A stretch of DNA of 64,000 nt. Source: Halanaerobium hydrogeniformans (GTDB lineage: Bacteria > Bacillota > Halanaerobiia > Halanaerobiales > Halanaerobiaceae). The position numbers and the translations under genes are program-made. Below, one piece after another: positions 1 to 64,000 of the stretch. Positions within the stretch are counted from its first letter, which is position 1; every line of letters starts with the position of its first letter. The notes under the pieces were generated by a model. It had not been told where the DNA came from. It made no database searches and was given only the letters and a program-made list of their open reading frames with translations. The DNA is taken from positions 2,232,001 through 2,296,000 of the forward strand of contig NC_014654.1 in assembly GCF_000166415.1 (NCBI RefSeq). Direction: 5' to 3'.

Positions 1-963
1 CATCAATAACCATTCTTCATCTTCACCATCTACATCAACCGTTATCTCTATACTGGCTGCATTTACTTCATTGGAAATCTCAAGATCTTCTAATTTGCCA
101 GCTGCCCTCAATTCTTTCATCGCCATTAAAGCGATATCCATTAAACAAATATCTTTAGTTTCAGTTTGATATATTTTTTGTCTTGCTGCTAAATACTCTT
201 GATAGGCAGCTTCAACTTTTTTAGTGAAGTCACTTTTTTCTATTTCAACTTTTTCTATTTCAGTCAAAAATGTTGTATGACGGCAGTGATCTGACCAGTA
301 AGTATCTAATACTTTAATTTCAGTAATAGTAGGGTCTCTCTCTTCATCATCTTTAAAATATTTTTGAGTATGAAAAATATCTGCCATACTCATGGCCAGT
401 CCTAATTCTTCTCTAAAATCTTCTAAACCCTGCTCATCAAGTTCTATAAAACCGTTTAGTGTTTCAGCTTTTTCGGGTACCTTGTATTCCATTTCAAGGC
501 TAGCTGGTTTTTCCATGGCTGCTTCTCTAGAATCAACCGGGTTAATATAATAATCTTTAATTTTTTCTAAATCACTTTGTTTTAAATCACCTTTTAAAAT
601 TATTACTTTAGCTGTTCTGACCTTTGGATCTTCTTCATTATTTAAAATTTGTATACACTGTTCTGCAGAATCAGCTCTCTGATCATACTGTCCTGGTAGG
701 TATTCTACTGCAAATGCTTTTTCGTCAGGAGCAATATCAATCTCTTCCTGGTAAATTTTATCAAGAGGAATTTCAGCAAAAATTGTTCTACAGGCTTCTT
801 GATAGGCTTGATCAGAAATATTAGTGATATCATATCTATTTACTATTCTTAAGTCTTTTAAATTATCCCGGCCCAGGCTTTCTCTAAAATCACTCAAAAG
901 CTGTTCGGATTCAACTTTGTATTCATCCTTTTTTTCAACAAACAATCTTCTAATTTTACTCAT
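1..963 (-). CDS. purL: Phosphoribosylformylglycinamidine synthase, N-terminal part (truncated by window edge)
   Basis: This is the first 321 codons of a minus-strand reading frame that runs off the left edge. It starts at an ATG at 961-963 preceded by an AGGAGAG ribosome site. The protein carries the segment SDHCRHTTFLTEI, the signature of the FGAM synthase (PurL) synthetase domain. PurL uses ATP and glutamine to convert FGAR to FGAM in purine synthesis. The long N-terminal region before this motif (about 250 residues) fits the single-chain clostridial type of about 1,240 residues rather than the small PurLSQ type. The frame is open throughout the visible part. The remainder cannot be judged. 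Confidence 0.9.
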   Translation of the reverse strand, partial: MSKIRRLFVEKKDEYKVESEQLLSDFRESLGRDNLKDLRIVNRYDITNISDQAYQEACRTIFAEIPLDKIYQEEIDIAPDEKAFAVEYLPGQYDQRADSAEQCIQILNNEEDPKVRTAKVIILKGDLKQSDLEKIKDYYINPVDSREAAMEKPASLEMEYKVPEKAETLNGFIELDEQGLEDFREELGLAMSMADIFHTQKYFKDDEERDPTITEIKVLDTYWSDHCRHTTFLTEIEKVEIEKSDFTKKVEAAYQEYLAARQKIYQTETKDICLMDIALMAMKELRAAGKLEDLEISNEVNAASIEITVDVDGEDEEWLLM

Positions 964-1080
964 AATTTAGCTCTCCTTTAATTCTTTTTTACTAATAATA
1001 ATTTAAAGCCTATTTATCAATTCTGCCGGAATATTATGCCAGTAATCTCTACAATTTTTAAAAAAAATAAACTTTCTAAG

Positions 1081-1104
1081 TTAATTATAATCTGTTATAA
1101 TTAA
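1081..1104. promoter_or_regulatory. Perfect inverted repeat between purL and the LysR gene
   Basis: Two 10-bp arms (TTAATTATAA and TTATAATTAA) flank the 4-bp spacer TCTG, in the intergenic region between divergent purL and the LysR-type gene. LysR regulators usually bind T-N11-A dyads next to their own divergent promoter, so this could be an autoregulatory site. The dyad is pure A/T outside the spacer, so chance is a real alternative. Confidence 0.35.
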
Positions 1105-1151
1105 GTAGTAAAATTAATAGTACTAATAATATTAATAAGGAGTGCTTATTA

Positions 1152-2036
1152 ATGTCTTTGAATTACGAATTATATAAGGTCTTCTATTTTGTGGCGAAAA
1201 ATTTAAGTTTTTCTAAAGCAGCAAAAGAACTCTATATTTCTCAGTCAGCTGTCAGCCAAAATATTAAAAATTTAGAAAAAGAATTAAAAACCAGGCTTTT
1301 TATTAGAAACACCAAAGAGGTTAGTTTAACTCAGGCTGGAGAAGTGTTATTTGAACACATAGAACCTGCCTTTAACTTGATTAAAACCGGAGAAAAAAAT
1401 ATCAAGGAGATTAATGCTTTAAAAAGAGGTGAGATTCATATTGGAGCTAATGATACAATTGCAAAAGACTATTTATTACCTTACTTAAATGAATTTCATA
1501 AGCTCTATCCTCAAATTCATATTCAGATTACCAATAGGACTTCCAGCACCTGTGTTGAGCTACTTAAACAAAATGCTGTTGATTTAATCATCAGCAATTT
1601 ACCAAATCCAAAAATAACTGATGATATGCTGGTTAATGAAATATTCGAATTTGAAGATATATTTATCTGCTCAAATCAATATCCAAAATTAAAAAACAAA
1701 AAAATATCTTTGCATGATTTAAAGAATTATCCACTTTTAATGCTTGAAGAAAAAACAAGTACCAGAAAGTTTTTTGATGAATTATTAAAAAAATACAATA
1801 TAGATCTCAAACCTGAAGTTGAACTGGGAAGCGTGGATCTTTTAATTGAAATGACTAAAATTGGGCTTGGAATTGCTCATGTACCCCAATATAGTTTAAA
1901 TCTTTCTCAAAATGAACTCTTTAAAATAAAAATAAAAGAAAAACTGCCAACAAGAAAATTAGCAGTAGTTAGGAATAAAGAACTCCCATTATCTAAAGCA
2001 GCAGAAAGATTTTTGAAAGTTATTAATTGTTTTTAA
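1152..2036 (+). CDS. LysR-family transcriptional regulator (CysL/CbbR-like)
   Basis: A 294-residue protein with the standard LysR layout: an N-terminal winged helix (residues about 1-60, with the recognition-helix segment SQSAVSQNIKNLEKEL) and a periplasmic-binding-like effector domain from about residue 90 to the end. The length is normal for the family. AAGGAG lies 9 bases before the ATG. It is divergent from purL but no purine link is implied. Its last 14 bases overlap the 3' end of the convergent ParB-like gene. The effector is unknown. The closest general resemblance is to the CysL/YwfK group, which act on sulfur or nitrogen genes, but this is only a guess. Confidence 0.85.
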   Translation: MSLNYELYKVFYFVAKNLSFSKAAKELYISQSAVSQNIKNLEKELKTRLFIRNTKEVSLTQAGEVLFEHIEPAFNLIKTGEKNIKEINALKRGEIHIGANDTIAKDYLLPYLNEFHKLYPQIHIQITNRTSSTCVELLKQNAVDLIISNLPNPKITDDMLVNEIFEFEDIFICSNQYPKLKNKKISLHDLKNYPLLMLEEKTSTRKFFDELLKKYNIDLKPEVELGSVDLLIEMTKIGLGIAHVPQYSLNLSQNELFKIKIKEKLPTRKLAVVRNKELPLSKAAERFLKVINCF

Positions 2037-2949
2037 TTTTCTCTAAAAGCTCTTTAATAGACCTATTTTTTAAATCAGGGATTAAAATTCCCATTATTTG
2101 ATAAAGATAAAGAAATTCATCTAAAAGATCTTCCTGTGCTTTTTCAGACAAATCTCCTTCTTCTTCCATATATTTTTCCAGATTATCATTAATATTGTTA
2201 AAAGACCTGAGTAATTTACGTACAGGTCGATGATTATTTTTATCTTTATCAGCATCCCAGTAATCTTTCATCTTTAATCTTTCTCTTTTTAATAATACAG
2301 CTGCAACAGCCTCATCCATAGGTATATGCAGATATTTATAGAATATATCTAATACAGCCTGGGTTTCTTTTCTGCTTAAATTATGTTTAATAACTGCATC
2401 TAATAATTCATTTATTTTATTTGGGTCACCTGTTTTTGACGATAATGCATGTGCTAAACTTAGGTGAGAAAGAGTTATAGCCGAATCTTCTTTTAAAACT
2501 TCTTTTTGATATTTTTTTTTGAACTCAAGAATATTCAACCAGAGAGTAAGGGTAGTTCTTGCTATGCCTAAACGTTCTGCTGCATCTTTTTTGGTTAAAT
2601 TATTATCTTCCATAAATTTATTAATCGATATTGCTCTCTCTAAAGGATTCAAATCCTGTCTCTGCAGGTTTTCTATCAATTGAATCTGTCTAAATTTTTC
2701 CGGTGAAATATCTCCTTCTAAAATTACTGCAGCTATTTTTTCTTTACCATCTTTCTTAATTGCCCTCAGCCTTCTTTCTCCAGCAATTAAAAGATAGTGA
2801 CTATTTTTTTTCTGAACAACAACCGGCTGCAGCTGTCCAACCTCAGCTATTGATCTGGCCAGGCTTTCTATCTTTTCTTCAGCAAATTCCTGTCTTATTT
2901 GTTCAGGCCGGCTTTCAATATTTCTAATAGATATTTCCTTATATTTCAC
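2023..2949 (-). CDS. ParB/Noc-family protein, stand-alone
   Basis: A 308-residue protein with an N-terminal ParB/sulfiredoxin-like domain (about 1-95) containing GERRLRAIKKDGKEKI, the CTP- and DNA-clamp motif GERRxRA. A helix-turn-helix KorB-type domain follows (about 115-165, segment KKDAAERLGIARTTLTLWL). The C-terminal half is helical and less conserved. ParB proteins load on DNA as CTP-dependent clamps. No parA lies next to it and no GTTTCACGTGAAAC-type parS site was seen nearby, so it is not a standard partition operon. It may be a Noc-like or regulatory relative. It is convergent with, and overlaps, the LysR gene. Confidence 0.8.
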   Translation of the reverse strand: MKYKEISIRNIESRPEQIRQEFAEEKIESLARSIAEVGQLQPVVVQKKNSHYLLIAGERRLRAIKKDGKEKIAAVILEGDISPEKFRQIQLIENLQRQDLNPLERAISINKFMEDNNLTKKDAAERLGIARTTLTLWLNILEFKKKYQKEVLKEDSAITLSHLSLAHALSSKTGDPNKINELLDAVIKHNLSRKETQAVLDIFYKYLHIPMDEAVAAVLLKRERLKMKDYWDADKDKNNHRPVRKLLRSFNNINDNLEKYMEEEGDLSEKAQEDLLDEFLYLYQIMGILIPDLKNRSIKELLEKIKNN

Positions 2950-3082
2950 TCTGAATCCCCCTGTTTTTAATTGATTTTTTGATAAAACATAGATAAAATT
3001 GATTTTCCAGTAATTTTAACATATTATATTAAATGAAGAACTAATAAAAGTTATAATTTTTAATTTATAAAGGAGTAAATAT

Positions 3083-4009
3083 ATGAATACTAAATCTACT
3101 ATTAATATTCTATCAAAGAAACTGGAAAAAATAAACTATCTTGAGATAGAAAAAAATAAAAAATTGGCAGAGTTTACAAGTTTCAAAGTTGGCGGGCCAG
3201 CTGATTTATTGCTTAAACCTCAAGAAATAGAGGCTGCTCAAAAATTAATTCCTTTAATTATGAAATCTAAACTACCCTTTTTTATTTTAGGTCAGGGCAG
3301 CAATTTAATCGTTTCTGATAAAGGTTACAGAGGGGTTATTATTTATACTGGTGATCTTAATGATTATCAAATCAAAGGAGAAAGTATTTCAGCAGAAAGT
3401 GGTATAGAACTAGAAGAAATTGCTGATATCGCCCTAAAAAATTCTTTAAGTGGGCTCGAATTTGCCAGTGGTATTCCCGGTTCTCTTGGAGGAGCACTTT
3501 ATATGAATGCAGGTGCTTATGATGGTGAAATGAAAGATATAATTACAAGTGCTCTTTTTGTTAATCAAAAAGGGGAATTACTTAAACTTTCTAAAAAAGA
3601 ACTTGAGCTTGATTACAGAAACAGTATTTTACAGAATAAGTCGCTAAATTATTTAGCATTAAAAGTCAATCTCAAACTTAAAAAGGATAAAAAAGCAAAT
3701 ATCAAAGCAAAAATGGAAGAACTACATCAAAAAAGATGGTCTAAACAACCCATGGAATTACCCAGTGCTGGTAGTATATTTAAACGTCCAGAAGGACACT
3801 ATACAGGGGCATTAATTGAAAAAGCAGGACTAAAAGGTTATCAGATTGGTGGTGCTCAGGTTTCTAAAAAACATGCCGGGTTCATTGTCAACAAAGGTGA
3901 TGCTACAGCTGAAGATATAATAAAATTAATTGAAAAAATAAAAGATGAGATATATAAAATGAGCGGAGTCCAACTTGAAGTCGAACCCCGCTTTCTTGGT
4001 GATTTTTAA
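3083..4009 (+). CDS. murB: UDP-N-acetylenolpyruvoylglucosamine reductase
   Basis: MurB reduces UDP-GlcNAc-enolpyruvate to UDP-MurNAc with NADPH in the cytoplasmic stage of peptidoglycan synthesis. The 308-residue protein has the FAD-binding PCMH fold (about 30-200) with FILGQGSNLIVSDKG and GIPGSLGGALYMNAGAY. The C-terminal substrate domain holds SAGSIFKRP, whose serine is the family's proton donor. The short length and lack of the extra loop indicate the type II MurB usual in Firmicutes. The ATG follows AAGGAG at normal spacing. It stands alone, divergent from the ParB-like gene, and overlaps the convergent GIY-YIG gene by 4 bases. Confidence 0.95.
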   Translation: MNTKSTINILSKKLEKINYLEIEKNKKLAEFTSFKVGGPADLLLKPQEIEAAQKLIPLIMKSKLPFFILGQGSNLIVSDKGYRGVIIYTGDLNDYQIKGESISAESGIELEEIADIALKNSLSGLEFASGIPGSLGGALYMNAGAYDGEMKDIITSALFVNQKGELLKLSKKELELDYRNSILQNKSLNYLALKVNLKLKKDKKANIKAKMEELHQKRWSKQPMELPSAGSIFKRPEGHYTGALIEKAGLKGYQIGGAQVSKKHAGFIVNKGDATAEDIIKLIEKIKDEIYKMSGVQLEVEPRFLGDF

Positions 4010-4281
4010 GCAAACAGTTCCTCCTTTTTTTCTCGGGGGAGCTGTTTTATTTTGTATTCTTTTTTTTGAGCCTGACTGCGCGAGATAAAGCTTTCTTGAT
4101 AACGCAGTTTAACCGGGTAACGACCTCTGGTATATTTAGCACCTTCTCCCTTATTGTGTTCTTTTAATCTTCTTCTAAGGTCTTTAGTATATCCAGTATA
4201 AAAAGTACCATCACTACATTCCACAATATAAACAAAATGATTTTTTTCTTTAAGCTGCTTATTTTTTGACATACTCTTCAA
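4006..4281 (-). CDS. GIY-YIG nuclease-superfamily protein (UPF0213/YhbQ-like)
   Basis: A 91-residue protein consisting of a single GIY-YIG domain: FVYIVECSDGTFYTGYTKDLRRRLKEHN gives the two Tyr motifs and the catalytic arginine region, with a conserved downstream glutamate region. Family members are structure-specific nucleases or of unknown cellular role. The frame opens with TTG at 4279-4281, preceded by AGGAAAG. An ATG at 4270-4272 is the alternative start. Either way the gene overlaps the end of the ferritin-like gene by 14-23 bases, so the two are translationally coupled. It is the last gene of the TetR, ferritin-like, GIY-YIG set. Confidence 0.85.
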   Translation of the reverse strand: MKSMSKNKQLKEKNHFVYIVECSDGTFYTGYTKDLRRRLKEHNKGEGAKYTRGRYPVKLRYQESFISRSQAQKKEYKIKQLPREKKEELFA

Positions 4282-4747
4282 TATACTTTCCTAATTCTCT
4301 TAAATGACGTTTTTTCTCCTTGATTAATTTTTCTACAGCCTCGATCGTTTCTCCACTATTATTAGCACACATTTCTCTATAAAATAATATCGCATCTTTT
4401 TCAGCTCTTATCGCCAGATCTAATGCTTTTTTAGCATCATTTAAGGCTTCTTTTGACTTTTCACTATTATAAGCCGGGAAGATAGTTAGTTCTACTAAAT
4501 ACTCAAAATAAGCACTGACCTCTTCATCATAAAGATAATCTGCTTTGTCAGATTTACCCTTTAATTCTTCCGTTAATTCCACAAATTTCTTATAATGCTC
4601 TTCCTGAGCGTCAGCCAGCTTATTAAACAATTCTTTTAATTCCAGATTATCTGTAGCCTTAGCATGGGTTAAATAAAACTTTTTCCCTTTTTTTTCAATA
4701 TCCTTTGCCATCTCCATAACTTCTAAAGCATTAAAATGATTTTTCAT
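4259..4747 (-). CDS. Rubrerythrin-like ferritin-fold protein
   Basis: A 162-residue all-helical protein with the diiron ligand pattern of the rubrerythrin/ferritin-like family: an N-terminal helix with EKKGKKFY, then DAQEEHYKKF (an ExxH-type pair), and later AEKDAILFYREM and EKKRHLREL. There is no C-terminal rubredoxin domain, so it would be a rubrerythrin lacking the FeS4 site, perhaps a peroxide or iron-handling protein. It lies 35 bp downstream of the TetR gene in the same direction and overlaps the GIY-YIG gene. The regulator next to it suggests a small stress operon, but the inducer is unknown. Confidence 0.8.
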   Translation of the reverse strand: MKNHFNALEVMEMAKDIEKKGKKFYLTHAKATDNLELKELFNKLADAQEEHYKKFVELTEELKGKSDKADYLYDEEVSAYFEYLVELTIFPAYNSEKSKEALNDAKKALDLAIRAEKDAILFYREMCANNSGETIEAVEKLIKEKKRHLRELGKYIEEYVKK

Positions 4748-4782
4748 TTTTAAAACCCCTTTCGGAATTAATATATTTTAAA

Positions 4783-5364
4783 TCAAATACTTAATGCCTT
4801 TTCAATATAATTAGATGTTTTATTAATTACTTCTTCACTAATAAATTCCTCTTCATTCATGATCAACTTTCTTAATAAAATGCTTTCTATAATTCCCACA
4901 AAAACATAATAAAAAAATTCAAAATCATTATCTAACTCTATGTAACCCTCTTCTTTTAAATAACTATAAGCACTTTTTAAGCGCTTTGTTCTTTCTTTAT
5001 CCATAATCTTAAATTCTCCAACAAAGTCCTCATTAACAGACACAGATTCTCTCAGAATAACGATTGTTAAATCTTTATTGCTACCATAAATCTTAAAAGC
5101 TTCTCTAACTAAAATCTTAACAAAAGACTTTAAATCATTACTCTCTTCAACAATATTTTTTATATCAATTCCCTGATCGATCAAAGTCCTCTGTTTTTTT
5201 ATCAATGATAAAAATAATTCTTTTTTACTTTTAAAATAAAGATAAAAAGTCCCTTTCGCTATTCCAACCAAATTTACTATATCAGCTATTTTGGTATTAT
5301 AATAACCCTTATGAGCAAATAATTTAACTGCTGCATCCATAATCTCTTCCCTGCGCTCTCTCAT
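4783..5364 (-). CDS. TetR/AcrR-family transcriptional regulator
   Basis: A 193-residue protein with the TetR DNA-binding domain at residues about 5-50 (RREEIMDAAVKLFAHKGYY, IADIVNLVGIAKGTFYLYF). The ligand-binding helical domain that follows is poorly conserved, as usual. It is the first gene of a short minus-strand cluster and lies downstream of ompM in the same direction, beyond a terminator. A TetR-type palindrome (TGACTGACCGGTCATTCA) overlaps the start site of a promoter upstream of ompM at 7895-7912. This protein is the only TetR regulator in the window and so a candidate for that operator; the link is inference. Confidence 0.88.
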   Translation of the reverse strand: MRERREEIMDAAVKLFAHKGYYNTKIADIVNLVGIAKGTFYLYFKSKKELFLSLIKKQRTLIDQGIDIKNIVEESNDLKSFVKILVREAFKIYGSNKDLTIVILRESVSVNEDFVGEFKIMDKERTKRLKSAYSYLKEEGYIELDNDFEFFYYVFVGIIESILLRKLIMNEEEFISEEVINKTSNYIEKALSI

Positions 5365-5474
5365 TTCAACCCCTCTTTTTTTTAAAATCTTTTCTCCTCT
5401 TTTTTTCAGTTTATCACAGATTAGAGAATATTTACAGTATGACAGTTTGCAAAAAACTTTAAAGACATAAAAAA

Positions 5475-5500
5475 ACCCGGAGGATATAATTCCTCCAGGT
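5475..5500 (-). terminator. Rho-independent terminator of ompM
   Basis: Read on the minus strand, ACCTGGAGGA and TCCTCCGGGT form a 10-bp stem (one G-U pair) around a 6-nt loop, followed directly by seven T residues. It lies just after the ompM stop codon. Confidence 0.85.
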
Positions 5501-5527
5501 CTTTTGTATATTCTAATATATATCTAT

Positions 5528-7426
5528 TTAGAAGCTTACTGTTAAAGAAGTAGTAAGTGAACTACTTTCTGCTTCTACATCGTCTTCGCCCACTTCACCA
5601 TCTATCCATTTTGCTTCTACATTCCAGGCAGTATTTTCAGATAGTTCTCTATTCATGTGCCCTTTTAGATAGTTATAGTTAATTACATTAGCATCATCAT
5701 TTTCTTCATTCTTGTTAACTAAAGCTGCACCAAGAGTAGTTGCATCGTCCCAGGCATATTCTGTACCAAGTTCGATTACTCTTGTATCATAGTCATCAGT
5801 ATAGTTATCATTCATGGTGTACTCAACCATTGCATAGTTAGCAAAGTCACCATAAGCATTATCTATTCTAGCTTCTATAGTATGCTTATCTTCATCATTA
5901 TAATCATCATCAGCTTGCAGTTCGTCACCTATTTGAACAAAGGTATATGAACCACTAAGTGTGTTGTTCTCATCTAGATCAAATGCTGCACCAATGTTGA
6001 AGAGATCATAGTCTCTATCTTCTTCTAAGTCACCTTTATATTGATTGAAGTCTTCTCCAACAGTTTCAAATCTTGCATTTACTGTAAGATCTTCTGTTGC
6101 AGCAAACTCACCATCTAAGGCAACTAAGAAATCATCTTCTTCATACAAATCTTCACCTTCAGTACTATCAGTGAATACAACTTCTCCACCGAGAGTTACA
6201 GCATCTGTAACTGCAACATCAGATAGAGCTACACTTAATACATTAAGCTGATCATGATCTAATCTTGTTTGATAGAAACTACCAGCTAAAGTACCGAAGT
6301 CCATATCACTGGAAGCTGTTACACCATAGATATCATCTGTTACCTCATCACCGAAACCAGCTACTAAGAAGTTCCAGTCAATATCTAGATAGTCTTTAGC
6401 AACTTCTACACCCTGAAGATCTTCTTCATCTACATAATATGGTGCTAGATGTTCATCTTCAAAATCTCCAGCTCTCATATAAATATCTTCATATTCAAAA
6501 TAAAGAGTAGCTGTATCCATTTCAAAGTCTAGATCATCACTTTCCTCATAACCAAAGGCACTCTTTTCTTCAGTGAAAACATTGGAAATAGCGTCAACAT
6601 CTAAGAGGAAATTAGCATCTCCTACATTACCATAGACATTGAAGTTATATTCCTGCCAGAATCTCTTCTCAGATGGAAGATCATCTGCGTCTTCAATGCC
6701 ATCCCAATCATCACTATCAGTAGTTAATAGATTATCAACATAATTTTCTAAATCAGATTCAGATGAAGTACCATCAACTGGATCTCCTTCCGCATTAATC
6801 GGCAGATCTAAATCTAAAGCATCACCATCAGCCCAGAGAACCATAGCTGCTGCTATTTCATCATCTGCATCTGGATAATCTGCAACTTCAAACATAGTAT
6901 CTACTGTTGCAGAAAATTCGATATTGTCTTCTGGTACATCCATATCATCTACTCTAGCTTCTAGAGCTTCTAGATCTTCTGCCAGAACCTCTACATCTGC
7001 ACCTAAGACAGCTAGTTCTTCTCTAAGTTCATAAGTTAAAGCTTCAACGATATCTGCTACTTCTTCTGCCTGCTGATCTGTAAGACTTTCAGGCATGTTT
7101 CTTTCCATTAAAGACTCAACTATAGCAGTTACATCTTCAGCCTGACCTTCTGTAAGGCCTTCTGCCATTGCTTCTTGCTCTTCAGCAATATTATCTAAAG
7201 CACGGCTAACCATAACAGCCATTTCATAGCGGGTCATTGATTCTTGACCTTTATATTCACCATCTGGATATCCTTCAACTACACCAGCTGCAACTAGTGA
7301 ATTTATAGCATCATATGCCCAGTGATCATCAGGTACATCAGTAAATGAACCATGATCAGCACCAAGGGCTGGCACTGCTAATGCAAAAATTAAGATTAAC
7401 GAGATTGTTATTGTAAGTTTTTTCAT
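5528..7426 (-). CDS. OmpM-like outer-membrane porin with S-layer-homology domain
   Basis: A 632-residue exported protein. A signal peptide (residues 1-22, ending ALGA) is followed by one SLH domain (about 25-80, FTDVPDDHWAYDAINSLVAAG and MTRYEMAVMVSRAL). Next comes a helical, probably coiled-coil spacer (about 80-165), then a long stretch of alternating beta strands that ends in TSLTVSF. SLH domain, coiled coil and C-terminal barrel with a final Phe is the OmpM layout of diderm Firmicutes, where SLH binds modified peptidoglycan and the barrel sits in the outer membrane. The sequence is extremely rich in Asp and Glu, as in halophiles. It is monocistronic with a terminator and a long regulated leader. 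Confidence 0.85.
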   Translation of the reverse strand: MKKLTITISLILIFALAVPALGADHGSFTDVPDDHWAYDAINSLVAAGVVEGYPDGEYKGQESMTRYEMAVMVSRALDNIAEEQEAMAEGLTEGQAEDVTAIVESLMERNMPESLTDQQAEEVADIVEALTYELREELAVLGADVEVLAEDLEALEARVDDMDVPEDNIEFSATVDTMFEVADYPDADDEIAAAMVLWADGDALDLDLPINAEGDPVDGTSSESDLENYVDNLLTTDSDDWDGIEDADDLPSEKRFWQEYNFNVYGNVGDANFLLDVDAISNVFTEEKSAFGYEESDDLDFEMDTATLYFEYEDIYMRAGDFEDEHLAPYYVDEEDLQGVEVAKDYLDIDWNFLVAGFGDEVTDDIYGVTASSDMDFGTLAGSFYQTRLDHDQLNVLSVALSDVAVTDAVTLGGEVVFTDSTEGEDLYEEDDFLVALDGEFAATEDLTVNARFETVGEDFNQYKGDLEEDRDYDLFNIGAAFDLDENNTLSGSYTFVQIGDELQADDDYNDEDKHTIEARIDNAYGDFANYAMVEYTMNDNYTDDYDTRVIELGTEYAWDDATTLGAALVNKNEENDDANVINYNYLKGHMNRELSENTAWNVEAKWIDGEVGEDDVEAESSSLTTSLTVSF

Positions 7427-7628
7427 TATAAATTTTCACTCCTTTTTTTAATTTTATCTTTGAAAAATTATCTAAATCAATCATTATATTACTTCTAGTT
7501 TCTTTCAAATTAATACTCAGGAGTCTGATCTTAAACTTCACCAGCAAGAAATCAATAAGTTGCCTAGTTTCCTTATTTATTTCTTTAAAAGTTCAGTTTA
7601 TGTTCAGACCCATCTATGTCAAACTACC

Positions 7629-7657
7629 CTATTAAAAAACATTAACGACAAAGTCAA
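7629..7657 (-). promoter_or_regulatory. Candidate proximal promoter for ompM
   Basis: On the minus strand TTGACT (7657-7652) and TAATAG (7634-7629) are separated by 17 bases. The -35 box matches consensus at five of six bases, the -10 box is weaker. It lies about 200 bp before the ompM start, downstream of the structured element. Confidence 0.4.
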
Positions 7658-7754
7658 ATGTATGTATCCCCCCTTCCAGTCTAATATTTATGGGTAGTTG
7701 AACTACAAATATTATGCAAAATAAATTTTAAATTATTAAACCGGCTTATATGTG

Positions 7755-7870
7755 AACCAGGAGAAAATCGGTGCCCCCCGATTTAATCAATTCAGCAGGA
7801 ACAACAAGGGGTAACAAGTCTCTTGCTGAAATTGGTTAGTTATAATAAAAGTTACAACTTTCTCCTGGTT
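7755..7870 (-). other. Structured 116-nt element (four-way junction fold) in the ompM leader
   Basis: A perfect 12-bp closing stem (AACCAGGAGAAA at one end, its exact complement at the other) encloses three internal hairpins. On the minus strand these are AGTTGTAA/TTATAACT (8 bp, one G-U), a long stem built on TTCAGCA/TGCTGAA with a 26-nt loop, and AAATCGG/CCGATTT. One compensating G-U pair favours RNA from the minus strand, another favours the plus strand, so the sense is not settled. It lies just downstream of a consensus minus-strand promoter and upstream of ompM. It matches no riboswitch class that I recognise. A small non-coding RNA, a leader regulator, or a MITE-like element are all possible. 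Confidence 0.55.
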
Positions 7871-7894
7871 AAAAAACAATATATTTTTACTGTA

Positions 7895-7912
7895 TGACTG
7901 ACCGGTCATTCA
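7895..7912. promoter_or_regulatory. TetR-type operator
   Basis: The 18-bp palindrome TGACTGACCGGTCATTCA has 9-bp arms with one mismatch pair and the TGACCGGTCA core typical of TetR/AcrR operators. It starts 2 bp downstream of the -10 box of the promoter at 7915-7943, so a bound dimer would cover the transcription start. Confidence 0.7.
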
Positions 7913-7914
7913 TA

Positions 7915-7943
7915 AATATAGCACAAAAAATAGCTCTTGTCAA
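7915..7943 (-). promoter_or_regulatory. Strong sigma-A promoter upstream of the structured element and ompM
   Basis: On the minus strand a perfect TTGACA (7943-7938) is followed after exactly 17 bases by TATATT (7920-7915). Transcription would start near 7908, inside the TetR-type operator, and give a leader of about 480 nt before the ompM ATG. Confidence 0.7.
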
Positions 7944-7950
7944 ATAACAA

Positions 7951-8012
7951 AAACCCCTTTTTCTGCTAAAACAGATCTTTATAATGTGATCTGTCTACCA
8001 TAAAAAGGGGCT
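7951..8012 (-). terminator. Rho-independent terminator after the phosphodiesterase gene
   Basis: On the minus strand an outer stem of AGCCCCTTTTT with AAAAAGGGGTT encloses an inner GATC-centred stem (CAGATC with GATCTG), followed by TTTTTG. It ends transcription of the gene at 8051-9673. Confidence 0.75.
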
Positions 8013-8050
8013 CTATCACCCGAAAAAATTATAAAAAAAGAAGCTTTTTA

Positions 8051-9673
8051 TTAAAAATGATATCTGAAACCGAAATACTCCAGATCTCTATTAGCTGTTA
8101 GAGCTAAATTATTAGATATTGAGTAAACAAAATTTATTTTTGAATCCTGGCTGCTAAAGTTTTTATATTCTAAGAGAAAATTATTTACTTTTATTTCTAA
8201 GCGCATTTTTGCCATGGCATCAGTATTATCCCTATCGATATTACTGAGTCCTGCTCCCAGCCAGAGTCTACTTAAATAACCACTATAAATATCATAACTG
8301 CTCCAAAAGCTCTGCTCATTAAAACTATTTAATTCCCCGCTAAATTTCAATCTATATTTAGGTGATAAGTCATAATTTATTTTCCAGTCATTATCACTTA
8401 AACCATTAAAAGATAGGGTTAAATGATTATCGTCCTTATCAGGAGTATTACTTTCATAGTTTTTAATATCTATTTCTTCAAATAAACTATCTAAACGGAT
8501 AAAATCACGTCCATAAAATTTTTCAAGCTCTGGCCCTCTAACTAAAACTGGTACTGTCATACTATCAGCTGTAAGCCCTAAATGACTTCCTTTTCTAACA
8601 TAGCCTCCTCCCATAAATTTGGGAGAATTTAATACAGTTACTAAATCACCAACAAATTCATTCTCAAATATGGCATTAATATTATATGGAGCAAAGGGAA
8701 AATAGCTGTCATATGTTAATTCAAGCCATTCTTCTTCATTTAAAAATTCACCAGTATAACCCCGATTATAATAATTAAAAGTATCTTCTCCCTCATATTG
8801 ATATGCTATTTTTTCACCTTTTCTGCTAAAAGTAATTTTTGAATGAGGATGATAACCTATAATTTTATTTTCGTTTTTTTGATAAAAAACATAATCAAGG
8901 GGAGTGTTTTTGGCGATTTCTCTACTTAACTGATCTTTATCTATTTGATCATTATTATTATTCAAATAAATATTCGGATAAGAATAGTTTTCAATTTTAT
9001 TATCTAATTCCTGGAGTAAGTCATCTTTAAAACTCACTTTTTCTCCAAATACCATTCCATGATCTGAATAAATTATTATATTTAAATCTTCTGGAAAATT
9101 GTCTGCTACTTCTCCAAATGAACGATCAAATTGATATAGTTTATTTAACTGAGAAGATTCTCCCCAGATATGACCATAAGTATCTGTAGAAAAATAATAA
9201 AATTCTACCAATCCATATTTATCAATTAAATCCGGTAGATTTAACATAGCTGCAGGTGCTAAATTTGATAATGCCGGAAAACCATAAATAAAATTGCTGC
9301 GAGCTCTACGATCAACACTTGATCTCATTTCATTAAAAACTGAAATTTTACCTTTTCCTGTTTCAGTTTCTTCATCATAACGGTCCCAGTCTAGCAATTC
9401 ACCCTCTGATATCTTTTTTGATTCTCTAATTCTACTGATTACCACCTGAGTAGAAGGTGGAAAATATGTGAGACCATGCTTTATCATGTTTTCTTCTGCA
9501 AAATACTCAGCTAAATTAGGTAAATTGTTCTGCTTTAATTCAGAAAAAAACATCTCTGAAGAAATACCATCTATATGAATTAATAAGTACTTCTCTGCAG
9601 CTACAGTAGTAAAACTAAATATTGTTAAGATTAAACTCATTAAAAATAAAACTGAAAAAATCTTTTTTCTCAT
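8051..9673 (-). CDS. Exported type I phosphodiesterase/alkaline-phosphatase-fold protein with beta-rich C-terminal tail
   Basis: A 540-residue protein. Residues 1-26 are a signal peptide (ending TVAA). Residues about 28-390 are an alkaline-phosphatase-superfamily catalytic domain with two-metal ligands in order: D35 (HIDG), nucleophile S74 or T75 (PPST), D164/H168 (TDTYGH), D204/H205 (SDHG) and H364 (GSHLG). It should hydrolyse phosphodiesters, phosphate or sulfate esters outside the cytoplasm. The last 125 residues have alternating hydrophobic and polar beta-strand character and end FGFRYHF, as in outer-membrane barrel proteins. A sigma-A promoter with an overlapping Fur box precedes it, and a terminator follows, so it is a single-gene unit. 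The exact substrate is unknown. Confidence 0.75.
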   Translation of the reverse strand: MRKKIFSVLFLMSLILTIFSFTTVAAEKYLLIHIDGISSEMFFSELKQNNLPNLAEYFAEENMIKHGLTYFPPSTQVVISRIRESKKISEGELLDWDRYDEETETGKGKISVFNEMRSSVDRRARSNFIYGFPALSNLAPAAMLNLPDLIDKYGLVEFYYFSTDTYGHIWGESSQLNKLYQFDRSFGEVADNFPEDLNIIIYSDHGMVFGEKVSFKDDLLQELDNKIENYSYPNIYLNNNNDQIDKDQLSREIAKNTPLDYVFYQKNENKIIGYHPHSKITFSRKGEKIAYQYEGEDTFNYYNRGYTGEFLNEEEWLELTYDSYFPFAPYNINAIFENEFVGDLVTVLNSPKFMGGGYVRKGSHLGLTADSMTVPVLVRGPELEKFYGRDFIRLDSLFEEIDIKNYESNTPDKDDNHLTLSFNGLSDNDWKINYDLSPKYRLKFSGELNSFNEQSFWSSYDIYSGYLSRLWLGAGLSNIDRDNTDAMAKMRLEIKVNNFLLEYKNFSSQDSKINFVYSISNNLALTANRDLEYFGFRYHF

Positions 9674-9690
9674 TAATTTGCACTCCTAAT

Positions 9691-9736
9691 TGATAATGAT
9701 TATTATAATTATAGTATAATTTTTTCGTAATGTCTA
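9691..9736 (-). promoter_or_regulatory. Sigma-A promoter with overlapping Fur box, for the phosphodiesterase gene
   Basis: On the minus strand TAGACA (9736-9731) and a perfect TATAAT (9713-9708) are 17 bases apart. TGATAATGATTATTA at 9691-9705 matches the 7-1-7 Fur consensus TGATAATnATTATCA at all but one position. It lies over the expected start site, between the -10 box and the ribosome site. This is a classic repressor position. Confidence 0.7.
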
Positions 9737-9753
9737 TAATTTTATAAAAAAAT

Positions 9754-9771
9754 ATCCTATAATATAAGGAT
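9754..9771 (-). terminator. Terminator after the DUF1232 gene
   Basis: On the minus strand ATCCT and AGGAT, extended by A/T pairs, form a short hairpin followed by ATTTTTTT. It is weak in GC but well placed after the stop codon of the downstream-reading gene. Confidence 0.5.
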
Positions 9772-9787
9772 GCTTAAAAACAGCTTG

Positions 9788-10099
9788 CTATTCTACTTCA
9801 TAATCATCTTTTTTTAGATCATATGCCTCAGAATCCTCTTTGCTTTTCTTTTTAACATCTTTATCATCACTATTATATTTTTCTAAAATATCTTTTAAAA
9901 AAGGCCACATAATTATAAATACCGCTATATCATCTATTTGGCCTATTACAGGGAAAAAATCCCAGATTAAATCATAAGGGAACAAAAAATAAGCTACCGG
10001 AAATATAAACATTAATTTTTTTGTTAATTTAACCTCTGGATCTTTCATTAAAGTAAATATATCTGCAATTGTCCCAAATAATCTAAACACAAAAACCAC
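9788..10099 (-). CDS. DUF1232 (YkvA-like) small membrane protein
   Basis: A 103-residue protein with two hydrophobic segments. Residues about 30-65 hold the DUF1232 core, YFLFPYDLIWDFFPVIGQID followed by DIAVFI, with the conserved PxDxxPDxxPxxGxxDD-like pattern. The last 30 residues are a charged tail of Lys, Asp and Glu. Members are widespread small membrane proteins without a settled function. It has its own weak terminator and lies between the metNIQ terminator and the phosphodiesterase promoter, so it seems to be monocistronic. Confidence 0.75.
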   Translation of the reverse strand: MVFVFRLFGTIADIFTLMKDPEVKLTKKLMFIFPVAYFLFPYDLIWDFFPVIGQIDDIAVFIIMWPFLKDILEKYNSDDKDVKKKSKEDSEAYDLKKDDYEVE

Positions 10100-10155
10100 C
10101 TCTACTTCCTAAACTCTATGTCAATTATATATCATCTTAATTTAAAAAACAAAAT

Positions 10156-10185
10156 ACCCGGACAGTTAAATGTTACCTGCCGGGC
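10156..10185 (-). terminator. Terminator of the metNIQ operon
   Basis: On the minus strand GCCCGGCAG and CTGTCCGGG pair (one mismatch) around an 11-nt loop, followed by TATTTTG. It lies about 70 bp after the metQ stop codon. Confidence 0.7.
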
Positions 10186-10253
10186 ATTTGCTAATTGAGT
10201 AATATTTATTTTTTTATTGATAATTAGATCTGTATTCTTTAATAGAAATTTAA

Positions 10254-11108
10254 TTAAAAGATATAATTAGATCTTACTGCTTCTTCACTAACATCGTCAC
10301 CATCAACTGGTGTAAAAGCAGGCACTACTGCACCTTGATACTCTTCTAAAATAAAGTCCTCAACTTTTTGGCTATTAAGAACATCTCTTAATATCTCTAT
10401 TTTTTCATTATTTTGATCTTCACTTCTTACTACAAGAACATTTACATATGGTGAGTCACTATCTTCTATTACTAACGCATCTTCAAGTGGATTTAAATTT
10501 GCTTCTAGAGCATAGTTTGTATTGATAACTGCTCCTGCTACATCAGGCAATATTCTTGGTAGTTGAGCAGCTTCTAATTCATTAAATCTGAGATTTTTTG
10601 GATTGTCAATAATATCGATTGGAGTAGCATTTAAATTTTCAGGGTCATCTAAGGTTATTACCCCACTGTTATGAAGTAATATTAAAGCTCTACCTTCATT
10701 TGAAGGATCATTTGGAACTGCAATTGATGCTCCCTCGGGAATATCTTCTAAACTATCATATTTGTCAGAATAAAGAGCGATTGGTTCAACATGAATCCTA
10801 GCAACTGGTACTAAATCAAGTCCTCTATCAGCATTAAACTGTTCTAGATATGGAATATGCTGAAAATAATTTGCATCAATACTACCATCATCTAAAGATA
10901 AATTAGGTGTTACATAATCAGTAAATTCGATAATCTCTAATTCTATTCCTTTTTCTGCTAGATCATCCTGAACAAATTCTAATATTTCTGCATGAGGTAC
11001 AGGAGTTGCACCTACCTTTAAAACATGATCATCAGCCATTACTGAAACACTTGCAACTGCGACAAACGCCAACACAACTAAAACTAAAAATCCTTTTTTA
11101 ATCATCAT
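10254..11108 (-). CDS. metQ: Methionine ABC transporter, substrate-binding protein
   Basis: An exported solute-binding protein of the NlpA/MetQ family, about 284 residues from the chosen ATG at 11106-11108, which follows GGAGA. An upstream in-frame ATG at 11144 lacks a ribosome site. The signal peptide (GFLVLVVLAFVAVASVSVMA) has no clear lipobox cysteine. Family hallmarks include VGATPVPHAEIL at the mature N terminus, NYFQHIPYLEQFN, and VAGAVINTNYALEA. It binds methionine and delivers it to MetNI. It is the last gene of a SAM-riboswitch-controlled operon and is followed by a terminator. Confidence 0.92.
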   Translation of the reverse strand: MMIKKGFLVLVVLAFVAVASVSVMADDHVLKVGATPVPHAEILEFVQDDLAEKGIELEIIEFTDYVTPNLSLDDGSIDANYFQHIPYLEQFNADRGLDLVPVARIHVEPIALYSDKYDSLEDIPEGASIAVPNDPSNEGRALILLHNSGVITLDDPENLNATPIDIIDNPKNLRFNELEAAQLPRILPDVAGAVINTNYALEANLNPLEDALVIEDSDSPYVNVLVVRSEDQNNEKIEILRDVLNSQKVEDFILEEYQGAVVPAFTPVDGDDVSEEAVRSNYIF

Positions 11109-11167
11109 TATCTCTCCTCTTCTCCTTATTGTAAAATAATTCATTTATTATATATAGATAAATCAAA

Positions 11168-11839
11168 TTATCTATGATCAAACTTATTTGCAACCCAATT
11201 ACCAAAATGTTGTAAAATCTGTACCATTAAAACTAAGATTACAATGGTCTCCAGCATGATAAGCAGCTGAAAGCGCTGATATCCATATCTAATCGCAATA
11301 TCGCCGAGACCACCCCCTCCAACTGCTCCAGCCATAGCTGAATAACTTACCAGGCTGATCGAAGTAAGGGTTAAACCTAATATTATTGCTGGAAGAGCCT
11401 CTGGCAACAATACTTTAAAAACAATCTGAGTAGGACTTGCTCCCATCGATTGGGCAGATTCTATAACTCCATCCTGTATTTCTAAAATTGCATTATCAGT
11501 TACCCGACCCATAAAGGGAATAGCAGCAAGTGAAAGTGGAACAACAGCTGCATTAGTACCGATAGAAGTACCTACAATCATTCTAGTAAACGGAATTACA
11601 GCAACCATTAAAATTATAAAAGGTATTGAACGACCAATATTAATGGTTCCATCAAGTATAAAATTAACAAATCTATTTGGTAAAATATGATCTTCTCTGG
11701 TGATGGTTGTAAATACTCCTAGAGGAATACCTGCAATTATTGCAAAAAAAAGTGACATAGCTACCATGTATAAAGTTTCTAAAGTGCCATTTATCATCAA
11801 ATCATTATATCTTGCCAGTTCTGAAATTAAATCAAACAT
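11168..11839 (-). CDS. metI: Methionine ABC transporter, permease
   Basis: A 223-residue inner-membrane permease with five to six membrane segments and the EAA loop (ESAQSMGASPTQIVFKVLLPEALPAII) that docks on the ATPase. I chose the ATG at 11837-11839 because GAGGTG precedes it. The ATG then overlaps the metN stop codon by 8 bases, which implies translational coupling. An in-frame ATG at 11857 would add six residues. It is the middle gene of metN-metI-metQ. Confidence 0.92.
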   Translation of the reverse strand: MFDLISELARYNDLMINGTLETLYMVAMSLFFAIIAGIPLGVFTTITREDHILPNRFVNFILDGTINIGRSIPFIILMVAVIPFTRMIVGTSIGTNAAVVPLSLAAIPFMGRVTDNAILEIQDGVIESAQSMGASPTQIVFKVLLPEALPAIILGLTLTSISLVSYSAMAGAVGGGGLGDIAIRYGYQRFQLLIMLETIVILVLMVQILQHFGNWVANKFDHR

Positions 11840-12854
11840 TGTCAAGCACCTCCACATTTAAACCTTCACTTTGCAGATAAGATATACTCTTTTCCACATT
11901 TTCTAAATCTCCTTCAAGATCTAAAATTAAGGTTCCAAAAGGAACACCCTGTATTTCATCTATGTTACCATATAAAATATTAGCATCTACAGAATAATGT
12001 TTAACTAGATCAGAAATATATGGCTTATGAGTTTTTTCGCCTACAAAAGTAATTCTAATTAATTCTCCAGGCCTTTTTTCTTTAATATATTCAACTATCC
12101 TGGGAGGTAAATTATAATCTATTACAGAACTTATAAACTTTTTAGTCAAATCTGTTTTAGGTCTGGCAAAAATGTCAAGCACTGATCCTTTTTCAATAAT
12201 TCTTCCCTCTTCTATTACAGCGACCCGATCACAAATATCTTTTATAACTCCCATCTCATGAGTAATTAAGATGATTGTCAAATTTAATTCTTCTCTTATT
12301 TTAGCAAGTAAATCTAAAATAGATTTTGTGCTTTCTGGATCTAGTGAAGAAGTTGCCTCATCAGATAATAAAAGGTCTGGGTCATTGGCCAGAGCTCTTG
12401 CAATTCCTACCCTCTGCTTTTGTCCACCTGATAGCTGAGCTGGATAATTATCTGCTTTATCAGCAAGGCCAACTAAATCAATTAATTCTTTAGCTTTTTT
12501 AATTCTTTGCTTTTTCGCTACACCAGCAATTTCTAAAGGAAAACTAACATTTCTTAATACAGTTCGTGAAGACAATAAATTAAAATGTTGAAAAATCATT
12601 CCAATCTTTTGTCTGGCCTGTCTTAAATTTAAAGAGCTTAAATCGGTTAGATTCACTTCATTAACCATAATTGAACCGGCTGTAGGGTCTTCTAAAAGAT
12701 TAAGCATTCTAATTAAAGTGCTTTTACCTGCTCCACTGGGCCCGATTATTCCAAATATCTCACCATCATTAATTTCTAGATTTAGTTCATTAATTGCTTC
12801 AATGCTTCCCTGTTCTGTATGATAATGTTTTGTTAAATCTTTTATTTTTATCAC
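11832..12854 (-). CDS. metN: Methionine ABC transporter, ATP-binding protein
   Basis: A 340-residue ATPase with Walker A (GPSGAGKST, about 39-47), Q-loop, signature LSGGQKQR, Walker B LLLSDEATSSLD and the H-loop ITHEM. The C-terminal 75 residues form the NIL domain (FVGEKTHKPYISDLV onward), which in MetN binds methionine for transinhibition. The length matches the family. It is the first gene of metNIQ, directly downstream of a SAM-I riboswitch, so import is shut down when SAM is plentiful. Confidence 0.95.
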   Translation of the reverse strand: MIKIKDLTKHYHTEQGSIEAINELNLEINDGEIFGIIGPSGAGKSTLIRMLNLLEDPTAGSIMVNEVNLTDLSSLNLRQARQKIGMIFQHFNLLSSRTVLRNVSFPLEIAGVAKKQRIKKAKELIDLVGLADKADNYPAQLSGGQKQRVGIARALANDPDLLLSDEATSSLDPESTKSILDLLAKIREELNLTIILITHEMGVIKDICDRVAVIEEGRIIEKGSVLDIFARPKTDLTKKFISSVIDYNLPPRIVEYIKEKRPGELIRITFVGEKTHKPYISDLVKHYSVDANILYGNIDEIQGVPFGTLILDLEGDLENVEKSISYLQSEGLNVEVLDNV

Positions 12855-12881
12855 TTAATAATCACCCTTAAAATAATAATA

Positions 12882-12903
12882 ACTGCTCATCATCAAGAGC
12901 AGT
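12882..12903 (-). promoter_or_regulatory. Second hairpin between SAM riboswitch and metN
   Basis: ACTGCTC and GAGCAGT form a perfect 7-bp stem with an 8-nt loop, followed on the minus strand by TTATTATTATTTT. It sits between the riboswitch terminator and the metN ribosome site. It could be a weak second terminator or a translation-level element. Confidence 0.4.
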
Positions 12904-12910
12904 CTGCATT

Positions 12911-13047
12911 AAAAAAATCCTCATGAGAGGATTAATTTACCTCTCATCTATCATTCCATAATTGGAATGCTGGAATTAGCACCTTACTTTAATATTTAAG
13001 TAGGTTGCCGGGCATCACAGGGCCATTCCCTCCGCCACTCTTGATGA
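12911..13047 (-). ncRNA. SAM-I (S-box) riboswitch with terminator
   Basis: Read on the minus strand, the leader contains the S-box conserved blocks in order: AAGAGTGGCGGAGGGAA, GGCCCTGTGATGCCCGGCAAC, GGTGCTAATTCCAGC, and GATGAGAGG closing the P1 helix. The aptamer covers about 13047-12940. A terminator hairpin follows (AATCCTC with GAGGATT at 12916-12933, then a run of T). Bases of the 3' P1 strand (GAGAGG) can pair with the CCTCTC of the terminator, giving the usual SAM-dependent switch. High SAM should end transcription before metN. Confidence 0.95.
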
Positions 13048-13078
13048 ATATATATTATATTTTATTAATTTAGTTAGA

Positions 13079-13107
13079 AGTTTATCACTCAATTTTAATT
13101 CTGTCAA
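13079..13107 (-). promoter_or_regulatory. Candidate promoter of the metNIQ leader
   Basis: On the minus strand a perfect TTGACA (13107-13102) is followed after 17 bases by TAAACT (13084-13079). Transcription would begin about 25 nt before the SAM-I aptamer. Confidence 0.5.
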
Positions 13108-13286
13108 GTTGCTTTTTATTCATATTTTTATATATATTAGAATATATTAATCATCAAATCTAAAAAAATTATCTTTTTTTCTATTTTAGCTAAAAAATAA
13201 AAAAGATTTTATTGGTATATACCCCTTATATATCAGCTTTTATAGCAATTATAATTAATTTTTAAATAATAAATTAGTTTTTGTGC

Positions 13287-13324
13287 TTGACATGAGAAAT
13301 AAATAACTATATACTAATATTAGT
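13287..13324 (+). promoter_or_regulatory. Promoter and probable ArsR operator of the permease operon
   Basis: A perfect TTGACA (13287-13292) is followed after 17 bases by TATACT (13310-13315). The 12-bp palindrome ACTAATATTAGT (13313-13324) overlaps the -10 box and start site. This is where ArsR/SmtB repressors bind to control their own operon. Confidence 0.65.
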
Positions 13325-13361
13325 TAATAATAATATCAATAAATATTGAAGGTGAATATAA

Positions 13362-13733
13362 ATGAAAAATTTACTTCTCTTTTTAAAATGTATAGCCGAT
13401 GAAAATAGACTTAAAATTTTAAAACTACTACTTTCTGGTCCTTATTGTGTCTGCCAACTGCAGGAACTATTGGATAAATCGCAATCAAGTATCTCTCAAC
13501 ATTTATCATATTTTAAAGGATTAGATTTATTAAATGAAAGACAGAGCAGTAAGTGGACCTATTATTCCATTAATAGGAATGAATATGATAAATATCTTGC
13601 TGATCTAATAGCCCTAAATTCAAAATCTCTTAAAGAACTAGACTTAACAGACTTAGAAGGAAAATTAAAAAATCTTTCTGCAGCTGAAGTAATTAAAAAC
13701 GATGGAGAAACAATAAGGAGTTGTTGTAATTGA
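13362..13733 (+). CDS. ArsR/SmtB-family metalloregulator
   Basis: A 123-residue winged-helix repressor. DENRLKILKLLLSG and SQSSISQHLSYFKGLDLL are the helix-turn-helix core, and the wing is RQSSKWTYYSIN. Cys residues occur in PYCVCQLQEL (helix alpha-3 position, as in the CxC arsenic site of ArsR) and as a terminal SCCN. This suggests a thiol-bound arsenite or soft-metal sensor. It is the first gene of a four-gene operon. Its stop overlaps the TTG start of the permease by 4 bases (TTGA). A palindrome over its own promoter fits autoregulation. Confidence 0.88.
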   Translation: MKNLLLFLKCIADENRLKILKLLLSGPYCVCQLQELLDKSQSSISQHLSYFKGLDLLNERQSSKWTYYSINRNEYDKYLADLIALNSKSLKELDLTDLEGKLKNLSAAEVIKNDGETIRSCCN

Positions 13734-14686
13734 TAGATAGATTTGCTGAATTACTTGTTTATAACTTAATGGGACTTGATCAAGCTACAAGGCTTGGTAG
13801 CTCAGTTCATTTTTTCTTTTATGATACAATAAAGATAATTTTTCTGCTAAGTGTAATGATTTTTGCCATATCAATTATTCGCAGTTATTTTCCTCCAGAA
13901 AAAACTAAAAAATTATTAAGTAACCGTAAAAAATTTATGGGTAATATTTTAGCTTCATTATTAGGAGTTGTAACTCCCTTTTGTTCCTGTTCTTCAGTAC
14001 CAATCTTTATTGGCTTTGTTGAATCAGGCATACCACTTGGAATTACATTTTCCTTTTTAATAACATCACCAATAGTTAATCAGGTAGCTCTGGTAATGCT
14101 GTTTTCACTTTTCGGCTGGCAAATTGCCTCTATTTATTTGATTAGTGGTATTTTAGTCGGCATTATTGGTGGTCTTGTAATTGGGAAGCTGGGTATGGAA
14201 GATGAAGTTGAAGAATATGTATATAATATTCAAGCAGGAGAAACCGAAATAGAAGAATTAAGCTGGAATAAAAGATTAAGCTATGCTAAAGCACAGGTTA
14301 AAGAAATTGTTAGTGGTGTTTGGAAATATGTTGTCATTGGTATAGGTATTGGCGCTTTTATTCATGGTTATGCACCAGCAGATTTATTAAGTCAGTATGC
14401 AGGGCCAAATAATCCACTGGCAGTTATAGCAGCTGTTGGTTTAGGGATACCTCTTTATGCTAATGTAGTCGGTACTATTCCCATAGCTCAAGCATTAATT
14501 GGAAAAGGTGTGGCTATTGGTACAGCTCTTAGCTTTATGATGGCTACTACCGCTTTATCTGTACCAGCAATGATTATTCTGCGTAAAGTTATTAAACCAA
14601 AACTGCTGACAGTTTTTGTAACTGTTGTTGGTGTTTCAATAATCGGTGTAGGGTATATGTTTAACTTTTTAGTTAATATAATATAA
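13730..14686 (+). CDS. DUF318/ArsP-type permease 1
   Basis: A 318-residue membrane protein of the YraQ/ArsP (COG0701) family with about eight membrane segments. The first half carries VTPFCSCSSVPIFIGFV, with the vicinal cysteine motif CSCS that marks the family, and the second half repeats the fold (GIPLYANVVGTIPIAQALI). Known ArsP members export trivalent organoarsenicals, and others are uncharacterised. The start is TTG, with AAGGAG just upstream and overlap with arsR. It is followed after 18 bp by a second, related permease. Confidence 0.82.
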   Translation: MIDRFAELLVYNLMGLDQATRLGSSVHFFFYDTIKIIFLLSVMIFAISIIRSYFPPEKTKKLLSNRKKFMGNILASLLGVVTPFCSCSSVPIFIGFVESGIPLGITFSFLITSPIVNQVALVMLFSLFGWQIASIYLISGILVGIIGGLVIGKLGMEDEVEEYVYNIQAGETEIEELSWNKRLSYAKAQVKEIVSGVWKYVVIGIGIGAFIHGYAPADLLSQYAGPNNPLAVIAAVGLGIPLYANVVGTIPIAQALIGKGVAIGTALSFMMATTALSVPAMIILRKVIKPKLLTVFVTVVGVSIIGVGYMFNFLVNII

Positions 14687-14704
14687 GCTTTGGGAGGGAT
14701 ATAG

Positions 14705-15874
14705 GTGACAAAATCTAAAAAAATAATACTCTATATATCAGTTTTCGCAATGATTTATTTAATTCCTTTTCAGACAGAGCAGCTGCAGAGAGCAATAATT
14801 GAAGCTATAGAAATGCTGCAGTATTATGCTCGTGAACATGTTTTATTCTGTTTAATTCCTGCTTTCTTTATTGCAGGAGCTATAGCAAATTTCATTTCTA
14901 AAGATTCAATAATAAAATATTTTGGTGGTAAGACAAAAAAATGGATTTCTTATTCAGTTGCTTCAGTTTCTGGAGCGATCTTAGCAGTCTGTTCCTGTAC
15001 TGTATTACCTCTATTTGCAGGAATCTATAAAAGAGGGGCAGGGATTGGACCAGCTGTTGCTTTTCTCTTTTCAGGGCCAGCGATTAATGTTTTAGCTATT
15101 ATTTTAACAGCACGTGTATTAGGCTGGCAGCTTGGTCTGGCCAGAGCAGTTGGTGCAGTATTTTTCGCTTTAATTATAGGTCTTTTAATGGCAGCAATCT
15201 TTAGAGAATCTGATCAAAAAAGATTAGAAGATTTCGTCCAGGAAGAAGGTCAGGAACTCCCCCGCTCAGGTTTGCAAAATATAGTTTATTTTATTACAAT
15301 GATATTAATATTGATCTTTGCAACCTGGACCCAGCCTGAAGGAGCAACAGGTTTCTGGAATTTAGTATATCAATTTAAATGGCCTGCAGTAGCAGTTTTA
15401 TCAGTATTGTTAGCTTTAGAACTTTACGGTTGGTTTGAAAAGGATGAATTAAATAATTGGTTAGATGAAACATGGACTTTTGCCGAACAAATAACCCCAC
15501 TATTATTCGGTGGTGTCTTAGTAGCTGGATTTTTAATGGGAGCTCCCGGCAGTGATGCTGGCCTGATACCTCAAGAGTGGATATCAGCCTTAGTAGGAGG
15601 TAATTCTCTTTTAGCTAATTTTACAGCTTCAATTTTAGGTGCCTTTATGTATTTTGCTACTTTGACGGAAATTCCAATTTTACAGGGTTTATTAAACTCA
15701 GGCATGGGCCAGGGGCCTGCTCTGGCATTATTACTTGCTGGGCCTGCGTTAAGTTTACCCAATATGCTGGTAATTAGAAGTGTAATCGGAACTAAAAAAA
15801 CATTAGTCTTCGTCAGTATTGTTGTAGTTATGGCAACATTTACTGGTATGGTCTATGGTAATATTGTGCTTTAA
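14705..15874 (+). CDS. DUF318/ArsP-type permease 2
   Basis: A 389-residue membrane protein of the same COG0701 family as its upstream neighbour but longer. It has the motif AVCSCTVLPLFAGIYKRGAG in the first half and FATLTEIPILQGLLNSGMG in the second, with about ten membrane segments. The GTG start at 14705 follows GGGAGG. Pairs of such permeases with an ArsR regulator and a thioredoxin-like protein recur in anaerobes. Arsenic or another soft metal(loid) is the likely export substrate, but this is not proven from sequence. Confidence 0.82.
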   Translation: MTKSKKIILYISVFAMIYLIPFQTEQLQRAIIEAIEMLQYYAREHVLFCLIPAFFIAGAIANFISKDSIIKYFGGKTKKWISYSVASVSGAILAVCSCTVLPLFAGIYKRGAGIGPAVAFLFSGPAINVLAIILTARVLGWQLGLARAVGAVFFALIIGLLMAAIFRESDQKRLEDFVQEEGQELPRSGLQNIVYFITMILILIFATWTQPEGATGFWNLVYQFKWPAVAVLSVLLALELYGWFEKDELNNWLDETWTFAEQITPLLFGGVLVAGFLMGAPGSDAGLIPQEWISALVGGNSLLANFTASILGAFMYFATLTEIPILQGLLNSGMGQGPALALLLAGPALSLPNMLVIRSVIGTKKTLVFVSIVVVMATFTGMVYGNIVL

Positions 15875-15908
15875 TTAATTTAAATATATTATAAGGAGTG
15901 GTTTAATA

Positions 15909-16148
15909 ATGGAAATTAGAATTTATGGTCCTGGGTGTAGAAATTGTGTTAATTTAACTAAAAATGCTAAAAAAGCATTAGAAGAAACTGGTGTGGAGGC
16001 AGAAATTATCAAAGTAGAAGATATGCAAAAAATTATTGAAGCGGGAATTATGACAACTCCTGCTATAGGTATTAATGGCGAAGTTAAAATTAAAGGTAAA
16101 GTTGCAAGTGTAGAAGAAATTGTAGATTTAATCAATGCAACTGTTTAA
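15909..16148 (+). CDS. Small thioredoxin-like protein (redox-active CxxC)
   Basis: A 79-residue protein with a glutaredoxin/thioredoxin fold. It has YGPGCRNCVNL (CxxC active site at about residues 10-13), the cis-proline segment MTTPAIGINGEV, and a final helix. This is the TM0996/MTH895-type small redoxin family that often accompanies DUF318 permeases and ArsR regulators. It probably reduces the regulator, the permease cysteines or the metalloid substrate. It is the last gene of the operon, 34 bp after the second permease with AAGGAG, and is followed by a strong terminator. Confidence 0.88.
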   Translation: MEIRIYGPGCRNCVNLTKNAKKALEETGVEAEIIKVEDMQKIIEAGIMTTPAIGINGEVKIKGKVASVEEIVDLINATV

Positions 16149-16174
16149 TTTACAAAAAATTTAGCTAAAGAATT

Positions 16175-16214
16175 AAAAGGCCTGAGAAGCTTCAAAAAAC
16201 TTCTCAGGCCTTTT
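16175..16214. terminator. Bidirectional terminator between the redoxin gene and feoB
   Basis: AAAAGGCCTGAGAAG and CTTCTCAGGCCTTTT form a perfect 15-bp stem with a 10-nt loop. T runs on both strands let it serve both convergent operons. Confidence 0.9.
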
Positions 16215-16240
16215 TACTTTAATATTATTCATTTATATAA

Positions 16241-17965
16241 TTAGATAAATAATAGACCAATTCTAGCAAAAATTCCTCCCACTAGAAAGGAAAACCCTAC
16301 TGTAAAAACAAATATCTTTGTAGCAAAGATAAAATTAAATTCACGGGCTAATATAGCTAAAACTGCTATACACGGTACATAAAAAAGTGCTACTACTGCA
16401 CCTACAAAAAGCTGAACAGAATTTAATCCCATCTCAAGTAATGGTAAAACAGCTAACTCCCGTCTTACTACTCCTAAAATCAGGGGAACTGAAGCTTCTG
16501 AGGGCATCAACAGCCAGTTTTCTATAACCGGTTGAAATATCCTTCCTATTTGTTCTAGAATCCCAAGTTCATAGAGAAGAGCTGCTGCTGCAATAGCATA
16601 AATCATCATTAAAGCTCCATCACTAATATACATTTTTAATCTTAACCAAACTTTTTTCAAAATCATTTTAGGGTCAGGTATTAAAAGTGGGGGGATTTCC
16701 AAAATCAAAGGTTCATTTTCTCCCTCAATACTCTTATCCATAACGATGGCAGCTCCTATAATAGCAAGAAAAGAAACAAGAAATACTAAAAACATCACCA
16801 AAATAGATTCTTCTGCTAAAAGAGAAATTAAAGCTCCTGTTTGTGAAATACAGGGTACAGCCAGTGAAATCAATGCAGCAACAGTTATTCTCTCTTTTCG
16901 AGTTGCTAAAGCTCTAGTAGCAGCTATACCAGGTATGGCACATCCATAACCTAAAAGCAGAGGTATAATATTACCGCCAGTTAATCCAATTTTATTGAAT
17001 AATCCATCCAGCAAAACCGCTAAACGCGGCATATATCCACTATCTTCTAACAAACTAAGAGCGGTATAAAAGGATAAAACATAGGGAAGCACAAGAGCAA
17101 ATGGCCACTCTAAACCTTTAATTAAAAAGCCATATTCACCAACTAAAATATTTCTGATTATACCTTCTGTAGTAAAAGCACTAACTAATCTATATATTAA
17201 TGGGAAAACAAGTGTCCTAAAAAAAGGTAATAATATATACTGTCTTAAACCCATTCCAATCCCTACAACTATGGCAAAAATGAATGCTAAAATCAAAATA
17301 GCCATCGGGATACCAGGCCAGGGTGAAGAAAGTTTATCTCCTAATTCTTCTCTTTTGTTTTTCTCTTTTTTATTTTTTTTATTTAAATATTTATTGCTCA
17401 ATCTTTCTGCATTTTCCCAACTAGCATTTATATTATTTGCTAAGTCATTTTGTGTTTCTATTTGAAGTTTTTCTCTAATTTTCTTTTTTAATTTTGATAA
17501 ACCATATTCTTTAACAGCTACAGTTTCTACTATATCTATCTCTAACTCTTCTGCAAAAGCTTCAGCTGCAAAGCTATAACCCTTTTCTTCTAATAAATCA
17601 ATCCTATTCAAGACTGCTATAGCCGGAATACCCTTTTCTAGAATTTGTAGGAGTAAATATATGCTACTTTCAATATTATTAGCATCAAGTACAACCACTA
17701 ATAATGAAGCTCCTTTATTAAGCATATCAACTGCAACCTGTTCTGCCTCATTACTCGAATTAAGAGTATAGGTACCAGGTACATCTATCAGGTAGATTTC
17801 ATCTTTTTCAAAAGTAATTCTACCTTTTTTATAATCTACGGTTGTACCAGAATAATTTGCTATTGCAGAATCCAAACCTGTAAGGTGATTGAAAATGACA
17901 CTTTTCCCTACATTTGGAGGCCCCATTAATAATACTTTATTTTCTTTATCATCAAATTGCGGCAT
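16241..17965 (-). CDS. feoB: Ferrous iron transporter B
   Basis: A 574-residue inner-membrane Fe(II) transporter. The N-terminal G domain has G1 GPPNVGKSVIFN (about 15-26), G2 NYSGTTVDY, G3 DVPGTYTL and G4 NRID. A GDI-type helical region follows (about 165-200), then the membrane part with two Gate domains (LLGYGCAIPGIAATRA, and VVRRELAVLPLL). It is shorter than E. coli FeoB (773 residues), mainly in loops and the C terminus, which is common in Firmicutes. It overlaps feoA by 14 bases. Tyr-Ser-Gly in G2 and the cysteine of GCAIPG are intact, so it is likely functional. Confidence 0.93.
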   Translation of the reverse strand: MPQFDDKENKVLLMGPPNVGKSVIFNHLTGLDSAIANYSGTTVDYKKGRITFEKDEIYLIDVPGTYTLNSSNEAEQVAVDMLNKGASLLVVVLDANNIESSIYLLLQILEKGIPAIAVLNRIDLLEEKGYSFAAEAFAEELEIDIVETVAVKEYGLSKLKKKIREKLQIETQNDLANNINASWENAERLSNKYLNKKNKKEKNKREELGDKLSSPWPGIPMAILILAFIFAIVVGIGMGLRQYILLPFFRTLVFPLIYRLVSAFTTEGIIRNILVGEYGFLIKGLEWPFALVLPYVLSFYTALSLLEDSGYMPRLAVLLDGLFNKIGLTGGNIIPLLLGYGCAIPGIAATRALATRKERITVAALISLAVPCISQTGALISLLAEESILVMFLVFLVSFLAIIGAAIVMDKSIEGENEPLILEIPPLLIPDPKMILKKVWLRLKMYISDGALMMIYAIAAAALLYELGILEQIGRIFQPVIENWLLMPSEASVPLILGVVRRELAVLPLLEMGLNSVQLFVGAVVALFYVPCIAVLAILAREFNFIFATKIFVFTVGFSFLVGGIFARIGLLFI

Positions 17966-18203
17966 GAGTTAATACCTCATGTCTAACTAAAATGTCTTTA
18001 GCTATATCTTTAGCAAGTGCTATCTGTCTACCTTCTATTTCCACAACAAGTGGCCCATTCCAGGCTTGAGAACTTAAGATCTTAATTTTTTTCCCTTTTC
18101 TTAAACCTAAAGGTGCCAAAAGAGAATGTTCGGGAACATATAGAATTTCAGCCTCAGAATTTTCGGGGATATTTTTTAGTGATAATTTTTTTTGCAATTG
18201 CAT
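17952..18203 (-). CDS. feoA: Ferrous iron transport protein A
   Basis: An 83-residue SH3-like protein. It has the FeoA core EILYVPEHSLLAPLGLRKGKKIKILS and the end VEIEGRQIALAKDIAKDILV. FeoA is the small cytoplasmic partner of FeoB. I chose the ATG at 18201-18203 because AAGGAG precedes it. An earlier in-frame ATG (18224) would place that ribosome site inside the gene. It overlaps feoB and lies 77 bp after the flippase-like gene in the same direction. Confidence 0.88.
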   Translation of the reverse strand: MQLQKKLSLKNIPENSEAEILYVPEHSLLAPLGLRKGKKIKILSSQAWNGPLVVEIEGRQIALAKDIAKDILVRHEVLTHAAI

Positions 18204-18245
18204 ATAATTCACTCCTTTATACATAGTTTATATATAGTTTCTAGA

Positions 18246-18264
18246 ATATAAGACCAGCTTATAT
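18246..18264. promoter_or_regulatory. Dyad upstream of feoA
   Basis: ATATAAG and CTTATAT form 7-bp arms around the 5-bp spacer ACCAG, about 45 bp before the feoA start. It could be an operator or a weak hairpin inside a longer transcript. It does not match the Fur consensus. Confidence 0.3.
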
Positions 18265-18279
18265 TTAGGAATAATAGAT

Positions 18280-19254
18280 TTAAATTAAAAATTCTTTTTT
18301 GTTAAAAAATAGATACCGGGATATATTAATTGATGCCAAAGTAGATAAAAACAAAGGAAACCAAAAAGTAGCAAATCTGAGTATTAAAGCAATTGTAAGT
18401 CCTTCTGCATAAGAAATCTCTGCTTGTGTTAAAATCAGAGCCATCACTGCTTCAAAGCTTCCTAAACCACCAGGCGAAATAGGTAGTAAAGCAATTAAAT
18501 AAGCTAAAAATGTAGCAGTTATAATCAAAATTGGACTAACATCATAGGCTAAATAATCGGCAATTAAATAAGTTTTTACTGGATAAAGCAACCAAAATAA
18601 AGCTGCAATAATTATTAAATACAATAACTCTTTAAAATTACATAGATTAAAAGTATTTGCAATAATATTTTTTGATTTATCTTTAAAAGTATTAATTTTA
18701 AGTTTTAAATTATTACTAATAGAAAAACAGATCATAAAAACCAGGAAAAGGAAAAACAAAGAATAAAATATTATATTAATATTCAAATTAAAATCAATAT
18801 GCTGAACTAAAAACCTTTTATTAGAGATAAAAAGAATAAATGCAAAAATTAAAAACGGTATAAAAGTAGTTAATTTTTGAACTGCGATATAAGGAATAAA
18901 TTCGCTAACTTCTATTCCTGTTATTTTATTATAAAGGTAAACCTTTGCTGACTCTCCTCCTAGTTTAGCAGAAGGAGTAATACTCTCAATAAAAGAAGCA
19001 GCTAAATTTATATTTATAATATCACTAAATTTAGCTTTCTTTTGCCCAGTAAATTTAAATAAGAATTTCCACTGAAAAGCTAATAGAAGAATAGTAGAAA
19101 TTTGCAGTAAAATTAAGGCAGTGATAAGCCTATATGATATCTGATTAATGATATTTGCAATTTCAAGTCTTCCCTGCCAAATAGTACGCGAAAGAAATAT
19201 TATAATTAAAACAGCAAAGCTATATTTAATAACCTTTATTTTTTTAGCCTTCAT
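18280..19254 (-). CDS. Flippase-like integral membrane protein (UPF0104/LPG-synthase TM family)
   Basis: A 324-residue protein with about eight membrane segments and the family signature near residue 80-110, ITPSAKLGGESAKVYLY. The late motif LPISPGGLGSFEAVMALIL is also typical of the AglD/MprF transmembrane family (COG0392). Members translocate or modify lipids or lipid-linked sugars. Some act alone as presumed flippases, as here, where no synthase domain is attached. It starts 2 bp after the stop of the upstream methyltransferase-like gene, so the two are surely co-transcribed. Its role next to feoAB is unknown. Confidence 0.75.
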   Translation of the reverse strand: MKAKKIKVIKYSFAVLIIIFLSRTIWQGRLEIANIINQISYRLITALILLQISTILLLAFQWKFLFKFTGQKKAKFSDIININLAASFIESITPSAKLGGESAKVYLYNKITGIEVSEFIPYIAVQKLTTFIPFLIFAFILFISNKRFLVQHIDFNLNINIIFYSLFFLFLVFMICFSISNNLKLKINTFKDKSKNIIANTFNLCNFKELLYLIIIAALFWLLYPVKTYLIADYLAYDVSPILIITATFLAYLIALLPISPGGLGSFEAVMALILTQAEISYAEGLTIALILRFATFWFPLFLSTLASINISRYLFFNKKEFLI

Positions 19255-19256
19255 TT

Positions 19257-19829
19257 TTATAAACTCCTATCGAAGTCAAAGCAAAGAGTTTTGTCAAAGG
19301 TGAGAAAATTTTGTTTTACTTTCGAAAAAATTGCTTCACTTGGAAGTTCTAATTTATCATATGCTTTGTAAAATTTTTTTCTAGGTTCTCTGATCAGAAA
19401 TTTTTTGATCTTTTTATCTTTAGCTAATCTTATCTTTTTATAAATTTCATTTTTACCTACTGTTTGTAGAGCAGCTAAAACTTTAGAATAATTGCAATTC
19501 TCTAGAGCCTTATCTGCAGACAAATGAAGAAATTCAATCTGTTCCTTTGATATTTTAAGTTTTTTCATAAGCTTTTGAGCTTGTAAAATGGCATTTCTGT
19601 CATAATCAACTGCAATGACCTTAGCAGCACTTAATTTATTAATATAATAAGCTGTAAAAGGTAAAGCTCCACAGCCGATGTTTAATACTATATCTTCAGA
19701 ATTGATATCACCCAATTTTATTTCTTTAGCAACTGTTTTTTTATAAGGTCTAGCATAAATTTTAAATAACAAATTATTTGCCTGAGCTTTTTTTTCGATT
19801 TTTTGAATTATTTTTCTGATCAATTTCAT
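19257..19829 (-). CDS. Nicotianamine-synthase-like methyltransferase-fold protein 2
   Basis: A 190-residue protein starting at the ATG at 19827-19829, preceded by GAGGAG. The earlier in-frame ATG at 19844 overlaps that ribosome site. It has a Rossmann-type SAM site: VLNIGCGALPFTAYYI as motif I, then VIAVDYDRNAIL with the acidic ribose-binding residue. The G(S/C)G-x-x-P-x-T-A pattern resembles nicotianamine synthase (GSGPLPLT) more than ordinary methyltransferases, but it is shorter than plant or archaeal NAS and the call is tentative. It lies 51 bp after a paralogue-like gene and 2 bp before the membrane protein. Confidence 0.55.
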   Translation of the reverse strand: MKLIRKIIQKIEKKAQANNLLFKIYARPYKKTVAKEIKLGDINSEDIVLNIGCGALPFTAYYINKLSAAKVIAVDYDRNAILQAQKLMKKLKISKEQIEFLHLSADKALENCNYSKVLAALQTVGKNEIYKKIRLAKDKKIKKFLIREPRKKFYKAYDKLELPSEAIFSKVKQNFLTFDKTLCFDFDRSL

Positions 19830-19895
19830 CTTTAAACTCCTCATTATTTAAAATTTAGATAATGAAATTCATTATCGATTAAGCTTTAAAAAAAA

Positions 19896-20498
19896 TTATT
19901 CTACTTCTAATAAACATGATTTCTTAGCTTTGATTATTTTTGTGGTTTTACATTTTTCAATCTTACTAAAACTACGTGGACAAATATAATCATAGAATTT
20001 GCACAACCAGGATGCCGGATTTCTGTAAATGATTTTGGTACCTGATCTTGATTCTTTTATCAGTTTTTTTAAAATATTTTTTTTGCTTTTAACATGTAGT
20101 GAAATCCAGACTGCATCATATTTTAAATAATTAATCTCTTCTTTACCATTACCTGCTAAAATATTTATTTTATTATCCACTTTTAAGTCTTTTAAATACT
20201 TTTTTGAAGTTTTTATAGCTTCTGGATCAATCTCAACTCCATCTACAAAATAACCTTTCCTGGCAAGATAAACAGCTGTCATTGGTCTTGGTCCACTGCC
20301 AATATGGAGTATTTTGCTACCTTTTTTCAATTCTGATAATTCTAATTCAGAAGCAATCAAACGATTATAGAAAAACTTGTCATAAAGTTCACCTGTATAG
20401 CTGATCTTGTTAAAAGAAGCTTCTAATTTTTGTAGAGCATTACAAGCTTTTTTATGAAAGTTTTCTTTGAAATTGCTGATTATATTTCTTGCTAACAT
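19896..20498 (-). CDS. Nicotianamine-synthase-like methyltransferase-fold protein 1
   Basis: A 200-residue protein with a short helical N-terminal region (1-55) and then a SAM-binding fold: ILHIGSGPRPMTAVYLARKG, and VDGVEIDPEAIKTSKKYL. The motif GSGP-x-P-x-T-x-x-x-LA is the NAS/CntL-type signature, where the enzyme transfers aminobutyrate from SAM to make nicotianamine-like metallophores. Later YDAVWISLHVKSK and GTKIIYRNP sit where NAS has its strand-4 and strand-5 motifs. The start has GGAGG at good spacing. It is the first gene of an apparent five-gene run ending in feoB. It could still be a plain methyltransferase. Confidence 0.6.
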   Translation of the reverse strand: MLARNIISNFKENFHKKACNALQKLEASFNKISYTGELYDKFFYNRLIASELELSELKKGSKILHIGSGPRPMTAVYLARKGYFVDGVEIDPEAIKTSKKYLKDLKVDNKINILAGNGKEEINYLKYDAVWISLHVKSKKNILKKLIKESRSGTKIIYRNPASWLCKFYDYICPRSFSKIEKCKTTKIIKAKKSCLLEVE

Positions 20499-20639
20499 TT
20501 AAAACCTCCAATACTATTTTATCATTCTGTTAAATTAATAGATATCTTAAATAAACTATTATAATTTAGCTGAAATAATAGAAAATCACATCAGCAAAAA
20601 ACTAATTGATATTTAGTCTCAATAGCCTTCAAAAAAATA

Positions 20640-20664
20640 CTTATTAAGAATAATTCTTAATAAG
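20640..20664. promoter_or_regulatory. 25-bp palindrome upstream of the NAS-like/feo gene run
   Basis: Perfect 12-bp arms (CTTATTAAGAAT and ATTCTTAATAAG) around a single central A. The centre is a 7-1-7 dyad (TAAGAAT-A-ATTCTTA), the architecture used by Fur-family regulators, with 10 of 14 bases in common with the Fur consensus. It lies 142 bp before the first gene of the run. The rest of the 314-bp gap (20499-20812) shows nothing but this dyad and the acnB terminator. Confidence 0.5.
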
Positions 20665-20764
20665 AGAAATCTTTCACAACTGAATCTATTTATAGAATAC
20701 CATAGCTTAGCAATGTAGTCAAGTTCGATATTAAAAATAATTAAAAAAATTTGATTGCTTTTAA

Positions 20765-20802
20765 AATGACATAGTCCTCCTATATAGGAGGACTATGTCA
20801 TT
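20765..20802. terminator. Terminator of acnB (38-bp perfect palindrome)
   Basis: A perfect dyad centred on TATA with 17-bp arms that include CATAGTCCTCC. On the minus strand it is followed by TTTTAAAAG. It starts about 10 bp after the acnB stop codon. Confidence 0.8.
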
Positions 20803-20812
20803 GTTATTATAT

Positions 20813-23380
20813 TTAATTTTTATCTCTGTTTAAATAAAAATCCATATACTCTTTTGTTGAAGGTATCCTACCCAAAATTGCTGTACAGGCGGCTACTTGA
20901 GCACTACCTAAATAAGTTCTCGAATCAGCTGGACCTATTCTTGATTGATAATTACGGGTAGTTGTTGTAAAAGCAGTTGAATTAGAACCAATTCTACGTT
21001 TATTACCCATACAAAGTCCACAACCAGGCATAATTACAGTTGCTCCTGCTTCAGTTAATTTTATCATACTTCCATCTACCATCAATTCCTGATAAATATC
21101 ACGTGATGCAGGTCCAACTACAACATTAACACCATGTGGAATCTTATGCCCAGATAGTATCTCAGCTGCTTCTTGAATACTTTTAAGATCTCCACCTACA
21201 CAGCTTCCTATATACACCTCATCAACTTTTTCTCCAGCTGTCTCATTTAAGTAAGCAACATTGTCTGGATGATGTGGTTTTGCCACTATCGGGTCTTTTA
21301 TTTCAGAAAGAGGTATTTCTATTACTGCTGAATAATCTGCATCTTCATCAGCTTGAAATAATATTGGGTCTTTTAAATATTCTTCTACTGCTTTGATAGT
21401 TCTTCTAACTGATGGTGAGCTATCAGCATCTTCACGATTTTTTAAATAATCCAGGTTATCTTTTATAGTTTCAATAGTTGTTTGATCACTTGGAACTACA
21501 CCTGCAGAAGCACTTCTTTCGGCAACAGCATTTGTAAGAATATATCTTTCATCAGAACTTAAAAATTCAAGACCTTCCATTTCAATAATTCTACCATTAT
21601 AGATATCTTTACCCACTGTTTTTTCTGCATAAACAACTAATGCAGAAACTAAATCACGAGCAGTAATACCTGGCTCAGGCTTGCCTCTAAATACTACTTT
21701 TACCGATTGATCCATGGTTAAATCCTGTTTACCATATTTCATAACACCAGCTACTATATCAGAAGCTGCAGGAAATGAAACTCCTCTTGGAGTTCTGGTA
21801 TGAGAATCACCACCCACAATAACATCTGTAGGTAGTACAAATCTATTTCCAATTGTATGGATAATGCCCTCACCTGTTTCTAAGCTTACTCCACCTCTTT
21901 TGCTAACAAATTCATTTAAAAAGCGGTGAGTATCTCTATCTGAACTGGATGGGCATTCTCCAGTATGACATAAAGATTGGACAACGAAATCGGCTCCAAA
22001 ATCCTCTCCAGCCATAGATTGATATTCTTCCATGGTCATTGGACCTGTTGTATCTTGAGAAAATGCTCCCCGCATCTTAACCTGGGCAGTTTCTCCAGGC
22101 AGAATTGTATCCTTACCATCAAGCCTATTATAAGCTACAATCTTTTGAGCTAAAGTTTGAGGAGGCCTGCTCTTTTCTATAATAATATTTTCTTGAGCAG
22201 GTGTTTTTATATCACCTGTTTCAATTCCTTTATCATTGCAATATTCAAGAGCCATCGTCTGCAGCTCATTACCAGCATCAAAATATGTCATACCACCAGC
22301 TGCAATCTTTTTTAATTTATAGTCGATTGGAAGTTCAACAGCAAGCTCTAGTTTGTCATTAACGATAATTTTTTGCTGTGCTAAATCTATTTCTAAATCA
22401 TCACCTTCACTAATATCAGTGGTATCAACTTCTAGAGGTAAAATACCAGACGCAACTAAGGACTCTTTGAAAATTGGAGCGAAACTTTTGGCTGCAACTA
22501 TTCCACCCTTCTTTTTTTCGGGTTCACCTTCTACATCTTTACCCAATAACTGCTGCATTGTATAGGTGGCAGATTTACGGGACGATCCTTCACCAAGTGC
22601 TTTGCCTGCTGTAAAAATAACAGTCGATTTTTTTTCTTTTAATTTTTCTAATCTCTGCAGTAAATCTTCCTCATCTTCGCGACCTTCCATAACATGTTTG
22701 GCATGTAAGGGATGGTCAGTTCTACTATCAGCATTTTTAGAAGGACTTAAATGACCTGTAGTAATATTATCTCCTACTCTTAAAGAAATGCCCTGATAGT
22801 GAGAATCCAATTCCCAGTCAGAGGCAAATTCTCTCTTTGCCCAACTTAACATTATTTCTGCCACTTTTTCTTCAAAATAAGGATTTTCTGAAGCTAATTC
22901 TTTTAATGTATTAAAATCTTTTTTAGTTAATAAAACCGTATTTTTTAAAATCTTAGTTATTTCATCTTTATATATCTCTTTAGAAAAAAGATCTATTAAG
23001 CGTGCTGCTGCAGCTCCACCCTTCATATCAGCCAAAAGTCTTAAAGCTTTATCAGCACTAAGATATTGGTTTTCCTTCTCACTTAGTTTTGCTTTCTTAA
23101 TTAATTTAGATAACCCATCTGCTTTTGCATGAGAAGCAGGAAAAGTACCTCTTCTGACCTGATTAGTGATCAGTTTTAAGATTAAATTATCCAAACTTTC
23201 TTCTTTAAAAATTGTATAGGTTTTATCACCAAGCCCTTCAAGGCTTAAAGCATTAAACAAAAGCTCTACCTCTTTAGCTGAGAGTGGTCTGGGTTCTAAA
23301 CCATGAACTTCACGTCGTTTAACTGCTCTATTTTTATATCCATCTAAAATATCAATTAAATTTTTAAATCTATCTTCCAT
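20813..23380 (-). CDS. acnB: Aconitate hydratase B
   Basis: Aconitase interconverts citrate and isocitrate. The 855-residue length and domain order identify the AcnB type: an N-terminal HEAT-like domain (about 1-155), the swivelling domain moved to the N-terminal side (about 160-380), and then the catalytic domains. The [4Fe-4S] ligands are visible in VQSLCHTGECPSSSDRDTHRF and in GCGLCMGNKRR. Other catalytic-site motifs are GGDSHTRTPRG and IGSCVGGD. It lies 43 bp after the isocitrate dehydrogenase gene and is surely co-transcribed with it. Together they form the oxidative branch toward 2-oxoglutarate. No citrate synthase is in the window. Confidence 0.95.
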   Translation of the reverse strand: MEDRFKNLIDILDGYKNRAVKRREVHGLEPRPLSAKEVELLFNALSLEGLGDKTYTIFKEESLDNLILKLITNQVRRGTFPASHAKADGLSKLIKKAKLSEKENQYLSADKALRLLADMKGGAAAARLIDLFSKEIYKDEITKILKNTVLLTKKDFNTLKELASENPYFEEKVAEIMLSWAKREFASDWELDSHYQGISLRVGDNITTGHLSPSKNADSRTDHPLHAKHVMEGREDEEDLLQRLEKLKEKKSTVIFTAGKALGEGSSRKSATYTMQQLLGKDVEGEPEKKKGGIVAAKSFAPIFKESLVASGILPLEVDTTDISEGDDLEIDLAQQKIIVNDKLELAVELPIDYKLKKIAAGGMTYFDAGNELQTMALEYCNDKGIETGDIKTPAQENIIIEKSRPPQTLAQKIVAYNRLDGKDTILPGETAQVKMRGAFSQDTTGPMTMEEYQSMAGEDFGADFVVQSLCHTGECPSSSDRDTHRFLNEFVSKRGGVSLETGEGIIHTIGNRFVLPTDVIVGGDSHTRTPRGVSFPAASDIVAGVMKYGKQDLTMDQSVKVVFRGKPEPGITARDLVSALVVYAEKTVGKDIYNGRIIEMEGLEFLSSDERYILTNAVAERSASAGVVPSDQTTIETIKDNLDYLKNREDADSSPSVRRTIKAVEEYLKDPILFQADEDADYSAVIEIPLSEIKDPIVAKPHHPDNVAYLNETAGEKVDEVYIGSCVGGDLKSIQEAAEILSGHKIPHGVNVVVGPASRDIYQELMVDGSMIKLTEAGATVIMPGCGLCMGNKRRIGSNSTAFTTTTRNYQSRIGPADSRTYLGSAQVAACTAILGRIPSTKEYMDFYLNRDKN

Positions 23381-23423
23381 AAAATTTATTTCTCCTTTCT
23401 TATACTTCCATTTTTATACAGGA

Positions 23424-24431
23424 TTATAAATTTGCTATTATTGCTTCAGTAATTTGATCTGTAGTAGCATTTCCACCAAGGTCAACAGTTAAAACATCGC
23501 CAGCATTTAAAACATCTGACACCGCTTTTTCAATTCTATCTGCTGCAGATTTTTCATTTAAATGACGAAGCATTAAAACAGCAGAAAAAAGCAGTGCTAC
23601 AGGGTTAGCCTTGTTTTGACCAGCTATATCAGGAGCACTCCCATGAACGGCTTCAAAAACAGCAATATCATCTCCAAGGTTCATTCCAGGGGCAAGACCA
23701 AGTCCGCCGATTAAACCAGCTCCTAAATCTGATACAATATCACCATAAAGATTAGGCATTACTAAAACATCGTACTGTTCAGGATATTGAACCATTTGCA
23801 TACACATATTATCTACAATTCGGTCATCAAATTCTATTTCTGGATGGGTTTCAGCATATTCTGCTGCTATATTTCTGGCTTCTTCTAAAAATAGACCATC
23901 ACTATATTTTAAAATATTTGCCTTATGAACTGCTGTAACCTTTTTGCGTCCCTCACGAACAGCGTATTCAAATGCAGCTCTAACAATTCTTCTTGAAGCT
24001 TTTCTAGTTATTATTTTAATGCTTTCTGCAGCCTCATCACCGACATAATGTTCTATTCCTACATAAAGGCCTTCGGTATTTTCTCTAAATACAACCATAT
24101 CAATAGCCTCGTTTTGAGCAAATGCTTTTGCATGAACCTTAAGTGGACGAACATTTGCATAAAGATTAAGTTCTTTTCTGATTGCTACATTAACACTTCT
24201 AAACCCACTTCCTACGGGTGTGGTAATCGGCCCTTTTAAAGCAACTTTGTTTTTTCGGATTGAATCAAAAACCTGTTCAGGTAATGGTGTCCCATATTTA
24301 TCCATAACACCCGCACCAGCTTCTACCTTATCCCAATTAATTTCTACACCTGCTGCTGCAATTATATCTGCAACTGCTTTCGATATTTCTGGTCCTATCC
24401 CATCTCCAGCGATCATTGTTACATTATGCAT
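23424..24431 (-). CDS. NAD-dependent isocitrate dehydrogenase (isocitrate/isopropylmalate family)
   Basis: A 335-residue beta-decarboxylating dehydrogenase. It has [10 protein letters not shown] at the N terminus, the substrate loop [34 protein letters not shown], catalytic KANILK, the metal-binding DNMCMQMV and [10 protein letters not shown]-like ([12 protein letters not shown]) regions, and the cofactor loop [15 protein letters not shown]. The Ser-x-Asn-x-x-x-Arg substrate loop and the pairing with acnB favour isocitrate over isopropylmalate. The Asp-x-x-Gly-Gln cofactor loop suggests NAD. It converts isocitrate to 2-oxoglutarate, probably for glutamate synthesis in this anaerobe. It is first in the idh-acnB operon. 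Confidence 0.88.
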
Positions 24432-24501
24432 GCTCTAAACTCACTACTCCTTTTTAGTTTCCAAATAATATTTATGTTCTTGATTTCAAAAGCAAAGATT
24501 A

Positions 24502-25356
24502 TTATACCATAGATGCTGCAAAACTTTCTAGTTTTCTAAATTCTTTTCTGCTTATACCACAATCACCAGGCAATATACCAGGTGAATTCTCTCCATGATA
24601 ATCAGAACCGCCTGTTATTAAGAGGTCAAGTTCTTCAGCTATTTTTTTATATTTAGAAGTAGTTTTTTTATCATGTTTTGTTTGATAAACCTCTACCCCT
24701 TTTAAACCAACCTTTTTTAACCTGGCAATTTCCTTTTTATCTAAAGGATCACCATGATTAATCAAATAAGGATGAGCAATAACAGGAACACCACCAGCTT
24801 TTAAGATCATCTCAATAGCTTCTGCAGGAAGAACTTTTTCCTTTTCAACATAGGCTTTTCCTTCACCACCAATAAATTTATCTGTAAAAGCTTCCTGCAT
24901 GTTTTCTACATAACCTTTTTCTATCAAGGCTCTAGCAACATGGGGCCTACCAATACTCACTCCAGCCGCATATTTTTGAACATCAGAATATTGCAGAGGA
25001 TATCCCATTTCAGTCAATATTTCTATCATTTTATGGATTCTACTAATTCTCGATTCCAAAATAGTTTCAGTAAGACCCAATAAAGCTTCATTTTCAGGGT
25101 CTATATAATAACCTAAAATATGATATTCAGCTTCACCTCTATAAGTTGAAATTTCAATTCCAGGTACAAATTCTATTGGATATTTATCTGCTTCTTTTTC
25201 TAATTCCCTCAATGCAGTTGTATTATCATGATCAGTAACAGAAAAGACATCAAGATCAAACTCCAGACATTTCTGCACTAATTCTTTGGGAGTTAAAGCA
25301 CCATCAGAAGCAGTAGTATGCATATGCAAATCTATCTTTTTTCTTTTTTTCTTCAT
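24502..25356 (-). CDS. PHP-domain phosphoesterase (TrpH/YciV-like)
   Basis: A 284-residue PHP-superfamily protein with the four metal motifs in order: IDLHMHTTASDGALTP, VTDHDNT, GIEIS, then later IAHPYLINHGDP and GGSDYHGENSPG. Family members such as RNase AM hydrolyse 5' ends of RNA or 3',5'-bis-phosphonucleotides with a trinuclear metal centre. The length is typical. It lies about 50 bp after the DUF218 gene in the same direction and seems unrelated in function to idh-acnB downstream. Confidence 0.88.
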   Translation of the reverse strand: MKKKRKKIDLHMHTTASDGALTPKELVQKCLEFDLDVFSVTDHDNTTALRELEKEADKYPIEFVPGIEISTYRGEAEYHILGYYIDPENEALLGLTETILESRISRIHKMIEILTEMGYPLQYSDVQKYAAGVSIGRPHVARALIEKGYVENMQEAFTDKFIGGEGKAYVEKEKVLPAEAIEMILKAGGVPVIAHPYLINHGDPLDKKEIARLKKVGLKGVEVYQTKHDKKTTSKYKKIAEELDLLITGGSDYHGENSPGILPGDCGISRKEFRKLESFAASMV

Positions 25357-25405
25357 AATATCAAGCTCCTTAATATTTACTAATAAATCTTTTTATTTCA
25401 ATTAT

Positions 25406-26164
25406 TCAAATCCGAGCTCTTAAATAATACCATACAATACCAACCCACTCATGTAAAGCAGATAAATTAACCTGTAAGGCACCTCGATTTGGTAAATAAT
25501 TGAGCCAACTAAATTTGTGATCATAAATAAAACCAGAATGATGAGCTAAAAAATCAATTTCTTGAGCTCTAAAAGCCCTGGCAGAACGATACATATGATA
25601 AGCTGAGGTTACAAGGTAAATTCTTTCAATCTCATTTTCATTAAGCCATTTTTTGATGTAAAGAGCATTTTCATAAGTTGAGCGTGCCTGATCTTCACTT
25701 TCATATTTTTCACTCTCTAAACCAAGACCTGACAGAAATTCTTTAGCTGCATCAGCTTCACTAAAGTTATCATGACCTAAACCCACACCACCAGAGTAAA
25801 TAATCTTAGTATTGAGAGTTCGATGAAGCTCATAAGCTTTAGCCAATCTTTGTTTGCTGTGAACTGAGGGCTCAGCACTTCCATCAGTTTTATAATAATT
25901 TCCTCCCCCTAATACTACAATTGGATGATCTTCTTCTAAATCAACCGATATCTCTTCTGCATAATTTTCTAAAGGTAAAAGCAAGACTTTTACACCAAAA
26001 GCTGTAGAAATAAAAATTAAAAAAATTAAAGTAGCTGTTGCTAAAAACTTTATTAATTTAGAATCAGATTTAAAAAACAAATAAACTGTTATAATCAATA
26101 ATATTATAATAAAAAACCCCGGAGGCATCAAAAAAGAAGAAATTATTTTTTCTAATGCAAGCAT
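25406..26164 (-). CDS. DUF218/YdcF-SanA-ElyC family membrane protein
   Basis: A 252-residue protein with two N-terminal membrane helices (about 10-27 and 37-60) and a DUF218 domain outside. The domain holds PIVVLGGGNYYK, IIYSGGVGLGHDNFSEAD, SEDQARSTYENALYIKKWL and YLVTSAYHMYRSARAF. ElyC and SanA relatives act in envelope polysaccharide or peptidoglycan homeostasis in diderm bacteria. It follows the CsoR gene by 55 bp and may be the tail of that operon or an independent unit. Confidence 0.85.
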   Translation of the reverse strand: MLALEKIISSFLMPPGFFIIILLIITVYLFFKSDSKLIKFLATATLIFLIFISTAFGVKVLLLPLENYAEEISVDLEEDHPIVVLGGGNYYKTDGSAEPSVHSKQRLAKAYELHRTLNTKIIYSGGVGLGHDNFSEADAAKEFLSGLGLESEKYESEDQARSTYENALYIKKWLNENEIERIYLVTSAYHMYRSARAFRAQEIDFLAHHSGFIYDHKFSWLNYLPNRGALQVNLSALHEWVGIVWYYLRARI

Positions 26165-26219
26165 TTAATCACCCTTTTAGCTAAGTCTCATTAATCAGTA
26201 AATTTGTCAATAACATGCA

Positions 26220-26468
26220 TTAACTCAGCAATGATTTCTTCATCACCATTTTTTTAGAAATTGCATTTTTTACACAACCATTGATATGGCTGTCTAAAAT
26301 CTTAAGGCCTACTTTTTTCAGGGCTCCCCGGCTGGCACTAATCTGTGTTAAAATATCAACACAATATTTGTCTTCTTCGATCATTCGCTGGAGACCTCTG
26401 ATCTGTCCTTCAATTCTACGTAGTCTTATTATTAAATTTTTACTTTCTTCATCTGATAATGAACTCAT
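26220..26468 (-). CDS. CsoR/RcnR-family metal-sensing repressor
   Basis: An 82-residue all-helical protein of the DUF156 family. It has IIRLRRIEGQIRGLQRMIEEDKYCVDILTQ with the conserved Cys of helix 2, and LDSHINGCVKNAI with the His and second Cys. Together these give the Cys-His-Cys set used by CsoR for Cu(I) or, in relatives, persulfides. The N-terminal His of RcnR (nickel/cobalt) is absent. It lies 40 bp after the APH-like gene. No copper-transport gene is next to it, so it may control the arsenosugar-like cluster or a distant target. Confidence 0.88.
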   Translation of the reverse strand: MSSLSDEESKNLIIRLRRIEGQIRGLQRMIEEDKYCVDILTQISASRGALKKVGLKILDSHINGCVKNAISKKMVMKKSLLS

Positions 26469-26508
26469 ATAATTACACCTCTATTGTCCTGATTTTAATT
26501 AATAATTA

Positions 26509-27522
26509 TTAACCGATCTGAGGAAATAATAGTTCTAAAAAATCCATCTTCAAATAACTTTCCATTGTTTTAAAAGTATCTTCATTTTTAATAAGCCGGC
26601 CCGGCTCTTGATATTCCACCCAGGCCATAGCTGACCAGGAAATACCTCTCATTACTGAAAATTGATTAAATAATTGTAAAGCAGAACTGATTTCTTGATA
26701 ACGCTCATCAAGTCCTCTTGCTTTTAAATAATGATGAAGAAATTCTTCCTCTTCACCCTGATTAAATATAAAATCAGCTTTCCAGAGAGTGGTTGTGGGA
26801 ACCATAAAAATACTTAAATCCTGGAGTGGTGTTGTAATTAAAGGCTTTTCCCAATCCACCAAATAAGCCCTGTCATTTTTATCATCAACCAAAAAGTTAG
26901 CAGAATTAAGTTCAGTATTTACTATGGAAAGAGGTAAAAGCTCAATAATCTCTCTTTCTTTTTCTCTTTTTTCTCTTAAATTAACTTTAACTTTTTTAAG
27001 AAAATCTTTAACTTGAGCATCAGCCAGCTCAGAATTAAAGTATTTCTCTAAAAGACTATCACATTCATCCCAGATAGCACTCAACGGTTTCTGCTCTTCG
27101 ATTAAGATTGTATTGTCCTCTATATCTACCTCATGAACACTGGCCAATACTTCTGCAGCTTTTTTTAAATCTTTCCGATAATCTAAAGGCCTTCCAGGCA
27201 AATATTCCATAACCAGCATTCCATATGGAAGTTCTTCCTTTGAATTATCAAGATAATAAGGTCTTGGAGTAACACCTGAAGGAGCCAGTTGTTCTAAAGC
27301 ATTAAATTCATAACCTATCTGATCATCAAGATCCATCTGACTGCCAAGATTAAGCCTTATGACAAATTTATCTTCCTCATCTTTAAGAATATAATTTATA
27401 TTATACTCACCTTGAGCCAAAAACTCTATTTCTACATTTTTGCTAATTCCAATTGCCCTTTGAAATGCTTTCTTTTTTACATATTTCTCAAGTTCTTTTT
27501 TCATCTCTTCCTGAAGCGGCAT
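26509..27522 (-). CDS. APH/choline-kinase-fold phosphotransferase
   Basis: A 337-residue aminoglycoside-phosphotransferase-like protein. The ATP site is in the N-terminal lobe (about 30-75, with FVIRLNLGSQ), and hinge-like YGMLVMEYLPGRPLDY follows. The catalytic loop reads VNTELNSANFLV where the family has HxDxxxxN, so His is Asn and the catalytic Asp is Glu. The metal-binding VDWEKP is normal. Activity is therefore uncertain. I chose the ATG at 27520-27522 for its spacing from GGAGG; a TTG six bases earlier is the alternative. It is encoded with two TIGR04282/04283-type glycosyltransferases, which suggests a sugar or small-molecule phosphorylation step. Confidence 0.72.
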   Translation of the reverse strand: MPLQEEMKKELEKYVKKKAFQRAIGISKNVEIEFLAQGEYNINYILKDEEDKFVIRLNLGSQMDLDDQIGYEFNALEQLAPSGVTPRPYYLDNSKEELPYGMLVMEYLPGRPLDYRKDLKKAAEVLASVHEVDIEDNTILIEEQKPLSAIWDECDSLLEKYFNSELADAQVKDFLKKVKVNLREKREKEREIIELLPLSIVNTELNSANFLVDDKNDRAYLVDWEKPLITTPLQDLSIFMVPTTTLWKADFIFNQGEEEEFLHHYLKARGLDERYQEISSALQLFNQFSVMRGISWSAMAWVEYQEPGRLIKNEDTFKTMESYLKMDFLELLFPQIG

Positions 27523-27550
27523 ATTCAAAATACCTCCATCAAATTTAAAT

Positions 27551-28231
27551 TTATAATAAATTGTCTATAATTTTTTTACTTTCAAGTGGATAATCACAAT
27601 TCTCTTTATCAGTAGTCTTTAAATATTCTCTAAAAATAAGCAATTCATTAAAAGTATCAACATCATACCATTCTGGTAAAAAATGACTTTTAAGCTCATG
27701 TTTGCTAGCAGCTTTCAAAGTTTTCTCTAAAACGGATTCATTGCCCCACTTTTCTTGATCAAAAAGAAAAAGATGTGGCTTTTTCATTCCTAATAAATAA
27801 TAACCTCCATCTAGTGATGGACCAATAACCAAATCTCTCTCTTTTAAACCAGCAAAAGATTCGGTAATTATACTGATCGGTAAAGACGGTAAGTCAGAGC
27901 CAGTTATAATCACTGGAGCATTGCTCTGATTATAGGCATCAAAAAGGGAATTATACATTTTTTTGCCCAGATCTTTACCCCTTTGAATTATTATTTTAAA
28001 ATCATCATTTAATAATTCTTCAAATAAATTCTCGCTACCTGGAGGAGTAATACTTAAATACAAATCTAAGTTACTGTACTTTTTTTTGATAACCGAAAAT
28101 TTATTTATTATATCTTTTAAAAAAGCTTTATGAAGTTCTGCACATTGAACAGGGCTTAAATGTGATTGAAGTCTTGTTTTAGTCTCTCCAGCAATCGGCG
28201 CTCTACTCATGATAACAAATGCGGCCTTCAA
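27551..28231 (-). CDS. Glycosyltransferase/nucleotidyltransferase-fold protein, TIGR04282 (DUF2064) arsenosugar type
   Basis: A 226-residue GT-A-fold protein. It has MSRAPIAGETKTRL at the N terminus, which is the TIGR04282 hallmark, VIITGSDLPSLPISII with the metal-binding Asp, and GPSLDGGYYLLGMKKPHLFLF. Members of this family are found in presumed arsenosugar biosynthesis loci with TIGR04283. TTG at 28229-28231 is the start, with GGAGATTG before it. It lies 24 bp after the TIGR04283-type gene. No radical-SAM ArsS or ArsM methyltransferase is next to it. Confidence 0.82.
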   Translation of the reverse strand: MKAAFVIMSRAPIAGETKTRLQSHLSPVQCAELHKAFLKDIINKFSVIKKKYSNLDLYLSITPPGSENLFEELLNDDFKIIIQRGKDLGKKMYNSLFDAYNQSNAPVIITGSDLPSLPISIITESFAGLKERDLVIGPSLDGGYYLLGMKKPHLFLFDQEKWGNESVLEKTLKAASKHELKSHFLPEWYDVDTFNELLIFREYLKTTDKENCDYPLESKKIIDNLL

Positions 28232-28254
28232 TACAATCTCCTCCTATCTAATAT

Positions 28255-28944
28255 CTAACGAGAATCTTTATAAATTTTCTTTAATTTTCTTGGTTTTACA
28301 CCTAAAATATATAAAATTTTTATTTTATGCATTAAAAAAAAAGTTTTTAAAACTCCATTCTTTTCCCAGCGTCTTGCTGAAGTATAAATTTTATCTTCTA
28401 AAAACTCTAAATCTCCATAAGCAGCCATTTTTTTGGAAAATTCCCAGTCCTCCATTAGTTCTATTTCTGGAAAACCACCAATTTCTTGAAAGGCTTTTTT
28501 GCGAATAAATATACCCTGATCACCAAAAATTAAATTTAAATATTTAGCTCTTAAATTAGAAGACCAGGAAATAAACTTAAGCAGAGGATGTTCGGATTCA
28601 ATTTTCAATTTAAAACATCCACCTATTTTATCTTCTTTTTTAGTCATATTCTTTACTAAACTCTCCAAAGCAGATTTTTCTAACCTGGAATCCGCATGCA
28701 AAAAAAGTAATAGTGGTGCTGTTGCAAGTTGAGCTCCCCGATTTAACTGCTGACCTCTGCCTGCATTTCCAACAACAACTTTTGCTCCCTTTGCTTTTGC
28801 TTTCTCTACAGTTAAATCTTCACTATCACCATCAGAAACAATTATTTCAGCTTTTACATTTTCCTTTTCAATATAATCTATAATTCGAACAATATTATAC
28901 TCTTCATTAAGCACAGGAATAATCACTGAAAGACTGTAATCCAT
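28255..28944 (-). CDS. Family 2 glycosyltransferase, TIGR04283 arsenosugar type
   Basis: A 229-residue family 2 glycosyltransferase: SVIIPVLNEEYNIVRIIDYI, EIIVSDGDSEDLTVE and LLLFLHADSRLEK (the DxD-equivalent), then FGDQGIFIRKKAFQEIGGFP and LMEDWEFSKKM, the acceptor-side ED motif. The HADSRLP-like segment and FGDQG are distinctive for the TIGR04283 group. It is the first gene of the minus-strand run TIGR04283, TIGR04282, APH-like, CsoR, DUF218. The acceptor is unknown. Confidence 0.82.
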   Translation of the reverse strand: MDYSLSVIIPVLNEEYNIVRIIDYIEKENVKAEIIVSDGDSEDLTVEKAKAKGAKVVVGNAGRGQQLNRGAQLATAPLLLFLHADSRLEKSALESLVKNMTKKEDKIGGCFKLKIESEHPLLKFISWSSNLRAKYLNLIFGDQGIFIRKKAFQEIGGFPEIELMEDWEFSKKMAAYGDLEFLEDKIYTSARRWEKNGVLKTFFLMHKIKILYILGVKPRKLKKIYKDSR

Positions 28945-29057
28945 CTAGGAAATCCACCTTCCAAAATTTTGAACTTTCTTTTATTATAGCATATTTTAGG
29001 TTGATAACAAAATACCCTTTTTTCTATTTTATAATTACTTTTTTGGCTTATCAATAC

Positions 29058-29083
29058 AAAAGAGAGAGGAGCTCCTCTCTCTT
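29058..29083. terminator. Terminator after the peptide-binding protein gene
   Basis: A perfect 26-bp palindrome (13-bp arms, centre GAGCTC) followed on the minus strand by TTTGTATTG. It lies about 35 bp after the stop codon of the substrate-binding protein gene. Confidence 0.75.
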
Positions 29084-29115
29084 TGGAAAACAATATACTT
29101 AATATTATTTAAAAT

Positions 29116-30651
29116 CTATTCTACTATTTCCCAGTATCTATATTGAGATCTCTGGGTAAAAAAGACAGGTTTTATATGATCCTGACTTGCCTGAAGATGA
29201 GCACCATGAGATATCCAAACAGCTGATACTTCTTCATCTAGTATTTTTTGCTGTTCTACATATAATTGATGTCTTTTTTCCTGATCTAATTCTAAAACAG
29301 CTTCTTCAACTAAACGATCATAATCTGGATCTGTGAAATTTTTAAAGTTCCAGGAACCAACATGTTCTGAATGCCACCATTTAGTCCATCTATCTGGATC
29401 AAGAGTAGGTCCCCAATCCTGTATATGCATATTTGACCTTGACTGGCTTAAATAGTCATAAGAAGAGTCGGTCATTTGGATTTTTGCATCTATACCAATT
29501 GCCAAAAGCTGCTGTCGAATAATCTGACCAACTTCTGGTAGTGGTTCTCTTACGGGTACTACTAATTCAGTTTTAAATCCATCTTCATAGCCTGCTTTAG
29601 CAAGATATTCTCTTGCTTTTTCTAAATCGGGATCATATTGAGGAGCATCTTCCCAATGCCCTAAAACACTTTCAACAATACTAGAATTTGCTCTTTCAGC
29701 TATATTATTATATGCTCCCTGTATAACTTCATCTACATTGACCGCATAACGAATGGCTTTACGCACATTTTTATCTGTAAAAGGCTCTTCCTGCATATTA
29801 AAGCCTAGAAAAACCTGGCTTGTAACAGCAACCTGTTCGACATTTATATCAGCTCTCTGATTATAGATATCAAAAGAATCATATGAAATCTGAGTAGAAT
29901 TTAGTTCACCTGCATCTAATGCAATTTCTGCCATCCTAACTTCAGAAATCGGGAAAATCTCTATTCTCCTAAAATCAGGTAATTCACCATGATAATCCTC
30001 AAATCTAGCTAGAGTTATTTTTTCGCCTGGATCCCAGTTTTCCCAATAATATGGTCCTGAACCAACTGGATTTGTAGCAAAATTATCGCCTCTATCCTGA
30101 TAGGCCTCTTTACTTATAATACTGCCCGGATTATATGGAAGGGTCTGAGTGAAAAGAGGAGCATAAGGTTCAGAAAGAATAATTCTACCTCTATATTTAT
30201 CAATGATTTCTACTTCTTCTAAAGTTGCCCACTCATTATGGTATGGCGAATCATTATCTGGATCAGCAATTCTTTCAAAAGAAAATTTTACATCTTCTGT
30301 TGTTAGTTCACCATATCCATGATGAAACTGAATACCTTCTTTTAATTTAAACTCAATAACTTTACCATCATCACTAACTTCAAATTCTTCTGCAGCATCT
30401 AATTCCCATTCTGAAGAACCTGCTTTAAATCTAATTAATTTACTGTAAAAAGATAAATCAATATTTAATTCTTCATCACCAAGATAGTAAGCAGGGTCCA
30501 TTGTAGTAATATCTGAGCCATTTATTGCCCTAACTTTTAATACATCATCTGCTCCATAAACTGTAGCTGAGCTAACTAGCATTAAAACAATTAATACTAA
30601 AAACATACAAATAGTTTCTTTCCTTAAAAAATTAGTTTTAAATTTTATCAT
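29116..30651 (-). CDS. ABC transporter substrate-binding protein, family 5 (peptide/nickel type)
   Basis: A 511-residue exported binding protein. A signal peptide (about 1-33) is followed by the family 5 core: ITTMDPAYYLGDEEL, IKFKLKEGIQFHHG-like (VIEFKLKEGIQFHHGYGELT), the family pattern RIADPDNDSPYHNEW, and NPVGSGPYYWENWDPGEKI. The C-terminal lobe has FTDKNVRKAIRYAVNVDEVI. Ligands of this family range from peptides to metal chelates and sugars, so the substrate is open. It is the third gene after two Dpp-type permeases and ends at a terminator. No lipobox was seen. Confidence 0.88.
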   Translation of the reverse strand: MIKFKTNFLRKETICMFLVLIVLMLVSSATVYGADDVLKVRAINGSDITTMDPAYYLGDEELNIDLSFYSKLIRFKAGSSEWELDAAEEFEVSDDGKVIEFKLKEGIQFHHGYGELTTEDVKFSFERIADPDNDSPYHNEWATLEEVEIIDKYRGRIILSEPYAPLFTQTLPYNPGSIISKEAYQDRGDNFATNPVGSGPYYWENWDPGEKITLARFEDYHGELPDFRRIEIFPISEVRMAEIALDAGELNSTQISYDSFDIYNQRADINVEQVAVTSQVFLGFNMQEEPFTDKNVRKAIRYAVNVDEVIQGAYNNIAERANSSIVESVLGHWEDAPQYDPDLEKAREYLAKAGYEDGFKTELVVPVREPLPEVGQIIRQQLLAIGIDAKIQMTDSSYDYLSQSRSNMHIQDWGPTLDPDRWTKWWHSEHVGSWNFKNFTDPDYDRLVEEAVLELDQEKRHQLYVEQQKILDEEVSAVWISHGAHLQASQDHIKPVFFTQRSQYRYWEIVE

Positions 30652-30678
30652 TTTTGATCTCTCCTTGTAATTAACTGA

Positions 30679-31569
30679 CTACAAATTTTTCAATCTAGGA
30701 TCATAAGCATCCCTTAAAGCCTCTCCTAAAAAGGTAAATCCCAGGGTTGCAAAGATTAGCATTCCCCCACCAAAAATAACCATCCATGGTGAATGCCTTA
30801 AATTTAAATAGCCATTTCTCAATATTGTTCCCCAGCTGGGAGTTGGTGGATTAACACCAAGCCCTAAAAAGCTTAAGCCAGCCTCAAAAGCAATAATTGA
30901 AGGAATATCCATAGCAGCCATAATAAACATCGGTCCTTTAATATTGGGCAAAATATGTTTAAACATTATCTTTATATCAGATTGACCGATAGCTTTTGCG
31001 CTAATCAAATACTCTTTTTTTTTGACCTTTAATGTCTGAGCCCTAATTAACCTTGCATAACGGGGAAAATAGGTAAAACCAATCACAATGGTTAAAGTTG
31101 GAATTCCTGATGTACCAAGCATAATTATTACTGCAATTGCGAAAATCAAAGATGGAAAAGACCTTATTATATCAAAAAATGTTCTTAATACATGGTCTAG
31201 TGTCTCAGAACCATAACCTGAAATCATACCAAGAGCTGTTCCTGTAACAGAAGCAAAAGTTACTGCTGCAATTGAAATTGCTAAAGAAATTCTACTACCA
31301 TAAAGCATTCTACTAAATACATCTCGTCCAAGGTGGTCTGTCCCCATCAGATGAGTTCTTGAAGGAGAAGCAAGTTTGTTTATCACATTAACTTGATCTG
31401 GATCAAATGGACTTAAATAGGGTGCAAAAATAGCCATTAAAAAAACAACAACAATTAAAATAAATCCTATCTTGCCAAAAAAATCTTTAAAGACTTTTTG
31501 CGATATAAAAAACTTGCTCATTTTTTTTGTTTTATTTGCTATTTGAACCAGAGCATTTTTTGACTCCAT
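30679..31569 (-). CDS. ABC transporter permease, DppC/OppC type
   Basis: A 296-residue inner-membrane permease. The N-terminal membrane helix is followed by APYLSPFDPDQVN and the conserved HLMGTDHLGRDVFSRMLYG. The EAA loop is YLISAKAIGQSDIKIMFKHILPN, and the C-terminal part contains GLSFLGLGVNPPTPSWG, which is diagnostic for DppC. It pairs with the DppB-type gene 6 bp upstream. The DppD and DppF ATPases that should power it are not nearby. Confidence 0.9.
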   Translation of the reverse strand: MESKNALVQIANKTKKMSKFFISQKVFKDFFGKIGFILIVVVFLMAIFAPYLSPFDPDQVNVINKLASPSRTHLMGTDHLGRDVFSRMLYGSRISLAISIAAVTFASVTGTALGMISGYGSETLDHVLRTFFDIIRSFPSLIFAIAVIIMLGTSGIPTLTIVIGFTYFPRYARLIRAQTLKVKKKEYLISAKAIGQSDIKIMFKHILPNIKGPMFIMAAMDIPSIIAFEAGLSFLGLGVNPPTPSWGTILRNGYLNLRHSPWMVIFGGGMLIFATLGFTFLGEALRDAYDPRLKNL

Positions 31570-31575
31570 TTAGAT

Positions 31576-32520
31576 TTATTCATCCTTTCTAATCCTGGGG
31601 TCTATTAAACCATATGATAAATCGGTAAACATATTTACAATTGCATACATAAATATCGCTACAATTAAAGCTCCCTGAACCACTGGATAATTACGGGTTC
31701 TAAAAGCATTATAAATTAAATAGCCGAGACCTGGACGGTGAAAAATAACTTCAATTAAAACAGCGCCTCCAAGTAAATTGCCAAAACCAACTCCTAGAAT
31801 TGCTATCACTGGCAAAATAGCTCCTCTTAGTACATGCTTTGAAATAACAATTTTTTCACTGAGGCCTTTTGCTCTCGCAGTTCTAATATAATCTTCATGC
31901 ATCTCTTCTAAGACAGAACTCCTGATAAGCCTTCCTACATAACCTACCCAGCGAATTCCAAGTGCAAAAGCAGGCAAAACCAGATGATAAAGTTGATCAA
32001 TTAAATTACCGCTTTCTCCTCCACCCATTACTGGAAACCAACCTAAAGTTAATGAAAAAAGCAAAAGAAAAAACAATCCAAATAAAAAAGAAGGAGTTGT
32101 TATAATTGAAATGGAAGCAAATGTTAGTATCCTATCCAGGACTGTATTTCTATAAAAAGCACTGTAAACTCCAAGTGGAACCCCTAAAATAACTGCAATA
32201 AAAATACTTGCTGTTGCTAAAGCAATCGTATAGGGCAACACATTAATAATCATACTGCTTACTGAACGATGATTTAAAACATCAGTACCTAAATCACCTT
32301 TCAAAATATTAAAAATAAATCTAAATAGTTGAACATAAACTGGCTGATCTAATCCCATCCTGGCCTGAATATTCTCTATAAGTTGAGGACTTGCTCTAGG
32401 TCCAAGCATAATACTTACTGGATCACCAGGGACTAACTGAATTAAAATAAATAATAATATCATTGCACCTAAAACTGTAATAATCCCCAGTAAAAACCTC
32501 CTGACAATTAAAGAAAACAT
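31576..32520 (-). CDS. ABC transporter permease, DppB/OppB type
   Basis: A 314-residue permease with six membrane segments. Hallmarks are LIQLVPGDPVSIMLG and ARMGLDQPVYVQLFRFI in the N-terminal periplasmic region, the EAA loop YIRTARAKGLSEKIVISKHVLRG, and VIFHRPGLGYLIYNAF at the end. I chose ATG 32518-32520 because GAGGAGG lies at correct spacing before it; the upstream in-frame ATG at 32535 overlaps that site. It is the first gene of the three-gene transporter operon. Confidence 0.9.
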   Translation of the reverse strand: MFSLIVRRFLLGIITVLGAMILLFILIQLVPGDPVSIMLGPRASPQLIENIQARMGLDQPVYVQLFRFIFNILKGDLGTDVLNHRSVSSMIINVLPYTIALATASIFIAVILGVPLGVYSAFYRNTVLDRILTFASISIITTPSFLFGLFFLLLFSLTLGWFPVMGGGESGNLIDQLYHLVLPAFALGIRWVGYVGRLIRSSVLEEMHEDYIRTARAKGLSEKIVISKHVLRGAILPVIAILGVGFGNLLGGAVLIEVIFHRPGLGYLIYNAFRTRNYPVVQGALIVAIFMYAIVNMFTDLSYGLIDPRIRKDE

Positions 32521-32878
32521 TACATTCCTCCTCAAAACAAATTTAGCCTCTAATAGCTAAAAATTTGAAAGAATTCTCTAAAACTGTGGCTTCAAAATTT
32601 AATTATAAAAATGCCCTGTTAAAAGGAATTTTTACAAGTTTATTTTTCTGAAATTCTAATCACATTAATCAATTATTCAATTGATCTTTTATGATTGGTT
32701 ATTAATAAACTTTTTAAATTACACAATTAAGTATCTAAGTGCCTTATAACACTTTGTGATAAATTTAGCAATTAATTATATTATATATTAAATTTCAATT
32801 ATTATCTTTGTAAAATAAAACAAATTTATAATTATTTCTTTGTATTTAGATAACATATAATATAATAATCAGCTATTT
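32521..32878. other. Intergenic region without recognised genes
   Basis: About 360 bp of very A/T-rich sequence between the transporter operon and the nucleoside hydrolase gene, both on the minus strand. A TATAAT is present on the minus strand near 32605 but with no good -35 box. I see no terminator with a GC stem, no structured RNA and no conserved reading frame. Confidence 0.5.
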
Positions 32879-33787
32879 TTAATCAGAATAGCCTTCTGGT
32901 ATAATTTCTATATTATCCCAGGCAGCAAAAGCAATATCCTTAAATCTTTTTGTATCTAAAATTGTAGTTGGTAAATTAATTATTTCTGGATCGGCAAGCA
33001 TACCATCTGCATCATCTGTTTTAATTATTCCATGTTCTAAATCCTCTTTAGTTGAAATAATTTTCCGCTTGTTATAAGGAAAAATTTCCGGCGAAATCAT
33101 ATAAACCACATTCACAACATCCCACATATAAAAACCAGAAAGTCCTATCATTTCTGAAGAATATTCGTACCAACCTTCAATATGGTCTTTCATATAAGCT
33201 CTAACCGGTTTGTTTTTTGATCTATTAACTCTCCGCCAAGATTTTTCTCCAAATCTAGCTGCTAGACAAAGATTACCTGACATTACAGCAACCGGAACTT
33301 CTGCTTTCAGCACCTTTTCTGCAGCTTCTGGATCACAAGAAAAATTAAGCTCATCGATTATTTCATCACCAATTTCAAGTGGTGAGGTAATTCCACCCAT
33401 AACAATAATTTCTTTTAAATTTTTAAAAAAGTCATTATCAATTTTCCAGGCTCCATAAAGATTAGAAACCGGGCCAATTGCAATTAAAGTTATCTCATTT
33501 TTATTTTCTGCCGCCTGTTCAGCTAAATATCTGGCAGCCTCAGTATCATAATCTCCTGCTTCAGCCGCTCCTTTTAAATGAGGTATCTCTTCTTTTAAAT
33601 TAAAATCTTCTAAGAACTTTTCTGTAGTAGAGAAAGTATCTTCTAAGCTACTATTACCAAAAACACTAGTTATACCCATTAAATTAATATCTTCTCTACC
33701 AAGAAGAAAAAGAAAAGCAAGCCCATCATCTACATCTTTTTCATCCAAACCCATAGTATTATCACAATCTAAAAGTACTTTTTTCAT
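32879..33787 (-). CDS. Inosine-uridine preferring nucleoside hydrolase family protein
   Basis: A 302-residue protein of the IunH superfamily, which splits nucleosides to base and ribose. The calcium-binding start reads LLDCDNTMGLDEKDVDDGLAF, a variant of the canonical DTDPGxDDA in which extra residues separate the two Asp groups. ITLIAIGPVSNLYGAW, EIIVMGGITSPLEIGDE and ELNFSCDPEAAEKVL cover the family's central motifs, and MWDVVNVVYM matches the late Asp motif. It is monocistronic and divergent from the rhodanese gene. The substrate cannot be assigned from sequence. Confidence 0.85.
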   Translation of the reverse strand: MKKVLLDCDNTMGLDEKDVDDGLAFLFLLGREDINLMGITSVFGNSSLEDTFSTTEKFLEDFNLKEEIPHLKGAAEAGDYDTEAARYLAEQAAENKNEITLIAIGPVSNLYGAWKIDNDFFKNLKEIIVMGGITSPLEIGDEIIDELNFSCDPEAAEKVLKAEVPVAVMSGNLCLAARFGEKSWRRVNRSKNKPVRAYMKDHIEGWYEYSSEMIGLSGFYMWDVVNVVYMISPEIFPYNKRKIISTKEDLEHGIIKTDDADGMLADPEIINLPTTILDTKRFKDIAFAAWDNIEIIPEGYSD

Positions 33788-33974
33788 TAATTCCTTATCC
33801 CCCTAGCAGTTAAAATAATTGTTGTCCTTTTTGTTATTTTCAACAAAAGATGTATTATTCCTGCTTTTTATAATATTGTATTTCATTTAATATTTTATGA
33901 TTAATCATGCAAATTATATAATTTTGGTGTATAATAGATTTGACGTAACAAATGAAAAACAAGGAGGTTATTTA

Positions 33975-34886
33975 ATGAAACTAAGAAAGAGTTTAGTTGT
34001 ATCAACAATTTTGCTTCTTTTACTTTTACTTGCTTCACCATTTTTAGCTGCAGAAGATAGAGGTTATACTCATCCTGAATACTTGATATCTGTTGAAGAG
34101 TTAAGTGAAAATATGGATGATGAAAACCTTGTTATTATTGATGTAAGAAACACAGCAAAATATTTTTTAGGACATTTGCCTGGCTCAGTTCAGATGTGGG
34201 GCGACGATTTTACTGATCCAGATGGTTGGGTTCCTGGTTTAGCTGCAACACCTGAACAGTTTACAGCTACTGCTCAGGCAAAAGGTATAAATAATGATTC
34301 TAAGATTGTTGTTTATGATGATAACAATGGCCTCTGGGCCTCAAGACTCTGGTTTGTTTTCAGATATTATGGTCATGATGATGTAAGACTTCTTGAAGGC
34401 GGCTATGATGCCTGGACTGATGCTGGTCATAATATTAGAAGACTGCCAACTTCAGTTGATACTGGTAATTTTACTATCAGTGATGTCAAAAACGACTGGA
34501 TAGTTGATACAGACACAGTTGCAGAAAATATTGATAATCAGGATTTTGTAGTTTTAGATACCCGTTCTGAGTCAGAATATTTGGGTGAAGACACAAACCC
34601 TGGTGCAGATAGAATGGGAAGAGTTCCAGGTTCTGTTCATATAGAATGGACTCAGCATCTAAATGAAGATAATACTTTTAAAACAGCTGCTGAAATAAGA
34701 GAACTTTATGAAGAACATGGTATAACCGATGATTTAGATGTTATTGCAAGCCTTTGCCACACAGCTGTTAGAGCGGCTCATTCTTATCTAGCTCTAGAGA
34801 TGATAGGCTATGAAAATGTTAAAGTATATGATGAATCCTGGGTTGGCTGGGCTAATCGAGAAGACCTACCAATAGAAACAAATTAA
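33975..34886 (+). CDS. Exported tandem rhodanese (thiosulfate sulfurtransferase)
   Basis: A 303-residue protein from the ATG at 33975, preceded by AAGGAGG. A longer in-frame start at 33897 has no ribosome site. The signal peptide (about 1-25) ends SPFLAAE. Two rhodanese domains follow. The first (about 35-150) has Asp where the catalytic Cys should be (VVYDDNNGLWASRLW) and is structural. The second has the active loop SLCHTAVRAAHSYL with Cys at about residue 261 and the six-residue CxxxxR loop. It should transfer sulfane sulfur from thiosulfate or mercaptopyruvate outside the cytoplasmic membrane. It is a single gene with a strong terminator. Confidence 0.9.
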   Translation: MKLRKSLVVSTILLLLLLLASPFLAAEDRGYTHPEYLISVEELSENMDDENLVIIDVRNTAKYFLGHLPGSVQMWGDDFTDPDGWVPGLAATPEQFTATAQAKGINNDSKIVVYDDNNGLWASRLWFVFRYYGHDDVRLLEGGYDAWTDAGHNIRRLPTSVDTGNFTISDVKNDWIVDTDTVAENIDNQDFVVLDTRSESEYLGEDTNPGADRMGRVPGSVHIEWTQHLNEDNTFKTAAEIRELYEEHGITDDLDVIASLCHTAVRAAHSYLALEMIGYENVKVYDESWVGWANREDLPIETN

Positions 34887-34905
34887 TTAATACATTTTTA
34901 ATTTC

Positions 34906-34974
34906 AAAAACTCCCTACGTCAGTTAAGATTAACTTAAAATTAGTTAATCTCCTGATAGCTAAGGGAGTTTTTT
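34906..34974. terminator. Bidirectional terminator between rhodanese and phospholipase-like genes
   Basis: AAAAACTCCCT pairs with AGGGAGTTTTTT across an inner A/T-rich dyad (GATTAACT with AGTTAATC). T runs occur on both strands between two convergent genes. Confidence 0.75.
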
Positions 34975-35860
34975 ATTTTTTCTGTCCTAAAAAATCTCTC
35001 TCATCGAAGTTAGTAAGAGCTTCTTTTAAAGAGATTTCTTCCTTCAAATAACTAAAAACTAATGCAAAATAAACCTTGCTTTTACTAAGAGCTTGATTAA
35101 AATATCGTTCAAACTGCTGATATTTTTCTTCAAGCCAAAATTCTTTATCTTTAGCAAGCTGATAACTATAAGAAGCTAGTTCAGCAGGATAGATACAGTT
35201 CAATATTTTAAGAAAATGATACTTATACTTATTAGGGTCATAAAACAGACTATGGTATTTCCTTAAGTCAGTATAGGCATCTTCTATAATACCCTGCTTA
35301 TAAGGTTGATACAACAATTCTGTAAAAACAGCTCTATAAAAACCTTCTATTTCTAATTTAAAATCTGATTTAAGTTGATAATAAGTAGTGGGATCTATTT
35401 CTGCTGCATCCTTATCCCAGTATTTCTTAATCATATATAAATCAATTTTCATTTCAATAAACTTATGCTTATCACCTGCTCCTCCATTATCAAGTATAAA
35501 AGGATGACTAATACTATCAAGAGTATAATGGCTTATAAAAGCCAAAAAATAAACAAGCAAGGCTCTTTTTTTTAGATTAGAAGATATTTCTCCATTATCA
35601 TAAAGTTGAATTTCCTTTAAATTTTTTAAGATTATTTCGAATATATCTTTTCCCGATAACCGGTGGATAAGACTACCCAATTTAGATGCTTTTTTAGAAA
35701 ATTTCCAGGGCCAGAAATCTTTATAAAACAGGATATCTGCTCCCTGACAACCAAGATTAAAAAGTTGATAATTTTCTTCAATTAATTTTTTTAAAACTTT
35801 ATTTTCACAGTTCTTTTTAATTTTTTCTCCTGCCAAAATATGTGTCCAAAAATCAGGCAT
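34973..35860 (-). CDS. Zinc-dependent phospholipase C-like protein
   Basis: A 295-residue helical protein. The start PDFWTHILAGEKI and the segment LFNLGCQGADILFYKDFWPW are typical of the zinc-dependent phospholipase C-like family (Zn_dep_PLPC), together with LIHRLSG and FLAFISHYTLDSISHPFI, whose His and Asp residues should bind metal. There is no signal peptide, unlike secreted toxins of the family, so it is probably a cytoplasmic housekeeping hydrolase of unknown substrate. It is 32 bp after the UPF0178 gene in the same direction. Confidence 0.78.
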   Translation of the reverse strand: MPDFWTHILAGEKIKKNCENKVLKKLIEENYQLFNLGCQGADILFYKDFWPWKFSKKASKLGSLIHRLSGKDIFEIILKNLKEIQLYDNGEISSNLKKRALLVYFLAFISHYTLDSISHPFILDNGGAGDKHKFIEMKIDLYMIKKYWDKDAAEIDPTTYYQLKSDFKLEIEGFYRAVFTELLYQPYKQGIIEDAYTDLRKYHSLFYDPNKYKYHFLKILNCIYPAELASYSYQLAKDKEFWLEEKYQQFERYFNQALSKSKVYFALVFSYLKEEISLKEALTNFDERDFLGQKK

Positions 35861-35892
35861 CTATATCATCCCCAGATTATATTCCGAAAATA

Positions 35893-36330
35893 TTATTTAA
35901 ATCTTTGAATTATTTCTAGTAATTTATTTTTAAATCTTTTATCATCTTTTTCAGTTCTTTTTTTATGTGAAGTATGTCTAGCAGTCCTGCGGCGCTCTTT
36001 ATGCTGTCTATGCCTTTGGGCAAGCAAACGATTAATATTGCTGTTTTTAAATTCTCTACCTGAGAAACTTAAGACAGCAGTTTGTGCCGATAAGGCTAAA
36101 GCTGCCAGACCATAATCAGAAGTGATTATTATATCATCTGCTTTAATCTCATTATATAGTTCCATATCAACTGATTGAAAACCCTGATCAACTGTAATAA
36201 TCTCCCCATATCCCAGCTGATGCTGGTGGTTTAAATCTGTAAAAACAAGTAGTTCTATATTATTTTTTTTAGCTATTTTTGAAGTTATCTCTAGTACAGG
36301 ACAGCTATCACCATCAACTAAAATACGCAT
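35893..36330 (-). CDS. UPF0178 (YaiI/YqxD) family protein
   Basis: A 145-residue PIN-like protein with the DUF188 motifs MRILVDGDSCPVLEI, VDQGFQSVDMELYNEIKADD, VITSDYGLAALAL-like (IIITSDYGLAALAL) and the C-terminal RRRTARHTSHKKRTEKDDKRF. The acidic residues resemble a PIN-domain nuclease site, but the cellular role is not known. It follows kdsC by 32 bp and precedes the phospholipase-like gene, probably in one transcript. Confidence 0.88.
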   Translation of the reverse strand: MRILVDGDSCPVLEITSKIAKKNNIELLVFTDLNHQHQLGYGEIITVDQGFQSVDMELYNEIKADDIIITSDYGLAALALSAQTAVLSFSGREFKNSNINRLLAQRHRQHKERRRTARHTSHKKRTEKDDKRFKNKLLEIIQRFK

Positions 36331-36362
36331 CAGCTTACCCCTTTATAAAAAAGTTTAAATAA

Positions 36363-36878
36363 TTAACTAAAAAGTTCTAAAACCTTATCATAATCGTTCT
36401 TCTCTTTGAGCAAATGAGTTAAAATTTCTCTTACAGCACCATTACCACCATCAAATTTAGAAACGAAATCTGCTATTTTTTTAACATCAGCAGCGGCATC
36501 AGCAGGACAGGCAGCAAATGCAGCTTCTTTCATAACTGCTAGATCATTTAAATCATCACCAAGATAAGCTAGATTCTCATAAGAAAAATTGTTTTCTTTC
36601 ATCAGCTCTTTTATTTTAGATTTTTTATCTCTAATCCCCTGATAAAACTCCTCAATTCCAAGTTCTGCAGCTCTTCTTGCTACTACTTGAGATTTTCTGC
36701 CAGTCATAATAATAATATTATAGTTTAATGCGAGTGCTGAGACAATTATCAGACCATCTTTTACATCAAAAGCTTTAAATTCGTTTTCACCATTATCCAA
36801 ATAAACTTTCCCATCTGTAAGTGTACCATCTACATCTAAAAAAATCGTATTGATTTTCTGCAATTTAGAAGCCTCCAT
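36363..36878 (-). CDS. kdsC: 3-deoxy-D-manno-octulosonate 8-phosphate phosphatase (KdsC type)
   Basis: A 171-residue cap-less HAD phosphatase. Motif I is FLDVDGTLTDGKVYLDN, motif II IIIMTGRKS, motif III the lysine of RDKKSKI, and motif IV YLGDDLNDLAVMKEA. The DGTLTDG motif and the tetramer-type beta hairpin GKVYLDNGENEFKAFDVKDG are diagnostic of KdsC, which makes Kdo for lipopolysaccharide. Its presence supports an outer membrane. Relatives act on other nonulosonic acids (NeuA-linked), which cannot be excluded. It is first in a run with the UPF0178 and phospholipase-like genes. Confidence 0.85.
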   Translation of the reverse strand: MEASKLQKINTIFLDVDGTLTDGKVYLDNGENEFKAFDVKDGLIIVSALALNYNIIIMTGRKSQVVARRAAELGIEEFYQGIRDKKSKIKELMKENNFSYENLAYLGDDLNDLAVMKEAAFAACPADAAADVKKIADFVSKFDGGNGAVREILTHLLKEKNDYDKVLELFS

Positions 36879-37023
36879 TTATTTAAAATTATATTTAGTA
36901 CCTACCTTAATATTAACACACTGAATAAATAATATGCAATTAGCTTTGACGTAAGGTTAATTATAAAGTTACCCTATTCTCTGATAATACTTAAAATTTA
37001 TTTCACCTTCCTGTAAAGGAAAA

Positions 37024-37045
37024 ACTCCACCAAATTTGGTGAAGT
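37024..37045 (-). terminator. Terminator of the suf operon
   Basis: On the minus strand ACTTCACCAAATTTGGTGGAGT forms a stem with CACCAAATTTGGTG core and one mismatch, followed by TTTTCC. It is about 28 bp after the sufU stop codon. Confidence 0.75.
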
Positions 37046-37072
37046 TAAGGATTTTATTAATATTTATTTTTA

Positions 37073-37501
37073 TTAGTTTTTGTTTAATGCTTCTTTAAGT
37101 GTGTGCCAGGAGAGAACAGCACATTTTACTCTTGCTGGCATATTAGAAATATTTTTTAAGGCCATTGCTTCTTTTAATTTCCTCAATTCTTGAGGATCAT
37201 CTATTTCTTTTTTTATCATTGCTATAAAAGTATCCACTAAATCAAATGCTTCAGCAACCGTTTTCCCCTTAATTAAATCTATCATAATTGATGTAGATGC
37301 CTGAGAAATTGCACAACCACTTCCATTAAAAGCAGCATCCTCTATTATCTCACCATCAAATTTTAACTCTAAAGTAATATCATCTCCACAGCTGGGATTA
37401 TGACCATGTTCACTGATATCAGGTTTATCTAACTCCCTTTTATTACGACTATTTTTATTGTGTTCCATTATTAATTCTGTATAGACTGAATCAAGATCCA
37501 T
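37073..37501 (-). CDS. sufU: SufU-type iron-sulfur assembly protein
   Basis: A 142-residue SufU. The zinc ligands are GHNPSCGDDITLEL (Cys and Asp), NGSGCAISQAS (Cys) and ARVKCAVLSW (Cys), the set by which Gram-positive SufU accepts persulfide sulfur from SufS. The segment inserted between the second and third ligand regions distinguishes SufU from IscU. The ATG at 37499-37501 follows GGGAGG; a TTG six bases earlier is possible. It overlaps sufS by 11 bases and is the last gene of sufCBDSU. Confidence 0.93.
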   Translation of the reverse strand: MDLDSVYTELIMEHNKNSRNKRELDKPDISEHGHNPSCGDDITLELKFDGEIIEDAAFNGSGCAISQASTSIMIDLIKGKTVAEAFDLVDTFIAMIKKEIDDPQELRKLKEAMALKNISNMPARVKCAVLSWHTLKEALNKN

Positions 37502-38732
37502 AACCAAAAACCTCCCTTGCTTTTTGCAGAGATGCTAAAAATTTATCTATTTCTTCTTTACTATTATAAAAATAGAAGCTAATTCTACCGGTTGAATTTA
37601 GATTAAGATGCTTCATCAAGGGCTGAGCACAGTGATGCCCAGATCTAAGAGCTATTCCTTCAGTATCACTAATACTTGCCAGGTCATGAGAATGTATTCC
37701 TTTTAAATTAAAAGAAATTATTCCTCCCCTGTCTTTTAAATCATCTGGACCTGCTAATTCAATATAATCTAATTTTTCCATTTTCTGCAGAGCGTATTCG
37801 GTCAATTCCTGTTCATGTTTTTCTATTTCATCTAAACCGATTTTTTGCAAATAGTCTATTGCTGCAGCCAATCCAACTGCTCCCTCAGCATTAGGTGTAC
37901 CTGCTTCAAATTTTTCCGGCAGGGGAGCAAAGGTAGAACTTTGCTCATAAACATATTCTATCATACCTCCACCTGTTAAAAAAGGTGGGATCTTTTCTAA
38001 TAAATGCTTTTTACCATAAAGAACCCCAATTCCCATTGGACCAAGCATTTTGTGGGCAGAAAAAGCATAAAAATCTGCATCAATAGCCTGGACATCTGTT
38101 TTTAAATGAGGAGCTCCTTGAGCACCATCAATAACCACATATGCTCCATGTTTGTGCGCATATTCAGCCATTTCTTTAACTGGATTAATTACCCCGGTAA
38201 CATTTGACATCTGAGAAATACTAAATATTTTAGTTTTATCGGTAATTTTATCCTCAAGCTCAGAACGAGAGATTCTGTAATCTTCACCCGGATAAAGATA
38301 TTTCAATTTTAAATTTTTCCTTTTAGCTAGCTGCTGCCAGGGTATAATGTTGCTGTGATGCTCCATTATCGAAATTACTATCTCATCACCTTCATCTAAA
38401 AGTTCACCCAGGCTGTAAGCAAGTAAATTAATTGATTCTGTGGTATTTCTTGTAAAGATAATTTCTTCACTAAATTCTGCATTAATAAACTCTTTTACCG
38501 TATCTCTGGCATTTTGATAAGCTTCTGTTGCCTTAACACTTAAAATATGGGCACCTCTATGGGGATTAGCATTAATATTTTCATTATAATCATTTATTGC
38601 ATCTAAAACAGCTTTAGGTTTTTGAGTTGTAGCAGCATTATCAAGATATACCAGATCTTTGCCATTAACTTTTTGCTTTAAAATTGGAAAATCTGATTTA
38701 TATTTATTCTCTAATTCTAGTTTTGATATCAT
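37491..38732 (-). CDS. sufS: Cysteine desulfurase SufS
   Basis: A 413-residue PLP enzyme that removes sulfur from cysteine for Fe-S cluster building. It has DLVYLDNAATTQKPKAV, MEHHSNIIPW, the cofactor lysine in FSAHKMLGPMGIG, and the catalytic cysteine in LRSGHHCAQPLMKHL, the group II (SufS) active loop. I chose ATG 38730-38732, which has AAGGAAG before it; an upstream in-frame ATG (38756) lies deep inside sufD. Even so it overlaps sufD by 29 bases. It works with the adjacent SufU. Confidence 0.95.
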   Translation of the reverse strand: MISKLELENKYKSDFPILKQKVNGKDLVYLDNAATTQKPKAVLDAINDYNENINANPHRGAHILSVKATEAYQNARDTVKEFINAEFSEEIIFTRNTTESINLLAYSLGELLDEGDEIVISIMEHHSNIIPWQQLAKRKNLKLKYLYPGEDYRISRSELEDKITDKTKIFSISQMSNVTGVINPVKEMAEYAHKHGAYVVIDGAQGAPHLKTDVQAIDADFYAFSAHKMLGPMGIGVLYGKKHLLEKIPPFLTGGGMIEYVYEQSSTFAPLPEKFEAGTPNAEGAVGLAAAIDYLQKIGLDEIEKHEQELTEYALQKMEKLDYIELAGPDDLKDRGGIISFNLKGIHSHDLASISDTEGIALRSGHHCAQPLMKHLNLNSTGRISFYFYNSKEEIDKFLASLQKAREVFGYGS

Positions 38733-39894
38733 TAATAACACTTCCTTTGAGTTCATTTAAAGGTATCTTGTCAAAAATAGGGTTAAATGCTGCCTCAATC
38801 ATCATTCTTTTAGCTTCAGTTTCATTCATTCCTCTGCTCATCAGATAGAATAATCTATTCTGATCAATCTGACCTGCACTTACTGCATGTTCTCCTTCCA
38901 CATTATCTTCTTCACTGAAAAGAGCTGGAATAGAATCTGAAACCACTGTTTTATCAAGCATTAGTACTTCTTCACTCTCTGCACCTTTAGCCTGACTGGA
39001 ACCCTTTTGAAAGTATAAATCACCTCGAAATACTTTTTTAGCTCTATCTTTTAAAACACCTTTGGTTTCTATTTCACTGGAACTATGACGCCCCTGGTGA
39101 TTCATTTTATAAGCAAGATCCATTTTCCTTTCACCATCAGCAAAATAAATCGAACTTATATTTGCTTTACTACCATCTTCAGCAAGGATATTTTCGTTGT
39201 TTGTAATTGAAGTTTTTGCCCCCAATTCAATTGGAATCCAGTTTAATTCTCCTTGATTAGAAATGATAGAAAAATTACTATCAAAATTAACACTTTGATC
39301 ATTAAATCTCTGTACTTTTATTATATTTAAAACTGCATTAGCTTCAACTATTACCCTTGTTAAACCATTGTGAAAAGCCTTGAAATCTTTTTGATCCATT
39401 TTATAATCTATCACAATAGTTAACTTAGAGCCTTCTTCTGCAACTATTAAATTATTATCAATTAAAAATGGATTATCTTCTTCTAATAGATAAAATATTT
39501 CAAGAGGAACCTTAAACTCTTTACCTGCTGGGGCTTTAATAAATAGACCAGTATTATAAAAGGCGTCTACCATTGAAGTATATTTAGCTCCTAAACCTTT
39601 ATTACCCTTCTCCACAAGTGGTTCTGTAAATTTATCTAGATAAGCCATTATTTCTCTTTCATTATTCAAATTATCTGTCATCTTTTTTATTATCAGTTCA
39701 TCTAAAGCATTTTTGCTTTTTATATATTCTTTATTATAAGCCATATATTCTGGATTCTGAAAATCAAACAGACCAATCCTATTAAATGTTTGCTCAGCTA
39801 AATTATTGTATTTAATAAAACTGTCTTTTCTTTTCTGGCTCAATAATTTAGACTGTCCAGTTGTTAAATTATCTACTAATTTTTTAGTATACAT
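38704..39894 (-). CDS. sufD: Fe-S assembly scaffold protein SufD
   Basis: A 396-residue beta-helix protein of the SufB/SufD family. The N-terminal half is the variable helical region, followed by the parallel beta-helix with MNHQGRHSSSEIETKGVLKDRAKKVF and the late motif LMSRGMNETEAKRMMIEAAF. It pairs with SufB and SufC in the SufBC2D scaffold complex. It is encoded between sufB (10 bp gap) and sufS (overlap). The conserved His of SufD is present in HQGRHSSS. Confidence 0.93.
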   Translation of the reverse strand: MYTKKLVDNLTTGQSKLLSQKRKDSFIKYNNLAEQTFNRIGLFDFQNPEYMAYNKEYIKSKNALDELIIKKMTDNLNNEREIMAYLDKFTEPLVEKGNKGLGAKYTSMVDAFYNTGLFIKAPAGKEFKVPLEIFYLLEEDNPFLIDNNLIVAEEGSKLTIVIDYKMDQKDFKAFHNGLTRVIVEANAVLNIIKVQRFNDQSVNFDSNFSIISNQGELNWIPIELGAKTSITNNENILAEDGSKANISSIYFADGERKMDLAYKMNHQGRHSSSEIETKGVLKDRAKKVFRGDLYFQKGSSQAKGAESEEVLMLDKTVVSDSIPALFSEEDNVEGEHAVSAGQIDQNRLFYLMSRGMNETEAKRMMIEAAFNPIFDKIPLNELKGSVINDIKTRIRE

Positions 39895-39904
39895 CTATCA
39901 TCAC

Positions 39905-41308
39905 CTATCCTATAGTTCCTTCGAGTTCTAAACTAATTAAATTATTCAGTTCTACTGCATATTCTAGAGGAAGTTCTTTGGCAATTGGTTCAACAAATCC
40001 GCGAACTATCATAGCTTTAGCCTCTTCCTCATCTATACCTCGACTCATTAGATAATATATTGATTCTTCACTAATCCGGCCTACCTTTGCTTCATGTCCA
40101 ATATCTATATCATCTGTCTCTAATTTCATAATTGGAAGTGTATCGGATACAGAGTCATTATCCAACATTAAAGACTCACAAGATACTGAAGCCTTAGCAT
40201 GATGGGCATTTTTAGTAGCTTTTAAAAGCCCTCTGTAATAAGCTTTACCTCCACCTTTGGCAATTGAACGGGTATTAACTGTTGAAGTTGTATGGGGTGC
40301 TGCGTGAATAACCTGAGCACCAGTATCAAGATGCTGTCCCTCAGCAGCAAATGTGACTCCTGTAAATTCTGCTCTAGCTCCTTTTCCTTTTAAAATACTC
40401 ATTGGATAAAGCATAGAAACTTTTGAGCCAAATGAACCTGAAACCCATTCGATAACTCCATTTTTTTCTACTGAAGCACGCTTTGTATTTAAATTATACA
40501 TATTTCTTGACCAATTTTCTATAGTACTGTAACGTAAACTTGCATTTTCTGCAATAAATAGTTCAACAGCACCAGCATGAAGGTTATTTATAGAATACTG
40601 AGGTGCAGAACATCCTTCTATAAAATGGGCCTCAGCTCCTTTTTCCAAAATAATCAATGTGTGTTCAAATTGACCTGCACCAGGAGCATTAAATCTAAAG
40701 TATGATTGTAAAGGAACATCAACTTTTACCCCGGCTGGCACATAGACAAAAGACCCTCCTGACCAAACTGCTCCATGAAGGGCAGAAAACTTATGGTCAT
40801 TAGGTGTTATTAGCTTCATAAAATGTTCTTTAACTACATCTTCATATTCTTTAATTGCATTTTCCATATCCATATATATAACACCCTGTTCTACCAGTTC
40901 TTTTTTCAAATTATGGTAGACAACTTCAGAATCATACTGTGCTCCCACTCCTGCAAGCGATTTTTTTTCTGCCTCAGGAATACCTAATGAGTCAAAGGTG
41001 TTTTTTATTTCTTCTGGAACTTCATCCCAGTCACTCTGGAGATCAGCATCAGGGCGAATATATGCTATTATCTCCTCAAGATTTAAATCTGAAAGATCTG
41101 CTCCCCAATCCGGAATTTCTTTTTCCAGATAAATTTCTAATGATTTAAGACGGAAATCAGTCATCCACTGAGGTTCATCTTTTTCTCGAGAAATATCTTT
41201 AATAATTTCTGGTGTTAACCCTTTTTCTGATTTATATCTATATTTATTTTCATTTTTTTTATCATAAAGACTGCGATCTATATCTTTTACTTGAGTCTTT
41301 TCACTCAT
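39905..41308 (-). CDS. sufB: Fe-S assembly scaffold protein SufB
   Basis: A 467-residue SufB with HGAVWSGGSFVYVPAGVKVD, FEHTLIILEKGAEAHFIEGCSAP, NAHHAKASVSCESLMLD (containing the cluster-assembly Cys of SufB) and LMSRGIDEEEAKAMIVRGFVEP. It is the scaffold subunit on which new clusters form with SufC and SufD. The gap to sufC is 66 bp and contains a weak hairpin near 41327-41341. Confidence 0.95.
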   Translation of the reverse strand: MSEKTQVKDIDRSLYDKKNENKYRYKSEKGLTPEIIKDISREKDEPQWMTDFRLKSLEIYLEKEIPDWGADLSDLNLEEIIAYIRPDADLQSDWDEVPEEIKNTFDSLGIPEAEKKSLAGVGAQYDSEVVYHNLKKELVEQGVIYMDMENAIKEYEDVVKEHFMKLITPNDHKFSALHGAVWSGGSFVYVPAGVKVDVPLQSYFRFNAPGAGQFEHTLIILEKGAEAHFIEGCSAPQYSINNLHAGAVELFIAENASLRYSTIENWSRNMYNLNTKRASVEKNGVIEWVSGSFGSKVSMLYPMSILKGKGARAEFTGVTFAAEGQHLDTGAQVIHAAPHTTSTVNTRSIAKGGGKAYYRGLLKATKNAHHAKASVSCESLMLDNDSVSDTLPIMKLETDDIDIGHEAKVGRISEESIYYLMSRGIDEEEAKAMIVRGFVEPIAKELPLEYAVELNNLISLELEGTIG

Positions 41309-41374
41309 TTCAAAAACCTCCTATAAAACAAGTCTTGCTTGTGATTTTTAATACTTTTAATAGTTAAATTCTAA

Positions 41375-42151
41375 TTAACAATTAGTGGCTGACTTATAAT
41401 CTTCAACTTTTTCTGGTTTATAAGCAGCATAACCTTCTTTTTCAATCTCTCTGGCTAGATCCATATCTCCAGTTTTTACAATTTTACCATCAACAAGTAC
41501 ATGTACATAATCAGGCTGAAGATAATCTAAGATCTGATTGTGGTGAGTGATTATAATCATTGCATTATCATCTGAGGCGAGTTTTTTGATACCTTCAGCA
41601 ACAGTTCTTGTTGCATCTACATCAAGACCTGAATCTGTTTCATCTAAAATTGCTAGTTTTGGTTCTAAAACTGCCATCTGTAATATTTCGTTTTTCTTTT
41701 TTTCACCACCAGAAAAGCCTTTGTTTAAATATCTATCTGCATATGATTGATCTATATCTAATAATTTCATCTTATCTTCTAATAAAAATTTGAAGTCAAA
41801 AATGCTCTGGTTTTCTCCACTTACAGCAGTTTTCGCTGTGCGAAGGAAATTCTCAACAGTCACTCCTGGTATTTCTTGAGGATATTGGAATGATAAAAAG
41901 ATACCTTTTTTTGCTCTTTTATCAACAGCAAGATCAATTATATTTTCACCTTCAAATTCTACTTTCCCTTCTATTATCTCATGTTCTGGATGTCCCATGA
42001 GAACATTAGCTAAAGTAGATTTACCTGAACCATTAGGTCCCATAATAACATGAATTTCTCCAGTTTCAACTTCAAGATTAATGCCTTGAAGTATTTCTTC
42101 GCTTTCAACTTTTGATTTCAAATTACAAACTTTTAATAGTTTTTTATTCAT
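41375..42151 (-). CDS. sufC: Fe-S assembly ATPase SufC
   Basis: A 258-residue soluble ABC ATPase. It has Walker A GPNGSGKST, the SufC-specific segment GIFLSFQYPQEIPGV, signature FSGGEKKKNEI, Walker B LAILDETDSGLDVDA and H-loop ITHHNQ. It drives conformational change in the SufBCD scaffold. It is the first gene of sufCBDSU. A sigma-A promoter with TTGACT and TAGGAT lies upstream. Confidence 0.96.
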   Translation of the reverse strand: MNKKLLKVCNLKSKVESEEILQGINLEVETGEIHVIMGPNGSGKSTLANVLMGHPEHEIIEGKVEFEGENIIDLAVDKRAKKGIFLSFQYPQEIPGVTVENFLRTAKTAVSGENQSIFDFKFLLEDKMKLLDIDQSYADRYLNKGFSGGEKKKNEILQMAVLEPKLAILDETDSGLDVDATRTVAEGIKKLASDDNAMIIITHHNQILDYLQPDYVHVLVDGKIVKTGDMDLAREIEKEGYAAYKPEKVEDYKSATNC

Positions 42152-42216
42152 CTATGACATCTCCTTATTTTCAAAATATTTATCTACAGTTATTTAATCA
42201 AAATTGTCATATTTAT

Positions 42217-42245
42217 ATCCTACAACATTACTCAACTTTAGTCAA
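42217..42245 (-). promoter_or_regulatory. Candidate promoter of the suf operon
   Basis: On the minus strand TTGACT (42245-42240) and TAGGAT (42222-42217) are separated by 17 bases. The start would lie about 60 bp before the sufC ATG. I saw no clear IscR- or Fur-type palindrome on it. Confidence 0.5.
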
Positions 42246-42273
42246 GCCCTATAAGAAAAAAGTAATCTAGACA

Positions 42274-42299
42274 ACAAAAAAAGCCGGGATTCCCGGCTC
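42274..42299 (-). terminator. Terminator of the AI-2E-type permease gene
   Basis: AGCCGGGATTCCCGGCT is an 8-bp GC-rich hairpin with a 1-nt centre, followed on the minus strand by seven T residues. Confidence 0.85.
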
Positions 42300-42312
42300 T
42301 TTATTAAAATAT

Positions 42313-43371
42313 TTACTTTTTCTTTAATATTCTTTCTTGATAAATCAATCTCAAAACCGCATATAGGGGAACAGAAATCAAAGCTCCAATTAATCCGAAT
42401 AAATATACACCTGTTAATACCACAAATAATACTACAAGAGGATGGATATCCATTGATTTCCCCTGAATAAGTGGTCTGATTAAATTACCTTCTAAATACT
42501 GGGCAATTATAAAGATTATAATCACCAGTAAAGCGGTTATAATGCTTTCTGTAAGAGCAATAAATAAGGCCGGCAAAATTCCAATAGCAGGTCCGATTAT
42601 TGGAATTAAAGAAGTTATTAACACAATCAAAGCCAAAACTAAAGGACTTGCTAATCTAATTATTAAAAAACCAATCAACATTACAAAAGCAGTAAAAAGA
42701 GAGACCAATAATTGGGAAGTAATAAAATCCGAAAGTAATTTATCGATATCTTGAGCTAATACTTCTATCTGTTTTCTTTTAGACCCTGGAATCATCTCTA
42801 TTGTTTTTTGATAAATTTCTTTATCATCTTTGAGTAAATAAAATAGCACAAAAGGAATTAATAATATTATTAATCCTATATTTGTTAAAGAACTAAAAAT
42901 CCCCATATAATTATAAGTAGAAAGCCTCATTATTATAGAATCAGTATAAGAAATTAGCCTTTCTCTAAGATTAAAATCATCTATAAGTCCTCTTTCTATA
43001 TTTATGAAATCTCTTATATTTTCAAAAATTTCTACAATAGAAGAATAAATAAGTTCATAGCTACCGCCTAATTCTCTACTCTGTTCATAAATAATATTTC
43101 CGCCCAAATATATAATTAAAGTTATTATGGAAGCTGCTGCTAAAAATGAAATGATAACAGCAATTGTCCTTATTTTTATTTTTTTTTCTAAAATAATGAC
43201 AAGGGGACGCAATAAATAATACAGAAAAATACTAAACAAGAGTGGGAGCAGAACAAAGCTCAACACAGTAGTTAATGGCCCCATAAAATAAGGGATCCTT
43301 CCCCCCAAAAATATAATGAGCAAAATGATAATTATTGTATGACCGATCTTAAGCCATTTTTCTTTAAACAT
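42313..43371 (-). CDS. AI-2E family transporter (PerM/YtvI-like permease)
   Basis: A 352-residue membrane protein with the family layout: two or three N-terminal membrane segments, a long extracytoplasmic helical region (about 95-150), then four to five membrane segments with LITSLIPIIGPAIGILPALFIAL and YLEGNLIRPLIQGKSMDIHPL. Despite the name, many members are Na+/H+ antiporters or have unknown substrates. In a saline-adapted organism an ion-coupled role is plausible. It is a single gene with its own terminator. Confidence 0.85.
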   Translation of the reverse strand: MFKEKWLKIGHTIIIILLIIFLGGRIPYFMGPLTTVLSFVLLPLLFSIFLYYLLRPLVIILEKKIKIRTIAVIISFLAAASIITLIIYLGGNIIYEQSRELGGSYELIYSSIVEIFENIRDFINIERGLIDDFNLRERLISYTDSIIMRLSTYNYMGIFSSLTNIGLIILLIPFVLFYLLKDDKEIYQKTIEMIPGSKRKQIEVLAQDIDKLLSDFITSQLLVSLFTAFVMLIGFLIIRLASPLVLALIVLITSLIPIIGPAIGILPALFIALTESIITALLVIIIFIIAQYLEGNLIRPLIQGKSMDIHPLVVLFVVLTGVYLFGLIGALISVPLYAVLRLIYQERILKKK

Positions 43372-43446
43372 AATTATCTCTCCCTAAACTACCTATAATT
43401 AAAATATTAAAGCTATCTTTACTATAATATTTCTGCAGAAATAATA

Positions 43447-43472
43447 AAAACCCTGCTTTAGAAGCCAGGGCA
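43447..43472 (-). terminator. Terminator of the Na+-translocating decarboxylase operon
   Basis: On the minus strand GCCCTGGCTTC and AAAGCAGGG form a stem (CCCTG with CAGGG plus CTT with AAG) followed by TTTTTATT. It lies about 65 bp after the stop codon of the beta-subunit gene. Confidence 0.7.
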
Positions 43473-43534
43473 TAATTTAAGTTGTATTTAGCTAAAAAAC
43501 TTAAGTTTTATTTATATTTTTAATTTATTTAAAC

Positions 43535-44665
43535 TTAACCCAAAATTGCAATTAAAGCACCAGCAGCAATAGCCGAACCAATTACTCCAGCAAAATTAGG
43601 CCCCATAGCATGCATTAAAAGGTGATTAGAAGGGTTTTCTTCCTGTCCTACCTTCTGAACCACTCTAGCAGCCATTGGTACTGCAGATACACCTGCTGCT
43701 CCAATTAAGGGATTAACCTTACCACCGGTTACTCTATGCATAATCTTGCCAAATATAACGCCTGTAGCTGTACCAAAACCAAAAGCAACTAAACCAAGAA
43801 CTATAATCCCAATTGTTTGGGCATTTAAAAAAGCTTCTGCACTTGCAGTCGCTCCAACTGTCAGACCTAAAAACAGGGTTACTATGTTCATTAAAGCATT
43901 CTGAGTTGTTTTTAACAAACGATCAACAACTCCTACCTCTCTCATTAAGTTTCCAAACATTAAACTTCCCAACAGAGGTAAAGCTGTAGGTACCAGCAGT
44001 CCTCCAAGCAGGGTTACTGCAATTGGAAAAATTATTTTTTCTTTTTTATTTACATGTCTTAACTGCTCCATTTTAACTTTTCTTTCTTCATGAGTAGTAA
44101 AAAGTCTCATAATCGGAGGCTGAATAATAGGGACCAGGGCCATATATGAATAAGCCGCAACAGCAATAGGACCCATTAAATGAGGTGCCAGACGACTGGC
44201 AGCAAATATTGCTGTAGGACCATCTGCCCCCCCTATAATCCCAACAGCTCCTGCTTCTGCAGGAGAAAAGCCAAGCGCCAACGCTCCAAAAATAGTCGCA
44301 AAAATCCCAAACTGAGCTGCAGCTCCTAAAAGAGCTGTTTTAGGTTGGGCTATCATCGGACCAAAATCTGTCCAAGCTCCAACACCCATAAAAATAAGAG
44401 GTGGGTAAATACCTAATTTTATACCATAATATAAATAATAAAGCAGCCCACCAATTTGACCATTTTGAGGTTCAGCCATTAAATCACCAAGTGGTAGATT
44501 CACAAGTAGCATCCCAAAACTTATTGGCACCAATAATAATGGCTCATATTTTTTTACAACTGCTAAATATAGCAGGACAAGCGATATCAAAATCATGAAT
44601 AATTGTCCAAATTCCAGATTAACATACCCTGTTGACTGGACAAATAGCGAGATATTATCTAACAT
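43535..44665 (-). CDS. mmdB: Na+-translocating decarboxylase beta subunit
   Basis: A 376-residue integral membrane subunit of the OadB/MmdB/GcdB family, with about nine membrane segments. The conserved [21 protein letters not shown] region carries the Asp that couples biotin decarboxylation to Na+ export. [43 protein letters not shown] and [20 protein letters not shown] are the other family blocks. It is the last gene of a four-gene operon with the carrier, small subunit and carboxyltransferase. The symbol follows the carboxyltransferase type and is tentative. Confidence 0.92.
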
Positions 44666-44676
44666 TATTTTGCCTC

Positions 44677-45111
44677 CTACTCAAGTACCAGCAGTAAATC
44701 TTCTGCATCTACACTGTCTCCAGCTCTAACATGGATTTCTTTTACAAGGCCAGCTTTAGGTGAAGTGATCTCATTTTCCATTTTCATAGCTTCTAAAACC
44801 ATTAAAAGATCACCTTTCTTTACACTATCACCTTTAGTTACATCTACTTCAAGTATACTACCAGGCATAGGTGCAATAATATCACCATTAGAAGATATCC
44901 TATCTAAAGGAAGCTCATCTTTAGATTGTTTTGACTTTTTACTTTGACTCTTAATCGAGCCAGTACTCTTTGAAACAGTTTTACTTTTAGTAGAAGCAGA
45001 CTGAACAGTGTTTTGGGAAGCAGAACTTTCGATAGCTCCACTTTCATCTGCAATTTCTTCTATGTTAACAATAAATTCTTCTCCATCTACCTCAACTCTA
45101 AATTTTTTCAT
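44677..45111 (-). CDS. Biotin carboxyl carrier protein of the decarboxylase
   Basis: A 144-residue protein with a short N-terminal domain, a flexible Ser/Lys-rich linker (about 27-70), and a C-terminal biotinyl domain with the biotin lysine in [11 protein letters not shown] and the lead motif [14 protein letters not shown]. The domain carries CO2 from the carboxyltransferase to the membrane subunit. The linker replaces the Pro/Ala-rich linker usual in this family. It lies 11 bp before the beta-subunit gene. Confidence 0.93.
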
Positions 45112-45126
45112 TATCTATTTCAGCTC

Positions 45127-45420
45127 CTATCTTTTCCAGTTTTGATTTCTTTTTTTAATAGATATTATCCTATAACTTTTCTTATCTGAGAGCATTTGAT
45201 ATACTGCTGCGGTAATTGCAGCTGCTTTTTTTCTGCGCAATCCATCCAATTCAGGCTCGTTATTTTCCCTTTGCTCTTTTAATGGAACCTTTTTTCGCAT
45301 TTCTTTGGGCCCAAGTATTTTTCCACTAAAATATAGAAAAACTGAGAGTAAATAAAGGGAAAGAAAAACTGTTCCCAGACCTATTATCAAAAGTTCAAGA
45401 CCGAACGCAAAGTTTTCCAT
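45127..45420 (-). CDS. Small membrane subunit of Na+-translocating decarboxylase (OadG/MmdD-like)
   Basis: A 97-residue protein with one membrane helix at residues about 8-30 (LLIIGLGTVFLSLYLLSVFLYF) and a basic cytoplasmic tail with AAAITAAVYQML. That layout is the gamma/delta subunit (OadG, MmdD, GcdD), which holds the complex together. Sequence similarity is low in this family, so the call leans on its position between carboxyltransferase and biotin carrier genes. Confidence 0.82.
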   Translation of the reverse strand: MENFAFGLELLIIGLGTVFLSLYLLSVFLYFSGKILGPKEMRKKVPLKEQRENNEPELDGLRRKKAAAITAAVYQMLSDKKSYRIISIKKRNQNWKR

Positions 45421-45460
45421 ACTTTCACCTACTTTTTTCTTTTCTTATCTCAATTTTATC

Positions 45461-47011
45461 TTATAAAGGAATGTTTCCATGTTTTTTATCAGTACTATCT
45501 TCATGTTTATTAATCATCATTTCAAGTCCATTAATAAGTTTTGCTCTACTCTCTTCCATTTCGATAACATCATTGATCATACCTCTTTTAGCAGAAATAT
45601 ATGGATTAGCAAAATTATTACGGTACTCATCAATCTTTTGCTGTCTTAAGTCTTCAGGATCATCTGCAGCAGCTATTTCTCTCCTATATATTACATTAGC
45701 TGCTCCACCAGGTCCCATTACAGCGATTTCTGCAATTGGCCAGGCATAAACAAGGTCAGCTCTAACTGAACGACTTCCCATGGCAATATAGGCTCCACCA
45801 TATGCCTTTCTCATTATTAAAGTTATTTTCGGCACTGTTGCCTCAGAATAAGCATAAAGAACTTTAGCTCCATGTCTGATAACTCCACCATATTCCTGTT
45901 CAGTACCCGGCATATAGCCAGGAACATCAACCAATGATACAATAGGAATATTAAAACTGTCTAAAAAACGAATAAATCTTGCTATTTTAGTAGAAGTATC
46001 AATATCAAGGCAGCCAGCAAGATGTTTGGGCTGATTGGCTACTATACCTACACTTCGTCCATTTAGTCTAGCAAATCCTATAACTGCATTTTCAGCGAAA
46101 TAAGGTTGAACTTCTAAAAAGCTTCCTTTGTCAACTAAAATATCAATTACATCTCTAACATCATATGACTTTTTTGCATCTTCTTTAACAATCTCTTTTA
46201 GTTCTTCAGTGCTGCGGGCCGGATCATCATCTGTAGCAAAAACTTCTGCTTCCTCTTTGTAATTATCAGGTATGTAAGATAATAATAATCTAATTTTATC
46301 TAAAGCTGCTTCTTCATTATCTTCCATAAAATGAGCTACACCACTCAGCTTATTGTGGGTTTCTGCACCACCAAGATCTTCAGCTGTAACTTCTTCACCG
46401 GTTACAGATTTGATTACTCCAGGACCGGTGATAAACATTTTACTTGTTTTATCAACCATAAAAATAAAATCTGTGATAGCAGGTGAATATACAGCACCTC
46501 CGGCACAGGGACCTAAAATCGCCGAAATCTGTGGCACAACTCCAGAAGCCTTTGTATTACGATAAAAAATCTCTCCATAACCATTTAAGGCATCTATTCC
46601 CTCGTTAATTCTTGCGCCTCCTGAATCATTAAGCCCTATAATAGGAGCTCCATTTTTAAGGGCAAGGTCCATTACTGCCTGTATTTTTTGCGAATGAGCC
46701 TCACCAACTGATCCACCCATTACTGTAAAATCCTGGGCATAAACATATACAAGACGATTATCTATTGTTCCATAACCAACTACTACACCCTCACCAGGAA
46801 CATCTTTTTCATCCATTCCCAGAGAGGTACTACGATTTTCCATAAACATATTTAATTCGTTAAAAGAACCATCATCAAGCAAATAATCCAGTCTTTCTCT
46901 GGCCGTTTTTTTGCCTTTAGCATGCTGCTTTTCAATTCTTTCTTTTCCTCCACCAAGCCTTATCTTTTCTTTTTTATTTTCTAGTGAATTTTCTTTGTCT
47001 TCTACTGTCAT
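45461..47011 (-). CDS. mmdA: Carboxyltransferase subunit, methylmalonyl-CoA decarboxylase type
   Basis: A 516-residue acyl-CoA carboxyltransferase of the PccB/MmdA family. It contains the two crotonase-like halves with GGSVGEAHSQKIQ, LNDSGGARINEGIDALNGYGEIF, ILGPCAGGAVYSPAITDFIFMV in the first, and GYMPGTEQEYGGVIRHGAKVLYAYSEATVP and MRKAYGGAYIAMGSR in the second. With the three downstream genes it forms a biotin-dependent, Na+-pumping decarboxylase. Propionate-forming methylmalonyl-CoA decarboxylation is the most likely reaction; glutaconyl-CoA use is less likely because GcdA differs. It is the first gene of the operon. Confidence 0.93.
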   Translation of the reverse strand: MTVEDKENSLENKKEKIRLGGGKERIEKQHAKGKKTARERLDYLLDDGSFNELNMFMENRSTSLGMDEKDVPGEGVVVGYGTIDNRLVYVYAQDFTVMGGSVGEAHSQKIQAVMDLALKNGAPIIGLNDSGGARINEGIDALNGYGEIFYRNTKASGVVPQISAILGPCAGGAVYSPAITDFIFMVDKTSKMFITGPGVIKSVTGEEVTAEDLGGAETHNKLSGVAHFMEDNEEAALDKIRLLLSYIPDNYKEEAEVFATDDDPARSTEELKEIVKEDAKKSYDVRDVIDILVDKGSFLEVQPYFAENAVIGFARLNGRSVGIVANQPKHLAGCLDIDTSTKIARFIRFLDSFNIPIVSLVDVPGYMPGTEQEYGGVIRHGAKVLYAYSEATVPKITLIMRKAYGGAYIAMGSRSVRADLVYAWPIAEIAVMGPGGAANVIYRREIAAADDPEDLRQQKIDEYRNNFANPYISAKRGMINDVIEMEESRAKLINGLEMMINKHEDSTDKKHGNIPL

Positions 47012-47244
47012 TCTTTTTCCTCCTTAACAAGTGGTATATAAACTAAAAGTCAATACTTCACCACTGAATATAGGGTGAACAAAAAAGTTTAATAAAATTT
47101 ATTACTTGACACATAATTAAAGCATAAGTTTAATTTCAATTAATAGACACCATTAAGGATAGCAAAAAACTGACTATAAGTCAACTTACAATTAATTTTT
47201 TAATATAATTTGTTGTTTTTTTGATAATAATTATTTAAAAAGTC

Positions 47245-48060
47245 TTAATCAACAATTCTTTTTGCCCCACTATAAATGTTCATTCTCTGGCCCCGACAAA
47301 ACCCAATTAAAGTTAGGTTGCTGTCTAACGCCAAATCTAAAGCAGCCTCAGTTGGAGCAGAACGCGAAACCAAAAAAGGAATTTTCTGTCTAATAATTTT
47401 TATAATCATCTCTGAAGAAATTCTACCACTAGTTAAAAATATTTTATCTTCTAAGTTAAGCTCATTAAGCAATGATTCTCCAATGATTTTATCAACGGTA
47501 TTGTGGCGGCCAATATCTTCAGCGGAATAGATTATTTTTTCTGAAGATGCTAGAGCAGATATGTGAGTTCCTCCGGTTTTATAAAAATAAGTAGATTTTT
47601 CTTCAAATTTTTTCATTAAATTTAAAATATTTTCAGCAGAAATAATTTGAGTACTCTCTGTCTTCGGTAAAAGCTCATAACCTTCGATATTTATAAAGCT
47701 AGAACCGCAACTTGAACCTAAAACAACCTTTCTTTGCCTGAATTTTTCAATATTAAAATCTACTTCAAGTTTTAAATGAACTTCTTTTTCTTTATTTTTA
47801 TATTCAATTTCTTTAATTTGTGATGCCTTCTGAATTATTCCTTCTGCTGCTAAATATCCGGTAATCAGTTCTTTGCTTTTTTCTTTTAATCTCATTAATG
47901 TTAAAATCTCATAGTTTTCAATGAATATCGTTAATGGGATTTCGCGAATCAACAAATCTTTTTTTTCTATAAATTTTTTATTTTTATATTCTTTAATTTT
48001 TCTACTTTTAAAAATATCTTTTTCTGTATCATTAAAATTATTAGATTTAAAATCGCTCAT
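47245..48060 (-). CDS. fdhD: Formate dehydrogenase accessory sulfurtransferase FdhD, atypical
   Basis: A 271-residue FdhD. The N-terminal part has EIPLTIFIENYEILTLMR, and the C-terminal part has SAEDIGRHNTVDKIIGESLL and LTSGRISSEMIIKI, GRHN and SGR being diagnostic. FdhD moves sulfur from IscS/SufS to the molybdenum cofactor of formate dehydrogenase. Its CxxC loop reads GSSCGSSFI, so the first Cys remains and the second is Ser. The first Cys is the one needed in E. coli. No formate dehydrogenase gene is nearby. It stands alone. Confidence 0.88.
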   Translation of the reverse strand: MSDFKSNNFNDTEKDIFKSRKIKEYKNKKFIEKKDLLIREIPLTIFIENYEILTLMRLKEKSKELITGYLAAEGIIQKASQIKEIEYKNKEKEVHLKLEVDFNIEKFRQRKVVLGSSCGSSFINIEGYELLPKTESTQIISAENILNLMKKFEEKSTYFYKTGGTHISALASSEKIIYSAEDIGRHNTVDKIIGESLLNELNLEDKIFLTSGRISSEMIIKIIRQKIPFLVSRSAPTEAALDLALDSNLTLIGFCRGQRMNIYSGAKRIVD

Positions 48061-48380
48061 AATAATTATCTCCTTTTAAAATTTGATTATTAAATCTTTA
48101 GAATTCTTATGTTTATTTAGTTCTCTAACAATAATTATTAACCTTTATTTATTTTATGAAAATAGCTTAAATCTAATTCTTTTCCCTGTTGTACAGACAT
48201 CCATCGCAAAAAATCTCAATCCACTTTTACGATTAAATTAATTAATTAGCTTTCCATAATAATTAATAGCACAAAAAGTGTAATGACTCGCCATAGAAAA
48301 AGCAGCTCCCTAATGGAAACTGCTCTAGTCTTTCTGCTTTTTAAATTTTCGTTTTTTCACATCTTTCTCAAATCATACCG
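48061..48380. other. Intergenic region between fdhD and the iron(III) transporter operon
   Basis: A 320-bp A/T-rich stretch between two minus-strand units. It holds the terminator of the transporter operon at 48301-48324. Otherwise I see no convincing promoter, RNA structure or reading frame. Confidence 0.6.
48301..48324 (-). terminator. Terminator of the iron(III) transporter operon
   Basis: On the minus strand AGCAGTTTCC and GGGAGCTGCT make a 10-bp stem with two G-U pairs and an ATTA loop, followed by TTTTTC. It lies about 57 bp after the ATPase gene. Confidence 0.8.
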
Positions 48381-49436
48381 TCAGTTGATAACAGCCGTAA
48401 AATCTGATAAAACTTTAAAACTTACTCGTTGTCCTTTTTCTACCTGTAATTCAGGGTGAACATGAACTAAAATCTGTCGTTTTTTATTTTTCTTATCTGT
48501 ATCCGCTGAAATTAAAACATCAATATTTGTACCCTTATAAGAACTGTTTTCAACAACTCCTGTAATATTTCCATTTTGGTCAAGCTCAAAACTATCAGGC
48601 CTAATCGAAACTGCTACCTTATCTCCCGCTTTTTTGCCATGAGTATGGTTACAGGGGACTATACCAATCTCAGTAATAATTCTATTATTACTTTCTGCTA
48701 TAACTCCTTCTAAAATATTTGATTGTCCAACAAAAGAAGCAACAAAATTACTTTCAGGATACTGATAAATTTCTCTGGGAGTACCCTGCTGCTCTATTTC
48801 TCCGCCATTCATTACAATAATCTTATCAGATATAGTTAAAGCTTCTACCTGATCATGAGTAACAAAAATAGCTGTTGCTTTACTTTTTTTAATAATAGCA
48901 GTTACCTCTTTTCGCATTTTATCTCTTAAATTAACATCAAGATTACTAAATGGCTCATCAAGCAGTACAAGAAGAGGGTCTAACACTAAAGATCTAGCTA
49001 AAGCTACCCGCTGCTGTTGACCTCCAGAAAGTTCAGCAGGATATTGTTTTTCCATTCCTGAAAGGCCAACAAGCTCTATGGTTGAAAGGATTTTATTTTT
49101 CTTTTTAGATTTTTCTTTAGATCTAAACCCAAAAGCCACATTCTGATAAACTGTTAAATGAGGGAAAAGAGCATAATCTTGAAAAACCATTCCAATACCT
49201 CTTTTATCAGGACTTAAATAGTGATTTTCACCTACGACTGTCTTTCCCCTAAGAGTAATTACTCCCTTATCAGGTCTTTCTAGACCTGCAATCAATCGCA
49301 ATAAAGTAGTTTTTCCACAACCACTTGGCCCTAAAAGAGAAAATATTTCTCCTTCTTTAACTCCAAAACTAACATTTTTTACAGCTTCAATACAGCCATT
49401 ATAAGTTTTGGAAATATTTTTTAATTTAATTATCAT
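48381..49436 (-). CDS. fbpC: Iron(III) ABC transporter ATP-binding protein
   Basis: A 351-residue ABC ATPase of the FbpC/PotA type: Walker A GPSGCGKTT, Q-loop FQDYALFPHLTVYQNV, signature LSGGQQQRVALAR, Walker B LVLLDEPFSNLD, H-loop THDQ, then a TOBE domain (about 280-350). It is the last gene of binding protein, permease, ATPase. The fused permease and Fur box upstream point to iron(III). Thiamine or sulfate transport is a less likely alternative. Confidence 0.9.
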   Translation of the reverse strand: MIIKLKNISKTYNGCIEAVKNVSFGVKEGEIFSLLGPSGCGKTTLLRLIAGLERPDKGVITLRGKTVVGENHYLSPDKRGIGMVFQDYALFPHLTVYQNVAFGFRSKEKSKKKNKILSTIELVGLSGMEKQYPAELSGGQQQRVALARSLVLDPLLVLLDEPFSNLDVNLRDKMRKEVTAIIKKSKATAIFVTHDQVEALTISDKIIVMNGGEIEQQGTPREIYQYPESNFVASFVGQSNILEGVIAESNNRIITEIGIVPCNHTHGKKAGDKVAVSIRPDSFELDQNGNITGVVENSSYKGTNIDVLISADTDKKNKKRQILVHVHPELQVEKGQRVSFKVLSDFTAVIN

Positions 49437-49522
49437 TTTATAATAACACCCCGGAATAAATACTTAAATTTTAAAACTCAATTGAGAAAAAATAGTCCAA
49501 TAATTACTTAGCAAAAAGTTGA

Positions 49523-51154
49523 CTATTCATTCTGCTTAAATAAAATCCACATTGAAAAAGAAGAAATAATTAAAAGCAATAAAGCTGGTCCAGCAGCTCT
49601 AGCATAAAAAGCTTCAGAAGTTGCATTCCAGATTTCAGTTGTCAGAGTTCTAAAACCAATTGGACTTAATAATAATGTTGCAGGTAGTTCCTTCATAGCT
49701 GTTAAAAAAACTAAAGCAACTGCACTTAAAATTCCTGGTTTAATAAGTGGTAAAGTAATTTTAACCAAAACTCTAAACTTAGAACTCCCCAGGGTTGAAG
49801 CTGCATCTTCAATGTTCGGTCCCAGTTGTAGCAATGAATTTCTCAGTGGGCCCATTGCCTGAGGCAAAAATAAAATAACATAGGCAAAAATTAATAAAGG
49901 TAAAGTCTGATAAATTCCAATTGCATAATTTGCAGCAAAAAAGACTAAGGCTAAGGCAACTACTATCCCTGGCAGGGCGAAAGCTACATAGGTCATTTTT
50001 TCTAATAAATTAGTAACCTTACTTTTATAACGGGTTATTAATATTGCCAGTGGAACTGTTACAATAACGCCTACAATAGCTGCTAGTCCAGAAACATAAA
50101 ATGAATTTAGGGCAGCCTGCCAGCGTAATATAAAGGCTTCTCCATGAATTAAGCCTCTAATTAACCAGTATAAAATAACTCCTGTTGGTAAAACTAAAGA
50201 AAAAAACACAACTACTGATAGGAAAATTAGAGCTGGTATTTTAGCTTTACCTAATTTTATTTTTTTAGCTACACATCTGCTCCCACTTCCAACTTTATAA
50301 TATCTTGCTTTAGTTCTGCTCCACATTTCGAAACTTAAAATTATCACAGTTAATAGAACCAATAATAAAGCAAGAGCTGAAGCATAGTGACGATTAAATG
50401 AAGACTGATACTGAACATAAATAGCCCTTGTAAATGAGTTGAACTGTAAAAGAGAAACAGCAGCAAAATCACTTAAAGTATAAAGAGCCACCATTAATCC
50501 CCCAGCCATTATAGCCGGTCTTAACTGAGGTAGCACAACTTTCCAGAATATTTTCCAGGGACTTTTGCCCATTGTCTGGGCTGCTTCTTCTAAAGCGGAG
50601 TCCATTCCCTGCAAAGCTCCTCTTACAGATAATAGTACATAAGGATAGCTCAACAAAGTCAGTAAAAGCCATGCTCCTCTAAAACCATAAATTTCTGGTA
50701 CATAAAAAATATTTAATCCATTTCTTAAAAAATTATGAACAATTCCTCCATACCCAAAAGCAGCTACAAAAGCAAAACCACCAACAAGTGAAGGAATTAC
50801 AAGGGGCAGCATAGTCAATACAGTCCAGATTCTGGCACCAGGTAAATCTGTTCTTACAGTTAGATAAGCTATTGGAACAGCAATTACTATACTGCTTAAA
50901 GTTACAGAAGCTGCCAGTTTGACAGTATTCAAAAGCACTGAAAAAGTTCTTTCTCTTAATAATAGATTAAGAAAATTTTCTGTACCCCAGGCTCTTATAA
51001 AGAGATAAATCAAAGGTAAAGACATAGCAGTTGTTAATAAAAAAACCGGAATTAATATAAACAAAGAGGCCTGGAAAGGCCATATTTCATGGCCCTTCCA
51101 GTATATTTTTTGGATTAAATTCTTGAAATTATTTTTTTCTACATCAGTATTCAT
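49523..51154 (-). CDS. fbpB: Iron(III) ABC transporter permease, double-length
   Basis: A 543-residue permease that is two fused BPD-type halves with about twelve membrane segments, as in FbpB/SfuB. Each half has an EAA loop: LEEAAQTMGKSPWKIFWKVVLPQLRPA near residue 200 and IEDAASTLGSSKFRVLVKITLPLIKPG near residue 470. It starts exactly at the end of the binding-protein gene (shared base at 51154), so the two are tightly coupled. An 86-bp gap separates it from the ATPase gene. Confidence 0.9.
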   Translation of the reverse strand: MNTDVEKNNFKNLIQKIYWKGHEIWPFQASLFILIPVFLLTTAMSLPLIYLFIRAWGTENFLNLLLRERTFSVLLNTVKLAASVTLSSIVIAVPIAYLTVRTDLPGARIWTVLTMLPLVIPSLVGGFAFVAAFGYGGIVHNFLRNGLNIFYVPEIYGFRGAWLLLTLLSYPYVLLSVRGALQGMDSALEEAAQTMGKSPWKIFWKVVLPQLRPAIMAGGLMVALYTLSDFAAVSLLQFNSFTRAIYVQYQSSFNRHYASALALLLVLLTVIILSFEMWSRTKARYYKVGSGSRCVAKKIKLGKAKIPALIFLSVVVFFSLVLPTGVILYWLIRGLIHGEAFILRWQAALNSFYVSGLAAIVGVIVTVPLAILITRYKSKVTNLLEKMTYVAFALPGIVVALALVFFAANYAIGIYQTLPLLIFAYVILFLPQAMGPLRNSLLQLGPNIEDAASTLGSSKFRVLVKITLPLIKPGILSAVALVFLTAMKELPATLLLSPIGFRTLTTEIWNATSEAFYARAAGPALLLLIISSFSMWILFKQNE

Positions 51155-52167
51155 TATAAAACTCCTACATCAAATAGTAAATCTAAAGTTCCTTCTAAGT
51201 CTTCTAAATTACTTAAATCAATATCAGGTGCATTAATCTCTTCTAAAGGAACAATTAAAGGATCATCAATACTTAAGTCCTCAATAACAGGATATTCACT
51301 ATTTGCTTTAATAAAGTATTCCTGAACATCCTCTCTTAAAATAAATTCGAGAAAGCTATTAATAGCTTCATTATCTCTTGCAACATCTAATACACCAATA
51401 CCGGCGATATTGATCATTGCTCCAGCATCATTTTCTGTATATAAATGTCTAACCGGAAAATCTTCTCCCTGTTCTGCAATAAAACGGAATAAATAATAGT
51501 GATTTGCAAACCCAATATGAACTTCTCCTCTACCTACAGCATCAACTGTGGTAGTATTATTTCTATATTCTCGAGGTTGATTGGCAACAATCCCCCGCAG
51601 CCATTCTTCAGCTCTTTCTTCTCCTTCTAATACTCTTAAAGCAGTTACAAAAGCCTGAAAAGAACCATTAGTTGGTGCCCAGCCAATTCTACCTTGCCAT
51701 TCTTCATCTAAAAAACCCCAGATAGTATCTGGAAGTTCAGCTTCATCTACATAATCAGTATTATAAGCTACAACTCTTGCTCTTCCAGAAGTACCTAGCC
51801 AGAGGCCTTCCTGAGATCGGAGTCGAGAATCAACTTTATTTAAATATTCTTCAGGCAATTCAACCAGTCTGTCATTATCAGCCAGCGCACCTAAGGCACC
51901 CGCATCCTGAGCAAAGAAAATATCAGCAGGACTGTTCTGGCCTTCTTCTAAAATAGTTGCAGCAAGTTCTGCTGTTCCACCATAATTAACATTTATCTCA
52001 ATTCCTGTTTCTTCTGTAAACATTTCGAAAACAGGACCGATTAAATTTTCTGATCTGCCAGAATAAATAGTAATTTCTGCTGCTTCAGCCCCTAAAGCTG
52101 TAAAAGTAAGACTAGAAAATAGAATGGCTATTGTTAAGACAGTTAATATTTTTTTTGAAAGGTTCAT
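51154..52167 (-). CDS. fbpA: Iron(III) ABC transporter substrate-binding protein
   Basis: A 337-residue exported binding protein. A signal peptide (1-27) is followed by EITIYSGRSENLIGPVFEMF, GGTAELAATILEEGQNSPADIFFAQDAGALGAL and EGLWLGTSGRARVVAYNTD, all typical of the FutA/FbpA group. The paired tyrosine region is HYYLFRF, where FbpA has the YY iron ligands. It is the first gene of the operon, preceded by a consensus promoter with a Fur box and a leader hairpin. Confidence 0.9.
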   Translation of the reverse strand: MNLSKKILTVLTIAILFSSLTFTALGAEAAEITIYSGRSENLIGPVFEMFTEETGIEINVNYGGTAELAATILEEGQNSPADIFFAQDAGALGALADNDRLVELPEEYLNKVDSRLRSQEGLWLGTSGRARVVAYNTDYVDEAELPDTIWGFLDEEWQGRIGWAPTNGSFQAFVTALRVLEGEERAEEWLRGIVANQPREYRNNTTTVDAVGRGEVHIGFANHYYLFRFIAEQGEDFPVRHLYTENDAGAMINIAGIGVLDVARDNEAINSFLEFILREDVQEYFIKANSEYPVIEDLSIDDPLIVPLEEINAPDIDLSNLEDLEGTLDLLFDVGVL

Positions 52168-52250
52168 AATCTACCTCCATAATTTTATTTAATGTAATTT
52201 TTGATAATAGTAGTAATCATATCTGTTTAGTCAAGTTTAGTTTGTAAATT

Positions 52251-52274
52251 AAACACAGCCTTTTAGCTGTGTTT
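52251..52274. promoter_or_regulatory. Hairpin in the fbpA leader
   Basis: AAACACAGC and GCTGTGTTT form a perfect 9-bp stem with a 6-nt loop (CTTTTA on the plus strand), about 90 bp before the fbpA start and inside the predicted transcript. On the minus strand it is followed by AATTTAC, so it is a poor terminator. It may be an RNA-stability or attenuation element. Confidence 0.45.
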
Positions 52275-52401
52275 TCTACATTAGAAATTTTAACTATTTA
52301 CTATATTCTTTTGCTTTTTTTATTTTGGTTTTTTTAATATAAGCATTTAACCTTGATATATATTATAATTTTTTTCTTAACTTTTTAAACTAATAGCGAT
52401 T

Positions 52402-52450
52402 GAAAACCATTATCATCTAGAATTATATTATATCTTTATATTGTTGTCAA
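52402..52450 (-). promoter_or_regulatory. Fur-box promoter of the iron(III) transporter operon
   Basis: On the minus strand a perfect TTGACA (52450-52445) and a perfect TATAAT (52428-52423) are 16 bases apart. Just downstream TGATAATGGTTTTCA (52416-52402) matches the 7-1-7 Fur box TGATAATnATTATCA at 12 of 14 positions. It overlaps the expected start site, as expected for iron-dependent repression. The leader to the fbpA ATG is about 245 nt. Confidence 0.75.
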
Positions 52451-52553
52451 GTGCACGCTGTGTTTATAATTATACACATTTTGTCTATTTAATCTGTTTT
52501 GTCTTAATTCATTTCTGGCTGCTAGTAATATAAACATCAAGCAAATCCAAAAA

Positions 52554-52575
52554 GAGCAGCTGAAAACAGCTGCTC
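52554..52575 (-). terminator. Terminator of the DegV gene
   Basis: GAGCAGCTG and CAGCTGCTC form a perfect 9-bp stem with a 4-nt loop, followed on the minus strand by TTTTTGG. It lies about 30 bp after the stop codon. Confidence 0.9.
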
Positions 52576-52603
52576 AAATAATCATTTATTCCTTTGATGA
52601 TTT

Positions 52604-53461
52604 TCACTCATCTAATTCACTAAGCACAACTCCAATTAAACCTGGACCAGTATGAACAACCATCACAGGACTAATTTCACCAAAATAAGATTCTTTTACT
52701 TCTGGTAGCACTTTTATTTTTTCTAAAAGCTTTTGCCCTTCTTCTTCTGCTGCTGCATGCATAACATCAACCGAGTATTCTTTGCTTTGGTCTGTTCTGC
52801 TTTTGATAATTTGGAAAAACTTTTTTAAAGAACGACCGCGTCCTCTAACTTTATCAAAAGTATAATATACTCCATCCTCATCAATAGAAATAATTGGTTT
52901 AATATTTAAAAGCTGACCAATTGTTCCTGAAACTTTGCCAATTCTACCACCTTTTTTGAGATACTTTAATGTTTCAACAACAAAAAACACTTCTATTTTT
53001 TCTTTCTTTTTTTCCACCATTTCTACTATTTCTGCAAAGCTATATTGACCTTTATCAACTATTTTTTTGGCATATAAAACTAATCTTCCCAGTGCCATAG
53101 AAAGCATTTTTGAATCTATGACCTTAACCTCAATCCCTTCAATTTGATCTGCCACCATTTTACAATTACTGTAAGTTGCTGAAAGACCAGCCGAAATATG
53201 AATAGAGATAATATGGGTATAACCTTCTTCTCTTAATTTTGAATAAAGATCTTCTATTTCTTGAGGGGAAGGCATTGATGTTGTTGGAACCTCTTTTTCC
53301 ATATTATTATATACTTCTGCTGGAGTAATATCCACTCTATCTTCATACTGTCGATCACTGTAAATAACCTTTAAAGGCATAGAATTAATACCATACTTTA
53401 ACAAATCATCTTTTCGCAAGTCAGAAGTACTATCTGTAACAACTGCAATTTTTTCCTTCAT
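52604..53461 (-). CDS. DegV family fatty-acid-binding protein
   Basis: A 285-residue protein with the DegV N-terminal start KIAVVTDSTSDLRKDDLLKY, TSMPSPQEI, IHISAGLSATYSNC, the hallmark KYLKKGGRIGKVSGTIGQLLNIKPII, and the end SPVMVVHTGPGLIGVVL. DegV/FakB proteins bind a fatty acid and present it to the FakA kinase for phosphorylation. FakA is not in the window. The gene lies 36 bp after the CofE-like gene in the same direction. Confidence 0.9.
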   Translation of the reverse strand: MKEKIAVVTDSTSDLRKDDLLKYGINSMPLKVIYSDRQYEDRVDITPAEVYNNMEKEVPTTSMPSPQEIEDLYSKLREEGYTHIISIHISAGLSATYSNCKMVADQIEGIEVKVIDSKMLSMALGRLVLYAKKIVDKGQYSFAEIVEMVEKKKEKIEVFFVVETLKYLKKGGRIGKVSGTIGQLLNIKPIISIDEDGVYYTFDKVRGRGRSLKKFFQIIKSRTDQSKEYSVDVMHAAAEEEGQKLLEKIKVLPEVKESYFGEISPVMVVHTGPGLIGVVLSELDE

Positions 53462-53497
53462 AATTTTTCTCCTTACTTTTAAATTAAAGTATTTTTT

Positions 53498-54685
53498 TTA
53501 GTCATCAGCCAGATTATCAAAATATCCCTGAATTAAAACAATAGGAGTTCCTTTGTCACCACTGCCACTAACTAGATCAGATAAGCTACCTAGAAGATCT
53601 GTTAAACGCCTGGGAGTAGTTCCCTGAGATTTAATATCAGCTCTCAAATCATCTCCTTTTTCAGTTATTTCTTCTTTTACAGCATTAAGAAGTTTTTCTC
53701 CTTTTAAATTCTTAAAGTCATTATCAGCTAAATATTTTAATTTTACCTCATTTGGTGTACCTTCAAGACCGGAGGTATAGGCAGGAGAAACAACCGGGTC
53801 AGCAAGTTCCCATATTTTCGCCTGAGGATCCTTAAAAGCACCATCACCGTATATCATAACTTCTATATTCTTATTTGTTAGTTTTTTTAATTTCTCATGT
53901 ACTTTATCAACAAATTCCTGTCCTAAACGTGGAAATAGCTTCAACTCATAATCTGAAGCTTTATTAGACCCTAAAAGTCCATAATCTGGATTATAACCCC
54001 CACCTTTATCTTTATTACAGATATCGGCTAAACTGATTACAGTTTCTGCACCGGCTTTTTCTAAAAGTTTTTTGGTTCTTTCTCTGGTATGGATATCAGC
54101 TGCAATAACCTGTTTTGTATATTTTAAAATACTTTTAGGCTGGTTTGCTGCAATGATCTCTATTTCGGTTTCTTGAGCAATCTCTTTATATAGATCTACA
54201 TAATTTATACCTGTAAAAGGATGTTTAAAACCACCAAATTCCTTGTAATATAATTCTTCATCAATCACATCAGTATATGGATTTATATCAAGCTCATAAA
54301 GTTTTTGACTGTCTAAAAGTGGATTTCCCACCTCATCATTAGGATAGCTTAACTGCAAATAAATCTTTTTTTTAGTTTTAGCAATACCTTTAAGAATCAT
54401 TGAAAAACGATTTCTACTTAAAATAGGGAATACTATCCCAACAGAATCTGCAAATATTTCATTTATTTCTTCAGCAATATCATCTAAGTTTATGTAATTG
54501 CCCTGTGCTCTTGCTAAAAGCGATTCTGTTATCGCTACTACATCCTTATCTTTTAGCTCATAGCCTTCACTCTGCCATGATTTTTGCAGAGAATCAACAA
54601 CAATATCTGCTAAATCGTCACCTTCTTTAATTATAGGAGCTCTAATACCTCTTACTTGAGTTCCAACTGTTCTCATTAATTTCAC
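53498..54685 (-). CDS. CofE-like coenzyme F420-0:L-glutamate ligase family protein
   Basis: A 395-residue protein of the F420-0 gamma-glutamyl ligase family, with VGTQVRGIRAPIIKEGDDLADIV, VVAITESLLARAQGN, GGGYNPDYGLLGSNKASD and VMIYGDGAFKDPQAKIWELADPVVSPA. In methanogens and actinobacteria this enzyme adds glutamate to F420. Firmicutes of this type do not usually make F420, so its substrate here is unknown. It is about 150 residues longer than archaeal CofE. It lies 128 bp from the microcompartment genes, separated from them by a terminator, so it is probably not part of that operon. Confidence 0.82.
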   Translation of the reverse strand: MKLMRTVGTQVRGIRAPIIKEGDDLADIVVDSLQKSWQSEGYELKDKDVVAITESLLARAQGNYINLDDIAEEINEIFADSVGIVFPILSRNRFSMILKGIAKTKKKIYLQLSYPNDEVGNPLLDSQKLYELDINPYTDVIDEELYYKEFGGFKHPFTGINYVDLYKEIAQETEIEIIAANQPKSILKYTKQVIAADIHTRERTKKLLEKAGAETVISLADICNKDKGGGYNPDYGLLGSNKASDYELKLFPRLGQEFVDKVHEKLKKLTNKNIEVMIYGDGAFKDPQAKIWELADPVVSPAYTSGLEGTPNEVKLKYLADNDFKNLKGEKLLNAVKEEITEKGDDLRADIKSQGTTPRRLTDLLGSLSDLVSGSGDKGTPIVLIQGYFDNLADD

Positions 54686-54773
54686 CTCTTAGAATATTAT
54701 CTTTATCAAAAAATTTCTCTACGGATTAATTATAGCAGAAAAAACTGCCTGAGGGCAAATATTCACAAAAAAA

Positions 54774-54802
54774 GATCCTATAATCAACTAAATTACAGGA
54801 TC
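54774..54802 (-). terminator. Terminator of the ethanolamine/microcompartment operon
   Basis: On the minus strand GATCCTGTAAT and ATTATAGGATC pair (one G-U) around a short loop, followed by seven T residues. It lies about 10 bp after the last small gene. Confidence 0.85.
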
Positions 54803-54812
54803 ATAAAGAAAT

Positions 54813-55070
54813 TCAACTCTTTTTAGACAGGTAAATATTTTTGGCTTCAATAAAATCTTTTGCTTCTGCAGTTATAATACTATCTGCTTTTATTTTGATT
54901 TTATCATAGCCTTGATTATATAATTTTTTAATTATATAAGAATCAATGACTTTCTTCTCCAATAAAAAATATTCGCTTTCTTTATTTTTTTTATTTTCAA
55001 CTTTTTCTAAATTTGATATTTTTTTATAAACCTGTTCTGTTATCAGGGTCACTAATTCTTTTTTTTGCAA
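54813..55070 (-). CDS. 85-residue microcompartment-linked protein with EutT N-terminal motif
   Basis: A small protein, last gene of the eut operon, with a TTG start preceded by GGAGGTGG. Residues 1-20 (KKELVTLITEQVYKKISNL) form an amphipathic helix like the encapsulation peptides that bring cargo into microcompartments. The middle is charged. Residues 57-81 contain IKADSIITAEAKDFIEA, which matches the N-terminal LPADSRLTPSARELLES motif of EutT, the cobalamin adenosyltransferase. The catalytic part of EutT is absent and the gene simply ends there. It may be an adaptor or a relic. No function is proven. Confidence 0.65.
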   Translation of the reverse strand: MQKKELVTLITEQVYKKISNLEKVENKKNKESEYFLLEKKVIDSYIIKKLYNQGYDKIKIKADSIITAEAKDFIEAKNIYLSKKS

Positions 55071-55093
55071 AGCGAAACCACCTCCACGAGCTA

Positions 55094-55627
55094 TTACTCA
55101 TCACTTAAATCTGGATTGGCTTCTGCAAGAGCATCAACAAGTTCTGCTTTCCTGGCAAATTTTATCTCATTATTAGTCATTGCAATGTTCTCTGTATCTC
55201 TGGCAAGAGAGCGCAGTTCTACAACTTTCATATCCCAAAGTTTTTCTCTTAACTCCTGCTCGTTTTGGTCAGGCTCACTAGTTTCTGATTCAGGCTCTTT
55301 TAAATCACGCTTAATAGTTTGTCCAGTTTCTTTGTGTTTTTTTAAATCTTCTTTGATCCCACCTAAAATTCTTTCTAATTGATCAGATGGCCTGGGAATG
55401 ACATGAGTTGCAACTAAATTCCCAACTTTTGGGATGGCAGAACTTGCAGCATTAATAGAAGCAGTTACTGCACCAACATCTCCCCTGATTTCTACTGTAA
55501 CTAATCCACCGGTTGTTTTTTCACATGAGGTCAGTTTAACATTGGCAGCTTTTGTACAGACATCAGCTCCAACAACTGCACCAACATATCCTTTAGTATC
55601 TATGATTCCAAGTGCATTTTTTTTCAT
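55094..55627 (-). CDS. BMC-H microcompartment shell protein with SAP/Rho-N-like C-terminal extension
   Basis: A 177-residue protein. Residues 4-88 are one BMC (hexamer) domain: ALGIIDTKGYVGAVVGADVC, GLVTVEIRGDVGAVTASINA and ATHVIPRPSDQLE. Residues 89-125 are a charged linker. Residues 126-170 (LREKLWDMKVVELRSLARD, then KFARKAELVDALAEA) look like the helix-loop-helix of SAP or Rho-N domains, which bind nucleic acid. EutK of enteric bacteria also has a BMC domain plus a nucleic-acid-binding-like tail, but of a different (winged-helix) type. The gene is 17 bp downstream of eutL. Confidence 0.82.
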   Translation of the reverse strand: MKKNALGIIDTKGYVGAVVGADVCTKAANVKLTSCEKTTGGLVTVEIRGDVGAVTASINAASSAIPKVGNLVATHVIPRPSDQLERILGGIKEDLKKHKETGQTIKRDLKEPESETSEPDQNEQELREKLWDMKVVELRSLARDTENIAMTNNEIKFARKAELVDALAEANPDLSDE

Positions 55628-55644
55628 CTTTTATCTCTCCTTAA

Positions 55645-56298
55645 TTAGTAATTACATGGTTTGTCTGCTACTGATTTTACTGCATTGGCAAAAGCATTAC
55701 AGGCTGCCTGACAGGCAGATTGACTACCAGTTAATAAAGCTCCACCAAAGTTTGTTTCTGAGGGAGGTCCATAAAAAGTAACCAGTTCTACATTGGCTGA
55801 TTTTAAAGCGGCATCAAGTGCAAATAAAGCTTCTATAGGTGGGGCAATTAAATATGCAAGCGCCTGACCTTTTGGGACACCGGCTTCTGCAGATAAAAAG
55901 CTTCCAGTTCTAGAAACACAATGGTTATAATAACAAATGCTGTCATCTTCATTAGCACTATAAAAACAGGCACCATTTTCTATAAAATCAACTGCGGCAT
56001 CAAGTCCACTATTAACTTCTGCTGGACTTGGACCTGCCATAATACCAATAAACTCTCCAGCTAATTTAGTTGTTGCATTATCAGCACCTGCATAAAATGA
56101 TTTAGCATAAACTATATCTACTGAGGCTTTTTTTGTTGCTTCATCTAAGGCAGTATATCCTACATCATCTATATCACAGGTAATTAAGCCAATACTCCTA
56201 TGGCCGGCTTCTAAATTAAGTTTTTCTTTTAAAGCATCATTAACATTAGGTATTAACTGTACACTTAAAACTTCGGCGCGTAAGGGATCATCTCTCAT
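55645..56298 (-). CDS. eutL: EutL tandem-BMC shell protein
   Basis: A 217-residue protein with two circularly permuted BMC domains (about 1-105 and 110-217). Typical segments are LRAEVLSVQLIPNVND, HRSIGLITCDIDDVGYTALDEATKKA, GAGVPKGQ-like (AEAGVPKGQALAYLIAPPIEALFALDAAL) and YGPPSETNFGGALLTGSQSAC. EutL forms trimers with a gated pore in the facet of the ethanolamine compartment. Length is normal. It lies 24 bp after eutC. Confidence 0.95.
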   Translation of the reverse strand: MRDDPLRAEVLSVQLIPNVNDALKEKLNLEAGHRSIGLITCDIDDVGYTALDEATKKASVDIVYAKSFYAGADNATTKLAGEFIGIMAGPSPAEVNSGLDAAVDFIENGACFYSANEDDSICYYNHCVSRTGSFLSAEAGVPKGQALAYLIAPPIEALFALDAALKSANVELVTFYGPPSETNFGGALLTGSQSACQAACNAFANAVKSVADKPCNY

Positions 56299-56322
56299 AT
56301 TTTTATCCTCCTGTTTTATTTT

Positions 56323-57201
56323 TTAAATTTCTAGATCTAAGCCACTTGCTTTTTGGTCTAACATAGCTTTAATAACATCGGCAATATGAGCACCAGCTTC
56401 AACTGCTGAAGTACCCCCGGAGTGGATGTTTGAGATTACTGTTCTTCTCGCTTCTGGCATCCCAATTTCAGCCTTATATGCCATATAGCAGCTCATACTT
56501 TCTGCAGTTGCAAGTCCTGGTCTTTCTCCAATTAATACACAACTGACATCTGCATTTAAACATTCAGAAATAGGTTCCATGGAAGCCACTCGACCAAATT
56601 TTACAAAAAATGGAGTGCCTATCTCAATATTATATCCTTCTAGCCCCTGTTTGATAGCTGGTAAAATGTCACGAAGATTAGCTTCAATTGCTGTTGAGCT
56701 CAATCCATCCGCTACATATAATTGAACCTGAGGATTAGACTGACAATTATTTTTTATTTCTGCCAGTGTTTCATCTGAGAATAATTTACCTAAATCAGGT
56801 CTTGTTAAAAATTCATCTTTATCACTACATAAAGTCTGATATGTATCTAAGTTCATTTCATTAATCAGCTCTTCAGAAACTCCAGTAAAGACAGCATCCA
56901 TTGCTGCAGCATGGTCTGCTCTAAACCTTAACAGTGTATTTGTTTTATACCTGGGGCCAGCTCGCCAAACACCAAGCCTTGCTGAGGTTTTAGCTTTTAA
57001 TTTCAAAAATTCTTCTTCATTATTTGCATCTGGAACTAACATTTCTTTTTGTAAATCTACTTCTGTGATATCTGGAATTTCACCTGCTTCTATCTCTGAA
57101 TTACCACCATTTGAATTACTACTTTTATCACTCAGATCATTTTTATTTAAATTTTTGATAACCACTTCAATAATATTTCTTAGTTCATTTTCAGATACCA
57201 T
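56323..57201 (-). CDS. eutC: Ethanolamine ammonia-lyase small subunit
   Basis: A 292-residue EutC. Residues 2-18 ([17 protein letters not shown]) form an amphipathic helix of encapsulation-peptide type, followed by a disordered Ser/Asn/Glu linker (about 20-60). The catalytic part begins [33 protein letters not shown] and includes [15 protein letters not shown] and [18 protein letters not shown], which help form the adenosylcobalamin site with EutB. It makes acetaldehyde and ammonia from ethanolamine. The ATG directly follows the stop of the second eutB (TAAATG). Confidence 0.95.
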
Positions 57202-58584
57202 TTAATTCACCTCTCCATTTTTAAAAAATATAGAAGGATCTCCTGCCTTAGCACTCAGCCTACCATCTTCATTCATAATCCCCATCTTTAATAACCATTC
57301 AAAAAATTCAGGTGCTGGTTTTCTATCAACCAGTTCTCTTAAAGTTGCATCATCATGAAAACTTGTATCCTGATAGCTCAGCATAATATCATCACCAGCA
57401 GGTACTCCCATATAGTAATTTGAACCTGCCATCGCTAATAGCATTGTAGCAGTTTCCTGATCATTTTGATCCATTTTTGTATGATTTGTATAACAGGGAG
57501 CCATTCCCATTGGTAGACCGGTTAATTTACCCATGAAATGATCTTCTAGATTTGCTCTGATCATCTGTTTACCATCATATAGGGTTTCTGGTCCAATAAA
57601 ACCCGAGACGTTATTGACCAAAAAAGGCTTATACTTTTTAGCAAAACCATAAGTTCTTGCTTCTAGTGTCATCTCATCAATACCATGATCTGTATTTAAT
57701 GACATTTCTGAGCCCTGACCGGTTTCAAAGTACATAAGATTGGGACCAGGGGCATTTCCATGTTTTTTTATTAAATCATAGGCTGAATCAAGTAATGCTT
57801 CATCAACTCCAAAAGCCTTATTTGCAGATTCAGTACCAGCTATACTTTGAAACAAAACTGAAACTGAAGCTCCTGCCTCAACCGCTTTCATTTGTGTTTT
57901 AATATGTGACAGAACACAATTTTGAGTTGGTATTTCCCATTTATTCATAAAATCATTAATAAAATCCATGATAGCTTTGGTGTTTTCCACACTATCATTA
58001 ACAGGATTTATACCAATTACCGCATCTCCACATCCATAACTTAAGCCCTCCATCATAGAAGCTAAAATCCCATCAAGATCATCAGTTGGATGGTTGGGCT
58101 GTAATCTGAAAGATAAGCATCCATCTAAGCCGATTACTGTATTTGCTTTACTGGAGATTTTAATTTTGCTTGCACCATAAACTAAATCCATATTTGACAT
58201 CAATTTAGCAACTGCAGCTACCATTTCTCCATTTAAAGCTCGGCTGATTCTTCTAATATCACTTCCAGAAGTACTGTGGCTCAATATATATTCTCTTAAA
58301 TCAGAAACTGTCCAGTCTTTAATTTCTTGATAGATTCTTTCATTGATCAATTCATCGATCACTTTTGATACTTCATCTTCACTTTTATCAAGCACAGGGT
58401 TTTCTCGCAAATCTGAAAGCTTTATATTAGCCAGTACTACTTTTGCAGCAGCTCTTTCTTTAGAATTTTCAGCTGCTATTTTTAATAATTCATCACCAGA
58501 TTTTTTTTCATTTGCTTTTGCTAATAGTTCTGTAATATCTTTAAATTCATAACTTTCTCCAAATAGTTTAGTTTTTAGTATCAT
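57202..58584 (-). CDS. eutB: Ethanolamine ammonia-lyase large subunit, paralogue 2
   Basis: A 460-residue EutB directly upstream of eutC. It keeps the TIM-barrel motifs LSFRLQPNHPTDDLDGI, GDAVIGINPVNDSVENT, LMYFETGQGSEMS (active-site Glu) and IRANLEDHFMGKLTGLPMGM. It is clearly more divergent from enteric EutB than the neighbouring paralogue: for example AGTESANKAF replaces CGSEKGLKEF, and SSKANTVIGLDG has drifted. The two copies are about equal in length and differ throughout, so the duplication is old. ATG 58582-58584 follows AGGGGG; the TTG just before is the alternative. Confidence 0.9.
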   Translation of the reverse strand: MILKTKLFGESYEFKDITELLAKANEKKSGDELLKIAAENSKERAAAKVVLANIKLSDLRENPVLDKSEDEVSKVIDELINERIYQEIKDWTVSDLREYILSHSTSGSDIRRISRALNGEMVAAVAKLMSNMDLVYGASKIKISSKANTVIGLDGCLSFRLQPNHPTDDLDGILASMMEGLSYGCGDAVIGINPVNDSVENTKAIMDFINDFMNKWEIPTQNCVLSHIKTQMKAVEAGASVSVLFQSIAGTESANKAFGVDEALLDSAYDLIKKHGNAPGPNLMYFETGQGSEMSLNTDHGIDEMTLEARTYGFAKKYKPFLVNNVSGFIGPETLYDGKQMIRANLEDHFMGKLTGLPMGMAPCYTNHTKMDQNDQETATMLLAMAGSNYYMGVPAGDDIMLSYQDTSFHDDATLRELVDRKPAPEFFEWLLKMGIMNEDGRLSAKAGDPSIFFKNGEVN

Positions 58585-58599
58585 CAAAGTACCCCCTGG

Positions 58600-59964
58600 C
58601 TATTTAAGAAAAATTGAACCATCACCAGCTTTTTCGGTTAGTTTTCCGTTCTTTAAAATCCCCATTTTTTCAGCCCATTCTTCAAATTCTTTTATTGGTT
58701 TAAGACCAACAACTTCTCTAATAGCCTGGGCATCATGATAACTTGCCGCCTGATAATTAAGCATGATATCATCACCAACAGGAACACCAATAAAGTAATT
58801 ACAGCCAGCATTGGCAAGTAATACGGCAAGTTTTTCTACATCATTTTGGTCAGTTTTCATATGATTGGTATAACAGGCATCTACACCCATAGAAATACCG
58901 CTGAGCTTGCCCATGAAATGATCTTCTAATCCTGCTCTGATCATCTGCTTACCATTATATAAGTATTCTGGTCCAATAAAACCAACTACAGTATTGACCA
59001 GAAATGGATCATACCTTCTGGCTAAACCATAACATCTAGCTTCCATTGTCAACTGATCAGCATCAAAATGAGCATCTGAAGATAACTCAGCCCCCTGACC
59101 TGTTTCAAAGTACATTACATTAGGCCCTGTAGCTGTACCTTCTCTTAAAGCCAGCTGTCTGGCTTCTTCAAGCAGATCCACAGTCACTCCAAAACCTTCA
59201 TTTCCTTTTTCAGAACCAGCAATGCTCTGGAAAATCAAATCAGTTGGAGCACCCTGTCTAATTGCTTTCATCTGGGTTGATACATGGGCTAGAACTGAAA
59301 TCTGGGTTGGGATCTCCCACTCCCGCTTAAACTCATCAAAGCTTTTTAAAATATTAGCAATATTATCTACACTATCATTAACAGGGTTTAAACCCAGTAC
59401 TGCATCTCCATTTGCATAGGAGAAACCTTCCATAACTGAAGGCATTATTCCATCAATATCATCTGTAGGATGATTAGGCTGCAGTCTAAAAGATAAAGTG
59501 CCTTCTTTCCCGATAGTGGTGTTACAGTGAGCAGTAACTACCATTTTTTTTGCACCATAAATCAAATCAAGATCGGACATTAATTTAGTAACTGCTGCTA
59601 CCATCTCACTTGTAAGTCCCCTGCTTATTCTACGAATATCACTGCCGGTTATTTCTTCACAGAGTATCCATTCTCTCAATTCAGAAACTGTCCAATTTTT
59701 TATTTCTCCATAAATTCTCTCGTTTAAGTCATCCTGAATCACCCTTGTTACTTCATCTTCATCATAAGGTACTACAGGATTATTACGGAGATCAGCTAAA
59801 GTTAAATTACTTAATACAGTTTTTGCTGCTATTCTTTCAGTAACCGATTCAGCAGCAACCCCTGCCAATTGATCCCCTGATTTTTCTTCATTTGCTTTGG
59901 CCAGCACCTCCTTAACAGATTCAAACTGAAATACTTCGCCAAATAATTTGGTCTTTAATTTCAT
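58600..59964 (-). CDS. eutB: Ethanolamine ammonia-lyase large subunit, paralogue 1
   Basis: A 454-residue EutB. Starting at ATG 59962-59964 gives MKLKTKLFGEVFQFESVKEVLAKANE, matching the E. coli start; GTG at 59976 and an in-frame TTG are upstream alternatives nearer the AAGGAG. Motifs are LSFRLQPNHPTDDIDGI, GDAVLGLNPVNDSVDN, VMYFETGQGAELS, NTVVGFIGPEYLYNGKQMIRAGLEDHFMGKLSGISMG and VGDDIMLNYQ. It is the closer of the two copies to canonical EutB, yet it is separated from eutC by the other copy. It lies 11 bp after eutA. Confidence 0.93.
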   Translation of the reverse strand: MKLKTKLFGEVFQFESVKEVLAKANEEKSGDQLAGVAAESVTERIAAKTVLSNLTLADLRNNPVVPYDEDEVTRVIQDDLNERIYGEIKNWTVSELREWILCEEITGSDIRRISRGLTSEMVAAVTKLMSDLDLIYGAKKMVVTAHCNTTIGKEGTLSFRLQPNHPTDDIDGIMPSVMEGFSYANGDAVLGLNPVNDSVDNIANILKSFDEFKREWEIPTQISVLAHVSTQMKAIRQGAPTDLIFQSIAGSEKGNEGFGVTVDLLEEARQLALREGTATGPNVMYFETGQGAELSSDAHFDADQLTMEARCYGLARRYDPFLVNTVVGFIGPEYLYNGKQMIRAGLEDHFMGKLSGISMGVDACYTNHMKTDQNDVEKLAVLLANAGCNYFIGVPVGDDIMLNYQAASYHDAQAIREVVGLKPIKEFEEWAEKMGILKNGKLTEKAGDGSIFLK

Positions 59965-59987
59965 GTTCAAAGCCACTCCTTATTTAT

Positions 59988-61415
59988 TTATTTGCCAAAA
60001 ATTAAAGTCTTAATAATTACTGGAAGCACTTTTCCCCTGGCAAGAGGTTTACCAATATCAATATAATCCCCATTATCAACCTTTATCCCATCAAGTGAAA
60101 CAAGAGCCTTTTTTTCTCCTATTAAACGATTGATGGTCTGGCCCAACACTTTCGCAGCATCGTTTTCTAAAATTACTATGAGAGGAAAATCCATTTTGAT
60201 AATTTTTTCCATGCCGGCAATTATAATCTCGGCCAATTCGGTAATCTCTGCAAAATTGAAATTCTTTTTTCCTTTTAAAGCAACTGCTACTGTTTGGGCT
60301 TCAAAATCTAAATCATACCAATCTAACTTCTTTTTTATCAATTTAATTAAATCATTTTTAGCTAACTTTTCTTCTTTAGGAGTTATTTTTATGATTGGAA
60401 TATTTTTTAGCGGAAAAATATTATCAGTATATGTAATCGTACTTCCACTAATATCTGTTGTGTGACTGCCTGCTCCTACAACAGTTGCTCGAATAGTTTC
60501 TTCTGCTTGATAAACTTTATGATCCTTATAAAGGCTTGATTCTCTAATTTTTTGAGCAAGTATTATCCCCAAATCATTATATTTATAAAGATCATCAGAC
60601 TGATTATTATCAATATAATCAGCAACTCCCCCGGAAAATGAAACATAATTCACTGAATAATTTTTACTTAAATCATGATTCGTTATTAAATAATTATACT
60701 CAGAACTTTTTTCTCCTGCTTTTAAAACTTCAGATAACACAGAAGCCATTTTTTCGGCTATTTTCTCTAATTCACTTTTATTTACCTTTTTACCCAGTTC
60801 TAAATTTAGATTCAAATCAGAAACAAGCTTTTTCATCTTTTCAGAAATATATTTAAGCCTATTTTGCTCATCTAATTGAATCAACCTTCCCCCGACATCA
60901 AAACAAGCTGTATCAATTACCTGGCCAGATTCAAAAAGAGCTATATTAGTAGTTCCACCCCCTATATCGAAATTAATTACCAGATCATTTAAAGTCTCTG
61001 ATAATTTATCTGCTCCAGCTCCTTTACCAGCGATAATAGATTCTAAATCAGGGCCAGCTGTGGCAACAACAAAATCTCCTGCTAAATCACTGAGCTGTTC
61101 TGAAATAAGGCTTGCATTTTTTTTGCGAGCAGTTTCACCTGTAATAATAACTGCCCCAGTACTAATATCTTTTTTAGAAACTTTTGCTTTTTTAAATTCA
61201 TTTTCTATTATTTTTTTAATTTCCTTACCATCGATCTCAGTTTCAGAGACCAAAGGTGTAAAATAGATATCACTTTTATAAAAAACATTTTTATCGATTA
61301 TGTCAATTTGTGGTACAGAATAGGCAGAGGCAAGATTTTCAATTGTAATATGAGAAAAAATAACCTGGGTAGTAGAAGTACCAATATCTATACCAACACT
61401 TATTATTTTCTCCAA
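59988..61415 (-). CDS. eutA: Ethanolamine ammonia-lyase reactivating factor
   Basis: A 475-residue actin-fold ATPase. It has VGIDIGTSTTQVIFSHI as phosphate 1, INFDIGGGTTNIALFESG as phosphate 2, and VSFSGGVADYI plus the segment GAGSHTTDISGSTI. EutA removes damaged cobalamin from the lyase. The start is TTG at 61413-61415, with GGAGGTGG upstream. It is the first large gene of the operon eutA, eutB, eutB, eutC, eutL, BMC-H, 85-residue protein. A possible short upstream frame overlaps its start (see findings). Confidence 0.93.
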   Translation of the reverse strand: MEKIISVGIDIGTSTTQVIFSHITIENLASAYSVPQIDIIDKNVFYKSDIYFTPLVSETEIDGKEIKKIIENEFKKAKVSKKDISTGAVIITGETARKKNASLISEQLSDLAGDFVVATAGPDLESIIAGKGAGADKLSETLNDLVINFDIGGGTTNIALFESGQVIDTACFDVGGRLIQLDEQNRLKYISEKMKKLVSDLNLNLELGKKVNKSELEKIAEKMASVLSEVLKAGEKSSEYNYLITNHDLSKNYSVNYVSFSGGVADYIDNNQSDDLYKYNDLGIILAQKIRESSLYKDHKVYQAEETIRATVVGAGSHTTDISGSTITYTDNIFPLKNIPIIKITPKEEKLAKNDLIKLIKKKLDWYDLDFEAQTVAVALKGKKNFNFAEITELAEIIIAGMEKIIKMDFPLIVILENDAAKVLGQTINRLIGEKKALVSLDGIKVDNGDYIDIGKPLARGKVLPVIIKTLIFGK

Positions 61416-61882
61416 ATTTCCACCTCCAATTAAAAATATATTTTGCTAAAATAAAACATGCCAGAGAAAGATACCCCAAAGATATCACCTCCAGCTCACA
61501 ATTATCAGCTATTATAAATTATATCATAAATTTCAAAAGTTATTATTTCTCTGTTGTCTTGAACTGAACATAATTTAAATGAGCATTATTTTATATATTT
61601 TTTTAATTAAATTGCTGTATTTAAAATTTGATTTTTGGTAGAGAAAGTTACATAAATTTGAAAATTTATCCATTACAATAACTGCCATTTGAATTTTTAA
61701 AATATAGCTGCTTCTGAAAAAATTTTACCATATATAGACTCTAAAAACAAGCAATATTTAAAATTTACTGAAAATTATCAAATTAAAAAAAGGATTATTA
61801 ATAAATTCATCAAATTATATAATAGAGATTAATTATTTGTAGTTTTTAAAAGAAGATTTTTAAGAGAAAAGAGGAGTTTAAA
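61416..61882. other. Divergent regulatory region between eutA and pduT
   Basis: A 467-bp, very A/T-rich gap between divergent microcompartment units. I see no cobalamin riboswitch (no B12-box-like block) and no convincing EutV-type twin hairpins. Upstream of eutA a near-perfect ribosome site GGAGGTGAT precedes a TTG at 61479-61477. That TTG opens a 46-codon frame overlapping the eutA start. Upstream of pduT there is an AGAGGAG ribosome site. Promoters could not be chosen with confidence because of the extreme A/T content. Confidence 0.5.
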
Positions 61883-62437
61883 ATGCAAAAAAGTATCGCT
61901 TTAATTGAGTTCTCAAAAATTGCTGTTGCCATTAAATGTGCTGATGAAATGACCAAAGCTGCTGACATTGATTTGCTGCAAACAAAATTTATTTGTCCTG
62001 GTAAATATAGTGTTTTAATCGGTGGTAAAATCAGTGCAGTTAAATCATCTCTCAACACCGGGCTCAATCTAGCCGAGGGAGAAAAAGCGGTTATAGAAAA
62101 ATTACTAATCCCCAAAGTTTCCGAAGAAGTTCTAGAGATGCTCAAATATAAAAAAATTGATAAAGATAAGGTCAAATCACTCGGTATTTTAGAATATAAT
62201 AATATAGCTTCCGGTATTATTGCTGCTGATACCGCAGTTAAAGCAGCAGAAGTCCATTTAGTTATGCTTAAATTAGGTATGACAACTGGTGGAAAAGCAG
62301 TTGTTATTTTTACTGGTGATAATCAGGCCTGTCAACACGGTATTAATGCCTGTGAAAGCTCGGTAAATGATAAATATCTAATTTCTAAAAGCTTTATTTC
62401 TTCACCCAGCCAAAAACTAATAGACAGTATATTTTAA
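61883..62437 (+). CDS. pduT: PduT-like tandem-BMC shell protein with Fe-S cysteine
   Basis: A 184-residue protein with two BMC domains (about 3-92 and 97-180). It starts SIALIEFSKIAVAIKCADEM and has LLQTKFICPGKYSVLIGG, where Cys38 falls at the exact position of the cysteine that holds a [4Fe-4S] cluster at the trimer centre in Salmonella PduT. The second half has SLGILEYNNIASGIIAADTAVKA. Such shell trimers are thought to pass electrons or exchange clusters across the shell. It is transcribed away from the eut operon and ends at a hairpin terminator. Confidence 0.9.
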   Translation: MQKSIALIEFSKIAVAIKCADEMTKAADIDLLQTKFICPGKYSVLIGGKISAVKSSLNTGLNLAEGEKAVIEKLLIPKVSEEVLEMLKYKKIDKDKVKSLGILEYNNIASGIIAADTAVKAAEVHLVMLKLGMTTGGKAVVIFTGDNQACQHGINACESSVNDKYLISKSFISSPSQKLIDSIF

Positions 62438-62457
62438 TAACTTTTTGAATAAAAAAG

Positions 62458-62493
62458 CTACTGCTGAACTTCATATAAGAAATTTAGCAGTAG
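62458..62493. terminator. Bidirectional terminator between pduT and the HAD phosphatase
   Basis: CTACTGCT and AGCAGTAG form an 8-bp stem with an imperfect extended loop. ATTTTTA follows on the plus strand and CTTTTTTA on the minus strand, between two convergent genes. Confidence 0.8.
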
Positions 62494-62504
62494 ATTTTTA
62501 TTTT

Positions 62505-63170
62505 TTATAGACTAAGTTTTTCTAAATTTTGCTGGTTAAATTCTTTAATGAGAATATCTGCCGAACTTAAATCCTGGTTATAATCAGTATCCCGATCAAA
62601 ACCGATCGATTTCATGCCTGCCTGATTAGCAGCTGATATACCATGCTCAGAATCTTCGATAACCAGACACTCCTCAGCTTTAACCCCTAAATTTTCTGCT
62701 GCCTGAAGAAAAATATCAGGTTCTGGTTTTCCTTTTTCCACAGAATTACCATCCACATAACCTTCCATATATTTAGCAAGTCCAAATTTCTGATATATCA
62801 GTTCAATAATTGGTTCATAAGATGAAGAAGCTATAATCATTTTATAACTCTTAGCTTTAAAATATTCAAACCACTCTTTTATCCCGGGCATCAGTGCAAG
62901 TTCATCACTCTCACTTAATACTTTATAATGGCCATGTACATGTTCTTCTATAAAATCTTCGACTTCATAATCTTTATACTCACCTTTAAAGTGATATTTA
63001 TTAAACAGATCTGTCCAAATATCTAGTAAATTTACTCCAATATAGTTTTGTAATTCCTTATCACTTAAGTTTATCCCATAACGCTGAAAAATCTCTTTAT
63101 CAGCCTTCTCATAAATTGGTTCACTGTCTACAATAACACCATCCATATCAAATATTACTGCCTTTATCAT
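62505..63170 (-). CDS. HAD-superfamily hydrolase (beta-phosphoglucomutase-like)
   Basis: A 221-residue protein with the HAD motifs FDMDGVIVDSEPIYEKAD, MIIASSSYEPI, KGKPEPDIFLQAAENLGV and CLVIEDSEHGISAANQAGM. A helical cap domain (about 20-85) is present. The DxDGVxxDSE start and EDSxxGI end fit phosphatases or mutases acting on sugar phosphates; Asp-Met-Asp keeps both acidic residues. ATG 63168-63170 is preferred since GGGTGAT precedes it; GTG at 63179 is the alternative. It lies 56 bp after the antiporter gene in the same direction. Confidence 0.85.
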   Translation of the reverse strand: MIKAVIFDMDGVIVDSEPIYEKADKEIFQRYGINLSDKELQNYIGVNLLDIWTDLFNKYHFKGEYKDYEVEDFIEEHVHGHYKVLSESDELALMPGIKEWFEYFKAKSYKMIIASSSYEPIIELIYQKFGLAKYMEGYVDGNSVEKGKPEPDIFLQAAENLGVKAEECLVIEDSEHGISAANQAGMKSIGFDRDTDYNQDLSSADILIKEFNQQNLEKLSL

Positions 63171-63225
63171 TTTTATCACCCGCTAATCATTATATTGAAA
63201 TCAAGCATTTTCTGCAAATTTAATT

Positions 63226-64000
63226 CTAAAATATAAAGCCAGCAGCCAGATATAGAACCAGCGCAAAAGCTCCATTTAATAGAGCATAAGGAAGCTGGGT
63301 ATTTACATGATCAATATGATCTGAGGCTGAAGCCATTGAAGAAATAATTGTAGTATCAGAAATTGGAGAACAATGATCTCCCATAATCCCACCTGATACA
63401 ACAGCTCCTATGGTCGGATATAAAGGGGCTCCCATGGCAACTGCCATCTGTATTCCGATTGGCATCATAATTCCAAATGTTCCCCAGCTGGTACCTGTTG
63501 AAAAAGCCATAAGTGAGGCCATTAAAAATATCATTGCCGGACCAAAAGCACCGCTAACCCTTCCCTCAACTAGAGCTGCCATGTACTGACCTGTTTCTAA
63601 ATAACCTATTACATTTCCAATTGCAAATGCAGTAATCAAAAGTATGGCGACCGGAACAATTGCTCCTATCCCTTGATATACATAGTCTATATATTCTTTT
63701 AAAGACATAATACCACCCAGAACATATAAAAACCCTGCAAATGTTACTGATGTAATTACTGCCCAAAAGACAGATGTTGAACCTGAACCCTGCAAAATAT
63801 TCCCATCACCTGTTATGTAGAGACTAATAGGCATCATTAGAATCAAGATAAGTAGTGGTAAAATCATATTCCACATATTCGGAGTGACCCCTTCTTTAGG
63901 AGGAGTTGCAGTTGCCTCTTCCGAAACCATCGGGGTAGCACCTTCTCTTAAGAGCAGGCCTTTTTCGCTGGCCCTCTTTTCTGCTTTTTTCATCGGTCCC
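63226..64000 (-). CDS. Na+/H+ antiporter, NhaC family, C-terminal part (truncated by window edge)
   Basis: At least 258 codons of a frame that is still open at the right edge. The ATG at 63991-63993 is internal, since the frame continues upstream as Gly-Pro-Met. About six membrane segments are visible. The hallmarks are FSTGTSWGTFGIMMPIGIQM and GGIMGDHCSPISDTTIISS followed by ACDH-like ASASDHIDHVNTQLPYAL. These belong to the NhaC/COG1757 group of Na+/H+ or amino-acid-coupled antiporters. In a saline-adapted cell it would export Na+. The N-terminal half is outside the window. Confidence 0.88.
   Translation of the reverse strand, partial: GPMKKAEKRASEKGLLLREGATPMVSEEATATPPKEGVTPNMWNMILPLLILILMMPISLYITGDGNILQGSGSTSVFWAVITSVTFAGFLYVLGGIMSLKEYIDYVYQGIGAIVPVAILLITAFAIGNVIGYLETGQYMAALVEGRVSGAFGPAMIFLMASLMAFSTGTSWGTFGIMMPIGIQMAVAMGAPLYPTIGAVVSGGIMGDHCSPISDTTIISSMASASDHIDHVNTQLPYALLNGAFALVLYLAAGFIF

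Follow-up and report, generated by a model that had tools for sequence, protein, structure and literature searches.

Five co-directional open reading frames (ORFs) were found on the minus strand of the window, the whole stretch of 64,000 nucleotides analyzed here from Halanaerobium hydrogeniformans, the genome of which is a single contig of 2,613,117 bp. They encode, in gene order, NAS-A, NAS-B, a flippase-like membrane protein, FeoA, and FeoB (Table 1), with intergenic spacings of 51, 2, and 55 nt, followed by a 14-nt overlap between feoA and feoB. The ORF coordinates agreed with the initial annotation, in which two small proteins ran on one strand into a flippase-family gene (2-bp gap) and then feoA and feoB, and the identities given there to these three genes were borne out by Pfam and TIGR matches: both FeoA and FeoB domains were present in the operon, and the membrane protein scored 122.9 bits against PF03706 (LPG_synthase_TM; cut-off, 33.4), 99.1 bits against TIGR00374 (cut-off, 43.2), and 49 bits against NF033480 (MprF). 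The latter protein is, by these matches, a member of the MprF (lysyl-PG flippase) family, and may function in lipid flipping, as predicted from the family. Since the same gene set recurred across many families, the copies having diverged strongly in sequence, it was not a product of chance, and the five-gene arrangement was confirmed as real.

Table 1. Genes and upstream site of the feo-linked operon (coordinates are those of the window)
Feature	Coordinates	Strand	Basis
NAS-A, short NAS-branch SAM enzyme, clade A, 200 aa	19896..20498	-	PF03059 over cut-off, MtNAS profile, fold
NAS-B, short NAS-branch SAM enzyme, clade B, 195 aa	19257..19844	-	MtNAS and CntL profile, fold
Flippase-like membrane protein, 324 aa	18280..19254	-	LPG_synthase_TM (PF03706), TIGR00374, NF033480
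FeoA, 90 aa	17952..18224	-	PF04023, 47.7 bits
FeoB, 574 aa	16241..17965	-	FeoB_N, Gate, FeoB_C; TIGR00437, 323 bits, over cut-off
25-bp perfect palindrome CTTATTAAGAATTATTCTTAATAAG, divergent Fur-box-like site	20640..20664	.	Sequence; ~140 nt upstream of NAS-A

The palindrome had an AAT-N-ATT core, with two mismatches from the Fur-type consensus of other operons, and TTAAGAATNATTCTTAA was matched only once in the window, at this site. When the canonical Fur box (TGATAATNATTATCA) was sought at the window operon, only a site with 3 mismatches was located nearby, and the divergent palindrome was found instead. Among 52 loci, in a span of up to 300 bp upstream of the start or just over it, TGARAATNATTYTCA with no more than two mismatches was detected in 36 (1.55 expected from 200 shuffle sets, with a maximum of 5), a count somewhat flattered by the fact that the consensus was picked after palindromes had been seen in the same sequences; 27 loci had a site at one mismatch (0.11 in the shuffles). 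A gene for Fur or a DtxR-type repressor adjoined some of the operons. These predicted operators suggested that the operon is probably under the control of Fur.

Relationship of the two short proteins to nicotianamine synthase

Using single sequences, NAS-A passed the cut-off of PF03059 (nicotianamine synthase, NAS): 28.5 against 27.1, and matched thermonicotianamine synthase (MtNAS) at 9e-12. NAS-B alone did not reach this cut-off: its best Pfam scores were with generic methyltransferase models, and CntL was weakly matched. Profiles constructed from 21 relatives of NAS-A and 19 relatives of NAS-B were nearest to MtNAS (1.3e-21 and 8e-15, respectively) and CntL (4e-14 and 5e-13), while the best ordinary methyltransferases gave 7e-8 and 6e-5; the NAS branch led any methyltransferase by 13 and 9 orders of magnitude, respectively. 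MtNAS was also ranked first among the fold matches of both predicted structures (pLDDT of 89.5 and 90.4): Z of 20.4 over 198 residues (rmsd of 5.9) for NAS-A, and Z of 19.6 over 190 residues (rmsd of 3.1) for NAS-B. The lead over the next unrelated fold was less than 2 Z units for NAS-A, with many methyltransferases just below NAS, and 3.7 Z for NAS-B, the six top entries of which were all NAS or CntL. The SAM-binding motif (GxGxxPxTA) read from the two proteins at the outset was present as GSGPRPMTA and GCGALPFTA, and was conserved among the relatives. NAS-A and NAS-B were, therefore, shown by profile and predicted fold to be short relatives of NAS and CntL, and formed separate clades in the tree.

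The resemblance to NAS and CntL claimed in the initial annotation held for the SAM-binding part, but did not extend to the N-terminal domain of NAS, which encloses the substrate and was absent from the predicted structures of NAS-A and NAS-B: only ~45 residues, predicted as two helices, preceded the Rossmann fold, compared with ~105 in NAS. Mutants of AtNAS1 revealed that Glu77 and Tyr106 are essential, and these match the residues to which catalysis has been ascribed in MtNAS (PMC10248798). The counterparts in MtNAS, the numbering of which was fixed via a full-length bacterial NAS (L092), are Glu81 (mutated in PDB 3FPG) and Tyr107, and the corresponding Glu of CntL is E84. The catalytic Tyr was retained: Tyr44 of NAS-A in at least 90% of relatives, and Tyr34 of NAS-B without exception. 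On the other hand, the position aligned with Glu81 was not Glu in either protein. An invariant Glu residue (Glu26 in NAS-A and Glu17 in NAS-B) aligned with Glu90 of MtNAS and Glu92 of CntL, 8-9 residues from the catalytic Glu; its identification with Glu81 was rejected because the MtNAS numbering placed it at Glu90, while it could conceivably take over the role of Glu81 in space. NAS-A and NAS-B are accordingly members of the NAS branch in which the acceptor site is altered, and are at most putative nicotianamine synthases.

The short NAS proteins were basic, with a median pI of 9.1-9.4 against 4.9-6.1 for the full-length NAS and CntL compared; in this halophile, the values were 9.7 (NAS-A) and 9.9 (NAS-B), and those of the neighbors were 5-6. 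Such values are as expected for work on anionic membranes. FeoA was likewise basic.

Conservation of the operon and association with phosphatidylserine synthase

When 398 genomes of the phylum were scanned with a short-NAS profile, 47 matched, and 41 of them carried a short NAS after full-length, CntL-like, and fragment matches were left out. The linkage to feoAB persisted in these relatives: the short NAS adjoined feoB in 40/41 genomes, the lone exception (G142) having it in another setting (L098). Both NAS-A and NAS-B were found in 20 genomes of the host's class, where they usually shared an operon with feoAB, commonly in the order B-flippase-A-feoA-feoB; NAS-A was located elsewhere in G023, G029, and G046, and a few two-NAS operons had no adjacent flippase gene. 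The module was also found in a Spirochaetaceae MAG, Dehalococcoidia (Chloroflexota), and a Syntrophomonadaceae MAG. These counts rested partly on draft genomes, so that absences are weak, and related genomes are not independent. Eight loci (L053, L056, L057, L060-L063, and L074) encoded a NAS-A::FeoA fusion, and the flippase was fused to NAS-A in one locus of a one-contig genome (L110). The ORF listings of the Feo-type loci contained no opine dehydrogenase, which was present at the control locus L100, and no dedicated metallophore transporter or importer was found in the operons examined. Gene order and fusions showed that NAS is tied to FeoA/FeoB and the MprF-like flippase in a conserved operon. 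A literature search found no description of NAS or phosphatidylserine (PS) synthase genes in feo operons; a survey of opine zincophores began from the dehydrogenase and would miss a feo-linked NAS (PMC7438024).

PS synthase was present in 34/34 genomes with a single operon NAS, compared with 146/396 (37%) in the phylum background. This enrichment was significant by genome (33/33 vs 112/356; p, 6e-16) and by family (18/18 families; p, ~1e-9). In 19 genomes from nine families, the gene order was (feoA-)feoB-NAS-flippase-pss, with pss mostly overlapping or abutting the flippase gene. This pss encoded a CDP-alcohol phosphatidyltransferase and putative PS synthase, the enzyme to which it was nearest; the motif DGxxAR...GxxxDxxxD was intact in all copies, which scored 88-138 bits against TIGR00473, with only four reaching the cut-off of 107. 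It was the sole strong match to this model in the 19 genomes, with a second, weaker one (63-70 bits) in G099, G139, and G173. PS decarboxylase was found in 0/19 of these genomes, indicating that their PS is not made for PE.

In contrast, PS synthase was found in only 1/27 two-NAS genomes, the type to which the window belongs. Much of this contrast came from a single class, where pssA is in any case uncommon (5/59), but it also held outside that class: 1/7 two-NAS vs 33/33 one-NAS genomes (p, 2e-6). The sole single-NAS genome of the class (G055) had pssA, one copy lying upstream of the feo operon at a distance of a few genes. Furthermore, NAS-B was kept without NAS-A at two places inside clade B of the tree, and all such genomes carried pssA. 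Since genomes with NAS-B alone all have pssA and those with both proteins almost never do, NAS-A and PS synthase appear to be interchangeable. The association of PS synthase with the one-NAS form, and of its absence with the two-NAS form, was thus shown, and PS was rejected as a universal acceptor because pssA is missing from the two-NAS genomes. BtaA (PF11899), considered as the source of an amino-acid lipid in the latter, was also rejected: there was no match over the cut-off in the 18 genomes tested.

H. hydrogeniformans is a haloalkaliphile from Soap Lake (PMC4237134). The NAS pair was found in 2/12 Halanaerobium genomes searched: H. hydrogeniformans and H. polyolivorans (L066). In the small sample of named organisms (11 loci), hosts of close relatives included Fuchsiella alkaliacetigena, Halonatronum saccharophilum, and the CSSed/T1Sed bins, which we take to be soda-lake organisms.

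Possible function in ferrous iron uptake

FeoB is the main bacterial importer of ferrous iron; to our knowledge, how Fe2+ is gathered for FeoB and what FeoA does are still open questions. We favor, with nearly an even chance of being correct, an accessory module of FeoAB in which the NAS enzymes would build a chelating phospholipid head group, the flippase would expose it, and FeoB would import the iron. A more specific version is put forward tentatively: a lipid-anchored metallophore, in which the NAS-type enzymes may make a nicotianamine-like head group on PS or a SAM-derived amino-acid lipid, and the MprF-type flippase may display it to feed iron to FeoB. SAM would donate 3-amino-3-carboxypropyl units to the phospholipid head group via the NAS enzymes. 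The probable acceptor in one-NAS organisms is the PS serine amine; PS offers a free alpha-amine and carboxylate, as do the acceptors of NAS and CntL. Most simply, NAS-B, or the single NAS, would extend PS with aminocarboxypropyl units. In two-NAS organisms lacking PS, including this host, one enzyme (probably NAS-A) may install an amino-acid head group, which NAS-B would extend. The MprF-like flippase would then carry the modified lipid to the outer leaflet, where the amines, carboxylates, and phosphate of the head group may bind Fe2+ and pass it to FeoB. Iron is least soluble at high pH, and lipid-held capture of Fe2+ would help where it is scarce; a role at high pH fits the hosts, although those in the broader set are not necessarily alkaliphilic.

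A chelating lipid is favored by the kinship with NAS/CntL, feoB linkage, fusions, Fur-type sites, the PS synthase pattern, the loss of NAS-A in genomes that carry pssA, the flippase family, and the basic pI. Counting against it are the catalytic Glu81 without an aligned counterpart, the two-NAS genomes (including this one) without PS as an acceptor, a PS synthase contrast largely due to one class, and the few two-NAS operons without an adjacent flippase. The NAS-A::FeoA fusion, which places NAS-A on the cytosolic side, also suits a cytosolic chelator. Indeed, the main rival, close to the initial annotation, is a soluble nicotianamine-like chelator: NAS-A and NAS-B would make a metallophore or a cytosolic Fe2+ chaperone, and the flippase-family protein would export it, or NAS-A, acting via FeoA, would load it with iron on the cytosolic side of FeoB. 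The LPG_synthase_TM/TIGR00374 family handles lipids, however, and a soluble product leaves the PS synthase association unexplained in operons with neither opine dehydrogenase nor a metallophore importer, for enzymes that lack the domain enclosing soluble substrates in NAS. Therefore, in spite of the setting of NAS-A beside FeoB in the fusions and the soluble products of all characterized NAS/CntL enzymes (PMC10248798), we regard this explanation as unlikely. The metal-binding small molecule proposed initially retains its basis in NAS kinship and feoAB linkage, while the comparative data shift preference to a lipid-bound product; in particular, the PS synthase association and MprF-type flippase appear to favor such a product over a soluble secreted molecule.

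The PS synthase and flippase links, non-conserved Glu81, and shared methyltransferase fold (with many fold matches just below NAS for NAS-A) would also suit modifiers, such as methyltransferases, of lipid head groups that adjust the membrane around FeoB or the charge of the outer leaflet without a metal-binding product. The distance of the profiles from ordinary methyltransferases, and the strict feoAB association with Fur-type sites, argue for the NAS branch and an iron role, making this improbable. The NAS-A::FeoA fusions might also mean that NAS-A (and NAS-B) modifies FeoA or FeoB post-translationally, switching transport on or off; this would be very surprising because the flippase and PS synthase are left unexplained, and we know of no protein substrates for the NAS branch. 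We give almost no credence to unrelated, ordinary methyltransferases as chance neighbors of feoAB: although NAS-B alone scored best with generic models, such bystanders were rejected by profile, fold, and a linkage conserved in tens of families, together with the fusions and Fur-type sites.

Through its fusions with FeoA and its ties to a lipid flippase, this enzyme family offers a direct handle on the gathering of Fe2+ and the role of FeoA. If its product is a chelating lipid, this would represent a new class of metallophore, not lost by diffusion and suited to iron-poor alkaline waters, with nicotianamine-type chemistry put to a new use.

Comparison with known systems

MtNAS (PDB 3FPE and 3O31) and plant NAS (PF03059), the best profile and fold matches, share the SAM-binding domain, the GxGPxPxT motif, and the catalytic Tyr (Tyr107) with NAS-A and NAS-B; however, they comprise ~290 aa, whereas the proteins described here comprise ~195 aa, without the N-terminal domain or an aligned Glu81, and are encoded in one operon with feoAB and the flippase. 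CntL (D-histidine aminobutanoyltransferase of staphylopine synthesis; NF033601) was the second-best relative by profile and fold, although NAS-A and NAS-B scored 34-36 bits against a cut-off of 350; CntL is paired with opine dehydrogenase (as seen at L100) and Opp-type transporters, neither of which occurs in the Feo-type operon. BtaA, which puts the aminocarboxypropyl group of SAM on a lipid, is only a functional analogy for the proposed reaction, and belongs to a different protein family. The operon flippase shares the membrane domain family of MprF/TIGR00374, but lacks the lysyl-PG synthetase domain and is linked to NAS and feoAB. Compared with FeoAB uptake systems, FeoA and FeoB are kept, with overlapping genes, and the additions are NAS and the flippase here, and PS synthase and NAS-A::FeoA fusions in relatives.

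FeoB and its surroundings in the window

FeoB was short (574 aa) and its TIGR00437 match was split into two separate stretches; because of these features, the part beyond the GTPase domain may be reduced. A gene group on the opposite strand pointed toward feoB (convergent), and its family labels are putative, assigned by visual inspection of the listed ORFs. A SAM-I (S-box) riboswitch was located immediately 5' of an ABC-transporter ATPase gene, the product of which, judged by eye, looks like the methionine importer MetN.

Features in the window and at loci (L numbers) of other genomes
Feature	Position	Strand	Match
ABC-transporter ATPase (putative MetN)	window 11832-12854		
SAM-I (S-box) riboswitch	window 12941-13050	-	90.7 bits
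ArsR-like regulator, a pair of similar permease-like membrane proteins, small CxxC redox-like protein (putative)	window 13362-16148	+	
FeoB	window 16241-17965	-	TIGR00437
A::FeoA fusion and own second feoB (genome G029)	L057:7475-10112	-	
Full-length NAS, bacterium of same phylum	L092:240-1190		MtNAS, 5e-89
Full-length NAS, bacterium of same phylum	L137:3254-4057		

Short NAS genes and Feo-type loci in other genomes

The fusion set of G029 was separate from the B-flippase-feoA-feoB operon of the same genome (L058). Short NAS genes apart from feoAB (L104, L112, L118, L130, L136, and L098) were mostly second copies, in genomes also having a Feo-linked NAS. In four genomes of the class (L047, L049, L050, and L064), a YibE/F-like membrane protein was encoded closely 3' of feoB or the flippase gene (PF07907 match of 265 bits at L050), and DUF2325 proteins occurred repeatedly close to these loci.

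Full-length NAS in bacteria

The bacterial full-length protein at L092 matched thermonicotianamine synthase (MtNAS), so archaeal-type NAS is not restricted to archaea.
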